Of a DNA stretch of 64,000 nt, positions 1-64,000 are shown piece after piece. Position 1 is the first letter of the stretch; the number at the start of each line of letters is the position of its first letter. The notes below the pieces were generated by a model. It made no database searches. It worked only from the letters and a program-made list of their open reading frames with translations, and had not been told where the DNA came from. The DNA comes from Hysterangium stoloniferum. Lineage: Eukaryota; Basidiomycota; Agaricomycetes; Hysterangiales; Hysterangiaceae. The position numbers were made by a program, and so were the translations under genes. The stretch covers positions 558,001-622,000 of the forward strand of contig WHVD01000012.1 in NCBI GenBank assembly GCA_015178975.1, given 5' to 3'.

Positions 1-717
1 ACAACTGGAAATCCCTTCTTCTGATTGCGGAATTCGCCTACAATAACTCTCCGAATGCAACCACCAGCATCTCTCCCTTTTTTGCCAACAAAGGCTATAA
101 TCTGAATCTCACAGTACATTCTGAATGAGATTTGGCTTCTATCCATGCTCAAGAATTTATCACTGATCTCGATGAGTTACATCAAGAATTTCGGAAAGCT
201 ATTTCTTCCACCCAGGAATATTACCAATGTTCCATGGACAAAAACAGGGTCCCACCTCCTAATTTTAAAATTGGTGATCAGGTTTTTGTAAAAGCTCAAT
301 TCTTCCATACTACCTGACCTTCTAAAAAACTTCCTGAGAAATTCTTAGGCCCTTTTGAAATTATAGCACAAGCCGGTTCACTTTCATGGACTCTCCGACT
401 TCCTGATAGTATGTGAGCAGTCCATCCCATTTTCCACATTTCCATGTTAGAACCTTGCCTTCCTAACAATATCCTGGAACATATTCAACCTCCACCACCT
501 CCGGTCATCATTGATGGAGAACCTGAATTTGAAGTTTCCGAGATCCTGGATTCAAAAATCGACAATCGCCGACATACTTGTAAATTACTCTATCTAGTCA
601 AATGGGCAGGTTATGAAGGTACCGACAAGAAAACTTCATGGATATTGGCTATGGAAATTGTTACCAACTTCCACACAGCTTATCTGAGTAAACCTGGACC
701 TTTATCCTCACTCTAAC
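1..717 (+). pseudogene. Gypsy-B1 integrase C-terminus and chromodomain (pol 3' end, cut by window edge)
   Basis: This is the end of a Ty3/gypsy pol polyprotein. The reading frame opens inside the integrase (NWKSLLLIAEFAYNN) and runs through the integrase C-terminal domain to a chromodomain (EILDSKIDNR ... YLVKWAGYEG) and a natural TAA at about 715. The same order is seen in the fuller copy B2 at 41-45 kb. Three in-frame TGA codons, at 126-128, 315-317 and 414-416, interrupt it. At 315 and 414 copy B2 has CGA; the first TGA is shared with B2, and the divergent gypsy-C has an Arg codon there. The chromodomain copy also lacks a few residues compared with B2. It cannot make an intact protein. In life such a domain would direct the integrase to modified chromatin (family knowledge). 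The rest of the element lies left of the window. Confidence 0.93.
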
Positions 718-825
718 CTTTTTTCTGTTTTCTTTCTGTTCAGTCTCCGACACTTCCGACACTTCCGACACTTCTGATACCACACTTGTTTTTAGGTTTT
801 GCAAGTCAAAAAAATATTATTGGCA

Positions 826-1961
826 CTATTTTAGAGTCTCTGACACCCCAAATCCACTTTCTATCTCAACTCCCATCTCATCTGCAATCTCCACACTATT
901 CACCATATCCTGCACCTCTTCATCCTCACTTTCTGGCCCCTTTCCTGACTCCCACCTTTTTTTGACACATTCCACCAACAGATCATTTGGCTGTTCCCTT
1001 GCCTTATTGGAAAATCATTCGGAAACTGCGATGATGCCAATGCTAACCATTACCTTCTCCAGGAATTCATTTTGCCTCTGGAAATTCCGGGTCAACGAAC
1101 AGAAACCTTTTTCCTGGATATCATTATCGTGCTCCAGTGCATCCCACATTTTCATAAGCTCTGTCCCAATAAAAACCAACGTGTTGACGGTGTCTTTAAG
1201 GAGCTCAATGCCAGTACCATCTGTATCCAGCACTCTAGTTTCTGCAATCTTGGCTGTTCCCAAATTTTCTGCATCATCAGTTTTCTGAGCTTTCTCACCT
1301 TTTGGAACCCTCTTCATGGTGAGAGTGCATGGAAGTTTGAGAACTGTGCAGGGATAGCAAGTTCTGCCCCATTTTACCTTCTGTTTCCAACATGTCATAT
1401 TCCAAATCGAACATCGATAACATGGACTGTCATGGACAATTTCCATCTGTTCCAGAGCTTTGACCTTTTGATTCTGTTTCAGAAGTTAACCAACTTCCAG
1501 TCTTTTACGGATGTCACTTACTTTGGGACTCGAAGGCCCAGCCTCTCCCTCTGCCTCTACCTCCATGGCTTTTCACTGTATCCAATGGTTATCGGATGAA
1601 AACACAGAAACTTATGGTTTCACATTACCTTTCCCTCCCTTATCTCCTTCCTCTGTTCTGCCACCTCAGACTCCCATTGCTTTCTTTCCACCTCTTCCTT
1701 CTTCCTTTGAACCTCCGCCATCTTCCATATCCATGCCTCTTTTTCCGCCTTTGCCCGCTCCAAGTCCCGTTTTTCTGCCTCTTCAGCCTCCTTCAACTCC
1801 CGCATCAATGCCTTTTCCTCCTCCTCTTGTTGTCGCTTCATCTCCTCCATCCTCTGTCATTTTTGTCTAAGTTCTTCAACCTTTGACATTTTTTGAAGTA
1901 TGGCAATTTCAGTGTCTGAATCTTCTGGGGTAGTGATGAACAATGGTCAACATATCGACAT
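826..1961 (-). pseudogene. Antisense accessory gene of gypsy-B1 (coiled coil + Zn2Cys6-like cluster), decayed
   Basis: It lies antisense between pol and the 3' LTR. Reading leftward from an ATG at 1961 there is a charged coiled-coil segment (about 1620-1850), a GTAATG donor after REGK, a short exon ending GPSSPK before GTAAGT, and a third exon with six cysteines in the order C-X2-C-X6-C-X10-C-X2-C-X6-C (about 1310-1430). That is the spacing of fungal Zn(II)2Cys6 binuclear clusters. Splice positions match the less damaged copy at 44938-46082. The copy is dead: the ATG is followed by a TGA where B2 has CGA, exon 2 opens with TGA where B2 has CGA, and the C-terminus is shifted near 960-1015. The product has no known role; a DNA-binding protein is only an inference from the cysteine spacing. 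Confidence 0.72.
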
Positions 1962-2009
1962 GCAAGTTGTGGATAAAGAAACAAAATTGTTAATTCGAAT
2001 ATTTGGAGG

Positions 2010-2017
2010 TTTTTATA
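2010..2017 (-). promoter_or_regulatory. TATA box of the antisense gene in gypsy-B1
   Basis: On the minus strand this reads TATAAAAA inside GAGTATAAAAACCTCC, about 50 nt upstream of the antisense ATG at 1961. The same motif sits at the same distance in B2 (46131-46138). Function is inferred from position and conservation. Confidence 0.55.
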
Positions 2018-2144
2018 CTCAGAGCAGCAGCCAAAACTCTCACCTCCAGAATTGCGTAAATTCCACGACACATACGATCAGCCTTCACTTCAATCACTCA
2101 GTACCTAATCACCTCTATGGGATTTTGGCCTAACAGGGGGGTAC

Positions 2145-2699
2145 TGTTACAACCCATTCCCAGATGTTTCAATATCCGACTTCCGACTCCCGACTTCTGA
2201 CTTCTGACTACGGAACATCAAAGTTACCATATCTTCCACACTCTTCCCTTGTTCCACATTTGGTAATTTGTCTGTTGACAAGTATTCACTCATTTGCTTA
2301 TTATATTCCCATCTCGAAATATTGTCTCCCTAATTCATCTTATTGTATTCCCATTTCAGAATACTTCCATTTCCATCTTATTGTGGTCTTAGTTTGTAGT
2401 ACAATAACAAGAAGACTTATATTAGTTTCTGCAAATTTGTACTTTACTTTAGATCTGATATTGACTTAGTTCTTATTCCTTCTTCCATCTTTCTGTACAC
2501 TTGATATTCGGAACTCTTTGGAACTCTGAATATCCGTATCTTCCATCGTAAGTCTCACCATTGAAATTAAGGACTTTGAGTGTTTGCGTAGAGGTGCAGC
2601 ACATAAGCTGAAGCCAACGTCCTGACCCTATCCATTAGTTCCCAACTTCAGGTGACTTCCTGATAGTTCCAGAATAAGTTCCTGACACAGTCCTTAACA
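2145..2699 (+). repeat. 3' LTR of gypsy-B1
   Basis: It begins TGTTACAACCC and ends CCTTAACA, 555 bp, and is clearly homologous to the B2 LTRs at 39325-39889 and 46267-46824. It is preceded by a polypurine tract (aacaggggggtac, 2132-2144). It holds the heptamer-like actTCCG repeat near its start and the conserved CAGC-acataa-GCTG hairpin module at 2593-2623. The 5 bp after it are ctgag; the matching left TSD would lie outside the window. The flank is family D LTR, so B1 inserted into an LTR-D. Confidence 0.93.
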
Positions 2700-2900
2700 C
2701 TGAGCCCTGTTCCCATTATGGTCAAATGACCTGTCATGATTTGGACTCCGCTCCCACCCCATTCCCATTATGGTTTAATGACCTGTCACAATTTGGACTC
2801 CACTCCACTCCATTCCATTCCTAACACCAAGTTTGGTGTTTACTTATCCCGTTTCATGTTTGCTAGTTTAGTTTTCATTAGTACTGGATTTGGTATGTTA
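2700..2900 (+). repeat. Fragment of LTR family D
   Basis: It is homologous to about 33176-33380 (middle of LTR-D), including the repeated ATTATGG ... ATGACCTGTCA units and the caccaagtttggtgtt palindrome. It ends at TTGGTATGTTA, where a Tc1-like sequence beginning tacagtgactc joins at a TA. Confidence 0.8.
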
Positions 2901-3271
2901 TACAGTGACTCAAAAAACCCTTCACATATTTCATACTTCAGACTTATATCCCTGATAGCTCAAAGAATAAAAATGCAAAAATATCAAGAATATTTGTGAA
3001 TATGCACTATCATATCTAGATTATGGCAGTATGATGCCATTACATAAGCTCCAAATATGGAAATATTACAAATATTTATATACAAGAGACTCATGTGAAG
3101 GGTTTTTTTGCTGCCAACTTTGATGACTATACTGTAATGCTTACAGTCATGTGACCTTGTTGATTGTTTACCTCCAATTGGGTCATATTGACAAAATCAT
3201 GTGATGTCACATGACCATGTTGTACTGGAGTATAAATATATGGTCTTTAGCCACCAGCAATGCTCCAATTC

Positions 3272-4088
3272 TGTTAGGATACACACACAGGGTGGGTCTC
3301 CGGAGAAACCCGCAGGATATCTGGTAGGACTTGGCTTCAGCTTATAGGCTGCGCCCTCGCTAGATTGTGTTGTCCAATTTCGGACAGGTGGACGGGGATC
3401 CTGGGGAGTCTGGGCGGGGTTCTGGGTCATAGGTCATAGGTTGGAGGTCGTGAGTCGTGAGTCGAGATAGTCGAGAGAGATAGATGTGCCGGAGCCCGTG
3501 GGCTCCGACTAGTGTGAGCGGTCTGATAAGAGTAAGGTTTTAGAGCGGAAAATATATTAGATTACTGGGGGGAATCTAAGCTAATTTTCTGACTGGATTG
3601 TATGTACAACATCTGCCAGTTTATATAGACCATGGATGAATAACATACCAAATCCAGTAATGGCGAAACAAAACTAACAAAACATAAAATGGGAATAATA
3701 AACACCAAGTTTGGTGTTAGGAATGGGACGGAATGGAGCGGAGTCCGAATTGTGACAAAGCATAACCCATAACGGGAAATGGAGTGGGAGTGGAGTCCTA
3801 AATCGTGACAGGTCATTTGACTAAAATGGGAACGGAGCTCGATTAGAGTGGTGACGGGATTCTAAGTGGGGACCAGTGACTGATGCGTGGGACGAAGACG
3901 GACATAGACAGAGACGGAGTCCGGGGGAAGTCCAGTGACTGATATGTGTCGTAATGAGGTCGAACGTAACGAGTCTTGATATACGGAGTCCGGGCGGGAA
4001 ATCCTATAAACAGACAATTGGTGCTTGTAGCATGTGGGGGCATACCAGTTAGTGCCCGGAGTCCGGCGGGATTTGTCCGGTCGTAACA
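3272..4088 (-). repeat. Solo LTR, family D (minus orientation)
   Basis: Read on the minus strand it runs from TGTTACGACCGG to GTATCCTAACA, 817 bp, and aligns along its length with the LTR-D split at 32930-33607 / 55927-56049. It carries the caccaaacttggtgtt palindrome, a TATA-like tctatataaac and the hairpin module (3326-3356). It splits the Tc1 remnant just before its transposase ATG. The flanks (aattc / gtttc) are not a clean 5-bp duplication, so its insertion boundary is slightly uncertain. Confidence 0.85.
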
Positions 4089-4098
4089 GTTTCCCAAA

Positions 4099-5024
4099 AT
4101 GCACACTTTGTCTCTTGCCAGCCAGAATCATATCCTCTCATTGCTTGATGTTGGCCATTCAGCTAGCCACATTGCAGCTTTTACTGGTCATAGCATTTTC
4201 ACAGTCTCTAAGCTTCACTCTAAGCATTGTTCTCATCTCTCTAAGTCCATTGGTGGTCACCCCTCAAAGCTTTCCCCTACCAACATTCACTATGCACAGC
4301 ACCTCATCAGCTCTGGGAAGGCTGACACTGCTGCTGATGTGGCCAAAGCTCTTAGGAGTGTCACCAACCAGTTCATCTGCACCCAAACTGTGTACAATAG
4401 TCTTAATATAGTTGGGAATGCCTCAATAACCCTTCTAATGTTTGGTACTTCAGATTTACATCCCTGATAACTCAGAGAATAAAAATGCAAAATATCAAAG
4501 ATATTTGTGAATATGCTCTATCATATCTATATTATGGAAATACAGTGCCATTACATAATCTCCAAATATGGAAATACTACAAATATTTATATATAGGAGA
4601 CTTATTGGAAGGGATTTTTTATGAGGTTTGGAGAAGGATTTGTGATGTTATGGGCTACATGCTGTGGGAAGGACCTGGGTATTCTTTCAAGATAGATGAG
4701 AGGATGGATGGGGACCTTTATCTTAAGATTATAGAGAAGGACCTTCAAGCCAGCTTCAGCTATTATAGAAAATATGTGGGTGATGTCATCTTTCAACAAG
4801 ATTATAACACCTTGAACATACCTGCAAGAAGGCCCAGACTTGGTTTCAAGATAGTGATTTCAATGTTCTCCAATGGCCAGCACAGTCTCCAGACCTCAAC
4901 CCCATTGAACACTTGTGGGACTATGAAAAGAGGAGGCTAAGGGATATTGGTGTTGTGGGAGAGGGTGGAGGAGGAGTGGAACAAGATTGATGCAGAGGTG
5001 TGTCAGAATTTGATTGAGAGTATG
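4099..5024 (+). pseudogene. Tc1-like transposase, broken
   Basis: The first part (4099-about 4415) encodes the helix-turn-helix DNA-binding half, starting MHTLSLASQNHILSLL and containing GGHPSKLSP. The catalytic half resumes at about 4617 ([36 protein letters not shown]) and runs to LIESM near 5020. About 190 bp of the same repeat that forms the element's left end lies between (4425-4615), and the first catalytic Asp region (WSDETKIN in relatives) is missing. Near 4830-4930 the DDE end is frame-shifted. No active enzyme is possible. The relative at 31990-32703 keeps the missing segment. Confidence 0.85.
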
Positions 5025-6334
5025 TGGTAGGATACACACACAGGGCGGGTCTCTGGAGAAACCCACGGGATATCCAGTAGGACTTGGCTTCAGCTTATAG
5101 TCTGCACCCTCGCAAATGTCTGTTGAGTGTCCTTAAATTTTGGGTGGGTGAAGACTAATCCTAACGAGTTCCTTTCAGCGAGATACCGATCAGGACCAAA
5201 GGTTAAGTCGAGTGTCGGGCCAAGGGTTGGTGTTAAGTGCCGTGTCGGGAACTTATTCCGGAACTATCGGGAAGTCACCAGGAAGTCAGAAACTACTAGA
5301 TAGGGTCAGGATGTCGGCTTCAGCTTATGTGCTGCGCCTCTACGCAAATGCTCAATGTCCTTAATTTCGGAGGTGAGACTTATGATGGAAGATACGGATA
5401 TTCAGAGTTCCAAAGAGTTCCGAATATCGAGCGTACAAAAAGACGGGAGAAGGAATAAGAAACTAAGTCGATATCAGATCTAAGGTAAAGTACAAATTCG
5501 CGGAAACTAATATAAGTCTGCTTGTTATTGTACTACAAACTAAGACCATAATAAGACGGAAACGGAAGTGTTCTTAAAACGGAAATACGATAAGACATAT
5601 TAGGAAGACAATATTCCGTAACGGGAATATAACAAACAAACGAGTGAATACTTGTCAACGGACAAATTACCAAATGTGGAACAAGGGAAGAATGCGGATG
5701 ATACGGTAACTATGATGTTCTGTAGTCAGAGGTCGAAAGTCAGAAGTCGGGGATTGGAAGTCGGGAGTGGGAGATCGGAAGTCGGATATTGAAACATCCG
5801 GGAACGGGTCGTAACAGTTGGTGACCAAGAGTGGGCGAGTGCACGTGAAGGTGGATGAGGGGATTCTTAGTACAAGACTGCTAGAGGTGCAAGAGGGTAT
5901 TCTGAGTCGATATTCTGATTGCCTAGTAACTACAACTACAGTGGGTTCATATACAAGTATTGGGCATCTAGAAAATACTAACTAGGAGAAGAGTGGAACA
6001 GGGTATTGACAATAAGCTTGACTAGGAATGGGGAGTTTATGATTAGTTCGGAGGCCAAAGAGATAACCGAGAGTGGGATTATGGGAAAAGGAAATAGTTC
6101 GAGGGTTACAAGTATATATAGAGAATGGATCATCATAATAAAAAGGATGTATCAAAAGTTTAACCAGATAGTACGAGTATATTTTGATGTGGGCATAAAC
6201 AGAGTTTGATCACCGTGAAAGCATACATCAGCATCGGGGGCGATGGTTTCCGATGTGGTGACTTGAGCAATAACTTGAATCGTTGATGGGTGGCGATAAC
6301 CTCGGGGCTGACCAGCTGCAACACGGTCGTAACA
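5025..6334 (-). repeat. LTR with family C body and family D-like end, interrupted by a solo LTR-B
   Basis: On the minus strand it starts TGTTACGACCGTGTTGCAGC (at 6334) and follows family C for most of its length (5822-6334 and about 5110-5230). Beyond the shared hairpin module its last 80 bp (5025-5110) match the end of LTR-D instead (GTATCC at the terminus). A solo LTR-B sits inside (5231-5816). No clear target duplication is seen at the outer ends (gtatg / ctttg). Confidence 0.75.
5231..5816 (-). repeat. Solo LTR, family B, TSD gttgg
   Basis: On the minus strand it runs TGTTACGACCCG to GGCACTTAACA, 586 bp. It is flanked by perfect 5-bp duplications gttgg (5226-5230 and 5817-5821). It contains the AGATCTGATAT self-primer motif and the hairpin module (5308-5340). 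It entered the C/D LTR, so it is younger than that LTR. Confidence 0.92.
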
Positions 6335-6900
6335 CTTTGGTGTATGCAACATGAACAGAGAGGGTAGAAGATTCATCCTTGGCTGCAGACTTGGTTTGTT
6401 AACTTTTCAGAGAAAATATGAGTGAATCACAAGAGAACAAGCATGATGCATTCTGAGTGATATTGGAGGGTTATAAATGCATGGGGTCTCATGCATAACT
6501 ACAGGGATTATATACAGTGACTTACAAAACATATCCAATGTTTTGCCATTTCAACTTGTATAGCTTATACCCTAGTAGATAAAATCATAAAATCACCAAA
6601 ATATTTGCCAACATGCTCTATCATGTATAGTCCAAGGCACCATAGGGTCATTATGTAATATCCATATATGGTAAACAATATGAATATTAGAGAGTGGTCA
6701 TTGGATACCTTTTGTAACTGACAGGCTTTTGCATGAAAATCATATGACAATGTTGATTGTTTGCACTTGTTTATATTTTCCAACATGTCATGTGATCATG
6801 CTGTGCTAAGGTATACAGTGACTCACAAAACCTTTCCAATGTTTGGAGTTTGCATATTGGCAGACTGCTACCAGGGGAGAGAAAATAGCAAGAAATTTTA
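6335..6900. other. Non-coding stretch with Tc1-type repeat ends
   Basis: No gene is visible. At 6514-6715 and again at 6812-6840 there are sequences beginning TACAGTGACTY ACAAAAC, related to the Tc1-like terminal block at 2902-3108; the first copy shows the same inverted layout (atccaatg ... cattggat). These look like MITE-type derivatives. Confidence 0.5.
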
Positions 6901-7536
6901 AAAATTTATACTCTCGCCAACCGATTTCACAAAGAAGGGCTAAAGGAGAATATTTGCCTATACCATCATTTTGGGAAGGAGGTTCTTGATTTGAGGAGTG
7001 TAGCCGATATCTTTTTTGAGGCGGCGGTTCTGTCCCACCTTGCCACGGAAATTTCGCTCACCCTTCATCCAATGGTGAAGCGGGAGTGCAATGGGTCGAC
7101 GAAGAAGTTGCCGCAATGGTACTCCAGTCACATTCCCCTTTCCAATCCGGAACGGAAGCAACTCCGTGTTCAGGCCGTCGAGGAAGGTCTCAGTATCACA
7201 CCGATCCAAACCATCGAATACATGGAATCTGAATTGGACACCATTCTGTCTGATGTGTTTTATGTTCCCGGGCGATACAATCAAGTTGCCATTGATTCCT
7301 TCATTCTTTCGAACGGTAAACTCTACCTCTTCCAATTCACCACTGCCCAGAACCATCCGATCAGATCTGGGATCATCAACTACGCAGCCAAGCATAACTT
7401 TCCAAAACAAGAGGATTGGCGCTTCGTATTCATAATTCCACCCGGATTGACTTTGACAGTTCCTCAACAGCCAGCTATCAAGGAAGTTCGCTTGTACACC
7501 GCTGTAGTCGATGTTACTAAAATCAAGGTGTTTTAG
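6901..7536 (+). pseudogene. Crinkler-like protein, C-terminal fragment
   Basis: An open frame of about 210 residues ends at a TAG (7534-7536). It shows the order HHFGK - FFEAAVL - SLTLHPM - VFYVPGRYNQVAIDSFIL - KLYLFQFT - DWRFVFIIPPG - LYTAVVDV. This pattern is the C-terminal region of large Agaricomycete protein families often annotated as Crinkler (CRN)-like, thought to carry a restriction-enzyme-like fold (family knowledge, recalled, not searched). Nothing resembling the N-terminal half lies upstream, where Tc1-type repeats occur instead, so I read it as a 5'-truncated relic. It could also be an exon of an unrecognised gene. A real biochemical role cannot be deduced here. Confidence 0.55.
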
Positions 7537-8337
7537 GTTAATTTCTCCGTAGCTGCATCCTTGTATTATACAAATATAAAGACCTACTCGGGGAAAGACC
7601 CGTCGTTGCACACTTGGCAAGGATCCAATGACTACAGCTGTCAGATGGGCGCGGTGCAGCTAGGCTAGACTTGTTATCTCTATATACATTACACAACTTC
7701 ATCCTGCTTGGAGGCCTGTAAGAGGGGCAAGAACTACTCTGATTGCAATACACCTATAACACAATATATTTCCTTATCTAGCAATACTTTCACTCATATT
7801 ATATATCCTAGTACAAGACTAACAGCCCTCGCCTCGCGTCTTGGGACGTATTGCAACTCGGGCTATTAGACCTCCGGTCCCTCGATCTTCCTTTCTAACA
7901 CTCACCCTCCGAAATGCGGCACAAGACGACGCGAACATTCCGTCTCCACGCATAAACCGTCACAATGCGCCGTTTCCCACGTGATGCGCATCAACGAAAA
8001 CAATTAACAACGACGAACACATCATCCACATCCCTTCTTCCATCTCGATAAGACAAACCACCAGGTCCTCGTCGGCTGGGAAAACTTCTATCTCTGTCAT
8101 TCGTTCGTGAATCTGGGCAAGCAAATAGAGTTCTATTGCGTCGCCACCTCTCTCTCGCGTGACCAGAATAGATCAGACCGTGCTCAAGCCAAAGATTTAG
8201 CGAGGCGAAAGTCCAGCGGACCGACAGGTTGAGAGTTGGGAACGGCCCAGTGAAGCCTAGCAGAGAGATTAAGAACGCGTGTGCGGGATGGGATGACTCG
8301 ATATAAAGCTTACAGCCATCGCTACGCCAACGCCCCG
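7537..8337. other. Intergenic, nothing recognised
   Basis: I see no convincing ORF, RNA gene or transposon end in this 800 bp. It is richer in GC than the flanking repeats from about 7800 onward. Confidence 0.5.
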
Positions 8338-8738
8338 TTAGTTGAATTTCATAGTAAACCCCGCCTCAGCAGCAGAAGAAGCCGCGAGCCTTGAGGTGAG
8401 CAACCCATTCAACAATGGCGTTCTTGCTTGCGGAGAGGAAGGGCGATCCTCGTTGAGATAAGGTTGGAGGGTAACAAGGTCGATGAATGACCTTTGGCCG
8501 GTGCTGTACGTCCTCCTAGTGCTGTGGGCAAGGCCATACCAGAGGGAAAAGCAGCTGGTGGGGAGAGGTAAGCGTTTGTTTGATACCAACGAGCAAGGTC
8601 GTTCGAGCAATTCTGTGTATCCCAGGAGGGTCCGAGAGTAAAGAAACGTGTATATTGAAAGCGAGAGGCGGAGTCAGCAAGGGCATTCATACCGTAAGCG
8701 AATGTGGGAAAAAAGCCGGACCTTTTTTTAATTAACAC
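8338..8738 (-). pseudogene. Tyrosine-recombinase N-terminal (SAM-like) relic
   Basis: Two overlapping minus frames together show a pattern typical of the N-terminal core-binding domain of basidiomycete tyrosine recombinases (Crypton/DIRS-type): a YGLAHSTRRTYSTGQRSFI segment, then in another frame a VEWVAHLKARG segment. Frame changes lie near 8420 and 8610. No catalytic R-H-R-Y domain is seen downstream, so this is a short decayed fragment upstream of NSA2. The assignment rests on recalled family patterns only. Confidence 0.42.
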
Positions 8739-8767
8739 TCCGCTCGAGTTTTCAAGAGAACGGCGGT

Positions 8768-9943
8768 ATGGTGAGTAATTGTGAATCTGGTGGCAACTCG
8801 TGCTGATTTCTTTCTCTCTCTGGTTCTCTTATTTGAATGGATAGCCTCAAGTATGTATATTCTGTATAAGTGTGGTGCGCATGCGAGACTAACACTCGTT
8901 TCTAGAACGAATATATCGAAGAGCACATAAAACGCCATGGACGGCGGTTAGATTATTTTGAGAAAAGGTAACGTTATTTTCTTCCTAACACCGTCGATTC
9001 AAAACAATCCCTCATTCTCAACCCCCTTCCCATCCCTTTCATAGGCGAAAACGCATAGCCCGCGAGAGCCACCGCGCCTCCGCAACCGCCCAAAAAGTCT
9101 TCGGCCTCAAAGCCAAACTCCTCCACAAAAAGCGGCACGCCGAAAAGGTACAGCTGCGCAAGACGCTCAAGGCGCACGACGAGCGGAACGTGAAGCAGCG
9201 GGATGCAGGGCCCGCGCTGCCGGACACCGCGCTGCCGACGTATCTCCTGGACAGGGAGGGCGAGCGGGACGCGAAGGCGCTGAGTTCGGCGGTGAAGCAG
9301 CGGCGGAAGGATAAGGCCGCGAAGTATGCGGTGCCGTTGCCGAAGGTGAGGGGTATTGCGGAGGAGGAGATGTTCAAGGTTATGAGGACGGGGAAGAGCA
9401 AGAGCAAGGCGTGGAAGCGGATGGTGACGAAGGCGACGTTTGTTGGGGAGGGATTTACGAGGAAGCCGGTGAAGATGGAGAGGTTTGTGCGGCCTATGGC
9501 GTTGAGGTTTAAGAAGGCGAATGTGACACATCGTGAGTTGGAGTCGTCTATGGTCGTTTTGATGTTGGTTGCTGATGGTACTCACGCCCCTTGCAGCCGA
9601 CTTGAAAGCCACTTTTCAATTATCAATTATTGGCGTTAAGAAAAACCCACAGTCGCCGATGTACACACAACTCGGTGTCATGACGAAGGGTACGATCATC
9701 GAGGTCAATGTATCGGAGCTTGGGATGGTGACTACCGGTGGCAAAGTTGTGTTTGGGAAGTACGCGCAGGTCACGAACAACCCTGTATGTCAAAGGCATC
9801 TGTATCATTACGCAAAAGGGATATTAACGGATTAATTGTGTGCAGGAGAATGATGGCTGCATTAATGCGGTACTTTGTAAGTGGTTGTCTTTATTTCGAA
9901 TCTTGTCTGTGAACTGACTTCTTTCCTCTTTACAGTGGTGTAA
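8768..9943 (+). CDS. NSA2: NSA2-type ribosome biogenesis protein (60S pre-ribosome factor)
   Basis: I read seven coding exons: 8768-8770, 8845-8850, 8906-8967, 9045-9532, 9597-9784, 9846-9876 and 9936-9943. They join to 786 nt, 261 residues, the usual NSA2 length. The first exon is only the ATG, followed by GTGAGT; the second is a 6-nt microexon CCTCAA; exon 3 continues [18 protein letters not shown], giving the conserved MPQNEYIE start. The product belongs to the eS8/NSA2 family: a basic N-terminal half ([20 protein letters not shown]), then a beta-rich eS8-like C-terminal domain ([37 protein letters not shown]) ending AVLLV. NSA2 acts in the nucleolus in 27S pre-rRNA processing for the large subunit (established in yeast). 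All introns are GT-AG; intron 2 has a CTAAC branch site. No damage is seen. Confidence 0.95.
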
Positions 9944-10258
9944 TATCAGTTAATTTGTATGCATTACTACGCTATGTCCTCCATCTTATCAGCAACTCCT
10001 ACATGATTATTTATGCGTGTATTGGCCTTCCGAGTACTGGTTTATCTCTATTCTCGTCTATTTCTCTTGACACTCCCACTGATCAACCGCAGATGCAAAG
10101 TTCGCAAGTGCTATAACTAAAAGCTTGGAATATGTGAACGCGATCAACTAGTATACATAGACAACTATCGTCGATGGATATGGCGTCCGTAAACAAGATA
10201 TATCGCATACAAAGCATTACAAACCCAACCCCGAATGTCTTCTCATCAACATAACCAC
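9944..10258. other. Convergent intergenic region
   Basis: About 315 bp separate the stops of the plus-strand NSA2 gene and the minus-strand dioxygenase gene. It must hold both 3' UTRs. No ORF or repeat is evident. Confidence 0.6.
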
Positions 10259-11682
10259 TTATACAAACTTGGTATCTTTCAATGTGTTCTTCTCACTGAT
10301 CTTCCTCCTCGCTTTCTCCGTCTCCTCCACAGTCGTCAAGATCAAATCTCTCTCGAGAAGCTTAAATGGACCCTTCTTGAAGCCATATTTCTTCGCCTCT
10401 TCATCTGACTCAATGGTAGTGAGTTTCTGGTGGTAGGAGGTCACTAAGTAAGTGCACAGGCAGTGATGTATTCAGGGACACGCACGACAACAAGCGACTC
10501 CTTCACTCCAAAAACGCTATCACTGGTAATGAAGGGGTCGCCCTCGGGATAGAATGCGGTGACGAGCTTGTGATATCCCTTTGCCTCGATCATCATGTGT
10601 AAATGGGCCGGTCGATTATTATGCCTATGCATTATCTCCAACAACTCCCCAACAGGACCCTATACGCACTCATCAGCAAACCGCGCACCCCAATAGCACG
10701 ACATAAACCCAACACACTGATACGCACATCTCCAGGAATGGGATACGAAACGGGCACAACAGCGCGGTATTGGTACCGCCCCTCTGCATTGGTCTTCAAT
10801 CGCCCTCTACAATCAGGCGCAGTGCGGTTGACGTATTGGGTGTCGTAGAACCCGTTTTCGTCGGTTTCCCAGGTCTCGATTGTCGCGTTGGGCACGGGGT
10901 CTCCGTGGACATTGAGCACGCGGCCCTTGACGAGGAGATAGTCGCCCTTGCCCTCGGAGGCGATGCTTTCGCCGTGTGGGACTGGAGGTGAGCGGGCGGG
11001 TGAGTGTGTGGAAGGATGTAAAGATGAGACGGGAACTGACTTTCTGCGGCGTCTGCAGTCAAGAAAGGCCCGAGGACGGAGGATTCGGTGGCATTGCCGA
11101 CCAAGGGGTTGTTGAGGGCATCAACTAGGGCAGAGATACCGAATACATCGGATAGGAGGATGAATTCTTGGCGACTTTGATTGAAAAAGGGGTGGGGATT
11201 AGAGAGAGGTAGTATTCGTGTGTTGTTGATGCTTTGGATACATACAGATCAGTGCATTTCTGGCCGGTCGCAGTCAAGAATTCGATGGCGGACATCCACT
11301 CATCTGTGGTGATGCTAGTCCAAACCGGGACGTTAAAGGTGTCTGTCTGTCTTTTGAGAGGGTAACTTGGCACATACTCTGTTTCTTTCACGAATTCATG
11401 CAAGTGCCGTGTTAGGTTCTGGAATATGAATTTCTGGCGGCTTTGCTTGTATATTTAGTTGTTATATGATATAGTAGTTGATGGAGAGGTCGTACGCATT
11501 TGGAGTTTGGCCAGCGAGTTTGATAGCGTTTTCAGTGATGATCTCAGCTGTAGCTGGTAGCTGTGAATACAAGGATGAGATGATGCCTGTGATGAAGAGA
11601 GGTGATTACTCACTGGGAGCGGGTCACTCGGTGGGCCAAACTGATTCGAGATTGCCTTGATAACTTCAGGTTGAATGGACAT
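10259..11682 (-). CDS. Intradiol ring-cleavage dioxygenase (hydroxyquinol/catechol 1,2-dioxygenase type)
   Basis: Spliced from at least eight exons. It starts MSIQPEVIKAISNQFG at 11682 (exon 1 is 11614-11682) and ends LKDTKFV with TAA at 10259-10261. Exons in order carry the N-terminal linker helix domain (QKFIFQNLTRHLHEFV; DEWMSAIEFLTATG), RQEFILLSDVFGISALVDAL, ATESSVLGPFLTADAAE, then the beta core VKGRVLNVHGDPVPNATIETW and NGFYDTQY, GRYQYRAVVPVSYPIPGD and RPAHLHMMIEAKGYH. The two Tyr (in FYDTQY and SYPIP) and the HLH pair match the Fe(III) ligands of this family. Such enzymes open catechol or hydroxyquinol rings between the hydroxyls to muconate-type acids in aromatic breakdown; the N-terminal linker domain fits the catechol/hydroxyquinol subgroup. 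The last intron donor (gtgc before GTGTCC) is the least certain junction. The gene seems intact. Confidence 0.9.
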
Positions 11683-12000
11683 GGTGTAACAGTGGATGGG
11701 TAAGATCCTTTGGAATATTATATACCCTGCAGTGCTCGTGACAAATCCTCTTGGTCAGGCCTGCTTCTTTAGAACCACCATCTACTTCAAACCTTCCCAC
11801 GCTCAAATTACCCCTAACCAAAAATGTGAGGGACCTCGTTCGAGTTTGTAGCACTCAAACAATGGCAACTTCTCGGGGAATTTTAATCAAATTAACTACT
11901 TTATATATAAGTAATAAAATAGTTGTATCCGTCAAAAATTACAGATAAGATAGACCCACTGCAAATCCTACACCCCATTACATAAGCAAACTGCTCCGAG
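11683..12000. other. Divergent promoter region, dioxygenase side
   Basis: This lies between the start of the minus-strand dioxygenase and the MITE-like repeat. It should hold the dioxygenase promoter. No clear motif was identified. Confidence 0.4.
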
Positions 12001-12268
12001 GTGCCGCGAAAAGTGGGCAATTGCCGCGAACACACATTTTGGTTTCAAACTAAAACAGAGTCATATTTTGAAAGGCAAAATATCATGGTAAATGATATTT
12101 GCTATTAGAAAGGGGCCTAATACATCATTTTAAACATTAAAACTAAGTCTTAAAGTAAATTAACAGGCAATATTGATAAATTATGAAGAATAGATGGAAA
12201 GTTATATCTATTTATGCTAGTCAAATGTGTTTTTGAGGTGTTCGCGGCAGTCGCCACACGCGCGGCAC
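12001..12268. repeat. MITE-like inverted-repeat element
   Basis: The outer ends are inverted copies: gtgccgcg ... attgccgcgaacac on the left and, on the opposite strand of the right end, gtgccgcg ... actgccgcgaacac. The centre is AT-rich and without ORFs. The 268-bp unit sits 80 bp upstream of the oxidoreductase ATG. No clear target duplication is visible. Confidence 0.6.
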
Positions 12269-12347
12269 TTTCCCATGGCCCCATGGCTTATAAACCGCAA
12301 AGTCGACTATTTTTACGACTTATCTTTCGTCAATTCCCATCTCATTC

Positions 12348-13680
12348 ATGTCGTCCCCTAATCCAGCCAGGATCGCATTGTTGGGTGCTGGTATTTTCGC
12401 AACTGAAGGTTCGCAATACTACCTCTTGACACTAATTGAGGTTATTGTTGATTGATTGAGACGCTTTTACCTACAGCACATCTTCCAGCTCTTTCAGAGC
12501 TCACGGAGTCTGCAAGTCTCGTTGCAATTTACTCCCGTAGTTTTAAATCAGCAGACACACTGTCTAAAACCGCCAAAGATGTCTTGTCTATGTCATCCCC
12601 ACCATCGGTATACCACGATCAAGGCGGGAAAGATGGCGATCTAAATGCTCTACTATCCCGCTCTGATGTCGACGCCGTGATAATTGCTTTACCTATAACA
12701 ATCCAGCCAGATATCATACGGGCTGCTTTCGCGCATGATAAGCATGTGCTTAGCGAGAAGCCAGTAGCACCCAGTGTGGCGGAAGGGCTCGAATTGATAG
12801 GTGAATATGAGGCGAAGTACAAGGGAAAGCTGCTTTGGCGGGTTGCGGAAAATGATGAAGCTGAACCGGCGTTTAGGAAGATCGGAGAATTGGTAAAAGG
12901 AGGGGCTATTGGCAAAGTTACTTGGTGGAATCTTACCGCAGTGGGATCCTTAGGTAAAGATGTCAAATGGTACAAGACGCCATGGAGGACCGTGCCAGAA
13001 GTTAGTCACTTCATCACTCTGAATTTATTTTGAGCTGATCAGCTTATGAATTGTATGATAGTATCAAGGAGGATTTTTGGTCAGTGAATAAAACACAGCC
13101 CTTTATTTTAAACTAATAAATTACTCTTACCAGCTCGACGGCGGAGTGGTAATACTCTCCTAGCTTTCATCTCCCTACATTGTGCTAACATTTTCGCTAG
13201 CATTCAGCTGCGCTTCTACGAACCGCTTTACCCTCACATCCCATCTCACTTTCTGCCCACGTTTCTCTTAATCTTGAACATCTAGCTCCAGCCGATACAT
13301 TCACTGCACTCTCTCAATCATCGGATGGCTCTCACGGGCTGTTCGAGCTGGTCCCAGGCGCACCAAACTCTTCCCGTGACACAGATTGGTTCAAGATCAC
13401 TGGAAAGGATGGGTGGATTGATGTCCGCTTTGTTGAGCCAGTCTACAAAGTGAGCGTACATAGAAATAGGAAAGAAGGGGAAGACTTGGAGGTCTTAGAA
13501 ATTAAAGGTGAGGGCGTCAAGAAGGAGATCGAACACTTCCTAGGTGCGCTGCATGGGAAAACGTCTGAGGATATTGGAGACCCTAGGGAAGCCCTCAGAG
13601 ACGTCGCGTTTATTCAGGCGGGTTTGAATAGTAAGGGGGAGAAAGTTGACTTGGAGAAGTTGGTTAAAGATGGCAAATGA
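12348..13680 (+). CDS. Gfo/Idh/MocA-family NAD(P)-dependent oxidoreductase
   Basis: I read five exons: 12348-12408, 12477-13000, 13062-13079 (18 nt), 13134-13148 (15 nt) and 13201-13680. They give 1098 nt and 365 residues, and every junction keeps the frame. The N-terminal Rossmann fold starts ARIALLGAGIFATEAHLPAL (dinucleotide-binding loop GAGIFA), with VDAVIIALPI and the family hallmark SEKPVAP, whose Lys is catalytic. The C-terminal half includes KWYKTPWRTVPE-YQGGFL-LDGGV-HSAALLR, the substrate-domain sheet, where GG and H are typical. The family reduces or oxidises sugars and diols such as xylose or dihydrodiols; the substrate cannot be told from sequence. It is cytosolic by lack of a signal peptide. 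The gene is divergent from the dioxygenase, with a MITE in between. It looks intact. Confidence 0.92.
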
Positions 13681-14009
13681 GCGACCCAATTGTCCACTCA
13701 TATGTACACTCTCATGATGGAATATTATTAAAGGGGGGATGTGGCAGAATCACGAGGCCTCCAACTGAACTTCGTCTTTAAATCACAAGTATATTTTTTA
13801 AGAATTAGAATAAAAATATATAAACCAATTGATCAAAACCGGTGGCACCGCAAGTCTCGATCGGACTATACCTTTCTTGGACCACCTCCGCATTTGGACA
13901 CATTGAATTAAGAGGATCTCGGACCACTGTTGATACCTCATAAATTTGCACGCAAGTGGCTTAGAGCATTTTAATCAGGATTCAGCAGGTGTATACGAGA
14001 AAACGCATT
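13681..14009. other. Intergenic; may contain decayed 3' part of the NTPase relic
   Basis: No ORF is convincing. The minus strand could hold the rest of the relic that ends near 14010, but I could not recognise family motifs here. Confidence 0.4.
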
Positions 14010-15838
14010 TGCTATTTTTTCATGAATCCGGTACCTCAGGTATGGGGTCCTTTGTCACCATCCAGTGCATAACATTTACGTGCACATTACCAAAGGCTGT
14101 TTCGAATTTTGCTTAATTGGAACCGGCCCATTCGTTGTTGCCAAAGAGCGTGTAGAAAAAATCCAGAAGGCGAACGGGTTCTAAAATATTCGGAAAATCG
14201 CTCTCCAGTGGAGCGGCGAAGTCGCGGGCAACCAGAAGTGTGCGCGCACCAAGTTCACCCATAATTCCCTTTTCGACTAGCCCTGCACTATACAAGTCGT
14301 TGCTCAGAGTGCGTAGGACAGTCCCCAACCGCTTCGTCCCCACTGTGTTGTATAATATATCAACACTGCCTAGTGCAAAAATTGGTTCTGATGGCGAGTG
14401 TGTGTAGAATGTCTCGCCGTTAGCTGAGAAGCCAGTGAGAAGTCTCATATGATGCGCGACACTGCGATCTGCGAGTTCAGCAGCTTCAGAATTGGCCAGC
14501 ACCAGATCGAGACAGAGACGCTGTGAGAGCACAGCAAAGACATGATGCTAGTCCGTTGGCAAGAAATGCTGCCCATTTGTAAGCTTCAATGCAGCTAAGT
14601 TGATCATCTCGCCACTTTGGTGTTCAGGTAGCTGGGCGCTCCACCTGATTCAAATGTAAGCAACTGCCTCTGAAGGATAAGAGCTACATACAAAGGCCAT
14701 TTGTATTGAGAAAGATGTTTGATGGTTCGGAAATCACCATGTGGGAGATTGTTGGTGTTTGACCCTTAGCAATCATTTGCTGATCGAAGCCAACAGCAAC
14801 ATAAGGCGGCAGGAGCCAAGCCATTTCCTTTTTTAAGTCACAGAGAAAGCACTGTGATCTTAAATAAAATGGGTGGCTACAATTAATGGAAGAAACTAAC
14901 GTTCAGTCGGACGTGGAGCAAAATAGGAAATGCTCGATTTTGCATCCATGAAGACATACCACATTCGTGTTAGATCCTTGACCTTGCAAGAGGCGTAAGA
15001 GGACCTAGAAACACGACCCCAATTCATGGGCTTCATCAAAGTACGTTACGCTTAGAGCTTGGGGAGGCTGAATCGTGGAAAGAAATGCCATAAGGTCTTC
15101 AGTGGCCTTCTCGGCGATGGGTGCATAACATATGGTACTGAAGTCACGGGTCGAGATCGCTTGGTTCCGGATTTCCCGTCTGTGACCTTATAGGACTCGT
15201 GTTTGGAACTCCAAGCTTCCCTTTTAACTGCTAAAATACTGAGAGCATGACGCCAGAGAAAAAATAACAAACTTGTAGAATTTGCTCATTTAACAACTTC
15301 TGCAAAAAATCGGTCCGGCTGTCACGCACTCCCTGTGGTTCCATAAGCTCATGCCAGTGCTTAAGGAGCTGTGGTCTGTCAAACTGGTATTGAATTTTGG
15401 TTATCTGCAGCCAGTCGAGCATAATTGTATATGCAGTAGCAAGAAAGCAGGCAATGGCGTCATGCGCAGTTACACTCGGGTTGTTATCCTTGGACAAAGC
15501 AGCAAAGTACTTGATGACCTCTAGATCGGAAGGTGGATAACCTGGAGCACCCGCCTGACGAAGGCAGATCGGAAGTGTGAATATCTGTCTACCGGCCTAG
15601 CGAAGAGTTTGTAGCATAGCGTAACAATACAGAACCCCGAACACACCTCTGTAAGCATGCGCAACTTGCCTGTTCCGGAACTTTGAACCACGGGAATAGC
15701 TTTGGTGTAGATTATTTCTTTGTTTGTTCGAACCTCGTCATCGGTCCTTTTAAGATATTCGATGAAATTAGTGGCAGTATCTCCAATAAAGGGTGTTATG
15801 TACATAGGCCGTCGTGAGCCCTGCCGAAAATTAATCAA
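14010..15838 (-). pseudogene. Agaricomycete-type P-loop NTPase (Crinkler-associated family), decayed
   Basis: Several blocks of one large protein are visible in order on the minus strand: PVVQSSGTGKLRMLTEV at about 15690 (Walker A; relatives have GTGKSRM), LKHWHELMEPQGV at about 15340, FDEAHELG near 15030 (Walker B), WYVFMDAKSS and LPPYVAVGFDQQMIAKGQ at 14770-14960, SQRLCLDLVLANSEAAELADRSVAHHM at about 14500, then KGIMGELGARTLLVARDF and LLDFFYTLFG at 14140-14280, and VMHWMVTKDPIPE near 14050 after a stop. Stops and frame changes occur at 14113, 15000 and elsewhere; introns explain only some of them. The family is widespread in mushrooms and is related to the ATPases of Crinkler-like proteins (recalled knowledge). 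The 5' end is cut by copia-1 at 16140. Its function is unknown. Confidence 0.55.
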
Positions 15839-16140
15839 AAGTCAATGATAGGAGCCAAGAGTGTCATACTTTGAAGAATGTGAAGACTAAAATTGCAATG
15901 TGTAAGTATTCGAGTGAGTGTACAGGAGGAAAAAAGCGTGCCGTTCATCAGCACTCCAAAAAGTCTGCCCGACAGAACGGCACCCCCTAAGTTTAGCTGT
16001 GGAAGTGATGTGATTGTGTGATTGTGTGATTGTGGTTAAACCCGAACGAACCATCCGATAGTCCAACATGTACATACGATGCATAATTAGACTAACCCAA
16101 TTATTCTTTCCACACTGTTCCACATTCCAGCATCCCATTG

Positions 16141-16429
16141 TAAAGACGTTTAAGTATCTCAGCGATTAAATGTTCGCTGTATTATACAATACCTAAAGAC
16201 GTTTAAGTACTATATACATAGATAAGTTTTGTTTCGTGAGAGGCAATAAATATATCACTTACTCTCAGCGATTAAACGTTCACTGAGAGATTCCCTCGCT
16301 ATACTACGCATATATAATAGTACATTTGAGAGGAGATTGAACAATATGATGCATTGCGTCTTTTCGAGACATTTTGTCTCACCTTTTTCATACACACACT
16401 TACTTCTGCAATACTCGTTATACCTAATA
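16141..16429 (-). repeat. 3' LTR of copia-1
   Basis: It is 289 bp, nearly identical to 30639-30931. Plus-strand ends are TAAAGACG and CCTAATA. It contains the motif cgtttaagtat twice and paired agcgattaaa / cactgagag repeats. Confidence 0.93.
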
Positions 16430-16720
16430 CTCCTCCTCGAGTTTTGAAGAAGTAAGTCCTAAACGTCCTGTGTGATGGTAATGAATTGGTGAAGAAAGAG
16501 ACTTCGTTAAAATATCTGCAATCATTTGTTTTGTCAATTGATAGATAAGTTGGATAGTGCCGTTTTCAATCAAATGATGAATGAAGTGGTATTTCACTTC
16601 AATGTGTTTCATCCTTCTCAAAGCATGTTGGTTTTGAGCGAATGCGATAGTACCTTGATTATCTTCAAAAATTGCCATCGGTTCCTCATATATTATATTA
16701 AGTTCTTTGAGGAAATGACG
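16430..16720 (-). pseudogene. Copia-1 RNase H, C-terminal part
   Basis: Read leftward: RHFLKELNIIYEEPMAIF, EDNQGTIAFAQNQ, RRMKHIEVKYHFI, QLTKQMIADILTKSL. These are the end of the copia RNase H domain. It continues directly the fragment ending EIMWM at 26649, once gypsy-C and one catcc copy are removed. Confidence 0.93.
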
Positions 16721-16929
16721 CATCCTGTTATGACCGTGTCGCAACCCTATCGGTCCCCGAGGTTATCACCACCTATCGACGATTCGACTTACTGTTCAAG
16801 TCACCACATCGGAGACTATCGGCCCCCGAAGCTGACGTATGCTTTCGCGGTGATCAAACCCCGTTTACACCCACGTCAAAATATACTCGTACTATCTGGT
16901 TAAACTTTTGATATGTCCCTTTTATTCTC

Positions 16930-19900
16930 ATGATCCATTCTATCCCCGCAGAACCTAGTTTCAAGAGTTATGTTGTCCCGAAACTCGACCGTGATGGATC
17001 GAATTGGGTTACCTGGAAGAACCAGATGCTGATGGTACTCAGCGCCGGTAGAGGTCTAAAACGTCATCTTGAGGGAACTGCGAGGGAGCCGCTACCGCCG
17101 CCAACGTTTGGGGCGAAGCACATAATGACGGAAGATGATTGGGCCAAGGTCGAAGCTGCGGAGCAACGACAGGACGAATTTGAACAACGCAAGGCGTGTA
17201 TCAAAGCCCACATCTTCACGACTATCGAACCGAGCCTTCAGATCGAAATTCAGAAGTTCCGAACCGCGAAAGAAGTTTGGGACGCACTGTGCACTAAGCA
17301 CGAAGGCAAATCACTGTCTGTAAAGATAGATATCAGACGTCGAATGTACGGAATGAAATGCGAGGACGATTCAGGAGTCAAGACACACCTTGACGAGTTG
17401 ATGAAAATGCAGGCTCAACTCGAAGGCATGGGTGCTGGACTCTCGAATGACGATTTGGTTACCGTTATCCTCGGATCGCTACCAAAGTCGTACCGTCCAT
17501 TAATCAGTGTTATATCAATGTCAGCGAAGTTCTCGGCTACAGCTTTAGAACCGGTAAAGGTCGTCGACGCCATAATCGAAGAGTACGAACGACTTACCAT
17601 AGAGGAGCAAAAGTCAAAAGGATCGGAGACGGCAATGGCTACTTCAAAGGGGCACAGCAAGCCAAGAGATAGCGAAAGGCCACAGAGATCCGCTGAGAAC
17701 ATCGAATGCTGGAACTGTGGAAGGAAGGGTCACTTTGCAGCCGACTGTCGTAAACCGAAGAAAAGGCAAGACGAAAAGGGTGATGATAATGCGAATGGTC
17801 ACATGGGCGAGAATGCGAACATCGCCATGTCAAGTATGGATTTAGCGTTAATGACAACATTCACCAGACCCACCTTATCGCGAGAAACGAATCCACCCAA
17901 GCATATGGAAACTGACGTCTACAATTTGGCAATGTCGAACCACAAGTCACCTAACCGCCGTCGATTCGCCGCCTTTAGTGAAAACCGCGGGAATCTTGAA
18001 CTCGAAGCTGAAAAAGGGCGTTGTGTAGGATGCAGCAGCGAAAGACAAGGGCGCCGTACCTATTCGCATGGAAAACGACGCGCCACGGTGGAACGAAACG
18101 TCAAGTTCGACGAATCAGTCGTCGAAATTTTGAACGACGCGCTGGTTGAGGGAGGGAATGACCCAACGAGCACCCAACGCGTTGTACAAAATACACTGAC
18201 CGACACACTCGCGCACCATGGACTGCGGGATGAGATCCCACATGCAAGGATAGAGCCTCTTGAGGATCTTGAGGACATCACGCCAACGCCAGAGTCGGAG
18301 ACACCATGTCGAAGCCACCATGCACGTAAACCGTCAGCATATGTCTGCGATATTAACAGCAGACAAAGGACGACGGAGATACGCCCAAAAGGTGCGGAAT
18401 TCCCTAGAGGACTCCAGACACCCCTGGCGACATCACACGATACTGCAGATGTTGCGGCGTTGCTGCAAATCGACAGAGCACTTGAGGACGAATTTGACGA
18501 CACGCTACCAGCGATTCCAATATCTTTCGAGAACGCGATGGCCACAGCAATCCACAAATTGGAAGAACCACCCACCAGTGTTGAGGACACGAGACGTGGA
18601 GTAACTATCGAAAGAAAAATGGAAGTCAATGAGGCAGGCCAAAATGATTTTGATAACACGATACCGGTGATTTTGACGCCATGTGAGGCTACTATGGGAG
18701 TGGCAATGCATGAGCTGGATGACCCACCAGCGAGCGTTGAAGAGACAGAACGCCGACTGACTATCGGGTGGAGCGTTAGGCTCAATGAATCGGACACTAC
18801 CGTTTTGAACGACATACCGATTGAGGGAGGGAATGGACCCCTGGACACTCGGAACGTCGTGCAAAACGCACAAAACGGTGAACCCAATGAGATGTTACCA
18901 ACAGTCTCAATGTCATATGAAACCGCCATGACAACTGCAATGGAAGAAATCAATGAATCAGCAGTGAATGTCAAAGAGGTAAAATACAGTACTCAGGAAC
19001 TCATAGGACCGCCGGAAAATATGAATGCTATTGACAGCAAGATTATTCCGCTGTATAAACACGGGCCAAATGGCGAAATTACCGAATACAAACTTAGGTT
19101 CGCCGCGCAAGGTTTTTCGCAGGCCAAAGTCACCGCAGTTGACGTCGACGATATGATGATGACAAAAGATTCGAAGTCGGTCATCACACGATTCAAGGAC
19201 AGGCTTACAGAACGGCTCGAAATAAAAGATTTGGGAGAATTCAACTGGTTATTTGAAATTCAAATAGAAAGGGACCGCACGACACGTACTATATCATTTT
19301 TACGACGTACTAACATCGAGAAAATCGTAGCGCATTTTTGTCTACAGGACGCAAAACTGCTAACCCCACTTGATCCCCACCAGCATCTCTCGATCCAATG
19401 CCCAACCATGTCCCGTCGACGTGAAGATATACAAAACGGACCATATCGCGAAGCAGTTGTATCACTATTGTTGCAATACATGCAGAACCACAGCCGTCCG
19501 TATTGGAAAACCGCAAAGAGAGTTTTTCAGTACCTGAAAGGAATGCGAGACAAATCGTTAGTGATTGGCGACAAGCATGACGACTCACGGAACGACATCG
19601 AAGTCTTCGTGGACATAGACTGGAGCTCGCAAGAGCATCAATATTCGACATCCAGTAATTTTTTCAACATGGATAGAGGCGCGATTTCCTGGAATTCGAA
19701 AAAGAAACCTTTTGTTGCACTATTATCGATAGAGGCGAAATATATAGGTGCGACTCACGTTACGAAGAAAATTTTTTGGACACAGGCATTTAGAGCCGAA
19801 ATCGCGTACTCACTCACTCGTCCTATCACTGCTAATTGCGATCGCCGATCCACAATTCCGATTATCAAGACTGGCGAATTTCACATTCGCACGAAGCACG

Positions 19901-20001
19901 TTGAAAAGCAAAATCGTATTTGCAATGTAGCTATGACACGACTCACGTTCATGCCGCTACATCCCTACAGACGACGACCCCGCCGACCTCCAAAACATTA
20001 G
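16930..20001 (+). CDS. Copia-2 fused, internally deleted gag-pol ORF (1023 aa)
   Basis: This is one uninterrupted frame. Its first ATG and five codons lie in the host LTR; element sequence begins at codon 6. Residues 1-290 are a Ty1/copia gag with the zinc knuckle CWNCGRKGHFAADC. Residues about 380-700 are the integrase-RT linker (TPTPESETPCRSHHARKPS) followed by three related blocks (ENAMATAIHKLEEPP, EATMGVAMHELDDPP, ETAMTTAMEEINE). The frame then jumps to the RT end (KHGPNGEITEYKLRFAAQGFSQ; RLEIKDLGEFNWLF) and RNase H (AKRVFQYLKGM, GAISWNSKKKPFVALLSIEAKYIGAT). Protease, integrase and the RT catalytic YVDD are absent. It cannot transpose alone but is open to the end. Confidence 0.88.
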   Translation: MIHSIPAEPSFKSYVVPKLDRDGSNWVTWKNQMLMVLSAGRGLKRHLEGTAREPLPPPTFGAKHIMTEDDWAKVEAAEQRQDEFEQRKACIKAHIFTTIEPSLQIEIQKFRTAKEVWDALCTKHEGKSLSVKIDIRRRMYGMKCEDDSGVKTHLDELMKMQAQLEGMGAGLSNDDLVTVILGSLPKSYRPLISVISMSAKFSATALEPVKVVDAIIEEYERLTIEEQKSKGSETAMATSKGHSKPRDSERPQRSAENIECWNCGRKGHFAADCRKPKKRQDEKGDDNANGHMGENANIAMSSMDLALMTTFTRPTLSRETNPPKHMETDVYNLAMSNHKSPNRRRFAAFSENRGNLELEAEKGRCVGCSSERQGRRTYSHGKRRATVERNVKFDESVVEILNDALVEGGNDPTSTQRVVQNTLTDTLAHHGLRDEIPHARIEPLEDLEDITPTPESETPCRSHHARKPSAYVCDINSRQRTTEIRPKGAEFPRGLQTPLATSHDTADVAALLQIDRALEDEFDDTLPAIPISFENAMATAIHKLEEPPTSVEDTRRGVTIERKMEVNEAGQNDFDNTIPVILTPCEATMGVAMHELDDPPASVEETERRLTIGWSVRLNESDTTVLNDIPIEGGNGPLDTRNVVQNAQNGEPNEMLPTVSMSYETAMTTAMEEINESAVNVKEVKYSTQELIGPPENMNAIDSKIIPLYKHGPNGEITEYKLRFAAQGFSQAKVTAVDVDDMMMTKDSKSVITRFKDRLTERLEIKDLGEFNWLFEIQIERDRTTRTISFLRRTNIEKIVAHFCLQDAKLLTPLDPHQHLSIQCPTMSRRREDIQNGPYREAVVSLLLQYMQNHSRPYWKTAKRVFQYLKGMRDKSLVIGDKHDDSRNDIEVFVDIDWSSQEHQYSTSSNFFNMDRGAISWNSKKKPFVALLSIEAKYIGATHVTKKIFWTQAFRAEIAYSLTRPITANCDRRSTIPIIKTGEFHIRTKHVEKQNRICNVAMTRLTFMPLHPYRRRPRRPPKH

Positions 20002-20351
20002 CCAGACCGAAGGCCGAAATGTTTTCTCATACCTGATTGGACCGCGTTCCGCTTAAGGGAGGGTGTTGAAATATTAGCATTATGTAAGCTACCTTTGGTA
20101 AGCTGGAACGCAGTGTAGGGTAACTGTATAGTTACATTACGCTTATGGATACTATATTAGTATAGAGACCGATCGCGTAGCCTCTCAGTGAAGGTTTATC
20201 ACTCACTGAGAGGTATGCAATTTTCCCCAGTTCTACATTAATAGTTTACTTACTATTAATTCAGTATTATTTAGGTAGATAACAATAGATGTTAGTGAAG
20301 GTTTATCACTCACTGAGAGTATTATTTAGAACTGCGCAAATAATCTCAACA
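16946..20351 (+). mobile_element. Copia-2, lacks its 5' LTR, TSD tatcc
   Basis: It is flanked by tatcc at 16941-16945 and 20352-20356, inside the gypsy-C 5' LTR. The right end is a normal LTR (20064-20351) after the polypurine tract aagggaggg. At the left end, coding leader begins at once (ccgcagaacctag); no LTR or primer site is present. Confidence 0.9.
20064..20351 (+). repeat. 3' LTR of copia-2
   Basis: It is 288 bp, TGTTGA ... TCAACA. It contains two tatcactcactgagag repeats. Confidence 0.9.
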
Positions 20352-20546
20352 TATCCTATGTTTCACATACATGTATGTCTATCTATATTTGTAGTCCTCA
20401 AACTATTTCCTTTTTCCGTAAATCCACTCTCGGTTATCTCTTCGGCCCCCGAACTAATCATAAACTTCCTATTCCTAGTCAAGCTTATTGTTAATACTGT
20501 TTTCCACCCTTCTCCCCATTAGTATTTTCTAGACGCCTGCTACTTG

Positions 20547-20590
20547 TATATGAACCCGCTGTAGTTGTAGTTACTAGGCAATCAGAATAT
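20547..20590 (+). promoter_or_regulatory. TATA region and self-primer motif in the gypsy-C 5' LTR
   Basis: A TATA-like gtatatgaa lies near 20547. About 33 nt downstream is AATCAGAATAT (20580-20590), the exact reverse complement of the 11 nt at 22646-22656. In Tf1-type elements the first 11 nt of the transcript serve as the reverse-transcription primer, so 20580 is the predicted transcript start. Confidence 0.72.
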
Positions 20591-20695
20591 CAACTCAGAA
20601 TACCCTCTTACGTCTGTAACAGTCTCATACTAAGAATCCCCTCATCCACCTTCACATGTGCTCGTCCACTCTCAGTCCCGACCCCCCTTGGCCTG

Positions 20696-22449
20696 TGTTA
20701 TGTATTTTTAAAGGTTTTTCCTATTTTTCGCAATTTCCCCAAAACGAATTCTTAACAAAAGCTGTTAAAATGTACTTATATCGCGATTATAAAATTCTAC
20801 AATATTCTCTTGATTTATATTGAATTTATGCAATTTACTTTGTATTTTTATCTTATAAATTGAGGGAGCTACGAAATTTCTACTTTTTATTCTTTTTTAA
20901 CTATATATCGTCACAACAAGTGACCGGTCGTCACAACAAGTGACCGGTCGTCACAACAAGTGACCGGTCGTCACAACAAGTGACCGGTCGTCACAATAAG
21001 TGACCGTCGTCACAATAAGTGACCGTCGTCACAATAAGTGACCGTCGTCACAATAAGTGACCGTCGTCACAATAAGTGACCATCGTCACAATAAGTGACC
21101 GTCGTCACAATAAGTGACCGTCGTCACAATAAGTGACCGTCGTCACAATAAGTGACCGTCGTCACAATAAGTGACCGTCGTCACAATCAGTGACCGTCGT
21201 CACAATCAGTGACCGTCGTCACAATCAGTGACCGTCGTCACAAGGGCGCGCGACAGTCACAAGGGCGCGCGACAGTCACAAGGGCGCGCGACAGTCACAA
21301 GGCGCGACAGGTGTCACACGCGCACTAGCGCGGGAATATTATGTCATACATTATGTCATTTGGGAATATTAAGTCATATATTATGTCATTATATATGCTA
21401 CAGTAGAGAATGGTGGAAATGTCTAAAACATTCCAAGTAAAATAGCTAAAATAGGATAGAAATAAAGTTCAATATGTCTCTAAATGTCTCACATCTCAGT
21501 GTATATAAGGAGCTCTGCTCCAGCCATGAAATATAACCAATTTTATCAACCCATTTACACCACATCTGTGTGTCACTGCAGCAAGCAGCCTAATCCACCC
21601 CAATGGGCAGTTGGACATCTAATTCCACTTCTATCAGAGCTGTTTGAAACCCTTGCCACCTCTATCAGAGTTGTTGGCCCAATCAGATCCCTTGGCACCT
21701 CAATCTGAGTTATTGACTGATCTTTGTTCCCCCTGTCACCTCAATCTGAGTTGTTGACTTTTGTTCCCCCTTGCCACCACTTAATTGAGTAGCTGGCTTT
21801 ATTACTTTTTCTAAATTCTATTTAAGTTGTTGGAATCCGTTGCCACCTTGGTTAGAGTTGTTGGCTATCAATCAAGTAATAAATAAATTGTTTGTTTGAT
21901 TGTTTGAAATTAGAATATAATTCTAATTTCTCCTGGTTTGGCTTATAGTTAAATACTGAGAATATTCTTGCAGAATCATTAAGACTACATTAAGATCCTG
22001 ATAAGTTAGTATCACAGTAGACCTTGTAGGTTAGTGTAAATAAAGCATATATTAGCCAAATAGTGTTTTATTCTATATCTAATCTTTTGACCTGTTTATA
22101 AATATTTTTACTGTTTGATAAATAGTATAAAATATATATAAACTAGCTAGCATTGAAGTTAAATCTAGCTTTGGAATCAGTAAATTGTTATTCTTATTTT
22201 AGTAGTTGTTATCACAGAAAAAGAACAAGCTTGCACAAGCAGCTCTCAAAACCTTCTTTGCGAAGTAGGGTGCATATATTTAAGCAAACTCTTGACTTCA
22301 GGGGTTCTAAGTCTATTAAAGGCTGCCACTGATTAATATCAAATACTTAAATTATTTTACCTTGTAGTGAATTGAGTATTGCATACTTTGATAGAGTATT
22401 GGACTCCTTTTTCCAGAAAATAATATTAAAATAAGGGTAATACATTACA
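20696..22449 (+). mobile_element. Solo LTR (family E) with internal minisatellite, TSD gcctg
   Basis: It is 1754 bp with ends TGTTATGTAT / ATACATTACA, flanked by gcctg at 20691-20695 and 22450-22454. It has no ORF of note. A strong TATA box (gtatataaggag, 21498-21509) is shared with the relative at 53399-54752. Orientation is set by that TATA box. It could be a solo LTR or a non-autonomous LTR-like element. Confidence 0.85.
20909..21310 (+). repeat. Minisatellite of GTCAC-N5-GTGAC dyads in LTR-E
   Basis: There are seventeen head-to-tail units to 21235: four of 20 bp with spacer aacaa, ten of 19 bp with spacer aataa, three with spacer aatca. Each unit has the perfect inverted pair GTCAC/GTGAC. 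Four degenerate units of another type (gtcacaagggcgcgcgaca) follow to about 21310. They lie some 200-600 bp upstream of the LTR TATA box. Confidence 0.95.
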
Positions 22450-22645
22450 GCCTGACACTTGACTTAACCTTCGGACCCGATCGGTATCTCGCCAAAAGGT
22501 ACTCCTTAGGATTAGTCTTTGCCTGTCCGAAATTCAAGGACACCCTACGGATATTTGCAAGGGTGCAGCACATAAGCTGAAGCCAAGTCCTTCCGATCGG
22601 TCCCTGTCGGCCACCGACATTAGTCAGTTTTCAGTTCTTAACAGT

Positions 22646-22656
22646 ATATTCTGATT
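22646..22656 (+). other. Candidate self-priming PBS of gypsy-C
   Basis: ATATTCTGATT begins 2 nt (gt) past the 5' LTR end and is the exact reverse complement of AATCAGAATAT at 20580-20590. No TGG tRNA-type site is present here. Confidence 0.72.
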
Positions 22657-22681
22657 TCACACTCGCATTTTCCATTTAATC

Positions 22682-23132
22682 ATGCCTCCGAGAAAAAATG
22701 CCAAGCCAAGCGGCGAAGCAGAATCTTCCACTCTCAAGTCTCCTTTCCTGTATACAGCCCGAGCTACTCAGAGAACCCCACTACCAGAAACCTCTGAAGA
22801 ATCTCACTTCGTGGAAATTACCGGCCATGCTGAAGAAGTAACTGAAGCAACCGAATCCGAAGCAGCTGAAGAGATTAACAATCAACCAGTTCCGGAACAC
22901 GAACCCGAGGATGGTGACCAACCTCAGGCTAGTGGTTCCAAGAAGTCCACGAAAAAGAAACTGGCTCTTGACCCTGAAGAGACATGGGAATTGTTCTCAG
23001 GTACTCTAGGATCCCTTAACGAATTCCTTAAAAGCAATATCAAGGAAAAGGAACCTGGGCAAATCTGAGTCAACAAACCCGAACCATTCACTGGCACAAA
23101 CCCGAAGAAATTGCTGACATTTCTTATGCAAT
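22682..23132 (+). pseudogene. Gypsy-C gag, N-terminal part
   Basis: It starts MPPRKNAKPSGEAESS and holds an acidic segment and a KKSTKKK stretch. After a TGA at 23066 it continues in frame as VNKPEPFTGTNPKKLLTFLMQC, equal to KEPEPFTGKDPKKLKNFLLQC in gypsy-B2. At about 23132 the sense-strand gag stops and the following 870 bp are inverted. Confidence 0.88.
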
Positions 23133-24002
23133 GTTACCGCACGGAATCCAGAGAGTTGCTTAATCTTTTTTCGACTCGGCAGCCAGCTTGGCCGGTTGTG
23201 AAGTAATGGCCGTATTGGCCGATCGGGCTTTTGTGGCCTTTGGGCATGCAGTGACTCGGTGTCCAGGATCTGTGCACAACAAACAAAGGTTGTTGTCCAT
23301 TCGGCGTTGCTTTTCCTGTGGTAGGAGCTTGCCATCGGAGCTGAGTTTGCCAGTTAAGTTGGGTTTGTCTTTGTCTTGAGACTTATTCGACTGTTTACCC
23401 TTGCCTTTTTTGTCGTTAGCCCCTTTGTTTTCGGACTTCTTATCAGAGGTCGAGTTGCCACTGTTGTTGGTGTTTTGATTACCAGACTTGTTGGCATTCT
23501 TATTGTCCAACAATTTCTTGTCCGAGGGGTTTTCACAACTAATTTCCGAACGTCGTTCCCAGTATCAGGCGTCTGCGTTTTGGGCTTTCAGATGCATGAG
23601 AGGGAGGGTCTTCAGCTTGCCGGTCTCTCCTTTGGAAACTTCATCTTTGAGGCGAGATGGAAGGCCGGAGTAAAACTGGTAACGGAGGGCCGAATTGCCC
23701 CAGTCGCAACGTGCGGCGAGGTTGTTGAACTGGATGATGTAATCGGTGATGTGCTGGGTGTCTTTCATTTTGAGATTAGAAAGCGCGGTTTTGGCATCAC
23801 CGGTTTGGTCATAGGGACCGAAGTTGGTTTCGAGTTCCTCAACAAAGGTATCCCAATCGTGAAGCCAATCGGGGTCTTCGGAGGTGAGGCCAGAGAATGC
23901 GGGTTCAAACCAGGCTGCTGCGGAATCCTTAAGGTATGAGAGTGCAAAGTTTACCTTTCAGTCATCTGTTGCGAATGCAGCTGGGCAGTCCCGAAAGTTG
24001 AG
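23133..24002 (-). pseudogene. Inverted gag segment of gypsy-C
   Basis: On the minus strand it encodes the middle and end of gag: KVNFALSYLKDSAAAWFEPAF, ITDYIIQFNNLAARCDWG, FYSGLPSRLKDEV, and the zinc knuckle CLLCTDPGHRVTAC, ending SKKD plus TAA. This is the segment that should follow LLQC in sense orientation. Both edges fall at equivalent gag and post-gag positions, so it is an inversion inside the element and not a separate insertion. One TGA is seen near the start (TDD-stop-KVNF). Confidence 0.9.
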
Positions 24003-25165
24003 TAGTAAACTACTCGACCCTTTACACATATGGCCTACTCAAACAATTACCGATACCGGAAAAACCTTGGAACTCGATTTCTATGGATTTCATCAAGCAC
24101 CTACCGGCATCTGAAGGTCACACAGCAATCCTAGTTGTTGTGGATCGGCTCACAAAACAAAGTATTTTCATTCCAACATATGACACGATAACGTCTGTAC
24201 AGTTAGCTGAATTATTCGTCACCCATGTATTTTCCAAGCATGGCGTTCCATCGCATGTCACATCCGATCACGGATCCGAGTTTGTCTCTCACTTCTTTAG
24301 GTCACTTGGGAAAGCACTAGACATGAAGCTACATTTCACTTTGGGCTATCACCCAGAAGGCGATGGCCAAACCGAACGCATGAATCAAACCTTGGAACAA
24401 TACATCCATGTCTATTGCAACTATCAACAAGACAATTGGAAATCACTACTACTGCTAGCCGAATTCGCATATAACAACGCACCAAATGCCACTACTGGCA
24501 TTTCGCCTTTCTTTGCAAATAAAGGCTACAACCCCAACATCACAATCCACCCGGAACGCGATCTCGCATCCATCCATGCTCAAGACTTTGTTATAAACCT
24601 TGACGAGCTACATCAAGAACTTTGTAAAACTATCGCAATGGCTCAAGAACGATACCAACAGTCTGCGGATAAGAACCGACTTCCACCTCCTGACTTCAAG
24701 ATTGGAGACCGAGTATTCGTTAAAGCCGAGTTTTTCAAAACTACTAGATCTTCTAAGAAGCTCTCTGAAAAATATTTAGGTCCTTTTGAAGTTATAGCAC
24801 AAGCCGGCACGCTTTCATGGACGCTTCGGCTCCCCAACAACATGCGTGCAGTACACCCGGTATTTCATGTATCTATGTTAGAACCTTGTGTTGCTAACAG
24901 TATACCGGATCACATACAACCACCACCTCCACCCATGATTATTGATGGGGAACCCAAATTTGAGATATCAGAGATCCTAGACTCAAAAATCGACAATTGC
25001 CGACGCTCATGCAAATTACTTATTTGGTTAAATGGGCTGGCTATGAAGGTACAGATGAAGAAACTTCATGGATCCTAGCTACCGAGCTCGGTAATGCCTC
25101 GGAAATCGTTTTAGGGTTTCACCAAGCTTATCTGAACAAACCCGGTCCTCTCAATTCTTTATAAG
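24003..25165 (+). pseudogene. Gypsy-C integrase and chromodomain
   Basis: After a junction that deletes protease, RT and RNase H, the frame reads MDFIKHLPASEGHTAILVVV, HVFSKHGVPSHVTSDHGSEF and YHPEGDGQTERMNQTLEQ. These are the integrase core, with catalytic D in VVVDRL, D in TSDHGSEF and E in GQTERMN. GPFEVIAQAG and the chromodomain start EILDSKIDNC follow. Near 25018 one base is missing compared with gypsy-B, so YLVKWAGYEG is out of frame. The end is KPGPLNSL plus TAA at about 25163. Confidence 0.92.
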
Positions 25166-25264
25166 CCTATCACACAGTATCCGACCTTTTCCCGACTATG
25201 CCTTATGTTATCATGCTATGATTTGTTTGTTTTAAAAAAAAGAAAACCGATATATTTCTAGTAT

Positions 25265-25756
25265 CTAAGTTTTGTCTTCTGCCAAACCCACCTTGGGGCT
25301 CGATGGCCCCGGTGCATCCTCCTTGTCCTCCTCTTCCTCTTCGTCATCGGACTCCAAAGGCATCGCAGCCTTACACTAAAATATAAGTCAGTAAAATCTG
25401 CAAAAACACCGGCCGGAGCTGACTCACCTTCCCCTCCCATTTCTTCTTCGCACCTCCTCTCGCGCCCGTTTGGCCTCGCACTGCTTTTTCTTCGCAAGCA
25501 CTGCATCCCAGTGCTTGCGCGTGGCCTCTTCCACCACCTGTTTCTTCTCCTCAGCCTCTATGGCCGCCAACTCCTCTCTCTCTTTCCGCTCCTCCTCTTC
25601 ACGTGCCTTCCGCTTTTCCTCGAGTACGCGATGGCGTTCCTGCGCGTTAGCTGGTAACTCGGGACCGACAAGGGAGTGACCGTTAACTGAACCAGGAAGG
25701 GTTTTGACCCTGAACCTATGGTCATGGTGGTCGAGGGAAGAGAAGTGGAAATTCAA
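25265..25756 (-). pseudogene. Antisense accessory gene of gypsy-C (coiled-coil part only)
   Basis: It starts MNFHFSSLDHHDHRF at 25756. A long charged helix follows (ERHRVLEEKRKAREEE ... AAIEAEEKKQVVEEA), then a frame slip near 25445, then WEGK before a GTGAGT donor (25427). The next exon is acidic (CKAAMPLESDD, EEEEDKEDAPGPSSPK) and is followed by GTGGGT. Junctions after EGK and after SPK are the same as in gypsy-B2, although the proteins are otherwise divergent. The third exon with the six-cysteine cluster is absent; read-through stops at 25265. A TATA-like motif is at 25776-25783. Confidence 0.7.
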
Positions 25757-25775
25757 GCACCAGGACCCCTTGAAT

Positions 25776-25783
25776 TTTTATAT
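25776..25783 (-). promoter_or_regulatory. TATA-like box of the antisense gene in gypsy-C
   Basis: The minus strand reads ATATAAAA about 20 nt upstream of the ATG at 25756. Role inferred from position and from the similar box in both gypsy-B copies. Confidence 0.45.
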
Positions 25784-25898
25784 GTAAATTTTTGCCGAGT
25801 CACATGATGTCTTGACACACCAAACCGTACCCGATGAGTTTTATGTATGGGATCTAGATTTTCGGCCTCCTTGGGATTTCGGCCAAATGGGGGGATAC

Positions 25899-26643
25899 TG
25901 TTACAACCGTGTCACAACCCTATCGGTCCCCAAGGTTATCACCACCTATTGACGATTCAACTTACTGTTCAAGTCACCACATTGGAGGCCATCGGCCCCC
26001 AAAGCTGACGTATGCTTTCACGGTGATCAAACCCCATTTACGCCCACGTCAAAATATACTCGTACTATCTGGTTAAACTTTTGATACGTCCCTTTTATTC
26101 TCATGATCCGTTCTATCCTATGTTTCACATATGTCTATCTATATTTGTAGTCCTCAAACTATTTCCTTTTTCCGTAAATCCACTCTCGGTTATCTCTTCG
26201 GCCCCCGAACTAATCATAAACTTCCTGTTCCTAGTCAAGCTTATTGTTAATACCATTTTCCGCCCTTCTCCCCATTAGTATTTTCTAGACACCTGCTACT
26301 TGTATATGAACCCACTGTAGTTGTAGTTACTAGGCAATCAGAATATTGACTCAGAATACCCTCTTACATCATCTGTAACAGTCTCATACTAGGAATCCCC
26401 TCATCCGCCTTCGCGTGCGCTCATCCACTCTCGGTCCCGACCCCCCTTGGCCCGACACTTGACTTAACCTTTGGACCCGATCGGTATCTCGCCGAAAGGT
26501 ACTCCTTAGGATTAGTCTTTGCCTGTCCGAAATTCAAGGACACCCTACGGATATTTGCGAGGGTGCAGCACATAAGCTGAAGCCAAGTCCTTCCGATCGG
26601 TCCCTGTCGGCCACTGACATTAGTCAGTTTTCAGTTCTTAACA
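25899..26643 (+). repeat. 3' LTR of gypsy-C
   Basis: It is 745 bp, TGTTACAACCG ... GTTCTTAACA, preceded by the polypurine tract aaatggggggatac. It includes AATCAGAATAT and the hairpin module (26561-26591). Many differences from the 5' LTR are CpG to TpG/CpA changes. Confidence 0.95.
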
Positions 26644-29394
26644 CATCCACATAATTTCACAAGCCACTTCTGAAAGCGCAATATATTCCGCTTCGGTGGA
26701 TGAAAGGGCAACTGTTGATTGCTTCCTTGAAGACCAAGATACCACTCCCAAACCTAAAAAAATTGCATATCCTCCTGTTGAATGTCTATCCTCTTGATCT
26801 CCTGCAAAATCGGCATCTGAATATCCATGCAAACAAAGTGCTTGTCCTCCCAATTGAAGCTTGAAATCACGAGTCATATATAAATATTGCAGGATGCGCT
26901 TAGCTAAGTTCCAATGCATTCTCATGGGATTTGATGAATATTAAGATAGTTTGTTAACAGAATATGCAATATCGGGACGTGATACTGTAGCTGTGAACAT
27001 CAAACTTCCGATAAGTTCGCGATAGGGCAATTTTTCAACTTCATTTCATTCTTCTTCAGTATCTGGACGAATAATAGAGGCGAAATCAATTCCAAGTGAT
27101 ATGGGAGTTCGAATTGGCTTGGAATTTTGTACGTTGAACTTCTTCGCTATATTTTCGATATATTCCCTCTGCGATATGAATGCTGATTTCGATTCAGCAT
27201 CTCGACGGATACTCGTTCCTAATATCCAATGAGCTTCGCCTTCACTCGAAATTCCAAATCGTTCATGGAATGCCCTTTCTAGATCTAGGAGTCGTTTTTC
27301 ATCACCTACGGCAGTTGCATCATCCACCCAAAATGCAACTACGGCCCAACTTCCATTGTCCCATATTTTGAAGAATGTAGCACTGTCAAAATCGGAACAG
27401 AACCAGGTGAGTTCTTTAACCATAAAATCATATAGTGTTTTTCTCCACTCATTGCCTCCCTGTTTTGTTCCATATAGAGCCTTCAATAACAGTAATACTA
27501 AATTCTCCTTTCCGGGTTCTTCAAACCCCTCCGGTTGTTGAACCCAAACCTTTTCTTTCATCATCCCATGTAAGTATGCCAATTTGACATCGAATTGACA
27601 TATAGCTGAATTTGTTATTGCTCCCAGTGCCAGTAAAATTTGGAACGTTTCCCACTTCATGACTGGTGTGTATGTTTCATTAAAATGTAATCCAGTAATT
27701 TGACTAAATCCTTTTACGATGATTCGTACTTTCCTCTTTATTAGTTCACTGTTCTTGTACGATCCACGACACACCGTTCCAGTTTTTAAAACACGTGTTC
27801 CTGGTGGTGGTTCTTCAGGTGCACCGAATACATTATGTTCTACCATATTCTTCCACTCTGCCTGCCTAGCTTCTTCCCAAGCTAATCCTTCATCTCCTGG
27901 TATATTCAATGCCTCCTCTATCGTCGGATTGCCCAATGTCGAGAAAACAACTGGTACATTAGAATCTTCTAATTCTTTTTCTTCGACTGACAATGAACTT
28001 TGAATTCCTTCCTGCACTTTACCAGATCTTGTTATTCCACGAGGATAGTCAGGTACGTTTGACACTAATTGAGATTCTTCCCTCATTGTAGTCTCCTCTT
28101 TCTCTTCGATAGGTCAAGGACGAGGTGGGATACAGATCGTGAGTCTAGGCTGAGGCTCTTTCTCGGGTTGTATTGGAGGTACACTATTTATATTCCTGAA
28201 TTGACCTTTGTCTCCATAAGGCACCAGTGATGGTAATGTCATCACATCTTCGTGGAATATCGCATCTCATACCTTTTCAATCCTCCTCATTCCAGGAAAC
28301 CACACTAAATATCCAGATGAATATGGTTCATACCCAACCATATAACCCATCTTTGAACGTGAGTCCCACTTCTGATGTCTTTGCTTAGGAACTGCAACGC
28401 TAACTGGACTTCCAAATATGCACAGATGTGCTAAATCTGGCTTTTCACCAGTTATGCGTTCAAGAGGCGTATGTCCATTGTTTGCACGTGATGGACTCCT
28501 ATTCCTCAAATATGCCATCATTTTGACCGCGATCGACCACAAGAATTTGGGGAGTTTTGATGTGTATAGTAAGTTTAAGTTTCATGCTCCTTCTGCTATT
28601 TTCATCGCATATAACATTGTTCTTGCCCCTTCAGTAATGATGCGTATACCTCTTTCTGCAACACCATTTTGCTGCGGCATATATGGCACCGAGGTAAATA
28701 AAGCTATGCCTTTCGATAACAGATAACTTCTAAATTCCAAATTTATTAGCTCAGTTCCATTATCCATCATAACTCCTTGGACCCTCGTATTGAATAACAT
28801 CTCCAGTTGAGTTATATATTCTTGTATTTTGCGCACTGCTTCCAGCTTGCTTGCTAATGTTTCAACCCATACAGCACGGGAGAAGTCGTCAACAACAATA
28901 ATGAAATAACACTTTTTGTCGAAACTTATCACTTCCATAGGTCCAGCTAAATCCATATGGAGTAATTCTCCCAATTTCGTCGCTCTGGTACGTCCAGTTT
29001 TGAATGGGTTTCTGCGCTGTTTACCTTCAATACATGCAATGCAGTCAGCTTCGAAACCTTCAATTTCTTCAATCTCCATTCCAGTCGCAAAATGTCGTGC
29101 AAGATTCCTAATAGCATTCATGCTCAAATGCCCCAAACGCTGATGCCATTTCATAATATTGCATGTCAAATTCGCGGAAAACATCATAGGTACATCTTCC
29201 AACCTACTTTGTAGTTCATCTTCTGATAAATTCATATATTCGCATAGTGGCGGTGACACGAAGATCATATCCAGCTGGAAAGGGTATGCATTACCCCTCT
29301 CATTCGCCTCAATCAGTGTACGGCCTGACGAATCGACAATTGTAGAACCTGTTTTGCTCAACATAACGTGATATCCATCTTTGAAAAACTGCAT
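26644..29394 (-). pseudogene. Copia-1 pol: integrase, RT, RNase H (broken)
   Basis: Read leftward. Integrase: zinc-binding H/C region WHQRLGHLS ... CIACIEGK, catalytic motifs HMDLAGP, MMDNGTEL and NGVAERG. A frame change lies near 28560. RLMGYMVGYEPYSSGYL-type region. RT: RKVRIIVKGFSQITG, QFDVKLAYLHGMMKEKV, and FWVDDA as the YVDD-type site. RNase H: GYSDADFAGDQEDRHSTGGY, VVSWSSRKQSTVALSSTEAEY, ending EIMWM at the gypsy-C insertion. In-frame stops near 28265, 28110 and 26940; the first two can be read as CGA to TGA. Confidence 0.92.
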
Positions 29395-29431
29395 GGGATT
29401 AAGGAGTCACACCTTAACTTCTGGAGTCCAT

Positions 29432-30550
29432 TCAACATTGGGAATTTTGCCTATACATAAACTCCACACCATGTTTTTTAACCTTGAAACACAATGTTCC
29501 AATACCTCTGGCATGAATATAAGTGCCATTTGCCATTTGGATTTTCTTTGGATTTTTATATGCCATAAAATCATGTAAGTCACACATACTCGGCACATAA
29601 TGTCCTGATATTGCGGAATCCAGGAAATATTTATGTGACACACTCTCCTTGCTCAAGAAAAATGTGGATTTGATGGCAGTAAACATTCCCCTACTTGCAA
29701 CTGAGGGAGATGGCGTATTTCCAGATGAGTCGTTACTTTGAGCATATCGCTGCTTTCTCTTAGGACAATCGCTTGCCCAATGCGACAAATCCCCACATTC
29801 AAAACAACCAGATTGTGGAGTACTCCTCCTGATCTGTGTTCCTCGTGGAATGGCGGCACAACTGTGACCCCTATTACGATACACTCCTCGCTGCGTACTG
29901 ATTCCCCTCTGGGGGCAAAATGTGGAACCTTCACCATAGCCTGGATGTATTTCCTTTCGAATCTCAACTTGATGCAGTTTATTAACTACTTCTTCGACAG
30001 TATCAATGTCATAATCAATTATTGTTGACATTATATTGAAATCCTCAGGTAGCATACTCATGAATAGGCTGAGATAGTCAGCATATGTGATGGCATGACC
30101 AGCCTCCAACAATTTAAGTCTGATGGAGTCCATTTGGGATTTATATTTGATAATTCCTGTCCTGTTGTAATGCATACAAATGAGTTCGGAAAGTAGCGTC
30201 GCACGACTATTGGCCAATTGCGTTCTGTAAGTTGTCTTCAAAGTTTCCCATGCATTGACTGGATTACTATCCACCATTATAGCCACCCTGGGCTCGTCTT
30301 CAATGCGGAGCATTATCTTGCTGTAGGCCCTCTTCTTTCGAAGTTCCCAGGCCTCTTCGATCTCAAGTTCCTCCATTGTTGGAACCTTCACATCTGTGTG
30401 GATAGGATCCACCAGTTCTCCAGTTACAACCTTCCATTGATTCAAAGACTCCAGCATGGTTTTCATACTCGCGCTCCAAGTAAAATAATTGTCTTTGTGT
30501 AACTTTGGAAAAACTTGGTAAGCACTCCCAGTGCTTATTTCATAATTCAT
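29432..30550 (-). CDS. Copia-1 gag (with start of protease)
   Basis: An open frame of 372 residues starts MNYEISTGSAYQVFPKLHKD. It has the copia gag core (FTWSASMKTMLESLNQW; KTTYRTQLANSRATLLSEL) and the zinc knuckle CFECGDLSHWASDC. The frame then enters the protease, where the expected DSGAS motif reads DSAIS in FLDSAISGHYV, so protease activity is probably lost. Stops at 29432 before the integrase frame. Confidence 0.9.
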   Translation of the reverse strand: MNYEISTGSAYQVFPKLHKDNYFTWSASMKTMLESLNQWKVVTGELVDPIHTDVKVPTMEELEIEEAWELRKKRAYSKIMLRIEDEPRVAIMVDSNPVNAWETLKTTYRTQLANSRATLLSELICMHYNRTGIIKYKSQMDSIRLKLLEAGHAITYADYLSLFMSMLPEDFNIMSTIIDYDIDTVEEVVNKLHQVEIRKEIHPGYGEGSTFCPQRGISTQRGVYRNRGHSCAAIPRGTQIRRSTPQSGCFECGDLSHWASDCPKRKQRYAQSNDSSGNTPSPSVASRGMFTAIKSTFFLSKESVSHKYFLDSAISGHYVPSMCDLHDFMAYKNPKKIQMANGTYIHARGIGTLCFKVKKHGVEFMYRQNSQC

Positions 30551-30638
30551 AATTTTGTCCAGGGTAATCGTTTCAGCAATTCATTAGGATGGCTTGTTAA
30601 TTGTTTGCTATCAATATAAAGAGCCGGGGCCCATAACC

Positions 30639-30931
30639 TAAAAACGTTTAAGTATCTCAGCGATTAAACATTTGCTGTATTATACAATACCTAAAGACAT
30701 TTAAGTACTATATACATAGATAAGTTTTGTTTCGTGAGAGGCAATAAATATATCACTTACTCTCAGCGATTAAATGTTCACTGAGAGATTCCCTAGCTAT
30801 ACTATGCATATACGTATAATAGTACATTTGAGAGGAGATTGAACAATATGATGCATTGCGTCTTTTCGAGACATTTTGTCTCACCTTTTTCATACGCGAG
30901 CTTACTTCTGCAATACTCGTTATACCTAATA
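30639..30931 (-). repeat. 5' LTR of copia-1
   Basis: It is 293 bp and matches 16141-16429. The outer end is next to the TSD copy cattg (30932-30936). Confidence 0.93.
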
Positions 30932-30936
30932 CATTG

Positions 30937-31626
30937 TTCCACCTCTTTTGCATTGAAACTTCTAGAATGTCACATCCTTGAAATCCTGGAGCTGGGATAA
31001 CATCACCATTCAATTCTGTCTTTGCTACTTCCAAAAGGAGGAGCTCCAAAACTTGTGAAGACAGCCAAAGCCAGTCTTTATCACTGACCTTCTCAAACCT
31101 TGACGAGTTCCAAAAACCCCACGTATCATTTCATCTCGACGTTCAGCACATCTAGGTCAACTCCCACTAGATCTGCCATCAAGAAGGAACATGAAGAGGT
31201 GGAAATACCTCCTGAACTGGGGTTGACAGACATTATGCCATGCCTTGCATGTACCCTTTTAGGGTCTGCTGAGCAGTGAATGAAATAACCCTCAAGGGTG
31301 ACACAATACAGTTACAGCAGTATATTGTAAATCACGAATATATAAATTACATTATGGCATTGTTACTACTAAAAATCAGTACATTTTCAAAAAGGTACAA
31401 ATTGATCAATTGAGAACATTGTTTAGTGCAAGGGGAGGGTTCAGAGTAGGTATTGTGTTTGAAGTGGTGACACATGATGGATGACCACTATTTGAAATTT
31501 GAACAAGATGCCATTAAATTAAGAAGCACTGATTCAAAACATTTTTAATTCCATCAATCAACTAACTTCTACTTTGTTTAATTATTGCCCTATTGAGTTG
31601 AGACTGAAACCTAGTATTTCCTGATT
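30937..31626. other. Target-side flank of copia-1; no recognised gene
   Basis: The minus strand is open for about 40 codons up to the insertion site (EVAKTELNGDVIPAPGFQG), but I recognise no family. The rest is AT-rich without features. Confidence 0.4.
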
Positions 31627-31821
31627 TACAGTAGGCAACAAAACCCTTACAGTGTTTTGCACTTTTTGAAAGACATGGCTATTCCTCCAGAAATAAATTC
31701 TGTAAATTGCTGAACATATTATGTAATATACTTCAACATCATACCTTCCAGAAATGCACAGCCACAAGGCACCATGTCCTCATTTGGTAAGTCCACATCA
31801 CACACAAACCAATAGCTCATT

Positions 31822-31928
31822 AGAGAGTATTTGCAACTAATATATATTAGCTAAACTGAATTGTTCCTAATATGAATATCAGGAACCAATTCAGTTTTGC
31901 TAATATATATTAGTTACAAATACTCTCT
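31822..31928. repeat. Long perfect-looking hairpin (about 47-bp arms)
   Basis: The left arm starts agagagtatttgcaac, the right arm is its near-exact reverse complement ending aaatactctct, with a 12-nt loop around aatatgaat. It lies between the two Tc1-type terminal sequences. Confidence 0.85.
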
Positions 31929-31989
31929 ATTGTAAGGGTTTTGTTGCACACTATTTTGAGACTATTATTACAAGAAATTAGTATTTAGT

Positions 31990-32703
31990 ATGGCCCCTCT
32001 TTGCTCTAATCACTGCTGCAAGTCTTCTAGGCATACTCTCAATAAGCTTCTGACACTTCTCCTCCTTTGGAATCTCTTCCCACACCTTCTGCACCCTCTC
32101 CCACAGTTCATGAACACTATTTGCAGGCTATTCATACTCCCCCAGCTTCTTTTTGACATGATTCCACAGATGTTCAATAGGATTCATGTCAGGAGATTGT
32201 GCAGGCCACTTGAGGACTGTAACATCATGGTCAGTGAACCATTTCTGGGTCTTTTTGCTGGTGTGTTTGGGGTCATTGTCTTGTTGAAACACAATGTCAG
32301 CCACTGTTTTGTTGTAATATTTGAGGGTTTGCTGGAGTTCATCATCCAGGATCTCCACATAAAGCTCAGCATCCATCCTCCCATCAATTTTGGTTACAAA
32401 CCCAACCCCATCCCAGCCCATGCATCCCCACATCATCAGGTTTCCTCCTCCAAACTTGACTGTTCCCTCTACTAACCTATCATTTAACCCCTCACCCACA
32501 TTTTTCCACACATATTTCCTTTCATCTGATCCCAGCCTATTAATCTTAGTCTCATCAGACCATATGGCCCCTCTCTGCCTCCTTGGTCTCCCTCTCTGCC
32601 TCCTCTCATTGACGGTGTTGTTCCTCCCACTGCACCAAGATTTGGGCAGTGGTGAGTGGTGCCCAATATGAATTGCCCATGGAGGGCCAGTATTGGCTTG
32701 CAT
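31990..32703 (-). pseudogene. Tc1-like transposase, catalytic half
   Basis: The frame shows WSDETKINRLGSD (first Asp), GGGNLMMWGCMGWDG, VFQQDNDPKHTS (second Asp) and AQSPDMNPIEHLWNH (Glu), the DD34E arrangement of Tc1 elements. A TAG at 32125 interrupts; beyond it the frame goes on as HELWERVQKVWEEIP to RAKRGHTKY and a stop. The N-terminal helix-turn-helix part is replaced by unrelated sequence. Inactive, but better kept than the copy at 4099-5024. Confidence 0.9.
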
Positions 32704-32740
32704 GACATTGGCTTGAGGCCCATTTCGATGATGGGGGTAA

Positions 32741-32929
32741 TAAAGAAGAAGAAAAATTCAGTTTTTCAATTTTTTATATAAACTCATTGCATTTGAACCT
32801 TACCTTCCAGATCACATGACTCTATGACACATATGTGTAACTGACATGACTTCTGACACATGCGTGTAGCTGACAAAACATTATCAAGTTCTAGAGCCTC
32901 TTTGGGACTTCAGCATAAAGGGAGGGTAC
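32741..32929 (+). mobile_element. 3' internal remnant of a family D gypsy element
   Basis: The last part (gagcctctttgggactt ... aaagggagggtac) matches the segment just before the polypurine tract in gypsy-B and gypsy-C. It directly precedes an LTR-D. No coding sequence is left. Confidence 0.6.
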
Positions 32930-33607
32930 TGTTACAACCAGAAAACCCACCAGACTCCAGGCACTAACATATATGCACCTGCACCCTATATGCACCAATT
33001 ATCAGTTTACTGGAAAACCCACCAGACTCTGTATGTCAGACCTGTCCACATTCAACCTTCGTTACTTCATGTATCAGTCACCGGAATACCTGCCAGACTC
33101 TGTCCCTGTCTATCTCCAACCCTGCCCCACACACCAGTCACCAGACCCCACTCAGAAAACCCATTAGCCCTCTAACTGAGCCCCATTCCCATTATGGATA
33201 TATGACCTGTCATGATTCGGACTCCACTCCCACCCCATTCCCGTTATGGTTTTATGACCTGTCACAATTCAGCTCCACTCCACTCCTTTCCATTCCCTAA
33301 CACCAAGTTTGGTGTTTATTTATCTCATTTTATGTTTGCTAGTTTAGTTTTCATTATTACTGGATTTGGTATGTTATTCATTCCACAGTCTATATAGTCT
33401 GGCAGATGTTGTACATACAATCCAGTCAGAAAATCAGCTTAGATTCTCCCCAGTAATCTTAGTACATTTTCTGCTCTAAACTCCTCTTTGAAACACACTG
33501 CTCTTACTCATTGGAGCCCACAGGCTCCAACCCATCTATCACTCGACCTCTGACTTAGCTATCTTGACTCCCCAACCCACGAACCCTACCCGGACTCCCT
33601 GGGGTTC

Positions 33608-34290
33608 TGTAAAGGGTCAAGTAGTTTACCACTCAATGTGCAATTGTTATCGACTAATAGTAGTACAAATTACAATTGACTAGTAGTTTTAGGTATTCAA
33701 GATGTAGGTTACGATCGACCTTTAAGGTGCGATCAGTAGATAATTACGAGGCCGGATTGACCTTATGGTATGATCCAACTCTGTAGCTAGCTGGGCCGAT
33801 GGCCAAGTAGATAAGAGAAATTATATATTGCAAGAGAGAGAGAGAATATCCTAATAAAGTGAGCTATGATGGATATTCTTACTGCGTGAAGCAAGAGCTT
33901 GAAGTCGAGTCGAGTAGTAGTAACTGACTTTGACTGTTTCAGTGCGAAGTATAGCTACTATGGATCTATGAAAAGAGATAGAGTGAAGACTTGTTGTAGA
34001 CGAGACCCCGAACCAGTACTTGCGTATGCAGGTGATGGTTGTTGGGGTTGAAAGTGTCTGAAATTATATCGTGTGACTACTATTGTGACATGCACATACG
34101 TCTTGTGGGTGAGAGCGCCCACAAGCATACATGGACTCTTGAACTAATAAAAAGGGGTATGACCGTATTTATGAGTAATAAAAAGAGAATAAAAAATATA
34201 AAACATAAAGGAAATAATGGCATTATAAAGCAGCTAAGGGCTAAGGCTTAGAGCTTTTAGCCGTGCCTTCTATGTGACCTATCCTTCACA
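33608..34290 (-). repeat. 3' LTR of gypsy-A
   Basis: It is 683 bp with plus-strand ends TGTAAAGG / CCTTCACA. It is nearly identical to 55239-55921; most differences are transitions at CpG. No hairpin module of the B/C/D type is seen. Confidence 0.95.
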
Positions 34291-36481
34291 GTGCCCCCCC
34301 AGTTTGGAGGACCATGTCATGTGAAGTCTTGTAGCCTACTGGGACTCCTCTCCATGCTTCCTTGTCGGAACCCCCTAACTGTAATATCGCTTGACCCCAT
34401 TCCTCCCACTTGTTACGGAGGGGACCTACAATCTCACAGAGCTTCAAGTCACGAGAGTTGGGAGACAATTGTTCCGCTTTGTGCACCATGGATACCCAGC
34501 GGGCATAGGCTTTTTGCCACATCCTGATGATGAGGCGAATCCTGTCAGCTGGGTCGAGGTCCAGCCGCGAAAGGAGATGAGGTGCCGTCTGCTGGGGAGT
34601 AGTACTGTCCGTGGTCACGCAATCAGGGTTTATCCGGTCGTCACTAGTAGGAAGTAACTCCTCAAGTAGATCGACAAGGTTGGTAAGGGGGGTAGAGATT
34701 GAAGGTTCGGGAGGGGTGCAAGGGAAATTCGCCGACAGCTGTCTGAATGGTGACAGCTTGATTCCTGAAACAATGCCTTGCAGCTTCTCCGCCTCTGCCA
34801 CATCATTTATAAGCAGGTAAAAGTCGACCATAGTCTCTTCCAGTGATGCGAGTCCTCTGCAGTCACGTACCTTCCCCTCTAGCAAGGGTGGCTGTAGTGC
34901 GGGCAGTAGCTGACCCAGGACCCTGCTGATGGTGAACTGTGCCAAGTGGTAGTTGATTGCTATTCGCACCCAAATGTCGCCATCAGCCTTGTTCCTGCTT
35001 ATCACTGTCTCCCTGACCTCCGGCTCGATTGGATGGGAGACTCTTTGCGTCCCACAGGCCTTTTTGCTCGAGGGAATAGGCGTGGAGGGTGGCTTGGCGA
35101 TTGGAGGGTTGAACATCACAACATTGCAGACCTGTTCTGATTGGTATGGAGCTGGCGACAGCTCACGGGTAGTGGCAGGCATAGAAAGCTGGAGGTTCGG
35201 GGGGTGGTCCAAGGAGTCTCGTAGCGGTGGTGGCGCATGCTCCTGTAACTCTGGGGTGGGAACGGGTAGAGAGGGAGGTGTGGGAGAGGGTTGGATGGGG
35301 TTTTCCGTGGTGATGGCAGTCGAGGTCTTGTTTGGTCAATACCCACGCCATATTCTGACAGTTGGTTTAAGTTCCCTTCTTTGATTTGGATCGCTAGAGA
35401 CGAAGTGTATGGGCTTTGGCAGTAAGAACCCTTCGAACGAATCCTCCCCCAGATACTTCGCCCCGTATCATGGATAGGTGGTGTCATTATCCTCCAAGTC
35501 TGAAGAAGAGTTGGTGGGGCTGACCCAAAACCTTTTTTGTGCTGGTCCCTGAGGAGGGTTGGTCCCTGAGGGTGGTTCCTTTTCGTCTCCTCGGGTTAGC
35601 TTGATACTTCAGAGTTTAATCCGTCTGACCAGTTCCCAATCGTAAAAGGTAGTACCATCCTTCCCTTTCTGGCTTTTAGCTCCAGCGGTGCGTATGCAGG
35701 GGGTTCCATTATCACTCTCCTTGGTTTCTACAAAATCCGCCCATTTCTTCCCCGGGGGAGGGAGAATTGGTGTGACAGGGGCGTAGCCCTCCCAAATCCT
35801 GCTCTCTCTTCTTTGGGCCTTTGAGGGTATTCCTTCCATTCCTCCCCTGGCTATCCGATCTTGCACGAACTTCTCCCTCCTCTTTCATTTAAGTTCCCTG
35901 AGCTCCTGTTGGTTTCGGGCATGATGCTCCTGCTTTTCGCGACGTTTCTGGGCAACTTCCTTGGGTGGGGGGGATGGGGAGGTTCGAATGGGGGGTCCGT
36001 TCCAAGGGAGATCCTTTAGGTCCCAACATCTGGAGGGAGGGGCTTGGTTACAAGGAGTGGGTGTCTCGACCATTACGGTGTGAGGTGGCCCTTGAAAATT
36101 GTGGACGACCCTCGAGATAGTCTCTGCTGATCCCCAGGCTCGAGTGGAGGGTCTGTCCTAAGGGATGTCCTTTAGGTTCCAATATCTGGAGGGAGGGGCC
36201 TGAGTACAAGGGGTGGGTGTCTTGACCATTTCAGTGCGAGGCGACCCTTGAGAATTGTGAATGACTCTCGAGGTAGTCTCTGCTGATCCCCAGTGTATTG
36301 AGGAATAGCTCGAGGAATTAGAGGTGGAGGCCTTGTGGTAAGAGAGAGGGCACTCGACTATTTCAGTGTGAGGCGGTCCTGAGGAGGTGGTGGCAGGGTT
36401 CCATAGATGCTCGGTGGCAGGTGTTTGTGGGATCCTTTTGAACTTAGGGAATTTGGACTTCGAGGGAGGTGGTTGGGACAT
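34286..36481 (-). pseudogene. Gypsy-A extra ORF3 between pol and 3' LTR
   Basis: Several minus frames fill the 2.2 kb after the chromodomain: MSQPPPSKSKFPKFKRIP (36481), a proline-rich repeat region, KKWADFVETKESDNG and KSQKGKDGTTFYDWELV (35609-35866), then a 308-residue frame (34286-35212) with an alpha-helical look (NYHLAQFTISRVLGQLLPAL; DRIRLIIRMWQKAYARWVSM; LRNKWEEWGQAIL). They were probably one sense ORF, now shifted. A 156-bp (52-codon) tandem duplication covers about 36010-36320. No membrane segment or signal peptide is visible, so it does not look like an envelope gene. No family recognised. Confidence 0.55.
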
Positions 36482-36779
36482 GTTATGATTACGGGTTGTA
36501 TGGGTGTTGTGTGATGGTAGTGGTTGGAGGTAAAGAGAGGTCAGAGATTCTTAAGCGACTTTACGTCTTTCGTATCCTTAGGGATTAGGACTCTGCTCGG
36601 TTATTGGCATGAGGTGAGGAGGCGGTAGGCTAGAGGTTGGTGGTCGTGGAGTGAAGGCAAGGTGACTGAAGTTGAATTTTAGAAAAAGGAAATAAAAGTT
36701 AAAATTAATTAGAGTTGATTGTCGAGTAGAGTAAAGAAAATAGACTGCATTCTTGGGAGGGAAGTGGTTCCGGGTTCTT

Positions 36780-39320
36780 GGTGAGACTGCATATACCCAT
36801 CATCAAATCTGATGCAGTGTCTTGTACGCTCTGAGTAGAGCTGGGGCATTTCAGAGGTCAGTGCTGTTTAGCCAGGAGTCCTCCTCAGGTCCATAGCCTT
36901 TCCACCTGGTTCAAAAAAGCAGACAATTTTGAAGTTTCATGTGGCCAGTAATGGCTTTGACTTCGTATTCTTCCTCGTTTGAACTTAGCTCTCTGGGGTT
37001 CTTGAGTAGTTCCCTAGGGCCAAACACTTCCGGGGACGAGTGATATTTCTTAAGGTGGGCTCGATTAATGACGGGGTGCATTTGGTACTCTGGGGGTATT
37101 TTGAGTCTAAAGACTTGGGGATTAATTTTTTCCAGGACTTGAAATGGTCCGATGCATCTTTGGATTAGTTTCCTTCCGCTACCCTTAATTTCTACCAATT
37201 CTAAGGAATGTGGGTTGACTAATACTAGATCCCCCTCCAAGATTTCTTCGACCGGTTTTCGATGCTTGTTGTAGGATCGAGCTTGGGTTTCTTGTGCTCG
37301 GGCGATTGAGTCCCTCGCCATTTGTCTGTGACTCTCCAATTCCACGATCCATGAGTCCACCATAGGACTTTCAGACAGTTCCCTGGGGACTATAGGATCG
37401 TCTCCTCCTAGTACCCTGGACATTCCCCTTGGTAGGTACCCCATTAAGAGGAAGGCGGGAGCATAGTTAGTTGAACTATGGACAGTGGAGTTGTAAGTGT
37501 TGGCTACTATCCCAATCCATTTTGACCATTCTTCCTTGGCTGATGAGCAGTAAGCCCTCAGTATTTGTTCGAGGGTGGCATTCATATTTTCTGTCTGCCC
37601 GTCCATCTGAGGGTGGTGAGAAGAAGAGACAGCTAAAGCAGTTCCATATATCCTGCAAACTTCCCTCCAGAATCTACAGGTCCACCTTTTGTCTCTATCG
37701 CAGATCATCCTGGAGGGTAGTCTGAAAGGAGATGCCACTCGGTTTACGAAGATCTGTGTGAATCCTTCGGCAGACAAATTAGAAAAAGTGCATTCACAGA
37801 TAACGAAGCGTGTCAGCTTGTTGACTACCACGAAAATGGCCAAGTAAGAGTCGCTGCCAGAAGTCAGTAATCTGGTTATGAGATCCATGGAGACCACTTT
37901 GAACGGCTTAGAAGGTACATCAGCTGGTCTGAGGGCTCCCTGCAGCGCAGAGTGATCGATTTTCGTCTTCTGACAGGTGTCACAACTGCGAGCATATGCC
38001 GTGCAATCCTGTAACATTCTAGGCCAGAAGAAGCGGTCTTTCATGAACAGGAATAGTCTGCGCCCTCCAGCGTGATCTCCTTTGAAGGGATTATCGTGTA
38101 TCAGCTTTAGAATTGTGGTTGTCATATTGTTAGGAATGCAGATCCAACTTTTCCAGTCTGAATTGTGAAAATACAACAACCCCTTTTCTCCGATGAAGAA
38201 ATGTGAAGGGGTAGCTACAGCGTTTGGGGATTTCAGTTCTTCGATGTAGTAGCTTCTGAAGGCGGGGTCCTTCCGATATCCTTCTGAGAACTCTTTCAGG
38301 AATCTTTCATCGATGCTTACGAGCAGTTGAGGGTTTAACGAATGGAATAATGATTTGTCCACTTCATCGTCTCTGGGGAGGTTATACAAATCCCATTCAG
38401 TTTGTGGGGTGTCCTCAGGGGTTCCGATGGGTTCTACGAGTTCTCGTTGTGTGGCAAATATGGCTCTCCTTGCAGGATTATCCTCTTGTGGTTTCTCCTC
38501 AGTTCCTTTGCTGAGCAAGCTCGACACAATTGTCAGGATATCATCTCCAGCTGGACTCACTGAGTGGGGTACTTGTGGTAGTCTAGATAGGGGATCGACA
38601 TTACTGTGTACTCGTCCAGCACGATGTAGTATTTCGAGGCCTGGGTACGCTGCATACACTGCCCCCCATGCAGCCAGTCGTCAATTGGTGTTCTCATATG
38701 ACCTGGCCCATTGTAAAGCGGCATGGTCTGTGATGAGGAGTATGTGCTCCCCTTCCACGAATGGTTGAAAATGAACCAGGCCTTCCTTAGCAGCTAATGC
38801 TTCCCTCTCTGTGGCCGAATAGTTGTGTTCCGGGTTCTTGAGGGTATGACTCCAGTACGCGATAACCCACTCTACTGTAACGCAAGTATCCTTGAATGTT
38901 TTCACCCAGGAGTCCATCCAAGTGATCTTGGGAACCTTGGTCTTAAAATGGGTGACGAATGTTGGTACTGGTTTTGACTGTTTGAATGCTGATTTCACTT
39001 GGGTATAGATCTTCGTGTTCTTTAGGTCCCATAGAGTCATTTTTTGTACTTGCTGCAGACAGCAACCTAGGGTGAAGTCAGAGGCGTCCGTGTAGAGATG
39101 GTAGGGCATTCTGATCACGGGATGTGCTAGAACTGGAGAAGAGCTCAGGGCTGCCTTGATGTCGTTAAAGGTTCGTTCCTGATCTACTCCCCAAGACCAT
39201 CACGTGCCCTTTTTGAGTAGCAAAAAAAGCGGGGATACGGTCCATGCGTAGAAGGGTATGTAAGCCAAGAAGTACAAGACCATACCCAGAAAATGTTGAA
39301 GTTCAGACACCTTAGTTGGG
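36780..39320 (-). pseudogene. Gypsy-A RNase H, integrase and chromodomain
   Basis: RNase H begins YTDASDFTLGCCLQQ (39100) and goes on to LITDHAALQWARSYEN. After a shift, integrase (36911-38659) shows the zinc region HDNPFKGDHAGGRR ... CDTCQKTKIDH, catalytic SMDLITRL, CDRDKRWTCRF and HPQMDGQTENMN. A frameshift near 36910 is followed by WWKGYGPEEDSWLNSTDL, the end of a chromodomain, where a TGA stands for an expected Arg before NAPALLRAY. Broken upstream at 39324 by gypsy-B2. Confidence 0.93.
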
Positions 39321-39324
39321 GTTG

Positions 39325-39889
39325 TGTTACGACCCGTTCCCGGATGTTTCAATATCCAACTTCTGACTTCCGACTTCCGACTTCCGATCCCCGACTACGG
39401 AACATCATAGTTACCGTATCATCCACATTCTTCCCTTGTTCCACATTTGGTAATTTGTCCGTTGACAAGTATTCACTCGTTTGTTTGTTGTATTCCCATC
39501 TCGGAATATTGTCTCCCTAATATGTCTTATTGTATTTCCATTTTAAGAACACTTCCGTTTCCATCTTATTATGGTCTTAGTTTGTAGTACAATAACGAGT
39601 AGACTTATATTAGTTTCCACGAATTTGTACTTTACTTTAGATCTGATATCGACTTAGTTTCTTATTCCTTCTCCCATCTTTCTGTACACTCGATATTCGG
39701 AACTCTTCGGAACTCTGAATATCCATATCTTCCGTCATAAGTTTTACTTCTGAAATTAAGGACATTGAGCGTTTGCGTAGAGGCGCAGCACATAAGCTGA
39801 AGCCGACGTCCTGACCCTATCCACGAGTTTCCGACTTCCCAGTTACTTTCCAATAGTTCTGGAATAAGTTCCCGACACGGCACTTAACA
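39325..39889 (+). repeat. 5' LTR of gypsy-B2
   Basis: It is 565 bp, TGTTACGACCC ... GGCACTTAACA. It is 7 bp longer than the 3' LTR because of one extra acttccg unit near the start. The hairpin module is at 39782-39812. Confidence 0.96.
39604..39649 (+). promoter_or_regulatory. TATA region and self-primer motif in the gypsy-B2 5' LTR
   Basis: A TATA-like cttatatt lies at 39604-39611. AGATCTGATAT at 39639-39649 is the reverse complement of the candidate PBS at 39892-39902. The spacing (about 33 nt) fits a transcript starting at 39639. Confidence 0.75.
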
Positions 39890-39891
39890 GT

Positions 39892-39902
39892 ATATCAGAT
39901 CT
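39892..39902 (+). other. Candidate self-priming PBS of gypsy-B2
   Basis: ATATCAGATCT lies 2 nt (gt) past the LTR end. The layout is the same as in gypsy-C, with a different 11-nt sequence that again matches its own LTR. Confidence 0.75.
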
Positions 39903-39923
39903 CAACTCTGCGACTCGCTCATC

Positions 39924-41153
39924 ATGGGTCCCAAACGCAAAGCTGCCGAAGGACCATCCCAACTTCAATCCCCGTTGCAACTTTACACCACCCAACCCGA
40001 AACCCCATTTCAGCCGACAACATCAGCTTGAGTCGAAGAAGTTACCGAGGAGGTTACCGAGGTAACAAAGGACACCAATGTTCCCCACACTTCCGACAAC
40101 GAAGCAGAAGATCAGCCGGAGACATCGAAAAAGAAATCTTCCGACGAACCAACTGAAATGTTGTTTATCAACTCCATTGTGAAATTCGCTGACTACTTGA
40201 AATCTGCTGAGGATAGTAAAGAATCATCCCACACCGGAGTCAAAGAACCCGAACCATTTACTGGCAAGGATCCGAAAAAATTGAAGAATTTCCTTCTCCA
40301 ATGCCGTTTCAGTTTCCATGATAGACCCAATGCATTTAAATCCGACAGTCGAAAAGTCAATTTTGCACTCTCATATCTCAAGGATACCGCTCAGGATTGG
40401 TTCGAACCCGGACTATCTGGAATATCCGACGAGACACCCATATGGCTCGACAACTGGGACGCTTTTGTGGAAGAACTGGAAACCAATTTCGGACCTTATG
40501 ATCAATCTGGCGAAGCGGAAAATGAATTAATGACGCTCAAGATGAAGGACAATCAACGAGTTTCCGATTATCTCGTCAAGTTCAATACCCTCACCGCAAG
40601 ATGTGGATGGGACGATTCCGCCCTCAGACACCATTTCTATATGGGACTTCCGTCACGCCTTAAAGATGAAATCTTCAAAGATGGAAAGCCGAAAACTCTC
40701 CAACTCATGCGGATGAAAGCTCAAACATCCGATGCCCATTATTGGGAACGAAAAGCCGAGGTCTCTCGAGAAAACCCGACGGAACGTTCTCAGAACAACA
40801 AGGCGTCAACTAGCAAGTCTTCCGGCAACAACTCAGGCAATAACACCGGCAACTCTGGCACTAATATTGGCAAATCAAACTCCGACCAGAAGAAAGACAA
40901 AAAATCCAACAAGGAAAAACAGTCAACTTCTGACAAACCCGACATTTCCCATTTGTTGGGTACCGACGGTAAACTCACCCCGAAGGAGAAACAACGACGC
41001 ATGGACAACGACCTCTGCCTTTTCTGCGGGAAAGGCGGACACAAGGTTTCCGACTGTACCGTTAAATCTAACTCTTCCAAGGCCCGTGCGGCAACTTCCA
41101 CTACGACTACAACATCCAAGGAAAAACCCACCACGGAGCCGAAAAAAGAGTAA
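39924..41153 (+). pseudogene. Gypsy-B2 gag
   Basis: It starts MGPKRKAAEGPSQLQSP. Codon 36 is TGA (40029-40031), the only break. The retrotransposon gag core follows (GKDPKKLKNFLLQCRFSF, ALSYLKDTAQDWFEPGL, RVSDYLVKFNTLTARCGW, GLPSRLKDEIF), an Asn/Ser-rich linker, and the zinc knuckle CLFCGKGGHKVSDC. It ends KK-E-TAA after an A6 run. Pol follows in the -1 frame. Confidence 0.93.
41138..41153 (+). promoter_or_regulatory. Candidate -1 frameshift site at the gag/pol boundary
   Basis: ccgAAAAAAGagTAA: six A then G just before the gag stop; pol is open in the -1 frame from here. The same tcgAAAAAAGatTAA stands at the end of the inverted gag of gypsy-C. It is not a textbook X-XXY-YYZ heptamer in the gag frame, so the mechanism is uncertain. 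Confidence 0.4.
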
Positions 41154-41155
41154 GC

Positions 41156-44100
41156 AACCCTCCGGAATCTGCACGGAAAGAGGGTTGCGTTGACTCTCTC
41201 CGTGTTTCCGAGGTTATCCATCTCAACACGTCCACTCTCTCTAATCCCGATTCATTATTTGTAAAACTCGTTTCTGACTTTCTTGGAAATTTAGTGTTCC
41301 GAGCTCTGATAGATTCCGGCTCCACACACTGTTTTGTAGATACCACCTTTGCCACGAAACATAATCTGAAACTCCATTCTGTTCCCGCAATTTCCTTGCA
41401 TCTGTTTGACGGCACTAGCAATATGGCAATTACTCAAGCCTGCGACATGTCTATCTGGTTTCCTTGTGGAACATCCCAGACGGTTACCTTTTTCATAACA
41501 CAGTTGGACTCTAGCTGTTCGGTAGTTCTTGGATACAACTGGCTCACCCAATATAATCTGTTGATTGACTGGGTATTGGGCAGTATTAATTTCCGTATTC
41601 CCGACACTTCGGTTCCTCCTGCAGCATCTTTTCCGGCCAACACCTTTTCGGCATCTATGGCACCTCCGGCTTCTACCGAAACCTCCACGCCTCCAAAAAT
41701 CTCTCTCATCAACGCTTCGGCATTTGTTAGGGCGAGTAAACTGGATGGTTCACAGTGTTTTTCGATCAGCTTAAAAGTTGATGAAGCATCTGGACGTTTT
41801 GCGACTCCAGAATTATCCGAGCTAAAAGCCAACCTGGAAGGAGTTCCCGAAAAATACCATGATTTCGCAGACATTTTCAGTAAGCAAAAAGCTGACAGGC
41901 TTGCACCACATAGGCCTTACGACTTAAAAATCGATATTGAGCCCGGTTCAAACCCTCCATTAGGACCTATTTACCTGTTATCCCAATCAGAACTTTCGTC
42001 TATTCGGGAGTTCCTGGATGAACATCTGTCAATAGGTTTTATCCGTCCCTCAAAGTCTCCATATGGAACACCCGTCCTTTTCGTCCAAAAGAAGGATGGC
42101 TCTCTTCGACTATGTGTCGATTTCAGAGGATTAAATTCCATCACACGGAAAGATAAGTATCCACTTCCACTCGTTACTGATTTACTCGATGCCCCATGGA
42201 AAGCTCGGACCTACACCAAAATAGACCTCAAACATGCCTATCATTTGGTCTGAATTGCCGAGGGCGATGAATGGAAAACTGCTTTTCGGACTCGCTATGG
42301 ATCCTTTGAATGGTTGGTTATGCCGTTCGGCCTTACCAACGCCCCTTCCGCTTTTCAACGTTTTGTTAATGATATATTTTCCGACATGCTTGACATATGT
42401 GTTATAGTCTATTTGGACGACATTTTGGTATTTTCCGAGGATCCCGCTCTTCACGATGAACAAGTCCGTGAAGTCTTCCGAAGACTCCATAAAAACGGTC
42501 TTTTCGCCAATGGTAAAAAATGCTACTTTGACATGGATTCTATTGAATACTTAGGTTTCATTATCGGACCTGATGGTCTCCGTATGGATGAAACCAAAGT
42601 TCAAGTTGTCCGTGATTGGCCCGAACCACGGAAAGTCAAGGATATTCAGTCATTTTTAGGTTTCGCCAACTTTTACAGTCGTTTTATTCGGAACTACTCA
42701 GATATTACAGTACCGCTCACTCGTCTTACCCATAAAACTCAACCATGGGTCTTTGACGATAAATGCCGATCCGCCTTTCAGACTTTAAAAAATGCTTTCA
42801 CTTCTGCCCCAATCCTTTCCCATTGGAAACCTGATGTTCCGATTATTGTGGAAACCGATACTTCCGATTATGCAATTGCCGCGATTCTTTCCATTCAAGA
42901 TTCCGACGGTGAAATTCATCCGGTCGCATTTCTTTCTCGGACACTGAAAGTGTCCGAACTCAACTATGACGTTCATGATAAGGAACTTTTGGCAATTTTT
43001 GAAGCTTTTAAACATTGGCGCCATTATCTCGAAGGTTCCTCAACTCCCGTTGATGTTGTTACCAATCACAAAAATCTCGAATATTTTTCTACCACTAAAC
43101 TTTTAACCCGCCGGCAAGCCCACTGGTCCGAATTCCTTTCTGCTTTCAACATGATTATCCGTTTCCGACCTGGACATCTTGGTGGAAAACCAGATACCAT
43201 GACTCGACGATGGGACGTCTATCCTAAAGATGGGGAAAGTAACTATGCCGTTGTTAATCCACATAACTTAAAACCGGTTTTTACAACGCAACAACTTTCC
43301 GCATCTATCCGAGCAACTTCCCTTTACTATCCAATTATGCGTAGCGTCATGATTATGGACATTGAGCAATTACATCAAGATATCCTTTCCGCACTCACTT
43401 CCGACCCGGCTCTCAAGCCACACCTAGAAGTTCCTGACAATCCGGACCAACCCCGATGGTCACAGGACTCTCAAGGTTTTATCCAAATCGATGGATGTAT
43501 CTACGTTCCAGATTCCAACAATCTCCAACTCCGCGTACTTCAGTATAAACACGATCATCCAATCTCCGGACATTATGGCATTAACAATACTCTTGGTCTA
43601 ATCCGTAGAGAATACACTTGGCCTAACCTCCGAGATTTCGTAACCCAGTTCTGTAAGTCATGCACCACCTACTTACGCTCCAAAACCCAGAGACATAAGC
43701 CGTACGGCCTTCTCAAGCAACTCCCGATACCAGAAAAACCCTGGAATTCAATTTCCATGGATTGTATCGAACAACTCCCGACTTCTGAAGGCTTTACATC
43801 CATTCTAGTTGTTGTGGATCGATTCTCAAAACAAGGCATTTTCATACCCACTCATGATACAATTATGTCCTTACAATTAGCGGAACTTTTCATTATTCAT
43901 GTATTTTCCAAACACGGAGTTCCATCTCACGTAACTTCCGATTGAGGCTCCAAGTTCGTCTCCCACTTCTTCCAGGCTCTCGGAAAAGCCCTCGACATGA
44001 AATTACACTTCACCTCGGGATATCACCCGGAAGGTGATGGACAAACGGAACGCGTAAATCAAACACTAGAACAATATCTCCGCATCTATTGCAATTATCA

Positions 44101-44838
44101 ACAGGACAATTGGAAATCCCTTCTCCCGATCGCGGAATTCGCCTACAATAACTCTCCGAATGCAACTACCGGCGTATCTCCTTTTTTCGCCAACAAAGGC
44201 TATAATCCGAATCTCACCGTACATTCCAAATGAGATTTGGCTTCTGTCCGTGCTCAAGAATTTATTACTGACCTTGACGAATTACATCAAGAACTTCAGA
44301 AAGCTATTTCTTCCGCACAGGAATATTATCAACGTTCCGTGGACAAAAACAGGATCCCGCCTCCTAATTTTAAAATTGGTGATCAGGTTTTTGTAAAAGC
44401 TCAATTTTTCCGTACTACCCGACCTTCTAAAAAACTCGCTGAGAAATTCTTAGGACCTTTTGAAATTATAGCACAAGCCGGTTCACTCTCATGGACTCTC
44501 CGACTTCCCGACAGTATGCGAGCAGTCCATCCCGTTTTCCACGTTTCCATGTTAGAACCTTGTGTTCCTAACTCAATCCCGGAACGTATTCAACCTCCGT
44601 CCCCTCCGGTCATCATTGATGGAGAACCCAAATTTGAAGTTTCCGAAATTTTGGATTCTAAAATTGACAATCGCTGACGTACTTGTAAATTGCTCTATTT
44701 AGTCAAATGGGCAGGTTATGAAGGTACCGACGAGGAAGCTTCATGGATATTGGCCACGGAACTAGGACACGCTATGGAAATTGTCACTGATTTCCACACG
44801 GCTTATCCAAGTAAACCCGGACCTTTATCGTCACTCTA
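41156..44838 (+). pseudogene. Gypsy-B2 pol: protease, RT, RNase H, integrase, chromodomain
   Basis: Order seen: protease (FRALIDSGSTHCFVD, catalytic DSG; VLGYNWL), RT (GFIRPSKSPYGTPVLFVQK, LCVDFRGLNSIT, MPFGLTNAPSAFQRF, VYLDDILVF catalytic), RNase H (VETDTSDYAIAAILS, YDVHDKELLAIF), integrase (HDHPISGHYGINNT ... CTTYLR zinc region; VVVDRFSKQ, HVTSD, YHPEGDGQTERVNQ), and chromodomain (EILDSKIDNR; YLVKWAGYEGTDEEASW). Four TGA codons break it: 42251, 43943, 44231 and 44675. Each can be explained by CGA to TGA; at 44675 copy B1 still has CGA. It ends with TAA after KPGPLSSL. Confidence 0.95.
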
Positions 44839-44937
44839 ACCCTTTTCTGTTTTCTTTCTGTTCAGTTTCCGTCACTCCCGACACTTCCGATATCACACTC
44901 ATTTTAGGTTTTGCAAGTCAAAAAAATATTATTAGGA

Positions 44938-46082
44938 CTATCTGAAAGTCTCTGACACCCCAAATCCTCCTTCCATTTCCACTCCCATATCATCGGCAAT
45001 CTCCGCAATTTCCACCATATCCTGCACCTCTTCATCCTCACTCTCTGATTCTTCCGGCCCATTTCCTGACGCCCACCTCTTTTCGACACATTCTGCCAAC
45101 GGATCATTAGGCTCTTCCCGTGCCTTATCGGAAAACCTCTCGGATACTGCGATAACACCAATGCTAACCATTATCTTCTCCAGGAAATCGTTTTGCCTCC
45201 GGAAATTCCAGACCAACGAACAGAAACCCTTCTCCTGGATATCATTGTGGCAATCCATTGTGTCCTGCATTTTCATGACTTCCATCCCGATAAAAACCAA
45301 CGCGTCGACAGTTTCCTTGAGGAGCTCAATGCCCGTATTATCCGTTTTCGGCGTTTCAGTTTCCGCAGCTTTGGCCGCTCCTGAACTTTCCACGTCGTTA
45401 GTTTTTGGAGTCTTCTCACCCTTTGGAACCCTTTTCGAGGCGAGGGTGCACGGAAGTTTGAGGACCACACAGGGATAACAAGTCCCACCCCATTTTACCT
45501 TCTGTTTCCAACATGTCATATTCCGTATGGAACATCGATAACACGGAGTTTCATGGACGATTTCCATCCGTTCCGGAGCCTTGACCTTTTGTTTCTGTTT
45601 CGGAAGATTAGTCAATTACTGATCTTATGCAGATGCACTTACTTTAGGACTCAAAGGCCCAGCTTCTCCCTCTACCTCCACCTCCACGGCTTTTCGCTGT
45701 ATGCAACAGTTATCGGTTGGAACCACAGAAAATTATGGACGGCACTTACCTTTCCTTCCTTTATCTCCTCATGTTGTTTTACCGCCTCTGATTCCCGCTG
45801 TAACTTCTCCGCCTCTTCCTTCTGTTTCTGAACCTTTGCCGTTTTCCGGATCCACACTTCCTTCTCTGCTTTCGCCCGCTCCAATTCCTGTTTTTCCGCC
45901 TCTTCCGCATCTTTCAACTCCTGCATCAACGCTTTTTCCTCCTCCTCCTGTCGTCGTTTTAACTCCTCCATTTTTTGGTGTTTTTGTTGAAGTTCTGCGA
46001 CCTTCGACATTTTTTGAAGAACGGATAATTCGGTATCTGAGTCTTCCGGGGTAGTGATGAATAACGGTCGACGAATCGACAT
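44938..46082 (-). CDS. Antisense accessory gene of gypsy-B2: coiled coil + Zn(II)2Cys6-like protein
   Basis: I read three exons, 45750-46082, 45643-45696 and 44938-45594, with introns of 53 and 48 bp (GTAAGT donors, ACAG acceptors) all in phase 0. They give 1044 nt, 347 residues, no stop. Start MSIRRPLFITTPEDSD; residues about 30-110 are a dense charged coiled coil (EELKRRQEEEEKALMQEL); exon 2 is acidic and ends GPLSPK. Exon 3 holds six Cys at 147, 150, 157, 168, 171 and 178, spacing 2-6-10-2-6, as in Zn(II)2Cys6 DNA-binding domains, with Lys/Arg-rich flanks. The tail is acidic (ESESEDEEVQD). It reads antisense to the element between pol and the 3' LTR, with its own TATA box. Function unknown; nuclear DNA binding or control of the element is inference only. 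Confidence 0.75.
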
Positions 46083-46130
46083 ACAAGTCGTGGATAAAGA
46101 AACAAAAATGTTAATTCGAATATCTGGAGG

Positions 46131-46138
46131 TTTTTATA
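46131..46138 (-). promoter_or_regulatory. TATA box of the antisense gene in gypsy-B2
   Basis: TATAAAAA on the minus strand in GAGTATAAAAACCTCC, about 50 nt upstream of the ATG at 46082. Conserved in copy B1. Confidence 0.6.
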
Positions 46139-46266
46139 CTCAAAACATCAGCTGAAACTCTCACCTCCATATTTGCGTAAATTTCACGACACATAACAGT
46201 CAGCCATCGCTTCAATCACTCAGTACCTAATCGCCTCTATGGGATTTCGGCCTAACAGGGGGGTAC

Positions 46267-46824
46267 TGTTACGACCCATTCCCGGATGTTTCAATATCCA
46301 ACTTCCGACTTCCGACTTCCGATCCCCGACTAGGGAACATCATAGTTACCGTATCATCCACATTCTTCCCTTGTTCTGCATTTGGTAATTTGTCCGTTGA
46401 CAAGTATTCACTCGTTTGTTTGTTGTATTCCCATCTTGGAATATTGTCTCCCTAATATGTCTTATTGTATTTCCATTTTAAGAACACTTCTGTTTCCATC
46501 TTATTATGGTCTTAGTTTGTAGTACAATAACGAGTAGACTTATATTAGTTTCCGCGAATTTGTACTTTACTTTAGATCTGATATCGACTTAGTTTCTTAT
46601 TCCTTCTCCCGTCTTTCTGTACGCTCAATATTCGGAACTCTTCGGAACTCTGAATATCCATATCTTCCGTCGTAAGTTTTACTTCTGAAATTAGGGACAT
46701 TGAGCGTTTGTGTAGAGGCGCAGCACATAAGCTGAAGCCGACGTCCTGACCCTATCCACGAGTTTCCGACTTCCCAGTTACTTTCCAATAGTTCCGGAAT
46801 AAGTTCCCGACATGGCACTTAACA
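46267..46824 (+). repeat. 3' LTR of gypsy-B2
   Basis: It is 558 bp and nearly identical to 39325-39889, which implies recent insertion. Hairpin module at 46717-46747. Confidence 0.96.
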
Positions 46825-46829
46825 GGTTG

Positions 46830-46924
46830 CTAGTTCCAATATGGCTCGTACTTTCTCTTGATGGGTCAAAAAACCTAACTGCGACACCTTGTGTCCGAGA
46901 AGGAGAATAGAGTTGTAGCCTACA
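46830..46924 (-). pseudogene. Gypsy-A RT fragment between two insertions
   Basis: On the minus strand it reads VGYNSILLLGHKVSQLGFLTH, the RT region after LSPKKC (50220). It lies between the DNA transposon and gypsy-B2. Confidence 0.88.
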
Positions 46925-49900
46925 TAAGGTAGGCATCACTTTAGTTCAGCACCTGTGTATGTAAGCAAAAAAGTGACCTACTCACACTCCTTTCTGTGCT
47001 TCCACAACATAGATAATATGTAATTAAAGCCCAGGGAAGTGGAGTTGGGATCCATTCCTCCAGTTCTCAGGTTTAAAACTTGAAAAATAATTCACCCTTG
47101 CCAAGTAGTAGGACTTACAAATTTTAACTTTTTTTTTGAGTCTCTGAATGCTTAAAAACTCGTTTCCATGTGATTCTGAGATTTTCAAAATTTCGCAAGT
47201 GTCAGTATTGGCCGCTTACATAATCATCACGTGATATATTGGGCAGCCTTGTTTTAAGGGCCTAAAATTGGGAAAGAAAACTGTATTAAATTCAAATATA
47301 TGTACTTATCTTACTACATAAAAATTCTCCTAAGAAAAAGAGGGTATAGCTGCACATGTACTTGTGCAGTAAGCTGTGCACTTGATCACAGGCCACATTA
47401 CATAAGCAGTGCAGTGGCAAATGCACAGTTGCACAGTTCTACTACCATGCCTCAGAAGTCTAAAGCTGCACAATCTCGCATCAAAAACCTTGGATCCAAG
47501 GCACAACAAAAGCCCTCAGTGACAATCAAGGATGTCCCAGATAATGATGACTTCAATTGCAAACCAGTTTCTCTCAATCTAGATCAAAGCAATGAAAGGA
47601 TGTATGAGGAAGCATTTATTGTGGATGAAGAAGATGGATCTCTCACCTTGGTAGGCTTTCTTGATGACTTTGAGGAAGAACCTCTACTAGATCTTGCTCA
47701 TGATTTGGACTCGGATGATGAAAATGATGAAAATCCTAGAGATAATTACCCAGAGATTCAAGAACTCTCTGACCTGGAACAGTTCTCAAGGATACTTGCT
47801 GAGGCACAGAGGATAGCAGTTGAGGCTGAAGATGAGAGGTTAAAGGAAAACAGGCGACCAAAGAAATATCTCAAAAACTCTGCACGAACAAAACGAAGGC
47901 ATAAACAGATTGGAAAGGACCTAGAGAAGCAAGGTTACCTTTCCATTAGGACATGGTTTGCAAAAGCCAATGCTGCAGAGAGTGAGGTTAATGAGGTTGC
48001 TAGGGGGCAGAATTCTGAGTCAGATGTGGAAATGGCCACCCTTGACAAAGATCAAGAGAACATATCTGCTGGAAAAAGCGACTCAGTGAGTTTGATCTTA
48101 TGGACTGCTGTGGTTATTGTTCTACTGACCAAATATTATTAGTCAATTGAAGAAATTGAAAGACAGGTTAACACTGAAATATATCCACCTTCCAAAGCTC
48201 ATGAAAAGGTTGAAGAGCTCCTTCAGGCACTACGAGAAGGCCAAAAACCTGGGGACAACACTCTATCCACAGAATCTGATATCATACTGGATCAATTAAA
48301 TTACAAGGACTTACCAAAGCTTCGGCAAGCCTGTGCAGCATTGACTGTGAAGAGCAAAGATAAGAAAATTGATGTTCTCTTTCGAGGACGGCTTACTGGG
48401 ATGGTTGGGACATTGAACCTTTATCTTGACCCACAGCTCTCATATACCTGGCGCGAGGCTTCTCTTATTGCATCAAAATCACAAAGCCATGGAGTTAGCC
48501 ATGCATGCAATCTGCGAACATGGATACATCAGTTCCTGGGTTCTGGAAAATTACCTCTTCACAGATATGGAAAGCTATGGGGTACCCTTCTTGATGATGA
48601 GGACTTTTCACAAGCAATACAGATTCACCTGTCTGGAATTGCCAAGACCAACTATATCCAAGCTCAGGATATTGTTGACTTCATGCAGACACCAGAAATG
48701 CAAGAAAGGCTTGAGGAGATTGGTTCCAATAAAAAGAAGATATCAATACATACCACACAACGGTGGCTCCATAGGATGGGATGGCAATATGGGAGGAAAA
48801 GGAATGGTATGTATGTTGATGGCCATGAGAGGGAAGATGTTGTCAAATACCAGATGGAATTTATTGAACGGTGGAAAGTCTATGACAAGCGGATGTATTC
48901 ATATGATAATGATGGAAACCATGAAGGTGAACTCACTGGATTCCCTGTCCCACCTGGCCAACGTTTCCAGCTCATTCTTATCACCCATGATGAATCAACA
49001 TTTTATGAGACTGACCGTCAGAAAACCATGTGGGCCCATCAATCAGATAAAGCAGTCCCATTAAAGAAGGGGGAAGGTGTTTCTCTCATGGTCTCAGATT
49101 TTTTGACCATTGAATGGGGAAGATTGCAAAGTGAGGATGGCATGGAGTGAGTTAATCTTGCACTCTAAATTTAGAATTACTATTTAATCTATGAAATGCA
49201 GGTCAGCACGCATTGTCTTCAAAGCAGGAAAAAATCGTGATGGCTACTTCTCATCTGATGACTTGATCACACAAGTTGACACAGCCATCGATATTTTTGA
49301 AGGACGGACAAATGGGTTTGCAACAGGTCTGTTCATTTTTGATAATGCACTGAGCCATCAGAAGCGTGCAGATGATGCACTTTCTGCAAGAAAGATGCCA
49401 AAGTATCCATCTGCAACCTGGGTTCATTGCAAAGGAGGCTCTCACATGCGAAATACTGTGTTAGCAAATGGAGACACCCAGTCCTTTTATTTTGAAGAGG
49501 ACCATCCTACAATGCCTGGATGGTTTAAAGGGATGGAACAAATCATCCGGGAATGAGGCCTATGGAGGGAAAGTGGCTTACTTGCACAATGTGAAGGTTT
49601 TAAATGTGTACAAGGAAAAACTGACTGTTGCTGCCGTCGCCTTCTTTTTACCCAACCAGACTTTGTGGCACAAAAATCTCAACTTGAAGAGTTCATCACA
49701 TTGCGGGGTACATCTGTGACTTCTACCCAAAATATCACTGCAAGCTTAATTTTATTGAGCAGTATTGGGGTGCAGCAAAGTTCCATTACCGAAACACCCC
49801 CAAAACCAATAACATTGTTGAGATGGAAAAGAATATGCTTACATGCTTGGATGATATCCCTTTGCTTCAAATCAGAAGGTATTTCTCTTATCCTTCTGCC

Positions 49901-50219
49901 CACTATCTGATCTCATTGTTTTCCCATGCTAGATATGCAAATAGGTCTGCCTGGTTCATATCAGGTTATGATCTCGGACTGTCAGGAGTGGAGACTGCAT
50001 GGGTCAACAAAAGATACCATGGCCATCATACATTACCTCCAATCATGCTTGCACAAGTATGGCAAGCTCAAATTAATATGCCTGTACCATTATAGTGACT
50101 CCAATTTATTTTTTGACTTTGTAATAAATTTTTCAAAAATTTGATTCGCAAATTTGGCCGCTCTTGGCGCTTACTAATATGATTACATAAGGTGCTGAAT
50201 TAAAGTGATGCCTACCTTA
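46925..50219 (+). mobile_element. DDE DNA transposon (Tc1/mariner-IS630-like), TA target
   Basis: The terminal inverted repeats are about 27 bp (AAGGTAGGCATCACTTTA at 46927 and its complement ending at 50217), flanked by TA (46925-46926, 50218-50219), inside the RT of gypsy-A. The element is about 3.3 kb and holds one spliced transposase gene. Confidence 0.88.
47447..50094 (+). pseudogene. Spliced DDE transposase (DDE_3-like, Agaricomycete type), nearly intact
   Basis: It starts MPQKSKAAQSRIKNLG. Introns lie at about 48086-48141 (GTGAGT ... TTAG), 49148-49201 (GTGAGT ... GCAG) and 49880-49931 (GTATTT ... CTAG). Conserved blocks: THDESTFYETD (first Asp), SLMVSDFLTIEWG, KAGKNRDGYFSSDDL, FDNALSHQKRADDALSARKM (second Asp), CCCRRLLF, YPKYHCKLNFIEQYWG (Glu), ANRSAWFISGYDLGLSG. 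Two faults are visible: a TGA at 49554 where Arg is expected before GL, and a frameshift near 49700. The N-terminal 200 residues are charged and probably bind the ends. Cut-and-paste transposase by family knowledge. Confidence 0.85.
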
Positions 50220-52028
50220 GCATTTTTTGGGAGAAAGAATGATGCCAGCCAAAATTATTGCTTGTAATACTCGGTCCAGGTGCTCGATATGATCCTCCCA
50301 GGTCTTAGAAAAGATTACTATATTGTCTATGTAGACTAAACAGAATATCCACAGATAGGGTGCCAGCATGTTTTGCATGACTCGCTGGAAAATGGAAGGT
50401 CTGTTCCTTAATCCGAAAGGCATCCTTCTAAATTGCCATAGTCCTCAATGTGATCGAAAGGCCATTTTGTGTCGGTCTTCCTCCAGCATTTCTAGTTGGG
50501 TAAAACCAGCTAGGGCATCGAACAAGGATAGAACATTGGATCCTGAGAGTGCTTGCATAATTTCTGATTGTCAGGGCAACGGGAACTCGTCTGGGATAGT
50601 GAGGCCGTTCAGTTTTTGATAATCAATGACCACGTGAGGCTTATTATTACGATAGACTATGAAGGCAGGCACTACCCAAGGGCTTTTTAAAGGTTCAATG
50701 ACTCCTTGTTGGAACCAGGTGTCCATTTGCTCATCTATGACCTTCCTGTTAGCAGGGGAAGTTTGAAACATTGGTACAGACACTGGTTGCGCATCGGTTT
50801 TCAGTGGGATAGTGGCCTTGCTGTCTACTTGGCCCAGTCTTCCATCAACTCCAAACGCTTGCACGTTCTTAGTCAATATTGAGCTAAGGCAAGGATAACG
50901 TCAGGAGGGACGTCAGGTCCTAAATTGACCAATTTATGCAGATCCTCCGAGGAGAGCTTCTCCAAGGAAGGAACTTCTGAAGTCTTTGGGCCTGCAGGAT
51001 CGAAGTCATCTACCACCTCATTCCCTAAGGGTACCATAGATAGTCAGGGACTGGAGGTATTGTCTTCTTCCAGCTTGAAGATGCTTTCTATGAAGTGGGT
51101 GATCTTCGAGCTTGCGACTCGCATCAATTCCTCTTCTGCTTGGGATCGAGGCTTTTGGGCCCAGGCTCAGGCATCGTGAATTAGACCTATGATCTCTCCT
51201 CTTCTGATAGTTTGAGGAGTTAAGGTTGGATTAGCCAGCGGCACCATACTCTTTTCTTTAGAGATAGCGGTTGTGGGAGCAGCAAGGATAGTCCCATCTT
51301 CGTTCTGTAAAACTATGCCCTCCACAATCCATTCCCTGTCCTCTAGGTACCCAGTAAAGATGGGTATTAACCTAACCGACTTGGGCTCTATCGTGCAATC
51401 TTCCAGGGCTCTCGCGACTCTCTCAGCACGCATGCCCTTGTCGGGTTTGGACGTTAAATTAGTCGGCATGATTAGTTCGTCTTCCAGTGGGATCTTGTTG
51501 GCTGAAAAGGCCAACAGGACAGGTTCATTGGAGGAGCTGGCAGGAATGAATCCTGCCCTCCCAGGGAGGATTAGTCTTGATCCCAGGGGTTGATCTCACA
51601 ATGTTCCTATCTCATAGTTGATATGGAAGTCTTCTCCTAAGAGGATAGGTACGGTCATCCCACGTACTATGTAGGTTTCCATGTTAAATCGCAGCAGGGT
51701 TCCTTTATTGTCCTTAAGGTAGACGGGAATGTTAATATAACCCAGTACTCGGGCACTCCCGGTAAGCTGTATTAATTGCAGCTGAAGTCCTTGCTTCAGC
51801 TTAGGCTGATCCTTCAGTTCTCGGTAGAATTCCTCTGACATGAGAGACAAATCGGCTCCAGTATCCAGTCTAATTTTGATTGGTTCTTCCCAATCGGGAT
51901 TCCCTACTCCTCTGAGTATATGTAGTGCTGAAACGCCAACACTAGAATATCCTCCCAGTGGCTCCCTTTTTCAGTATATGATTGAGGCGTCCTCTTTCAT
52001 TAGCTTACTGGATTGGGGATATTGTATT
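50220..52028 (-). pseudogene. Gypsy-A protease and RT, N-terminal part
   Basis: Protease: LDTGADLSLMSEEFY (about 51850; catalytic DTGA) and PILLGEDFHINYEIG. A linker follows with LIPIFTGYLEDREWIVEG. RT: DAQPVSVPMFQTSPANRKVI, GVIEPLKSPWVVPAF, HVVIDYQKLNGLTI, MPFGLRNRPSIFQRV, and the catalytic box, which reads YIDN (50322-50333) instead of YIDD. Ends at IILSPKKC at the DNA transposon. Stops and shifts occur near 50570, 50880 and 51595. Confidence 0.92.
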
Positions 52029-53398
52029 CTAGGTCGTTTCACCTCTTGTACCCAATAACCCTTCGACTATGCTCCAAAGGAAGGATCTGTGCGATCGACT
52101 GAATTCAGTGTGATGCTCATGATCCAAAGTAGTCCACCAGACTTTCACGTTTCCCTTGAGTCGTCTGGGAAGAGCAACACCTAGGATCATCATCATGGAT
52201 TCTGAAATTTCTGACAAGCTCATAACATCCATTATGTAGTCCAGTGCCTTAGACTGCGAGCCGTCATATTCTGGGAGATCAGACCATTTGATTTTGAGAT
52301 CATTGGTGTTCAAAGTTAACTTCCCAGTGTCGGTCTCAGGAGTGGCACTCCTAATGTTCTTATTAGCACCTGTTGGGCCTCCTGGGTTTCTTGGGTTTCG
52401 CCTTCTCTTGTCCCAATCTCTTCTGTGGTCCAAATTGCTGGATCTGTCAGAAGAATCCCCAGGCAATCCTCCCGGGGGAAAGAAGGGGGCTCGCGAGATC
52501 AGCAAAGGAGGGAGAGTTTTGTTTGGGTAAGGTTCCCCTCCCAGGTATTTGTCCAGTGATTCCTTCAACGAAAGTGGTAGCAAAGGAAGAACGATTTCGA
52601 TTTACAATGGATCTAATAGGGACGTTGGAGTGACTAACCGTTGTAAAGGGGGAAGCTACTTCAGACCCAAAAGCAACTCGACGGTGGGGAGTATCTGGCT
52701 CTTCGTTCCTTCGTGGTCTGTTTGAAGTTCCCGGTCCGCAGTCATCTTGGGGTGACACGCCGAGGGTCTTGATTCCACTGGCCAGAAGGACGGGTGCAAT
52801 AGATTTCTCGTGGAGTCTTCCCAAGATCTCCTCCCTCATATCCTGGGGAAAACTCTCGAGGATAGATTTACGGTTGAGAGAGCGCAGAAAGCTAGTGCCG
52901 GGGGATCCTTGGAGATCTCGAATGAAGGTCTCAAACGTATGAGCCGGAGAAGCGGGTACTTGGGTACTATCTTCATACAAGTGGAGAACTTCCATGAACA
53001 ATTTGTCTCATTTTTCATGGCAGCGAATGAGCCTATGTCGCAGGCTGTCATAGGTGAATGGGAGATTCGGAGAGGCTTCGTATAGGGATCTTTCCAATGT
53101 ATGTGTATAAAGATACCGGTAGTCCACCTTAGGTACTGTTCCGCCCCGATCTAGGATCACGTGTAGGATCTGTAATGTGTCATCGTGCATGGCCACTAAG
53201 TCAAGAATCCGTTCAAATAGTGCTAGCCTTATACATCCCCTTCCGGTGACATCAATAGTGACTAGTTCCTCAGACCACTCGGGGAGTTGCTCCGCCAGCT
53301 GATCTATAGTACCGATTCGGGAAAAGAAAGAATTGGTGATCACAATGCTATTCAACCTGCCTAGCCAGACGGACACTTCTTTCGGCATGTTGGGGTAT

Positions 53399-54752
53399 TG
53401 TGATGTATCAGCATCATATCATAATATCCTCTTAATTTTCTGTGGATTATTTAATATTCTTTCGAATTTATTGTATTTTTATTATATTTTTATTGTGAAA
53501 TATAAGGCTCTATTCCTTTTAACTTCGCATAATAATAGCATATATGAACTCATATTATGCTATTATATCTTAGTTAATTTATTATAATTTTTGACGAATT
53601 ATTTATATTTTATTTACTTAGTTATTACCTTTCGGCACCTTGCTGCAGCCTAGTTTGCGCATTTTTGGAGTCATGTGACTTATTAGATAAGCCTCCGGTG
53701 TTGGGATGTCACAAAGGTCACAAATGTGACTACCCGAGTCACACAAATCACGAATGTGACTACCCGAGTCACACAAGTCACGATTGTGACTACCGAGTCA
53801 CACAAGTCACGAACGTGACTACCTGAGTCATTATTAGATTCCGCCGACTCATCGTTTGCTTCCGTCCCGGGACCGCGGCCTTGAACCTTCCTGTTCAAGC
53901 AAGAGGTTAGAACCCTTGTCTCAGGGAAGGGAATCACATGATAAACAAAGGGTAAATAATGAGTAGAATATGAGGTCATTATGATCTCACTAATGACCTC
54001 ATAAACTAAATAGTTAGCTAATCATTGAGTTGTCAAAATGTATATAAGGAGGGCCAAGTTTCCAATAAAACAAATCTATCTCTCACATATTTTACAGTAC
54101 AGCACAGAAGCTTACCTCATCATCCTAAGGACAATAATAGCCTTAGTCTGATACACTCACTGCAAGCACCTACACTTGCAGCATCTTGAATCTTTGTCAG
54201 CAACTCCTGGACTTAGCTAATCATCTAAGTTCCCCAGCCTCACAGCTACCCTTTAGGCTTATTAATTAGATAATAAACCTAATAAGTATCTAAGTATCCT
54301 TACTGAAATCCCTGCCAATACTAGATTACTCAAGGCCCAGCCCTAAGTTTATTGAATTAATCAAGTACAAGCACTCAGATAATCCAATACATATTATTTT
54401 CTCTATTAATAAATTATTTAACACCTTGTTAAATAACTATTAATAGTTACAAATAAGCATACAAGAATCTGAAGCTCTTATATCAAGTCTCTGCCAAGTT
54501 ACTGTGCATATATTTAGCTTCCAGCCCCTATTCTCAAGGAATAGTTCTTTTATTGCTAAAAGAGTCATACACAGTTCTATTGAACCTTTCAATAATCAAA
54601 ATAAGCATTGATTTGAGTTGTTTAAGCTTCATAGCGCAACTCATTAATCTATCAGTATTTAAATTACTGGACCTTTGCTTGTTTTATTGTTGAAGCTCTG
54701 TGACACTATAGCATATATTGAGCTATCTAAGAGAATCCCCTGAATACATTAC
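53399..54752 (+). mobile_element. Solo LTR (family E), second copy, TSD ggtat
   Basis: It is 1354 bp with ends TGTGATGTAT / ATACATTACA, flanked by ggtat at 53394-53398 and 54753-54757. The gtatataaggag TATA box at 54042-54053 matches LTR-E1. The rest has diverged strongly. No ORF. Confidence 0.85.
53709..53830 (+). repeat. Short minisatellite of GTCAC/GTGAC dyads in LTR-E2
   Basis: There are four units of about 30-37 bp, each with gtcac-N4-gtgac (for example gtcacgaatgtgac) joined by tacccgagtcacacaa. It is the counterpart of the 17-unit array in LTR-E1 but with different spacers and linkers. Confidence 0.85.
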
Positions 54753-55238
54753 AGGTATCTGTCTAAGTAGTCCATAGCTACCGCGTCAACTTCCTTCTCT
54801 TCAATTTGTTCCGAGTAGTATTTGTCCCATTTGTCATTTGCTAGTTCAGCAAAATATACCTGACCCCTAAAGGGATTCTGCAGCATTACTTGAGGTGGTG
54901 GAAATTTTAGGCTGGTGTTGTTTTTGTTTGCTCAAGTGGTAAGGAGTCCAAGGGTTTCCGACGACTTAAAATAGGAGTTATCCTTACTCATTCCAGCAGA
55001 ATCACTTGTGGGGAGCCCGTGTTCACCTTGTGAGGGCTCCAAGACAGTATCGGCCTCTTGGGTCATTAGAGACAACTTTCGTGTCATGACATTACTGGAT
55101 AGCCCTAAGCCGGGGTATTCCTTTCTAGTCCGAGGGGCACCTGAAGGCGTAGTAATTTGGGTGGTTCTGCCACTGGTTAAGGTCATAATACTACTAGCTG
55201 ATTGTTTGCATGAATGAGGGTCTGGCCTGGATCACCAC

Positions 55239-55921
55239 TGTAAAGGGTCAAGTAGTTTACCACTCAATGTGCGATTGTTATCGACTAGTAGTAGTACGAA
55301 TTACAATCGACTAGTAGTTTTAGGTAGTCAAGATGTAGGTTACGATCGACCTTTAAGGTGCGATCAGTAGATAATTACAAGGCCAGATCGACCTTACGGT
55401 ATGATCTGACTCTGTAGCTAGCTGGGCCGATGGCCAAGTAGATAAGAGAAATTATATATTGCAAGAGAGAGAGAGAATATCCTAATAAAGTGAGCTACGA
55501 TGGATATTCTTACCGTGTGAAGCAAGAGCTTGAAGTCAAGTCGAGTAGTAGTAACTGACTTTGACTGTTTCAGTGCAAAGTATAGCTACTACAGATCTAT
55601 GAAAAGAGATAGAGTGAAGACTTGTCGTAGATGAGACCCCGAACCAGTACTTGCGTATGCAGGTGATGGTTGTCGGGGTTGAAAGTGTCTGAAATTATAT
55701 CATGTGACTACTATTGTGACATGCATATATGTCTTGTGGGTGAGAGCGCCCACAAGCATACATGGACTCTTGAACTAATAGAAAGGGGTATGACTGTATT
55801 TATGAGTAATAAAAAGAGAATAAAAAATATAAAACATAAAGGAAATAATGGCATTATAAAGTGGCTAAGGGCTAAGGCTTAGAGCTTTTAGCCGCACCTC
55901 CTATGTGACCTATCCTTCACA
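55239..55921 (-). repeat. 5' LTR of gypsy-A
   Basis: 683 bp; the partner of 33608-34290. Right end next to TSD copy ggttc (55922-55926). Confidence 0.95.
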
Positions 55922-56049
55922 GGTTCCCATCTGCCCATTTGAAATTGGACAAGACGAGCTTGTGAGGGTGCAGCCTATAAGCTGAAGCCAAGTCCTACTG
56001 GCTTTCCCACAGGTTTCTCCAGAAACCCTCCATGTATGCAAGCTTAACA

Positions 56050-57719
56050 CCTTGTTCCTTGATGGACATGATATGATGCAAGGTTAAATATTCTTACAAG
56101 TTAAGAAATCTGGATGCTCAACACAGGTAGCTTTGGATGTGAATGGTATGGTCTTATTTGTATCTAAGTTAGAGCTGTGTGCTTAAAGTCTAGATAGACC
56201 AATGTTTACAAAATTACATATAGAAAGATTTATGCATAAAGATGACTGTATGGGACTTGATGGAGCATATAAACCATATATCAATAAGACTCTTGAAATA
56301 ACAGACCTAAAGGAACATAACCTTTTTATGTCCTATTTCGAAACCTAGAGGTGTTTATTTCATCCCTGGAGGATATCTGAAAACTATCAAGTATATCAAA
56401 TTTTAATATACTCTAAAGGTCATTCAAACATCTCAGGTTTGATTCAAACATATTTGGTTTTACAAACTTTGAGAATGTTTAAAACTTATTTGTATATTAT
56501 GAAACAAAGCATCTTTCAGGAGCTGAATAGATTATAAAAGAGTTTAGTAGAACAAAATATTAAGAGTTTTAAAAAGCATATCCTTTTAAATGGTCCATTT
56601 CATGCATATATATATATATGTCATTGACATCTCTGAATACATATGTATTACATTGGAATGGGTCTGTGAATCTGAACAGATTTCTACTCAATTCAATATC
56701 CCAAGAATATATAGGTGGTTTCACTTAATAAAGAAAGCCATAGCATGAAAAATCTCCAATGATACCTTGCATATTTTACTGGGAAATAACTACATACAGT
56801 GTAGCTTTTAAAAAACAAAGTACCAACAAAAGTATTAGCAGGTATTTACATAACTTGGAAACCCATATACAATAGGTTCTATTAATTGACTCTGAATTGT
56901 TTAGGATGTAACATGGATAATCATTTCTCAAGGTTGGTGGTTGACAATATAATAGTCTCAGAATACATAGATACCACTATTTAAAGATGAAGTTTTGTAG
57001 CAATATTGCTTTGATGAGTAAACATCTGATATTATAATGATTGCAGACAACCTCCCCTGAATAAAATAATCATAATCCAAAATTGGAAGTTTCAAACTTC
57101 ATATTGAACATCTATTTGGTCTTATAAAGTTCAATAATAAATCTGTAATTAGAACTTTTTTACCCAAAGTTTTTACACTACAATTTAAACTGGCATGTTT
57201 ACTATTAAACATACACCCATTTGTTAAAATGGATGACTAACATGAATCAAATTTTCTAGACAAATATCAAAGTAGTAATCAAATATCTTCAACTCTGTCA
57301 AATATGAGATTGCCTCTTTCAACAAAGTATTAATTCATCCTGGAGATGAAATGAGAGGTTAACTAGGATACAGAGGACTCATGAATAGATATATTGATCA
57401 AGAAATGGAGCAAAGGATCAAGAATGACACAAATCAAATTTCCTTCAATAAAGTCAAATAATAATCATAATATATTCTACCTAAACTGAATAGAGAAGCC
57501 TTGTTCAACAAAGTATAGATTCACCCTGTCGATGAAGTAAGAGGCTAATACCAGATGCAAAGGCTCACTGAGGTAATGTTGAAGAGTTTTGACAATACAA
57601 GACTCAAATTATTAATACAGAAATTAATATACAGATGATAGTTGAGATTTTCTGACTGACTTCCTTCATTCCTTTCATTGCCCTTTTATGCCTTTCTTCA
57701 TTAAACTATGATTATACTA
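56050..57719. other. AT-rich stretch, no recognised gene
   Basis: Stops in all frames every few dozen codons. Repeated phrases such as caacaaagtat ... tcaccctg (57325, 57505) hint at an old decayed element, but I cannot name it. Confidence 0.4.
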
Positions 57720-57724
57720 TGACC

Positions 57725-58520
57725 TGTTACGACCGTGTCATAACTGTGTCGCAACCCGACAGTCCCTGAGAATACTACCATCTATCGACATTCCAAGTTA
57801 TTGATCAAGTCATTGTTTTGGCAACTGTCAGAACACCAACACTGATGTATACCTTCACGGCGATCAAGCCCCATTTACACCCCTGTCAAAATATACTCGT
57901 ACCATCTGGTTATGCTTTGATATGTCACCTTTCATTATGATGATCCATTTTACTCTATGTTTCACATATGCCCATATATACTTGTAGCCCGTGGACTATT
58001 CCCTTTTCTTGTAATCCCACTCTCGGCTAAATCACGGCTTCTGATATTATCGTAACCTACCAGTTCCTAGTCAAGTTTATTTGTCAATCGTGTTTCCACT
58101 CTTTCCTTAGTTAGTAGTTTCTAGATGCCAATAACTTATATATAGACCCACTGTAATGTAACTACTAGACAATCAAGAATATCGACTTACTGTAGATACC
58201 CCTCTAATTTCCGACACCATTATCTATTCACAATCACCACATTCCAACTCCATCCGATTTACAATTCAACCTACATTTATGACTTCAACCTCTAATCTCT
58301 GACTCTCAGTCTCCGACTCTCCAAGCCAACCCTCAACTTATCCTTCAGTTTCCAATCAGTAGTTTACCGAGAGGTTTACTCAACAGGACTAGTTTCCACC
58401 TGCCCAAAATTTAAGGACATCCGACGGTAACTTGCAAGGGCACAGCACATAAGCTGAAGCCAAGTCCTTCCGTTTGGTCCCCATTGGTCTACCAACATCA
58501 GTCAGTTTCTGTTCTTAACA
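57725..58520 (+). repeat. Solo LTR, family C-like, TSD tgacc
   Basis: It runs TGTTACGACCGTG ... GTTCTTAACA, 796 bp, with tgacc at 57720-57724 and 58521-58525. It is clearly related to the gypsy-C LTRs but divergent in the middle. Hairpin module at 58438-58469. Confidence 0.93.
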
Positions 58521-58525
58521 TGACC

Positions 58526-59019
58526 TAAAAATGAAATCATATATGATGTTGAATTGAGAGTGATCTGACAGTAATGGTTAGGATTAGAGTGGCTAACTAA
58601 GTACTTTCCAAGAACTGGGGAACATAAGACACTCCATTAGAGGAGTTGGGAGAAACCAGTAACAGAGTAACTACATGGGGAAGGGAAGTCATCATTGTGA
58701 TGTATGATGTATGACTAAAAACAAAAATAAGATAAAATAAATATAATATCAGGAGAGCCCTGACAGGCCAAGTGCAAAGGATGACGCATTTGTAAATTCA
58801 GTCAGTATTTGATACTTGCATAAAAAGCCCCTAAAGTTTGAAGTGGGAAAGAAATTCTCAGCAAACTGCAATATATCCGTGTTACTTAATAGTGTGGAAC
58901 TATATCTGTTTTGTATCAATATTATTGTGAAACAAAAGTTACCTACTTTAGAGAAAACATAAATAACTCTGCAGAAGATAGACATTGCTGACAATACAGT
59001 TTATAGAAATAAGAAGTCA
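58526..59019. other. 3' flank of the NACHT-WD40 gene
   Basis: No clear gene. On the minus strand a possible intron donor (GTTAGT) lies right at the stop codon of the WD40 frame, so a short extra 3' exon here cannot be excluded. Confidence 0.4.
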
Positions 59020-62000
59020 CTAACCATGGCATCCTTGCCAATGGTTTCCATGGGCCATATGGCTCAAATCAAGCTCAATAGCTGTTCGTGGAATGAAAAG
59101 TCTAGTTAATGGAGTATAAAATGGCTTTCGAAAACCAGGTGGTACCCAAAATAAGAGTCGGTTATTGGGTCCCTTCATCCATCCTTCGCTGTCCAGTGTG
59201 AGTAAACTCAGGCAATAATCATCTAAGGAGATGCCTTCCAGAAGCTGTGCCATTCCAGAAAGTGCATGATCATTGCACGGTGAAAACTTAACAGAGGGTT
59301 GCACGATAGCATCCCATAGCTGGATGGTCTTGTCAGCAGAACCGGACACAATCCTCGTCCCGTCCGGCGAAAACGAGACCGAACAAACCCCAGACGTGTG
59401 TCCCTGCAACGGCTCCTGCAACGGCTTTCCCGTCGCCACATCCCAGAGCCGGATGGTGTTGTCATCAGAACCGGACACGATCCGAGTCCCGTCCGGCGAA
59501 AACGAGACCGAAGAAACCCAAGACGTGTGTCCCTCCAACGGCTCCTGCAACGGCTTTCCCGTCGCCGCATCCCAGAGCCAGACGGTCTTGTCATCAGAAC
59601 CGGACACGATCCGAGTCCCGTCAGGCGAAAATGAGACTGAAGAAACCGAAGACATGTGTCCCTGAAACGGCTCCTGCAACGGCTTTCCCGTCGCCGCATC
59701 CCAGAGCCGGACGGTCTTGTCACCAGAACCGGACACGATCCGAGTCCCGTCAGGCGAAAACGAGACTGAAGAAACCCAAGACGTGTGTCCCTCCAACGGC
59801 TCCTGCAACGGCTTTCCCGTCGCCGCATCCCAGAGCCGGACGGTCTTGTCACCAGAACCGGACACGATCCGAGTCCCGTCAGGCGAAAACGAGACTGAAG
59901 AAACCCAAGACGTGTGTCCCTCCAACGGCTCCTGCAACGGCTTTCCCGTCGCCGCATCCCAGAGCCGGACGGTGTTGTCATCAGAACCGGACACGATCTG
60001 AGTTCCGTCAGGCGAAAACGAGACTGAAGAAACCCAAGACGTGTGTCCCTCCAACGGCTCCTGCAACGGCGTTCCCGCCGCCTCATCCCAGAGCCGGACG
60101 GTGTTGTCATCAGAACCGGACACGATCTGAGTTCCGTCAGGCGAAAACGAGACTGAAGAAACCGAAGACGTGTGTCCCTGCAACGGCTCCTGCAACGGCT
60201 TTCCCGTCGCCACATCCCAGAGCCGGATGGTGTTGTCACCAGAACCGGACACGATCCGAGTCCCGTCAGGCGAAAACGAGACCGAAGAAACCCAAGACGT
60301 GTGTCCCTGCAACGGCTCCTGCAACGGCTTTCCCGTCGCCACATCCCAGAGCCGGATGGTGTTGTCACCAGAACCGGACACGATCCGAGTCCCGTCAGGC
60401 GAAAACGAGACCGAAGAAACCCAAGACGTGTGTCCCTCCAACGGCTCCTGCAACGGCTTTCCCGTCGCCGCATCCCAGAGCCGGACGGTCTTGTCATCAG
60501 AACCGGACACGATCCGAGTCCCGTCCGGCGAAAACGAGACCGAAGAAACCCAAGACGTGTGTCCCTCCAATGGCTCCTGCAACGGCTTTCCCGTCGCCGC
60601 ATCCCAGAGCCGGATGGTGTTGTCATCAGAACCGGACACGATCCGAGTCCCGTCCGGCGAAAACGAGACCGAAGAAACCGAAGACGTGTGTCCCTGCAAC
60701 GGCTCCTGCAACGGCTTTCCCGTCGCCGCATCCCAAAGCCGGATGGTGTTGTCACGAGAACCGGACACGATCCGAGTCCCGTCAGGCGAAAACGAGACCG
60801 AACAAACCCCAGACGTGTGTCCCTGCAACGGCTCCTGCAACGGCTTTCCCGTCGCCGCATCCCAGAGCCGGACGGTCTTGTCATCAGAACCGGACACGAT
60901 CCGAGTCCCGTCAGGCGAAAACGAGACCGAAGAAACCCAAGACGTGTGTCCCTCCAACGGCTCCTGCAACGGCTTTCCCGTCGCCGCATCCCAGAGCCGG
61001 ACGGTCTTGTCATCAGAACCGGACACGATCTGAGTCCCGTCCGGCGAAAACGAGACTGAAGAAACCGAAGACGTGTGTCCCTCCAACGGCTCCTGCAACG
61101 GCTTTCCCGTCGCCGCATCCCAGAGCCGGACGGCGTTGTCATCAGAACCGGACACGATCCGAGTTCCGTCCGGCGAAAACGAGACTGAAGAAACCGAAGA
61201 CGTGTGTCCCTCCAACGGCTCCTGCAACGGCTTTCCCGTCGCCGCATCCCAAAGCCGGATGGTGTTGTCACGAGAACCGGACACGATCCGAGTCCCGTCA
61301 GGCGAAAACGAGACCGAACAAACCCCAGACGTGTGTCCCTGCAACGGCTCCTGCAACGGCTTTCCCGTCGCCGCATCCCAGAGCCGGACGGTCTTGTCAT
61401 CAGAACCGGACACGATCCGAGTCCCGTCAGGCGAAAACGAGACCGAAGAAACCCAAGACGTGTGTCCCTCCAACGGCTCCTGCAACGGCTTTCCCGTCGC
61501 CGCATCCCAGAGCCGGACGGTCTTGTCATCAGAACCGGACACGATCTGAGTCCCGTCAGGCGAAAACGAGACCGAAGAAACCCAAGACGTGTGTCCCTCC
61601 AACGGCTCCTGCAACGTTTGCTTTCCCGTCGCCGCATCCCAGAGCCGGATGGTGTTGTCACCAGAACCGGACACGATCCGAGTCCCGTCAGGCGAAAATG
61701 AGACTGAAGAAACCGAAGACGTGTGTCCCTGCAACGGCTCCTGCAACGGCTTTCCCGTCGCCGAATCCCAGAGCCGGACGGTCTTGTCATCAGAACCGGA
61801 CACGATCCGAGTCCCGTCAGGTGAAAATGAGACTGAAGAAACCCAAGACGTGTGTCCCTGCAACGGCTCCTGCAACGGCTTTCCCGTCGCCGAATCCCAG
61901 AGCCGGACGGTCTTGTCATCAGAACCGGACACGATCCGAGTCCCGTCCGGCGAAAATGAGACCGAATGAACCGAAGACGTGTGTGCCCGAATTACACTTT

Positions 62001-64000
62001 GAACAACCGGCCAGTTGAGATTATGCCTTGAAGCCAATCGAAGAGTATTAGGATATATTTCATTGAATTTGCGTGATATAATGGAGTTACTTGGCGACAA
62101 TGGAAGTGCTGACAGGTATAGGTGCGGAGTGCTGTATGTAATCGCAACACCAAACATCTGAATGAACCTGACAACATCTAATACGGTGGAAGAAACGTCT
62201 TCATATCCGGCTTGCTCCTACCATGGTCCATTAACATCTTCCATTGTCTCCATTATTAAATGATAATCACTAACCTTTAGCCACCCAGCTATTCGCAGAA
62301 GTTCTGATGCCGTGCTACTCGTCAGAGCATCGGCAAGGCTGAGTGCCTCGAGCCAAAATAGTGTATGTTCATCATTGAGGAATGATACCACTTCATCAAC
62401 CAGGCGTTTTTCGAGAGCAATTCTTTTCTCCTCATTTACGGTTGCATCGCGCAGTGCTTCCAGAATATGTTTCAACCAAAACCGACATGAATACGACAGA
62501 TGAGGGGAGATGTATTTCTTGACGGTTTCTGGCAGGCCCGGAACCTGTACGTTAGGGTAATACGACGACTCTATCTTGCAAATGTTAAACCGAAGACCAT
62601 GTCCCGGGTCAATCATAACTCGCAACGACGCGAATGCAAGGTCATTATGCGCCTTCGAGATGTCCACAAAAAATTCTTTACTAAGTTTCTGGTCCGTCAG
62701 AAAATCACGAAATGATGCATGAAGAGGTTGGATGGGGGAAGATGAGTCAGTTACACCGTTCAGAAGCGAACCCATATGTTTCACCACCAACCCCGCGTCA
62801 TAATGGTCATTACTATTTGCAAATTCGAGCCGCATTGCATTTAAAGAAGCCAACGGGAGAGGTTCGGCTGCGCTAAGTATTTGACTCATCACTGAACAGA
62901 ACTCTGACAAGAATCTTGAACGTGAGTTTTTTTCACCATCAACGCCCGTTCCATCATCGTCTGGTGCAATCTGTGACAGAATGGAGTGGTATAATTTGTT
63001 AAGCCCTCGAGGGGTGTGCGACGTGATATAACGGAGTCGTTTTATAGGGTCCCGACCACGCGTGTCTGAGATATATTGGCAAGCAATGCGTGCCCACTCA
63101 AAGACCCCTTCAGCTTTCTTGGCAAGAGATGTGAACTCCTCCATTCCTAGGCCGGCAATCTCTTGTAGCTTGTGCTCAACGTAAGTCCGGACGTCATGCT
63201 CTGCAGAGTCCGGCCGAATATCATTCATGGAAACTTGTTTAATGTGGTCGACTCCTTTGAATTTGTCTGATATGTCATCAAGGGGACGGGATGTGACGAA
63301 GATCCGAAAATTGTCAGGAAGTTTAGTAACACGTGGAATGGCAGGATCATCGAGTTTGCAGGACAAAACACGAAGGAGGTGCTCTCGCGTTGCAGCTTCT
63401 CCGCTTTCATCCAATGCATCCATCACAATGACTACAGGGCCCGCATGCAACCCATGCATTTTCTTGAGAGGTTCCATTACAAGCTTGTGCCACTGCTGTA
63501 CAATGTCAACCGTACCCTTCAGTTGCGTGTTATCCTTAACAGCGTTCGCCAGTGCTAGCCTTATCGCAGGATCGAGATCCGCGAGGTCCCGAGCGATAGT
63601 TGAGAAGACTTTTTCGTGCCGCCGATCGCTTGTTCTGTTACGGTCGAAGCAGAAGCATGAACCGAGGGCTCCAACATCCTTGCACCACCGAGCTATCGTG
63701 TGAGCGATTGCTGATTTACCTTTGCCTGCAGAGCCAGATAGCCACACGATACGGGGAACGTCACTTCCTGTCATGAAGATCCAATCAACGATATCCTTAA
63801 GGATCTCTTCACGTGTGTTCGGCAGGCATTGTTTGCTGGTGTCCAGCCCAGCGCCACTTGCATAGATTATGTCGTTGATGTCGAGTGTTTCAGTCAAAGG
63901 CACGAAAATTTCCTTGCCTATGTGATCAACAAAGAGCTCTACATCCCGAATGGTATTATCTCGCAACTGCTGCATGAGATAATCCAAAACACTATTGTAT
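59020..64000 (-). CDS. NACHT-WD40 STAND protein (NWD/HET-E-like), 5' end outside window
   Basis: Two exons joined across a 54-bp intron (62168-62221, GTAGGA ... TCAG) give at least 1,630 residues; the frame is open to the window edge. The NACHT NTPase has Walker A GSAGKGKS and Walker B VVIVMDALDE (about 100 codons apart) and FVTSRP. After a helical linker (ISPHLSYSCRFWLKHI) and the junction W-FIQMFGV comes STPHLYLSALPLSPSNS, then 21 nearly identical 43-residue WD40 repeats and a conserved tail (GWMKGPNNRLLFWVPPGFR; ELDLSHMAHG). Fungal STAND proteins sense ligands with the repeat domain and oligomerise through NACHT to trigger an N-terminal effector, often in heterokaryon incompatibility (family knowledge). 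The effector domain is not in this window. Confidence 0.95.
59310..61980 (-). repeat. 129-bp tandem array coding 21 WD40 repeats
   Basis: Units read GHTSxVxSVSFSPDG then IVSGSxDxTxRLWD and ATGKPLQEPL, 43 codons each. Two have small changes (one KQTLQEPLE unit with an extra codon, one AAGTPLQ). DNA identity is so high that other frames on both strands stay open for hundreds of codons. Confidence 0.97.

What the first reader, a model, noticed from the sequence alone, without database searches (positions are those of the whole stretch)
44938..46138. Spliced antisense Zn(II)2Cys6-like gene carried by chromodomain gypsy elements
In B2, B1 and C an antisense gene occupies the space between pol and the 3' LTR. 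Seen directly: TATA box on the minus strand, three in-phase exons in B2 (347 aa), a coiled coil, and six Cys with 2-6-10-2-6 spacing. The introns fall at the same places (after EGK and after SPK) in families B and C although the sequences are far apart, which argues for an old, selected gene and not a chance ORF. A retrotransposon that carries its own putative transcription factor, read against its genome, is unusual; it could regulate the element or silence/compete with sense transcripts. Gypsy-C has lost the cysteine exon.
Basis: partly seen in the sequence, partly recalled or inferred. Interest (0 to 1): 0.87.

Follow-up and report, generated by a model that had tools for sequence, protein, structure and literature searches.

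The report
Spliced antisense gene in fungal retrotransposon
An abundant, recently active jumping gene of a mushroom-type fungus carries on its reverse strand a real intron-containing gene for a coiled-coil protein with a zinc-cluster-like cysteine motif; selection has preserved it, and it may let the element regulate itself.

Summary
Confirmed, with corrections. On the minus strand of gypsy-B2 lies a three-exon, 347-aa gene (TATA 46138, ATG 46082, stop 44938) with two short GT-AG introns, tail-to-tail with pol inside a complete LTR element (39325-46824, TSD GGTTG). The host genome (111 Mb) was searchable: at least 150 B-type and 150 C-type copies of exon 3 were scored (capped lists), and in 60 of 60 sampled copies pol lies opposite and LTR sequence upstream. 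In 31 B and 29 C copies both introns keep GT-AG and the gene's frame shows dN/dS 0.22 and 0.21 (pol 0.20; other same-strand frames 0.96-1.21). Transversions alone give weaker constraint in B (0.53; exon 3 0.82) than in C (0.27). B and C share 32% identity, both intron positions, TATA position and six cysteines. A copy with identical LTRs has gag, pol and the antisense gene open. Zn(II)2Cys6 membership is not established; only spacing fits. Expression and function are untested. Antisense extra genes are known in plant LTR elements and Botrytis (brtn), so this is a new variant of a known kind.

The parts
39325..46824 (+). complete gypsy-B2 element, LTR to LTR, TSD GGTTG on both sides
   Evidence: LTRs with TGTTA..TAACA ends; 14 transitions, 1 transversion, 7 gap columns; TSD read directly
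39325..39889 (+). 5' LTR
46267..46824 (+). 3' LTR
40032..41153 (+). gag ORF (Retrotrans_gag, zinc knuckle)
   Evidence: Pfam
41072..44839 (+). protease, RT, RNase H, integrase and chromodomain; broken by stops in this copy
   Evidence: Pfam, (chromodomain below cut-off here, above cut-off in relative L068)
46131..46138 (-). TATA box of the antisense gene, 56 nt before the ATG
   Evidence: TATAAA in 31 of 31 B copies and 27 of 30 C copies, C at -54 to -57
45750..46082 (-). exon 1, 111 aa, rich in Glu, Lys, Arg, Gln, Ala
45697..45749 (-). intron 1, 53 nt
   Evidence: GT..AG in 31 of 31 B copies
45643..45696 (-). exon 2, 18 aa
   Evidence: length 54 nt in 31 of 31 B copies
45595..45642 (-). intron 2, 48 nt
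   Evidence: GT..AG in 31 of 31 B copies
44938..45594 (-). exon 3, 218 aa and stop; six-cysteine block and long predicted helix
45448..45543 (-). C-x2-C-x6-C-x10-C-x2-C-x6-C block
829..1961 (-). homologous gene in B1, decayed
25292..25725 (-). exons 1 and 2 of the C-family gene; exon 3 missing in this copy only

Best explanation
A chromovirus lineage of Ty3/gypsy retrotransposons in a basidiomycete carries an accessory gene transcribed against gag-pol from its own TATA promoter beside the 3' LTR and spliced by the host. SHOWN from sequence: gene model, conserved splice sites, codon-level purifying selection, fixed place in the element, presence before the B/C split, and an open copy in an element with identical LTRs. 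FOLLOWS from the retrotransposition cycle: the genomic RNA is the other strand and cannot splice these introns, so an intron-bearing gene can pass the RNA stage only in this orientation. INFERRED: the protein is a nuclear coiled-coil dimer with a zinc-cluster-like domain that binds DNA, probably in the element, and adjusts the element's own transcription or chromatin, working like (not related to) the HBZ antisense regulator of HTLV-1.
For: 31 of 31 B and 29 of 29 C copies keep ATG and both GT-AG introns. dN/dS 0.22 and 0.21 against 0.96-1.21 in other same-strand frames; pol 0.20 in the 22 clean copies. TATA at the same distance in both families. 60 of 60 sampled copies tail-to-tail with pol and below an LTR. 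Same intron places and six cysteines in B and C at 32% identity. L068: LTRs with 0 of 584 mismatches, TSD, open gag, pol and antisense gene. Cys block followed by a confidently predicted helix of about 70 residues in both families, an order recalled from Gal4-type proteins. Relatives outside the window genome.
Against: No RNA evidence. The Cys block is not a significant Zn_clus match and AlphaFold2 leaves it unresolved (pLDDT mostly under 50). Transversion-only ratios are weaker in B (0.53; exon 3 0.82) than for pol (0.20), so part of the low dN/dS in B reflects transition-rich decay. Net charge of the proteins is negative (-7 in both). CGG/CCG triplets are enriched over shuffles in the LTR but also inside the element, so they are no clear target-site clue. 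The DNA-binding and regulatory steps are inference.
Confidence: 0.55

Rival explanations
1. The protein is not a transcription regulator but a partner of gag or the integration complex (assembly, nuclear entry, target choice); the cysteines and coiled coil make protein or RNA contacts.
For: Between B and C the antisense gene (32%) and gag (30%) have diverged alike while pol stayed at 81%; no significant Zn_clus match; acidic net charge.
Against: The gag comparison rests on a decayed C copy and 127 aa. Separate antisense promoter and splicing suggest timing or dose apart from gag-pol (inference).
Confidence: 0.22
2. The protein counters host silencing of the element (anti-silencing factor), comparable in effect to VANC of Arabidopsis VANDAL elements (recalled, not looked up).
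For: Large copy number and recent activity in a genome whose copies decay by transitions and TGA stops; strong conservation within families with rapid change between them.
Against: No direct evidence; no similarity to known anti-silencing proteins was tested.
Confidence: 0.13
3. The antisense transcript matters as RNA (double-stranded RNA, interference) and the ORF is incidental.
For: Convergent transcription would give overlap of sense genomic RNA with the antisense mRNA; dsRNA roles are discussed for plant elements (PMC7264820, passages).
Against: Codon-phase conservation, exon lengths mostly in multiples of three and dN/dS near 0.2 are not expected if only RNA mattered.
Confidence: 0.04
4. 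Chance ORF, or the shadow of a conserved sense-strand ORF.
For: A sense ORF of 180 aa (44936-45478) overlaps; the sense frame sharing third positions has dN/dS 0.29 (B) and 0.31 (C).
Against: That sense frame averages about 5 stops per copy against about 1 in the antisense frame, and the conserved GT-AG sites lie on the minus strand.
Confidence: 0.02

Closest known systems
brtn, antisense gene of Boty-like (BcGypsy1) retrotransposons of Botrytis cinerea (Zhao et al. 2011: seen only as a reference; passages in PMC8365987, and PMC4227169)
   Same: Additional antisense gene in a fungal gypsy element whose gag-pol carries a chromodomain
   Different: Ascomycete; I saw no account of introns, cysteine motif or selection, and had no brtn sequence to compare
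Antisense additional ORFs (aORF-3R) of plant LTR elements: Grande, RIRE2, Retand with TRP28 (PMC7264820, PMC11963269; passages)
   Same: Antisense gene between pol and 3' LTR, conserved in lineages, thought to be nuclear or DNA-binding, role unknown
   Different: Retand is a non-chromovirus lineage with the TRP28 domain; here the gene has two introns, a six-cysteine block and a chromovirus carrier
Fungal Zn(II)2Cys6 (Gal4-type) regulators, Pfam PF00172
   Same: Six cysteines in fitting spacing, helix after the block
   Different: Pfam match not significant; similarity not beyond cysteine-preserving shuffles
HBZ of HTLV-1 (described in passages of PMC11963269)
   Same: Antisense regulatory protein from the 3' part of an LTR element
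   Different: No homology claimed; HBZ is a bZIP protein (recalled)
P0002 (227 aa, organism not named) and hypothetical proteins P0001, P0003 of Hysterangium stoloniferum
   Same: P0002: same Cys motif, 42% identity over 156 aa. P0001: 54% to the window protein where aligned, helix part only. P0003: 72% over 28% of the query
   Different: Genomic context not available, so whether they sit in elements is unknown

Membership tests
Antisense additional ORF (aORF-3R) of LTR retrotransposons | lies between pol and 3' LTR, opposite to gag-pol | tested here: met
   60 of 60 sampled copies; the C LTR query was a candidate stretch and matched only 115 nt in L043
Antisense additional ORF (aORF-3R) of LTR retrotransposons | kept as coding sequence in many copies | tested here: met
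   dN/dS 0.22 and 0.21; 11 of 31 B and 10 of 29 C copies fully open; copies were best matches, not a random sample
Antisense additional ORF (aORF-3R) of LTR retrotransposons | transcribed from an antisense promoter | not testable with these tools
   no RNA data; only a conserved TATA box and splice sites
Fungal Zn(II)2Cys6 (Zn_clus, PF00172) | six cysteines C-x2-C-x6-C-x(5-12)-C-x2-C-x(6-8)-C (spacing recalled) | tested here: met
   C-x2-C-x6-C-x10-C-x2-C-x6-C; five Cys invariant, sixth in 21 of 22
Fungal Zn(II)2Cys6 (Zn_clus, PF00172) | reaches the Pfam gathering score | tested here: not met
   no match for B2 at E<=1; 8 of 16 relatives listed, best E 0.32
Fungal Zn(II)2Cys6 (Zn_clus, PF00172) | profile similarity beyond the cysteine spacing | tested here: inconclusive
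   score 22.2; all-column shuffles reach at most 18.2, cysteine-keeping shuffles average 16.1 and reach 30.2
Fungal Zn(II)2Cys6 (Zn_clus, PF00172) | binds two zinc ions and DNA | not testable with these tools
   needs protein
Chromovirus (Ty3/gypsy with chromodomain) | gypsy order PR-RT-RH-IN with a C-terminal chromodomain | tested here: met
   L068 pol: RVP, RVT_1, RNase H, integrase, Chromo over cut-off
brtn of Boty-like elements | sequence homology to brtn | not testable with these tools
   no brtn sequence held; protein searches listed no Botrytis protein

The most novel reading that the evidence does not exclude
A retrotransposon lineage carries its own zinc-cluster, coiled-coil DNA-binding regulator as an intron-containing gene that can pass the RNA stage only because it is antisense; it has travelled with the element since before the B/C split and controls the element's expression or chromatin, a fungal counterpart of retroviral antisense regulators.
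Probability: 0.35. Interest if true: 0.82.

Novelty: new variant of a known kind. Interest (0 to 1): 0.64.

Why it matters
What antisense extra genes do in LTR retrotransposons is an open question (stated in PMC7264820 and PMC11963269, passages). Here such a gene is under clear selection, is spliced (so its mRNA can be told from genomic RNA by sequencing alone), and sits in copies recent enough to have identical LTRs, which makes the question testable in a fungus. It also shows how antisense orientation lets an RNA-copied element keep an intron-bearing gene, and warns that some basidiomycete 'hypothetical proteins' may be retrotransposon accessory genes.

Tried and rejected
Rejected: chance ORF and sense-ORF shadow; loss of the Cys exon in family C. 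Controls and errors mended on the way: the first alignment had part of the copies in the wrong orientation (redone); the first C alignment was too gappy (redone); shifted-frame controls over joined exons fell back into frame in later exons (redone per frame). A first pol dN/dS of 0.48 and pol transversion ratio of 0.81 came from copies whose flank did not align; after I dropped 8 of 30 rows (L003, L004, L008, L013, L017, L020, L027, L029; L013 only for one block at 0.83) and got 0.20 and 0.20.

Against my reading: transversions alone give 0.53 in B (exon 1 0.34, exon 3 0.82) and 0.27 in C, with 1.2 to 1.9 in the other two frames of the whole gene. Antisense synonymous difference (0.265) is about twice that of pol (0.141) in the same 22 copies; unexplained, perhaps exchange of modules between subfamilies.

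Led nowhere: protein search with B residues 105-347, PDB sequence search, viral contigs. AlphaFold2 did not resolve the Cys block, so no fold search was run. CGG/CCG enrichment is not special to the LTR. Papers: eight completed searches of the open PMC library listed no paper that I recognised as describing this gene; subscription papers are mostly not held, and of six papers opened I saw passages only.

Full report
WHAT IS THERE. Between pol and the 3' LTR of gypsy-B2, on the minus strand, lies a three-exon gene: TATAAAAA at 46138, ATG at 46082, exons 46082-45750, 45696-45643 and 45594-44938, introns of 53 and 48 nt, both GTAAGT..ACAG and both in phase 0. It encodes 347 aa. Its end lies about 100 bases from the end of pol, so the two genes are convergent. 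The element is complete: LTRs 39325-39889 and 46267-46824 (14 transitions, 1 transversion, 7 gap columns) and the target-site duplication GGTTG on both sides; gag, protease, RT, RNase H and integrase on the plus strand; a chromodomain that is below the Pfam cut-off in this copy and above it in relative L068.

COPIES IN THE GENOME. The window's genome (111 Mb, 554 contigs) could be searched. A 61-aa piece with the cysteines gave 814 first-look candidates, of which 150 were scored, all at 82% identity or more. C exon 3 gave 449 candidates, 150 scored at 68-100%. P0002, a relative from elsewhere, gave 914 candidates, 150 scored at 35-45%. These lists are capped, so they are lower bounds. I used 30 B loci (one of them the window copy) and 30 C loci (one the window copy); they are the best matches, not a random sample. 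In 60 of 60, pol lies on the opposite strand downstream of the gene and LTR sequence upstream; the LTR match is short (115 nt) in L043.

A REAL GENE. Of 31 B copies (B2, B1 and 29 loci) all 31 have the ATG and GT..AG at both introns. Exon lengths are multiples of three in 29, 31 and 29 of 31 (exons 1, 2, 3), while introns vary (50-54 and 47-48 nt). 11 of 31 are open from ATG to stop. Of 29 C copies (the window copy L031 left out, as it lacks exon 3) all 29 have the ATG and both GT..AG pairs; exon lengths are multiples of three in 26, 27 and 20 of 29; introns range from 47 to 62 nt; 10 of 29 are open. Pooled Nei-Gojobori dN/dS is 0.22 (B) and 0.21 (C); the other two frames of the same strand give 0.96-1.21. 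On the other strand two frames give 1.01-1.28, and the frame that shares third positions gives 0.29 (B) and 0.31 (C) with about 5 stops per copy, against about 1 in the gene's frame. In the 22 copies whose pol flank aligns cleanly, pol gives 0.20 and the antisense gene 0.22.

CAVEAT ON SELECTION. Decay here is rich in transitions, which can lower dN/dS. With transversions alone the ratio is 0.53 in B (exon 1 0.34, exon 3 0.82) and 0.27 in C (exon 1 0.25, exon 3 0.32), against 1.2 to 1.9 in the other frames of the whole gene; pol is 0.20. Selection is firm in C and in B exon 1 and weaker, by this measure, in B exon 3.

AGE AND ACTIVITY. B and C proteins align at 32% over 165 aa (E 5e-18). Introns fall at the same places (B: EGK and SPK; L038 of family C: ERK and NPK; the window C copy: EGK and SPK), exon 2 of B2 and L038 begins RKA, and the TATA box stands 56 nt (B2) or 54-57 nt (27 of 30 C loci) before the ATG. 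Pol is 81% identical over 331 aa, gag 30% over 127 aa. So the gene predates the B/C split and has diverged about as much as gag. Copies L067 and L068 have two 584-nt LTRs without a mismatch, 5-bp target-site duplications, and open gag (419 aa) and pol (1237 aa); the antisense gene is open in L068 and has one stop in L067. The lineage moved recently with the gene on board.

THE PROTEIN. The first 105 residues are 66% Glu, Lys, Arg, Gln and Ala in both families, which suggests a coiled coil. Exon 3 holds C-x2-C-x6-C-x10-C-x2-C-x6-C in both; in 22 sequences five Cys are invariant and the sixth is in 21, although B and C exon 3 are only 21-29% identical. Comparing the two family profiles gives probability 88.6 over 40 columns around the cysteines. 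AlphaFold2 predicts a long helix after the block (B exon-3 residues 86-160, C 55-126) and leaves the block itself at low confidence. Pfam Zn_clus is listed for 8 of 16 members, best E 0.32. Against four host Zn_clus domains the block scores 22.2: above all-column shuffles (at most 18.2 in 100), within shuffles that keep the cysteines (mean 16.1, up to 30.2). It is Zn2Cys6-like by spacing; membership is not established.

RELATIVES. Protein searches gave P0002 (227 aa, no organism named, same motif, 42% identity over 156 aa) and two hypothetical proteins of Hysterangium stoloniferum that match the helix part. The host is thus probably an Agaricomycete near that group; this is inference.

HOW IT PROBABLY WORKS. 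In the sense genomic RNA the introns read CT..AC and cannot be spliced; in a minus-strand mRNA they can. An intron-bearing gene can therefore be carried by an RNA-copied element in this orientation and no other, and the kept introns argue that it is expressed from the minus strand in the lineages that survive. No RNA was seen. I hold a nuclear, dimeric, DNA-binding regulator of the element to be the likeliest role, with a gag or integration partner and an anti-silencing factor as main rivals.

WHAT IS KNOWN. [quoted passage not shown] passages). In fungi, Boty-like elements of Botrytis carry the antisense gene brtn (Zhao et al. 2011, seen only as a reference; passages in PMC8365987 and PMC4227169). 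A figure legend in PMC2864245 lists an additional ORF of unknown function in Tcn1-like elements (passage). Other extra ORFs occur in rotifer elements (PMC5408684, passages). Eight completed searches listed no paper that I recognised as reporting a spliced, six-cysteine antisense gene in basidiomycete chromoviruses. Hence a new variant of a known kind.

Noticed in passing
59181-62063 (minus-strand ORF 59020-62217, 1065 aa): About 21 copies of a 129-bp unit, most 90-96% alike, coding WD40-like repeats (SFSPDGTRIVSGSDDKTVRLWD); looks like the repeat part of a fungal NLR or HET-type gene (recalled); not scanned against families.
   Followed up: no
47258-49150 plus: Two long ORFs (294 and 335 aa) just beyond B2 without a Pfam match at E<=0.01; the second reads like a DNA transposon transposase.
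   Followed up: partly
G000 contigs C56 (27459-28077, 39173-39800, 44795-45410) and C115 (74483-75050): Several Zn_clus matches packed within a few hundred bases: host genes with what look like tandem Zn2Cys6 domains.
   Followed up: no
L038, upstream of the gene: The LTR beside this C copy is followed by an inverted copy of LTR sequence, a head-to-head arrangement.
   Followed up: no
B family antisense gene and pol, 22 copies: Synonymous difference is 0.265 in the antisense gene and 0.141 in pol of the same copies; L067/L068 and B2 differ strongly in the second half of exon 1. Possible module exchange.
   Followed up: partly
L068 LTR, first 100 bases: Repeated CTTCCGA-like units; CGG/CCG triplets 34 against 19.4 from shuffles in the LTR, but 267 against 207.5 in the internal region as well.
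   Followed up: partly
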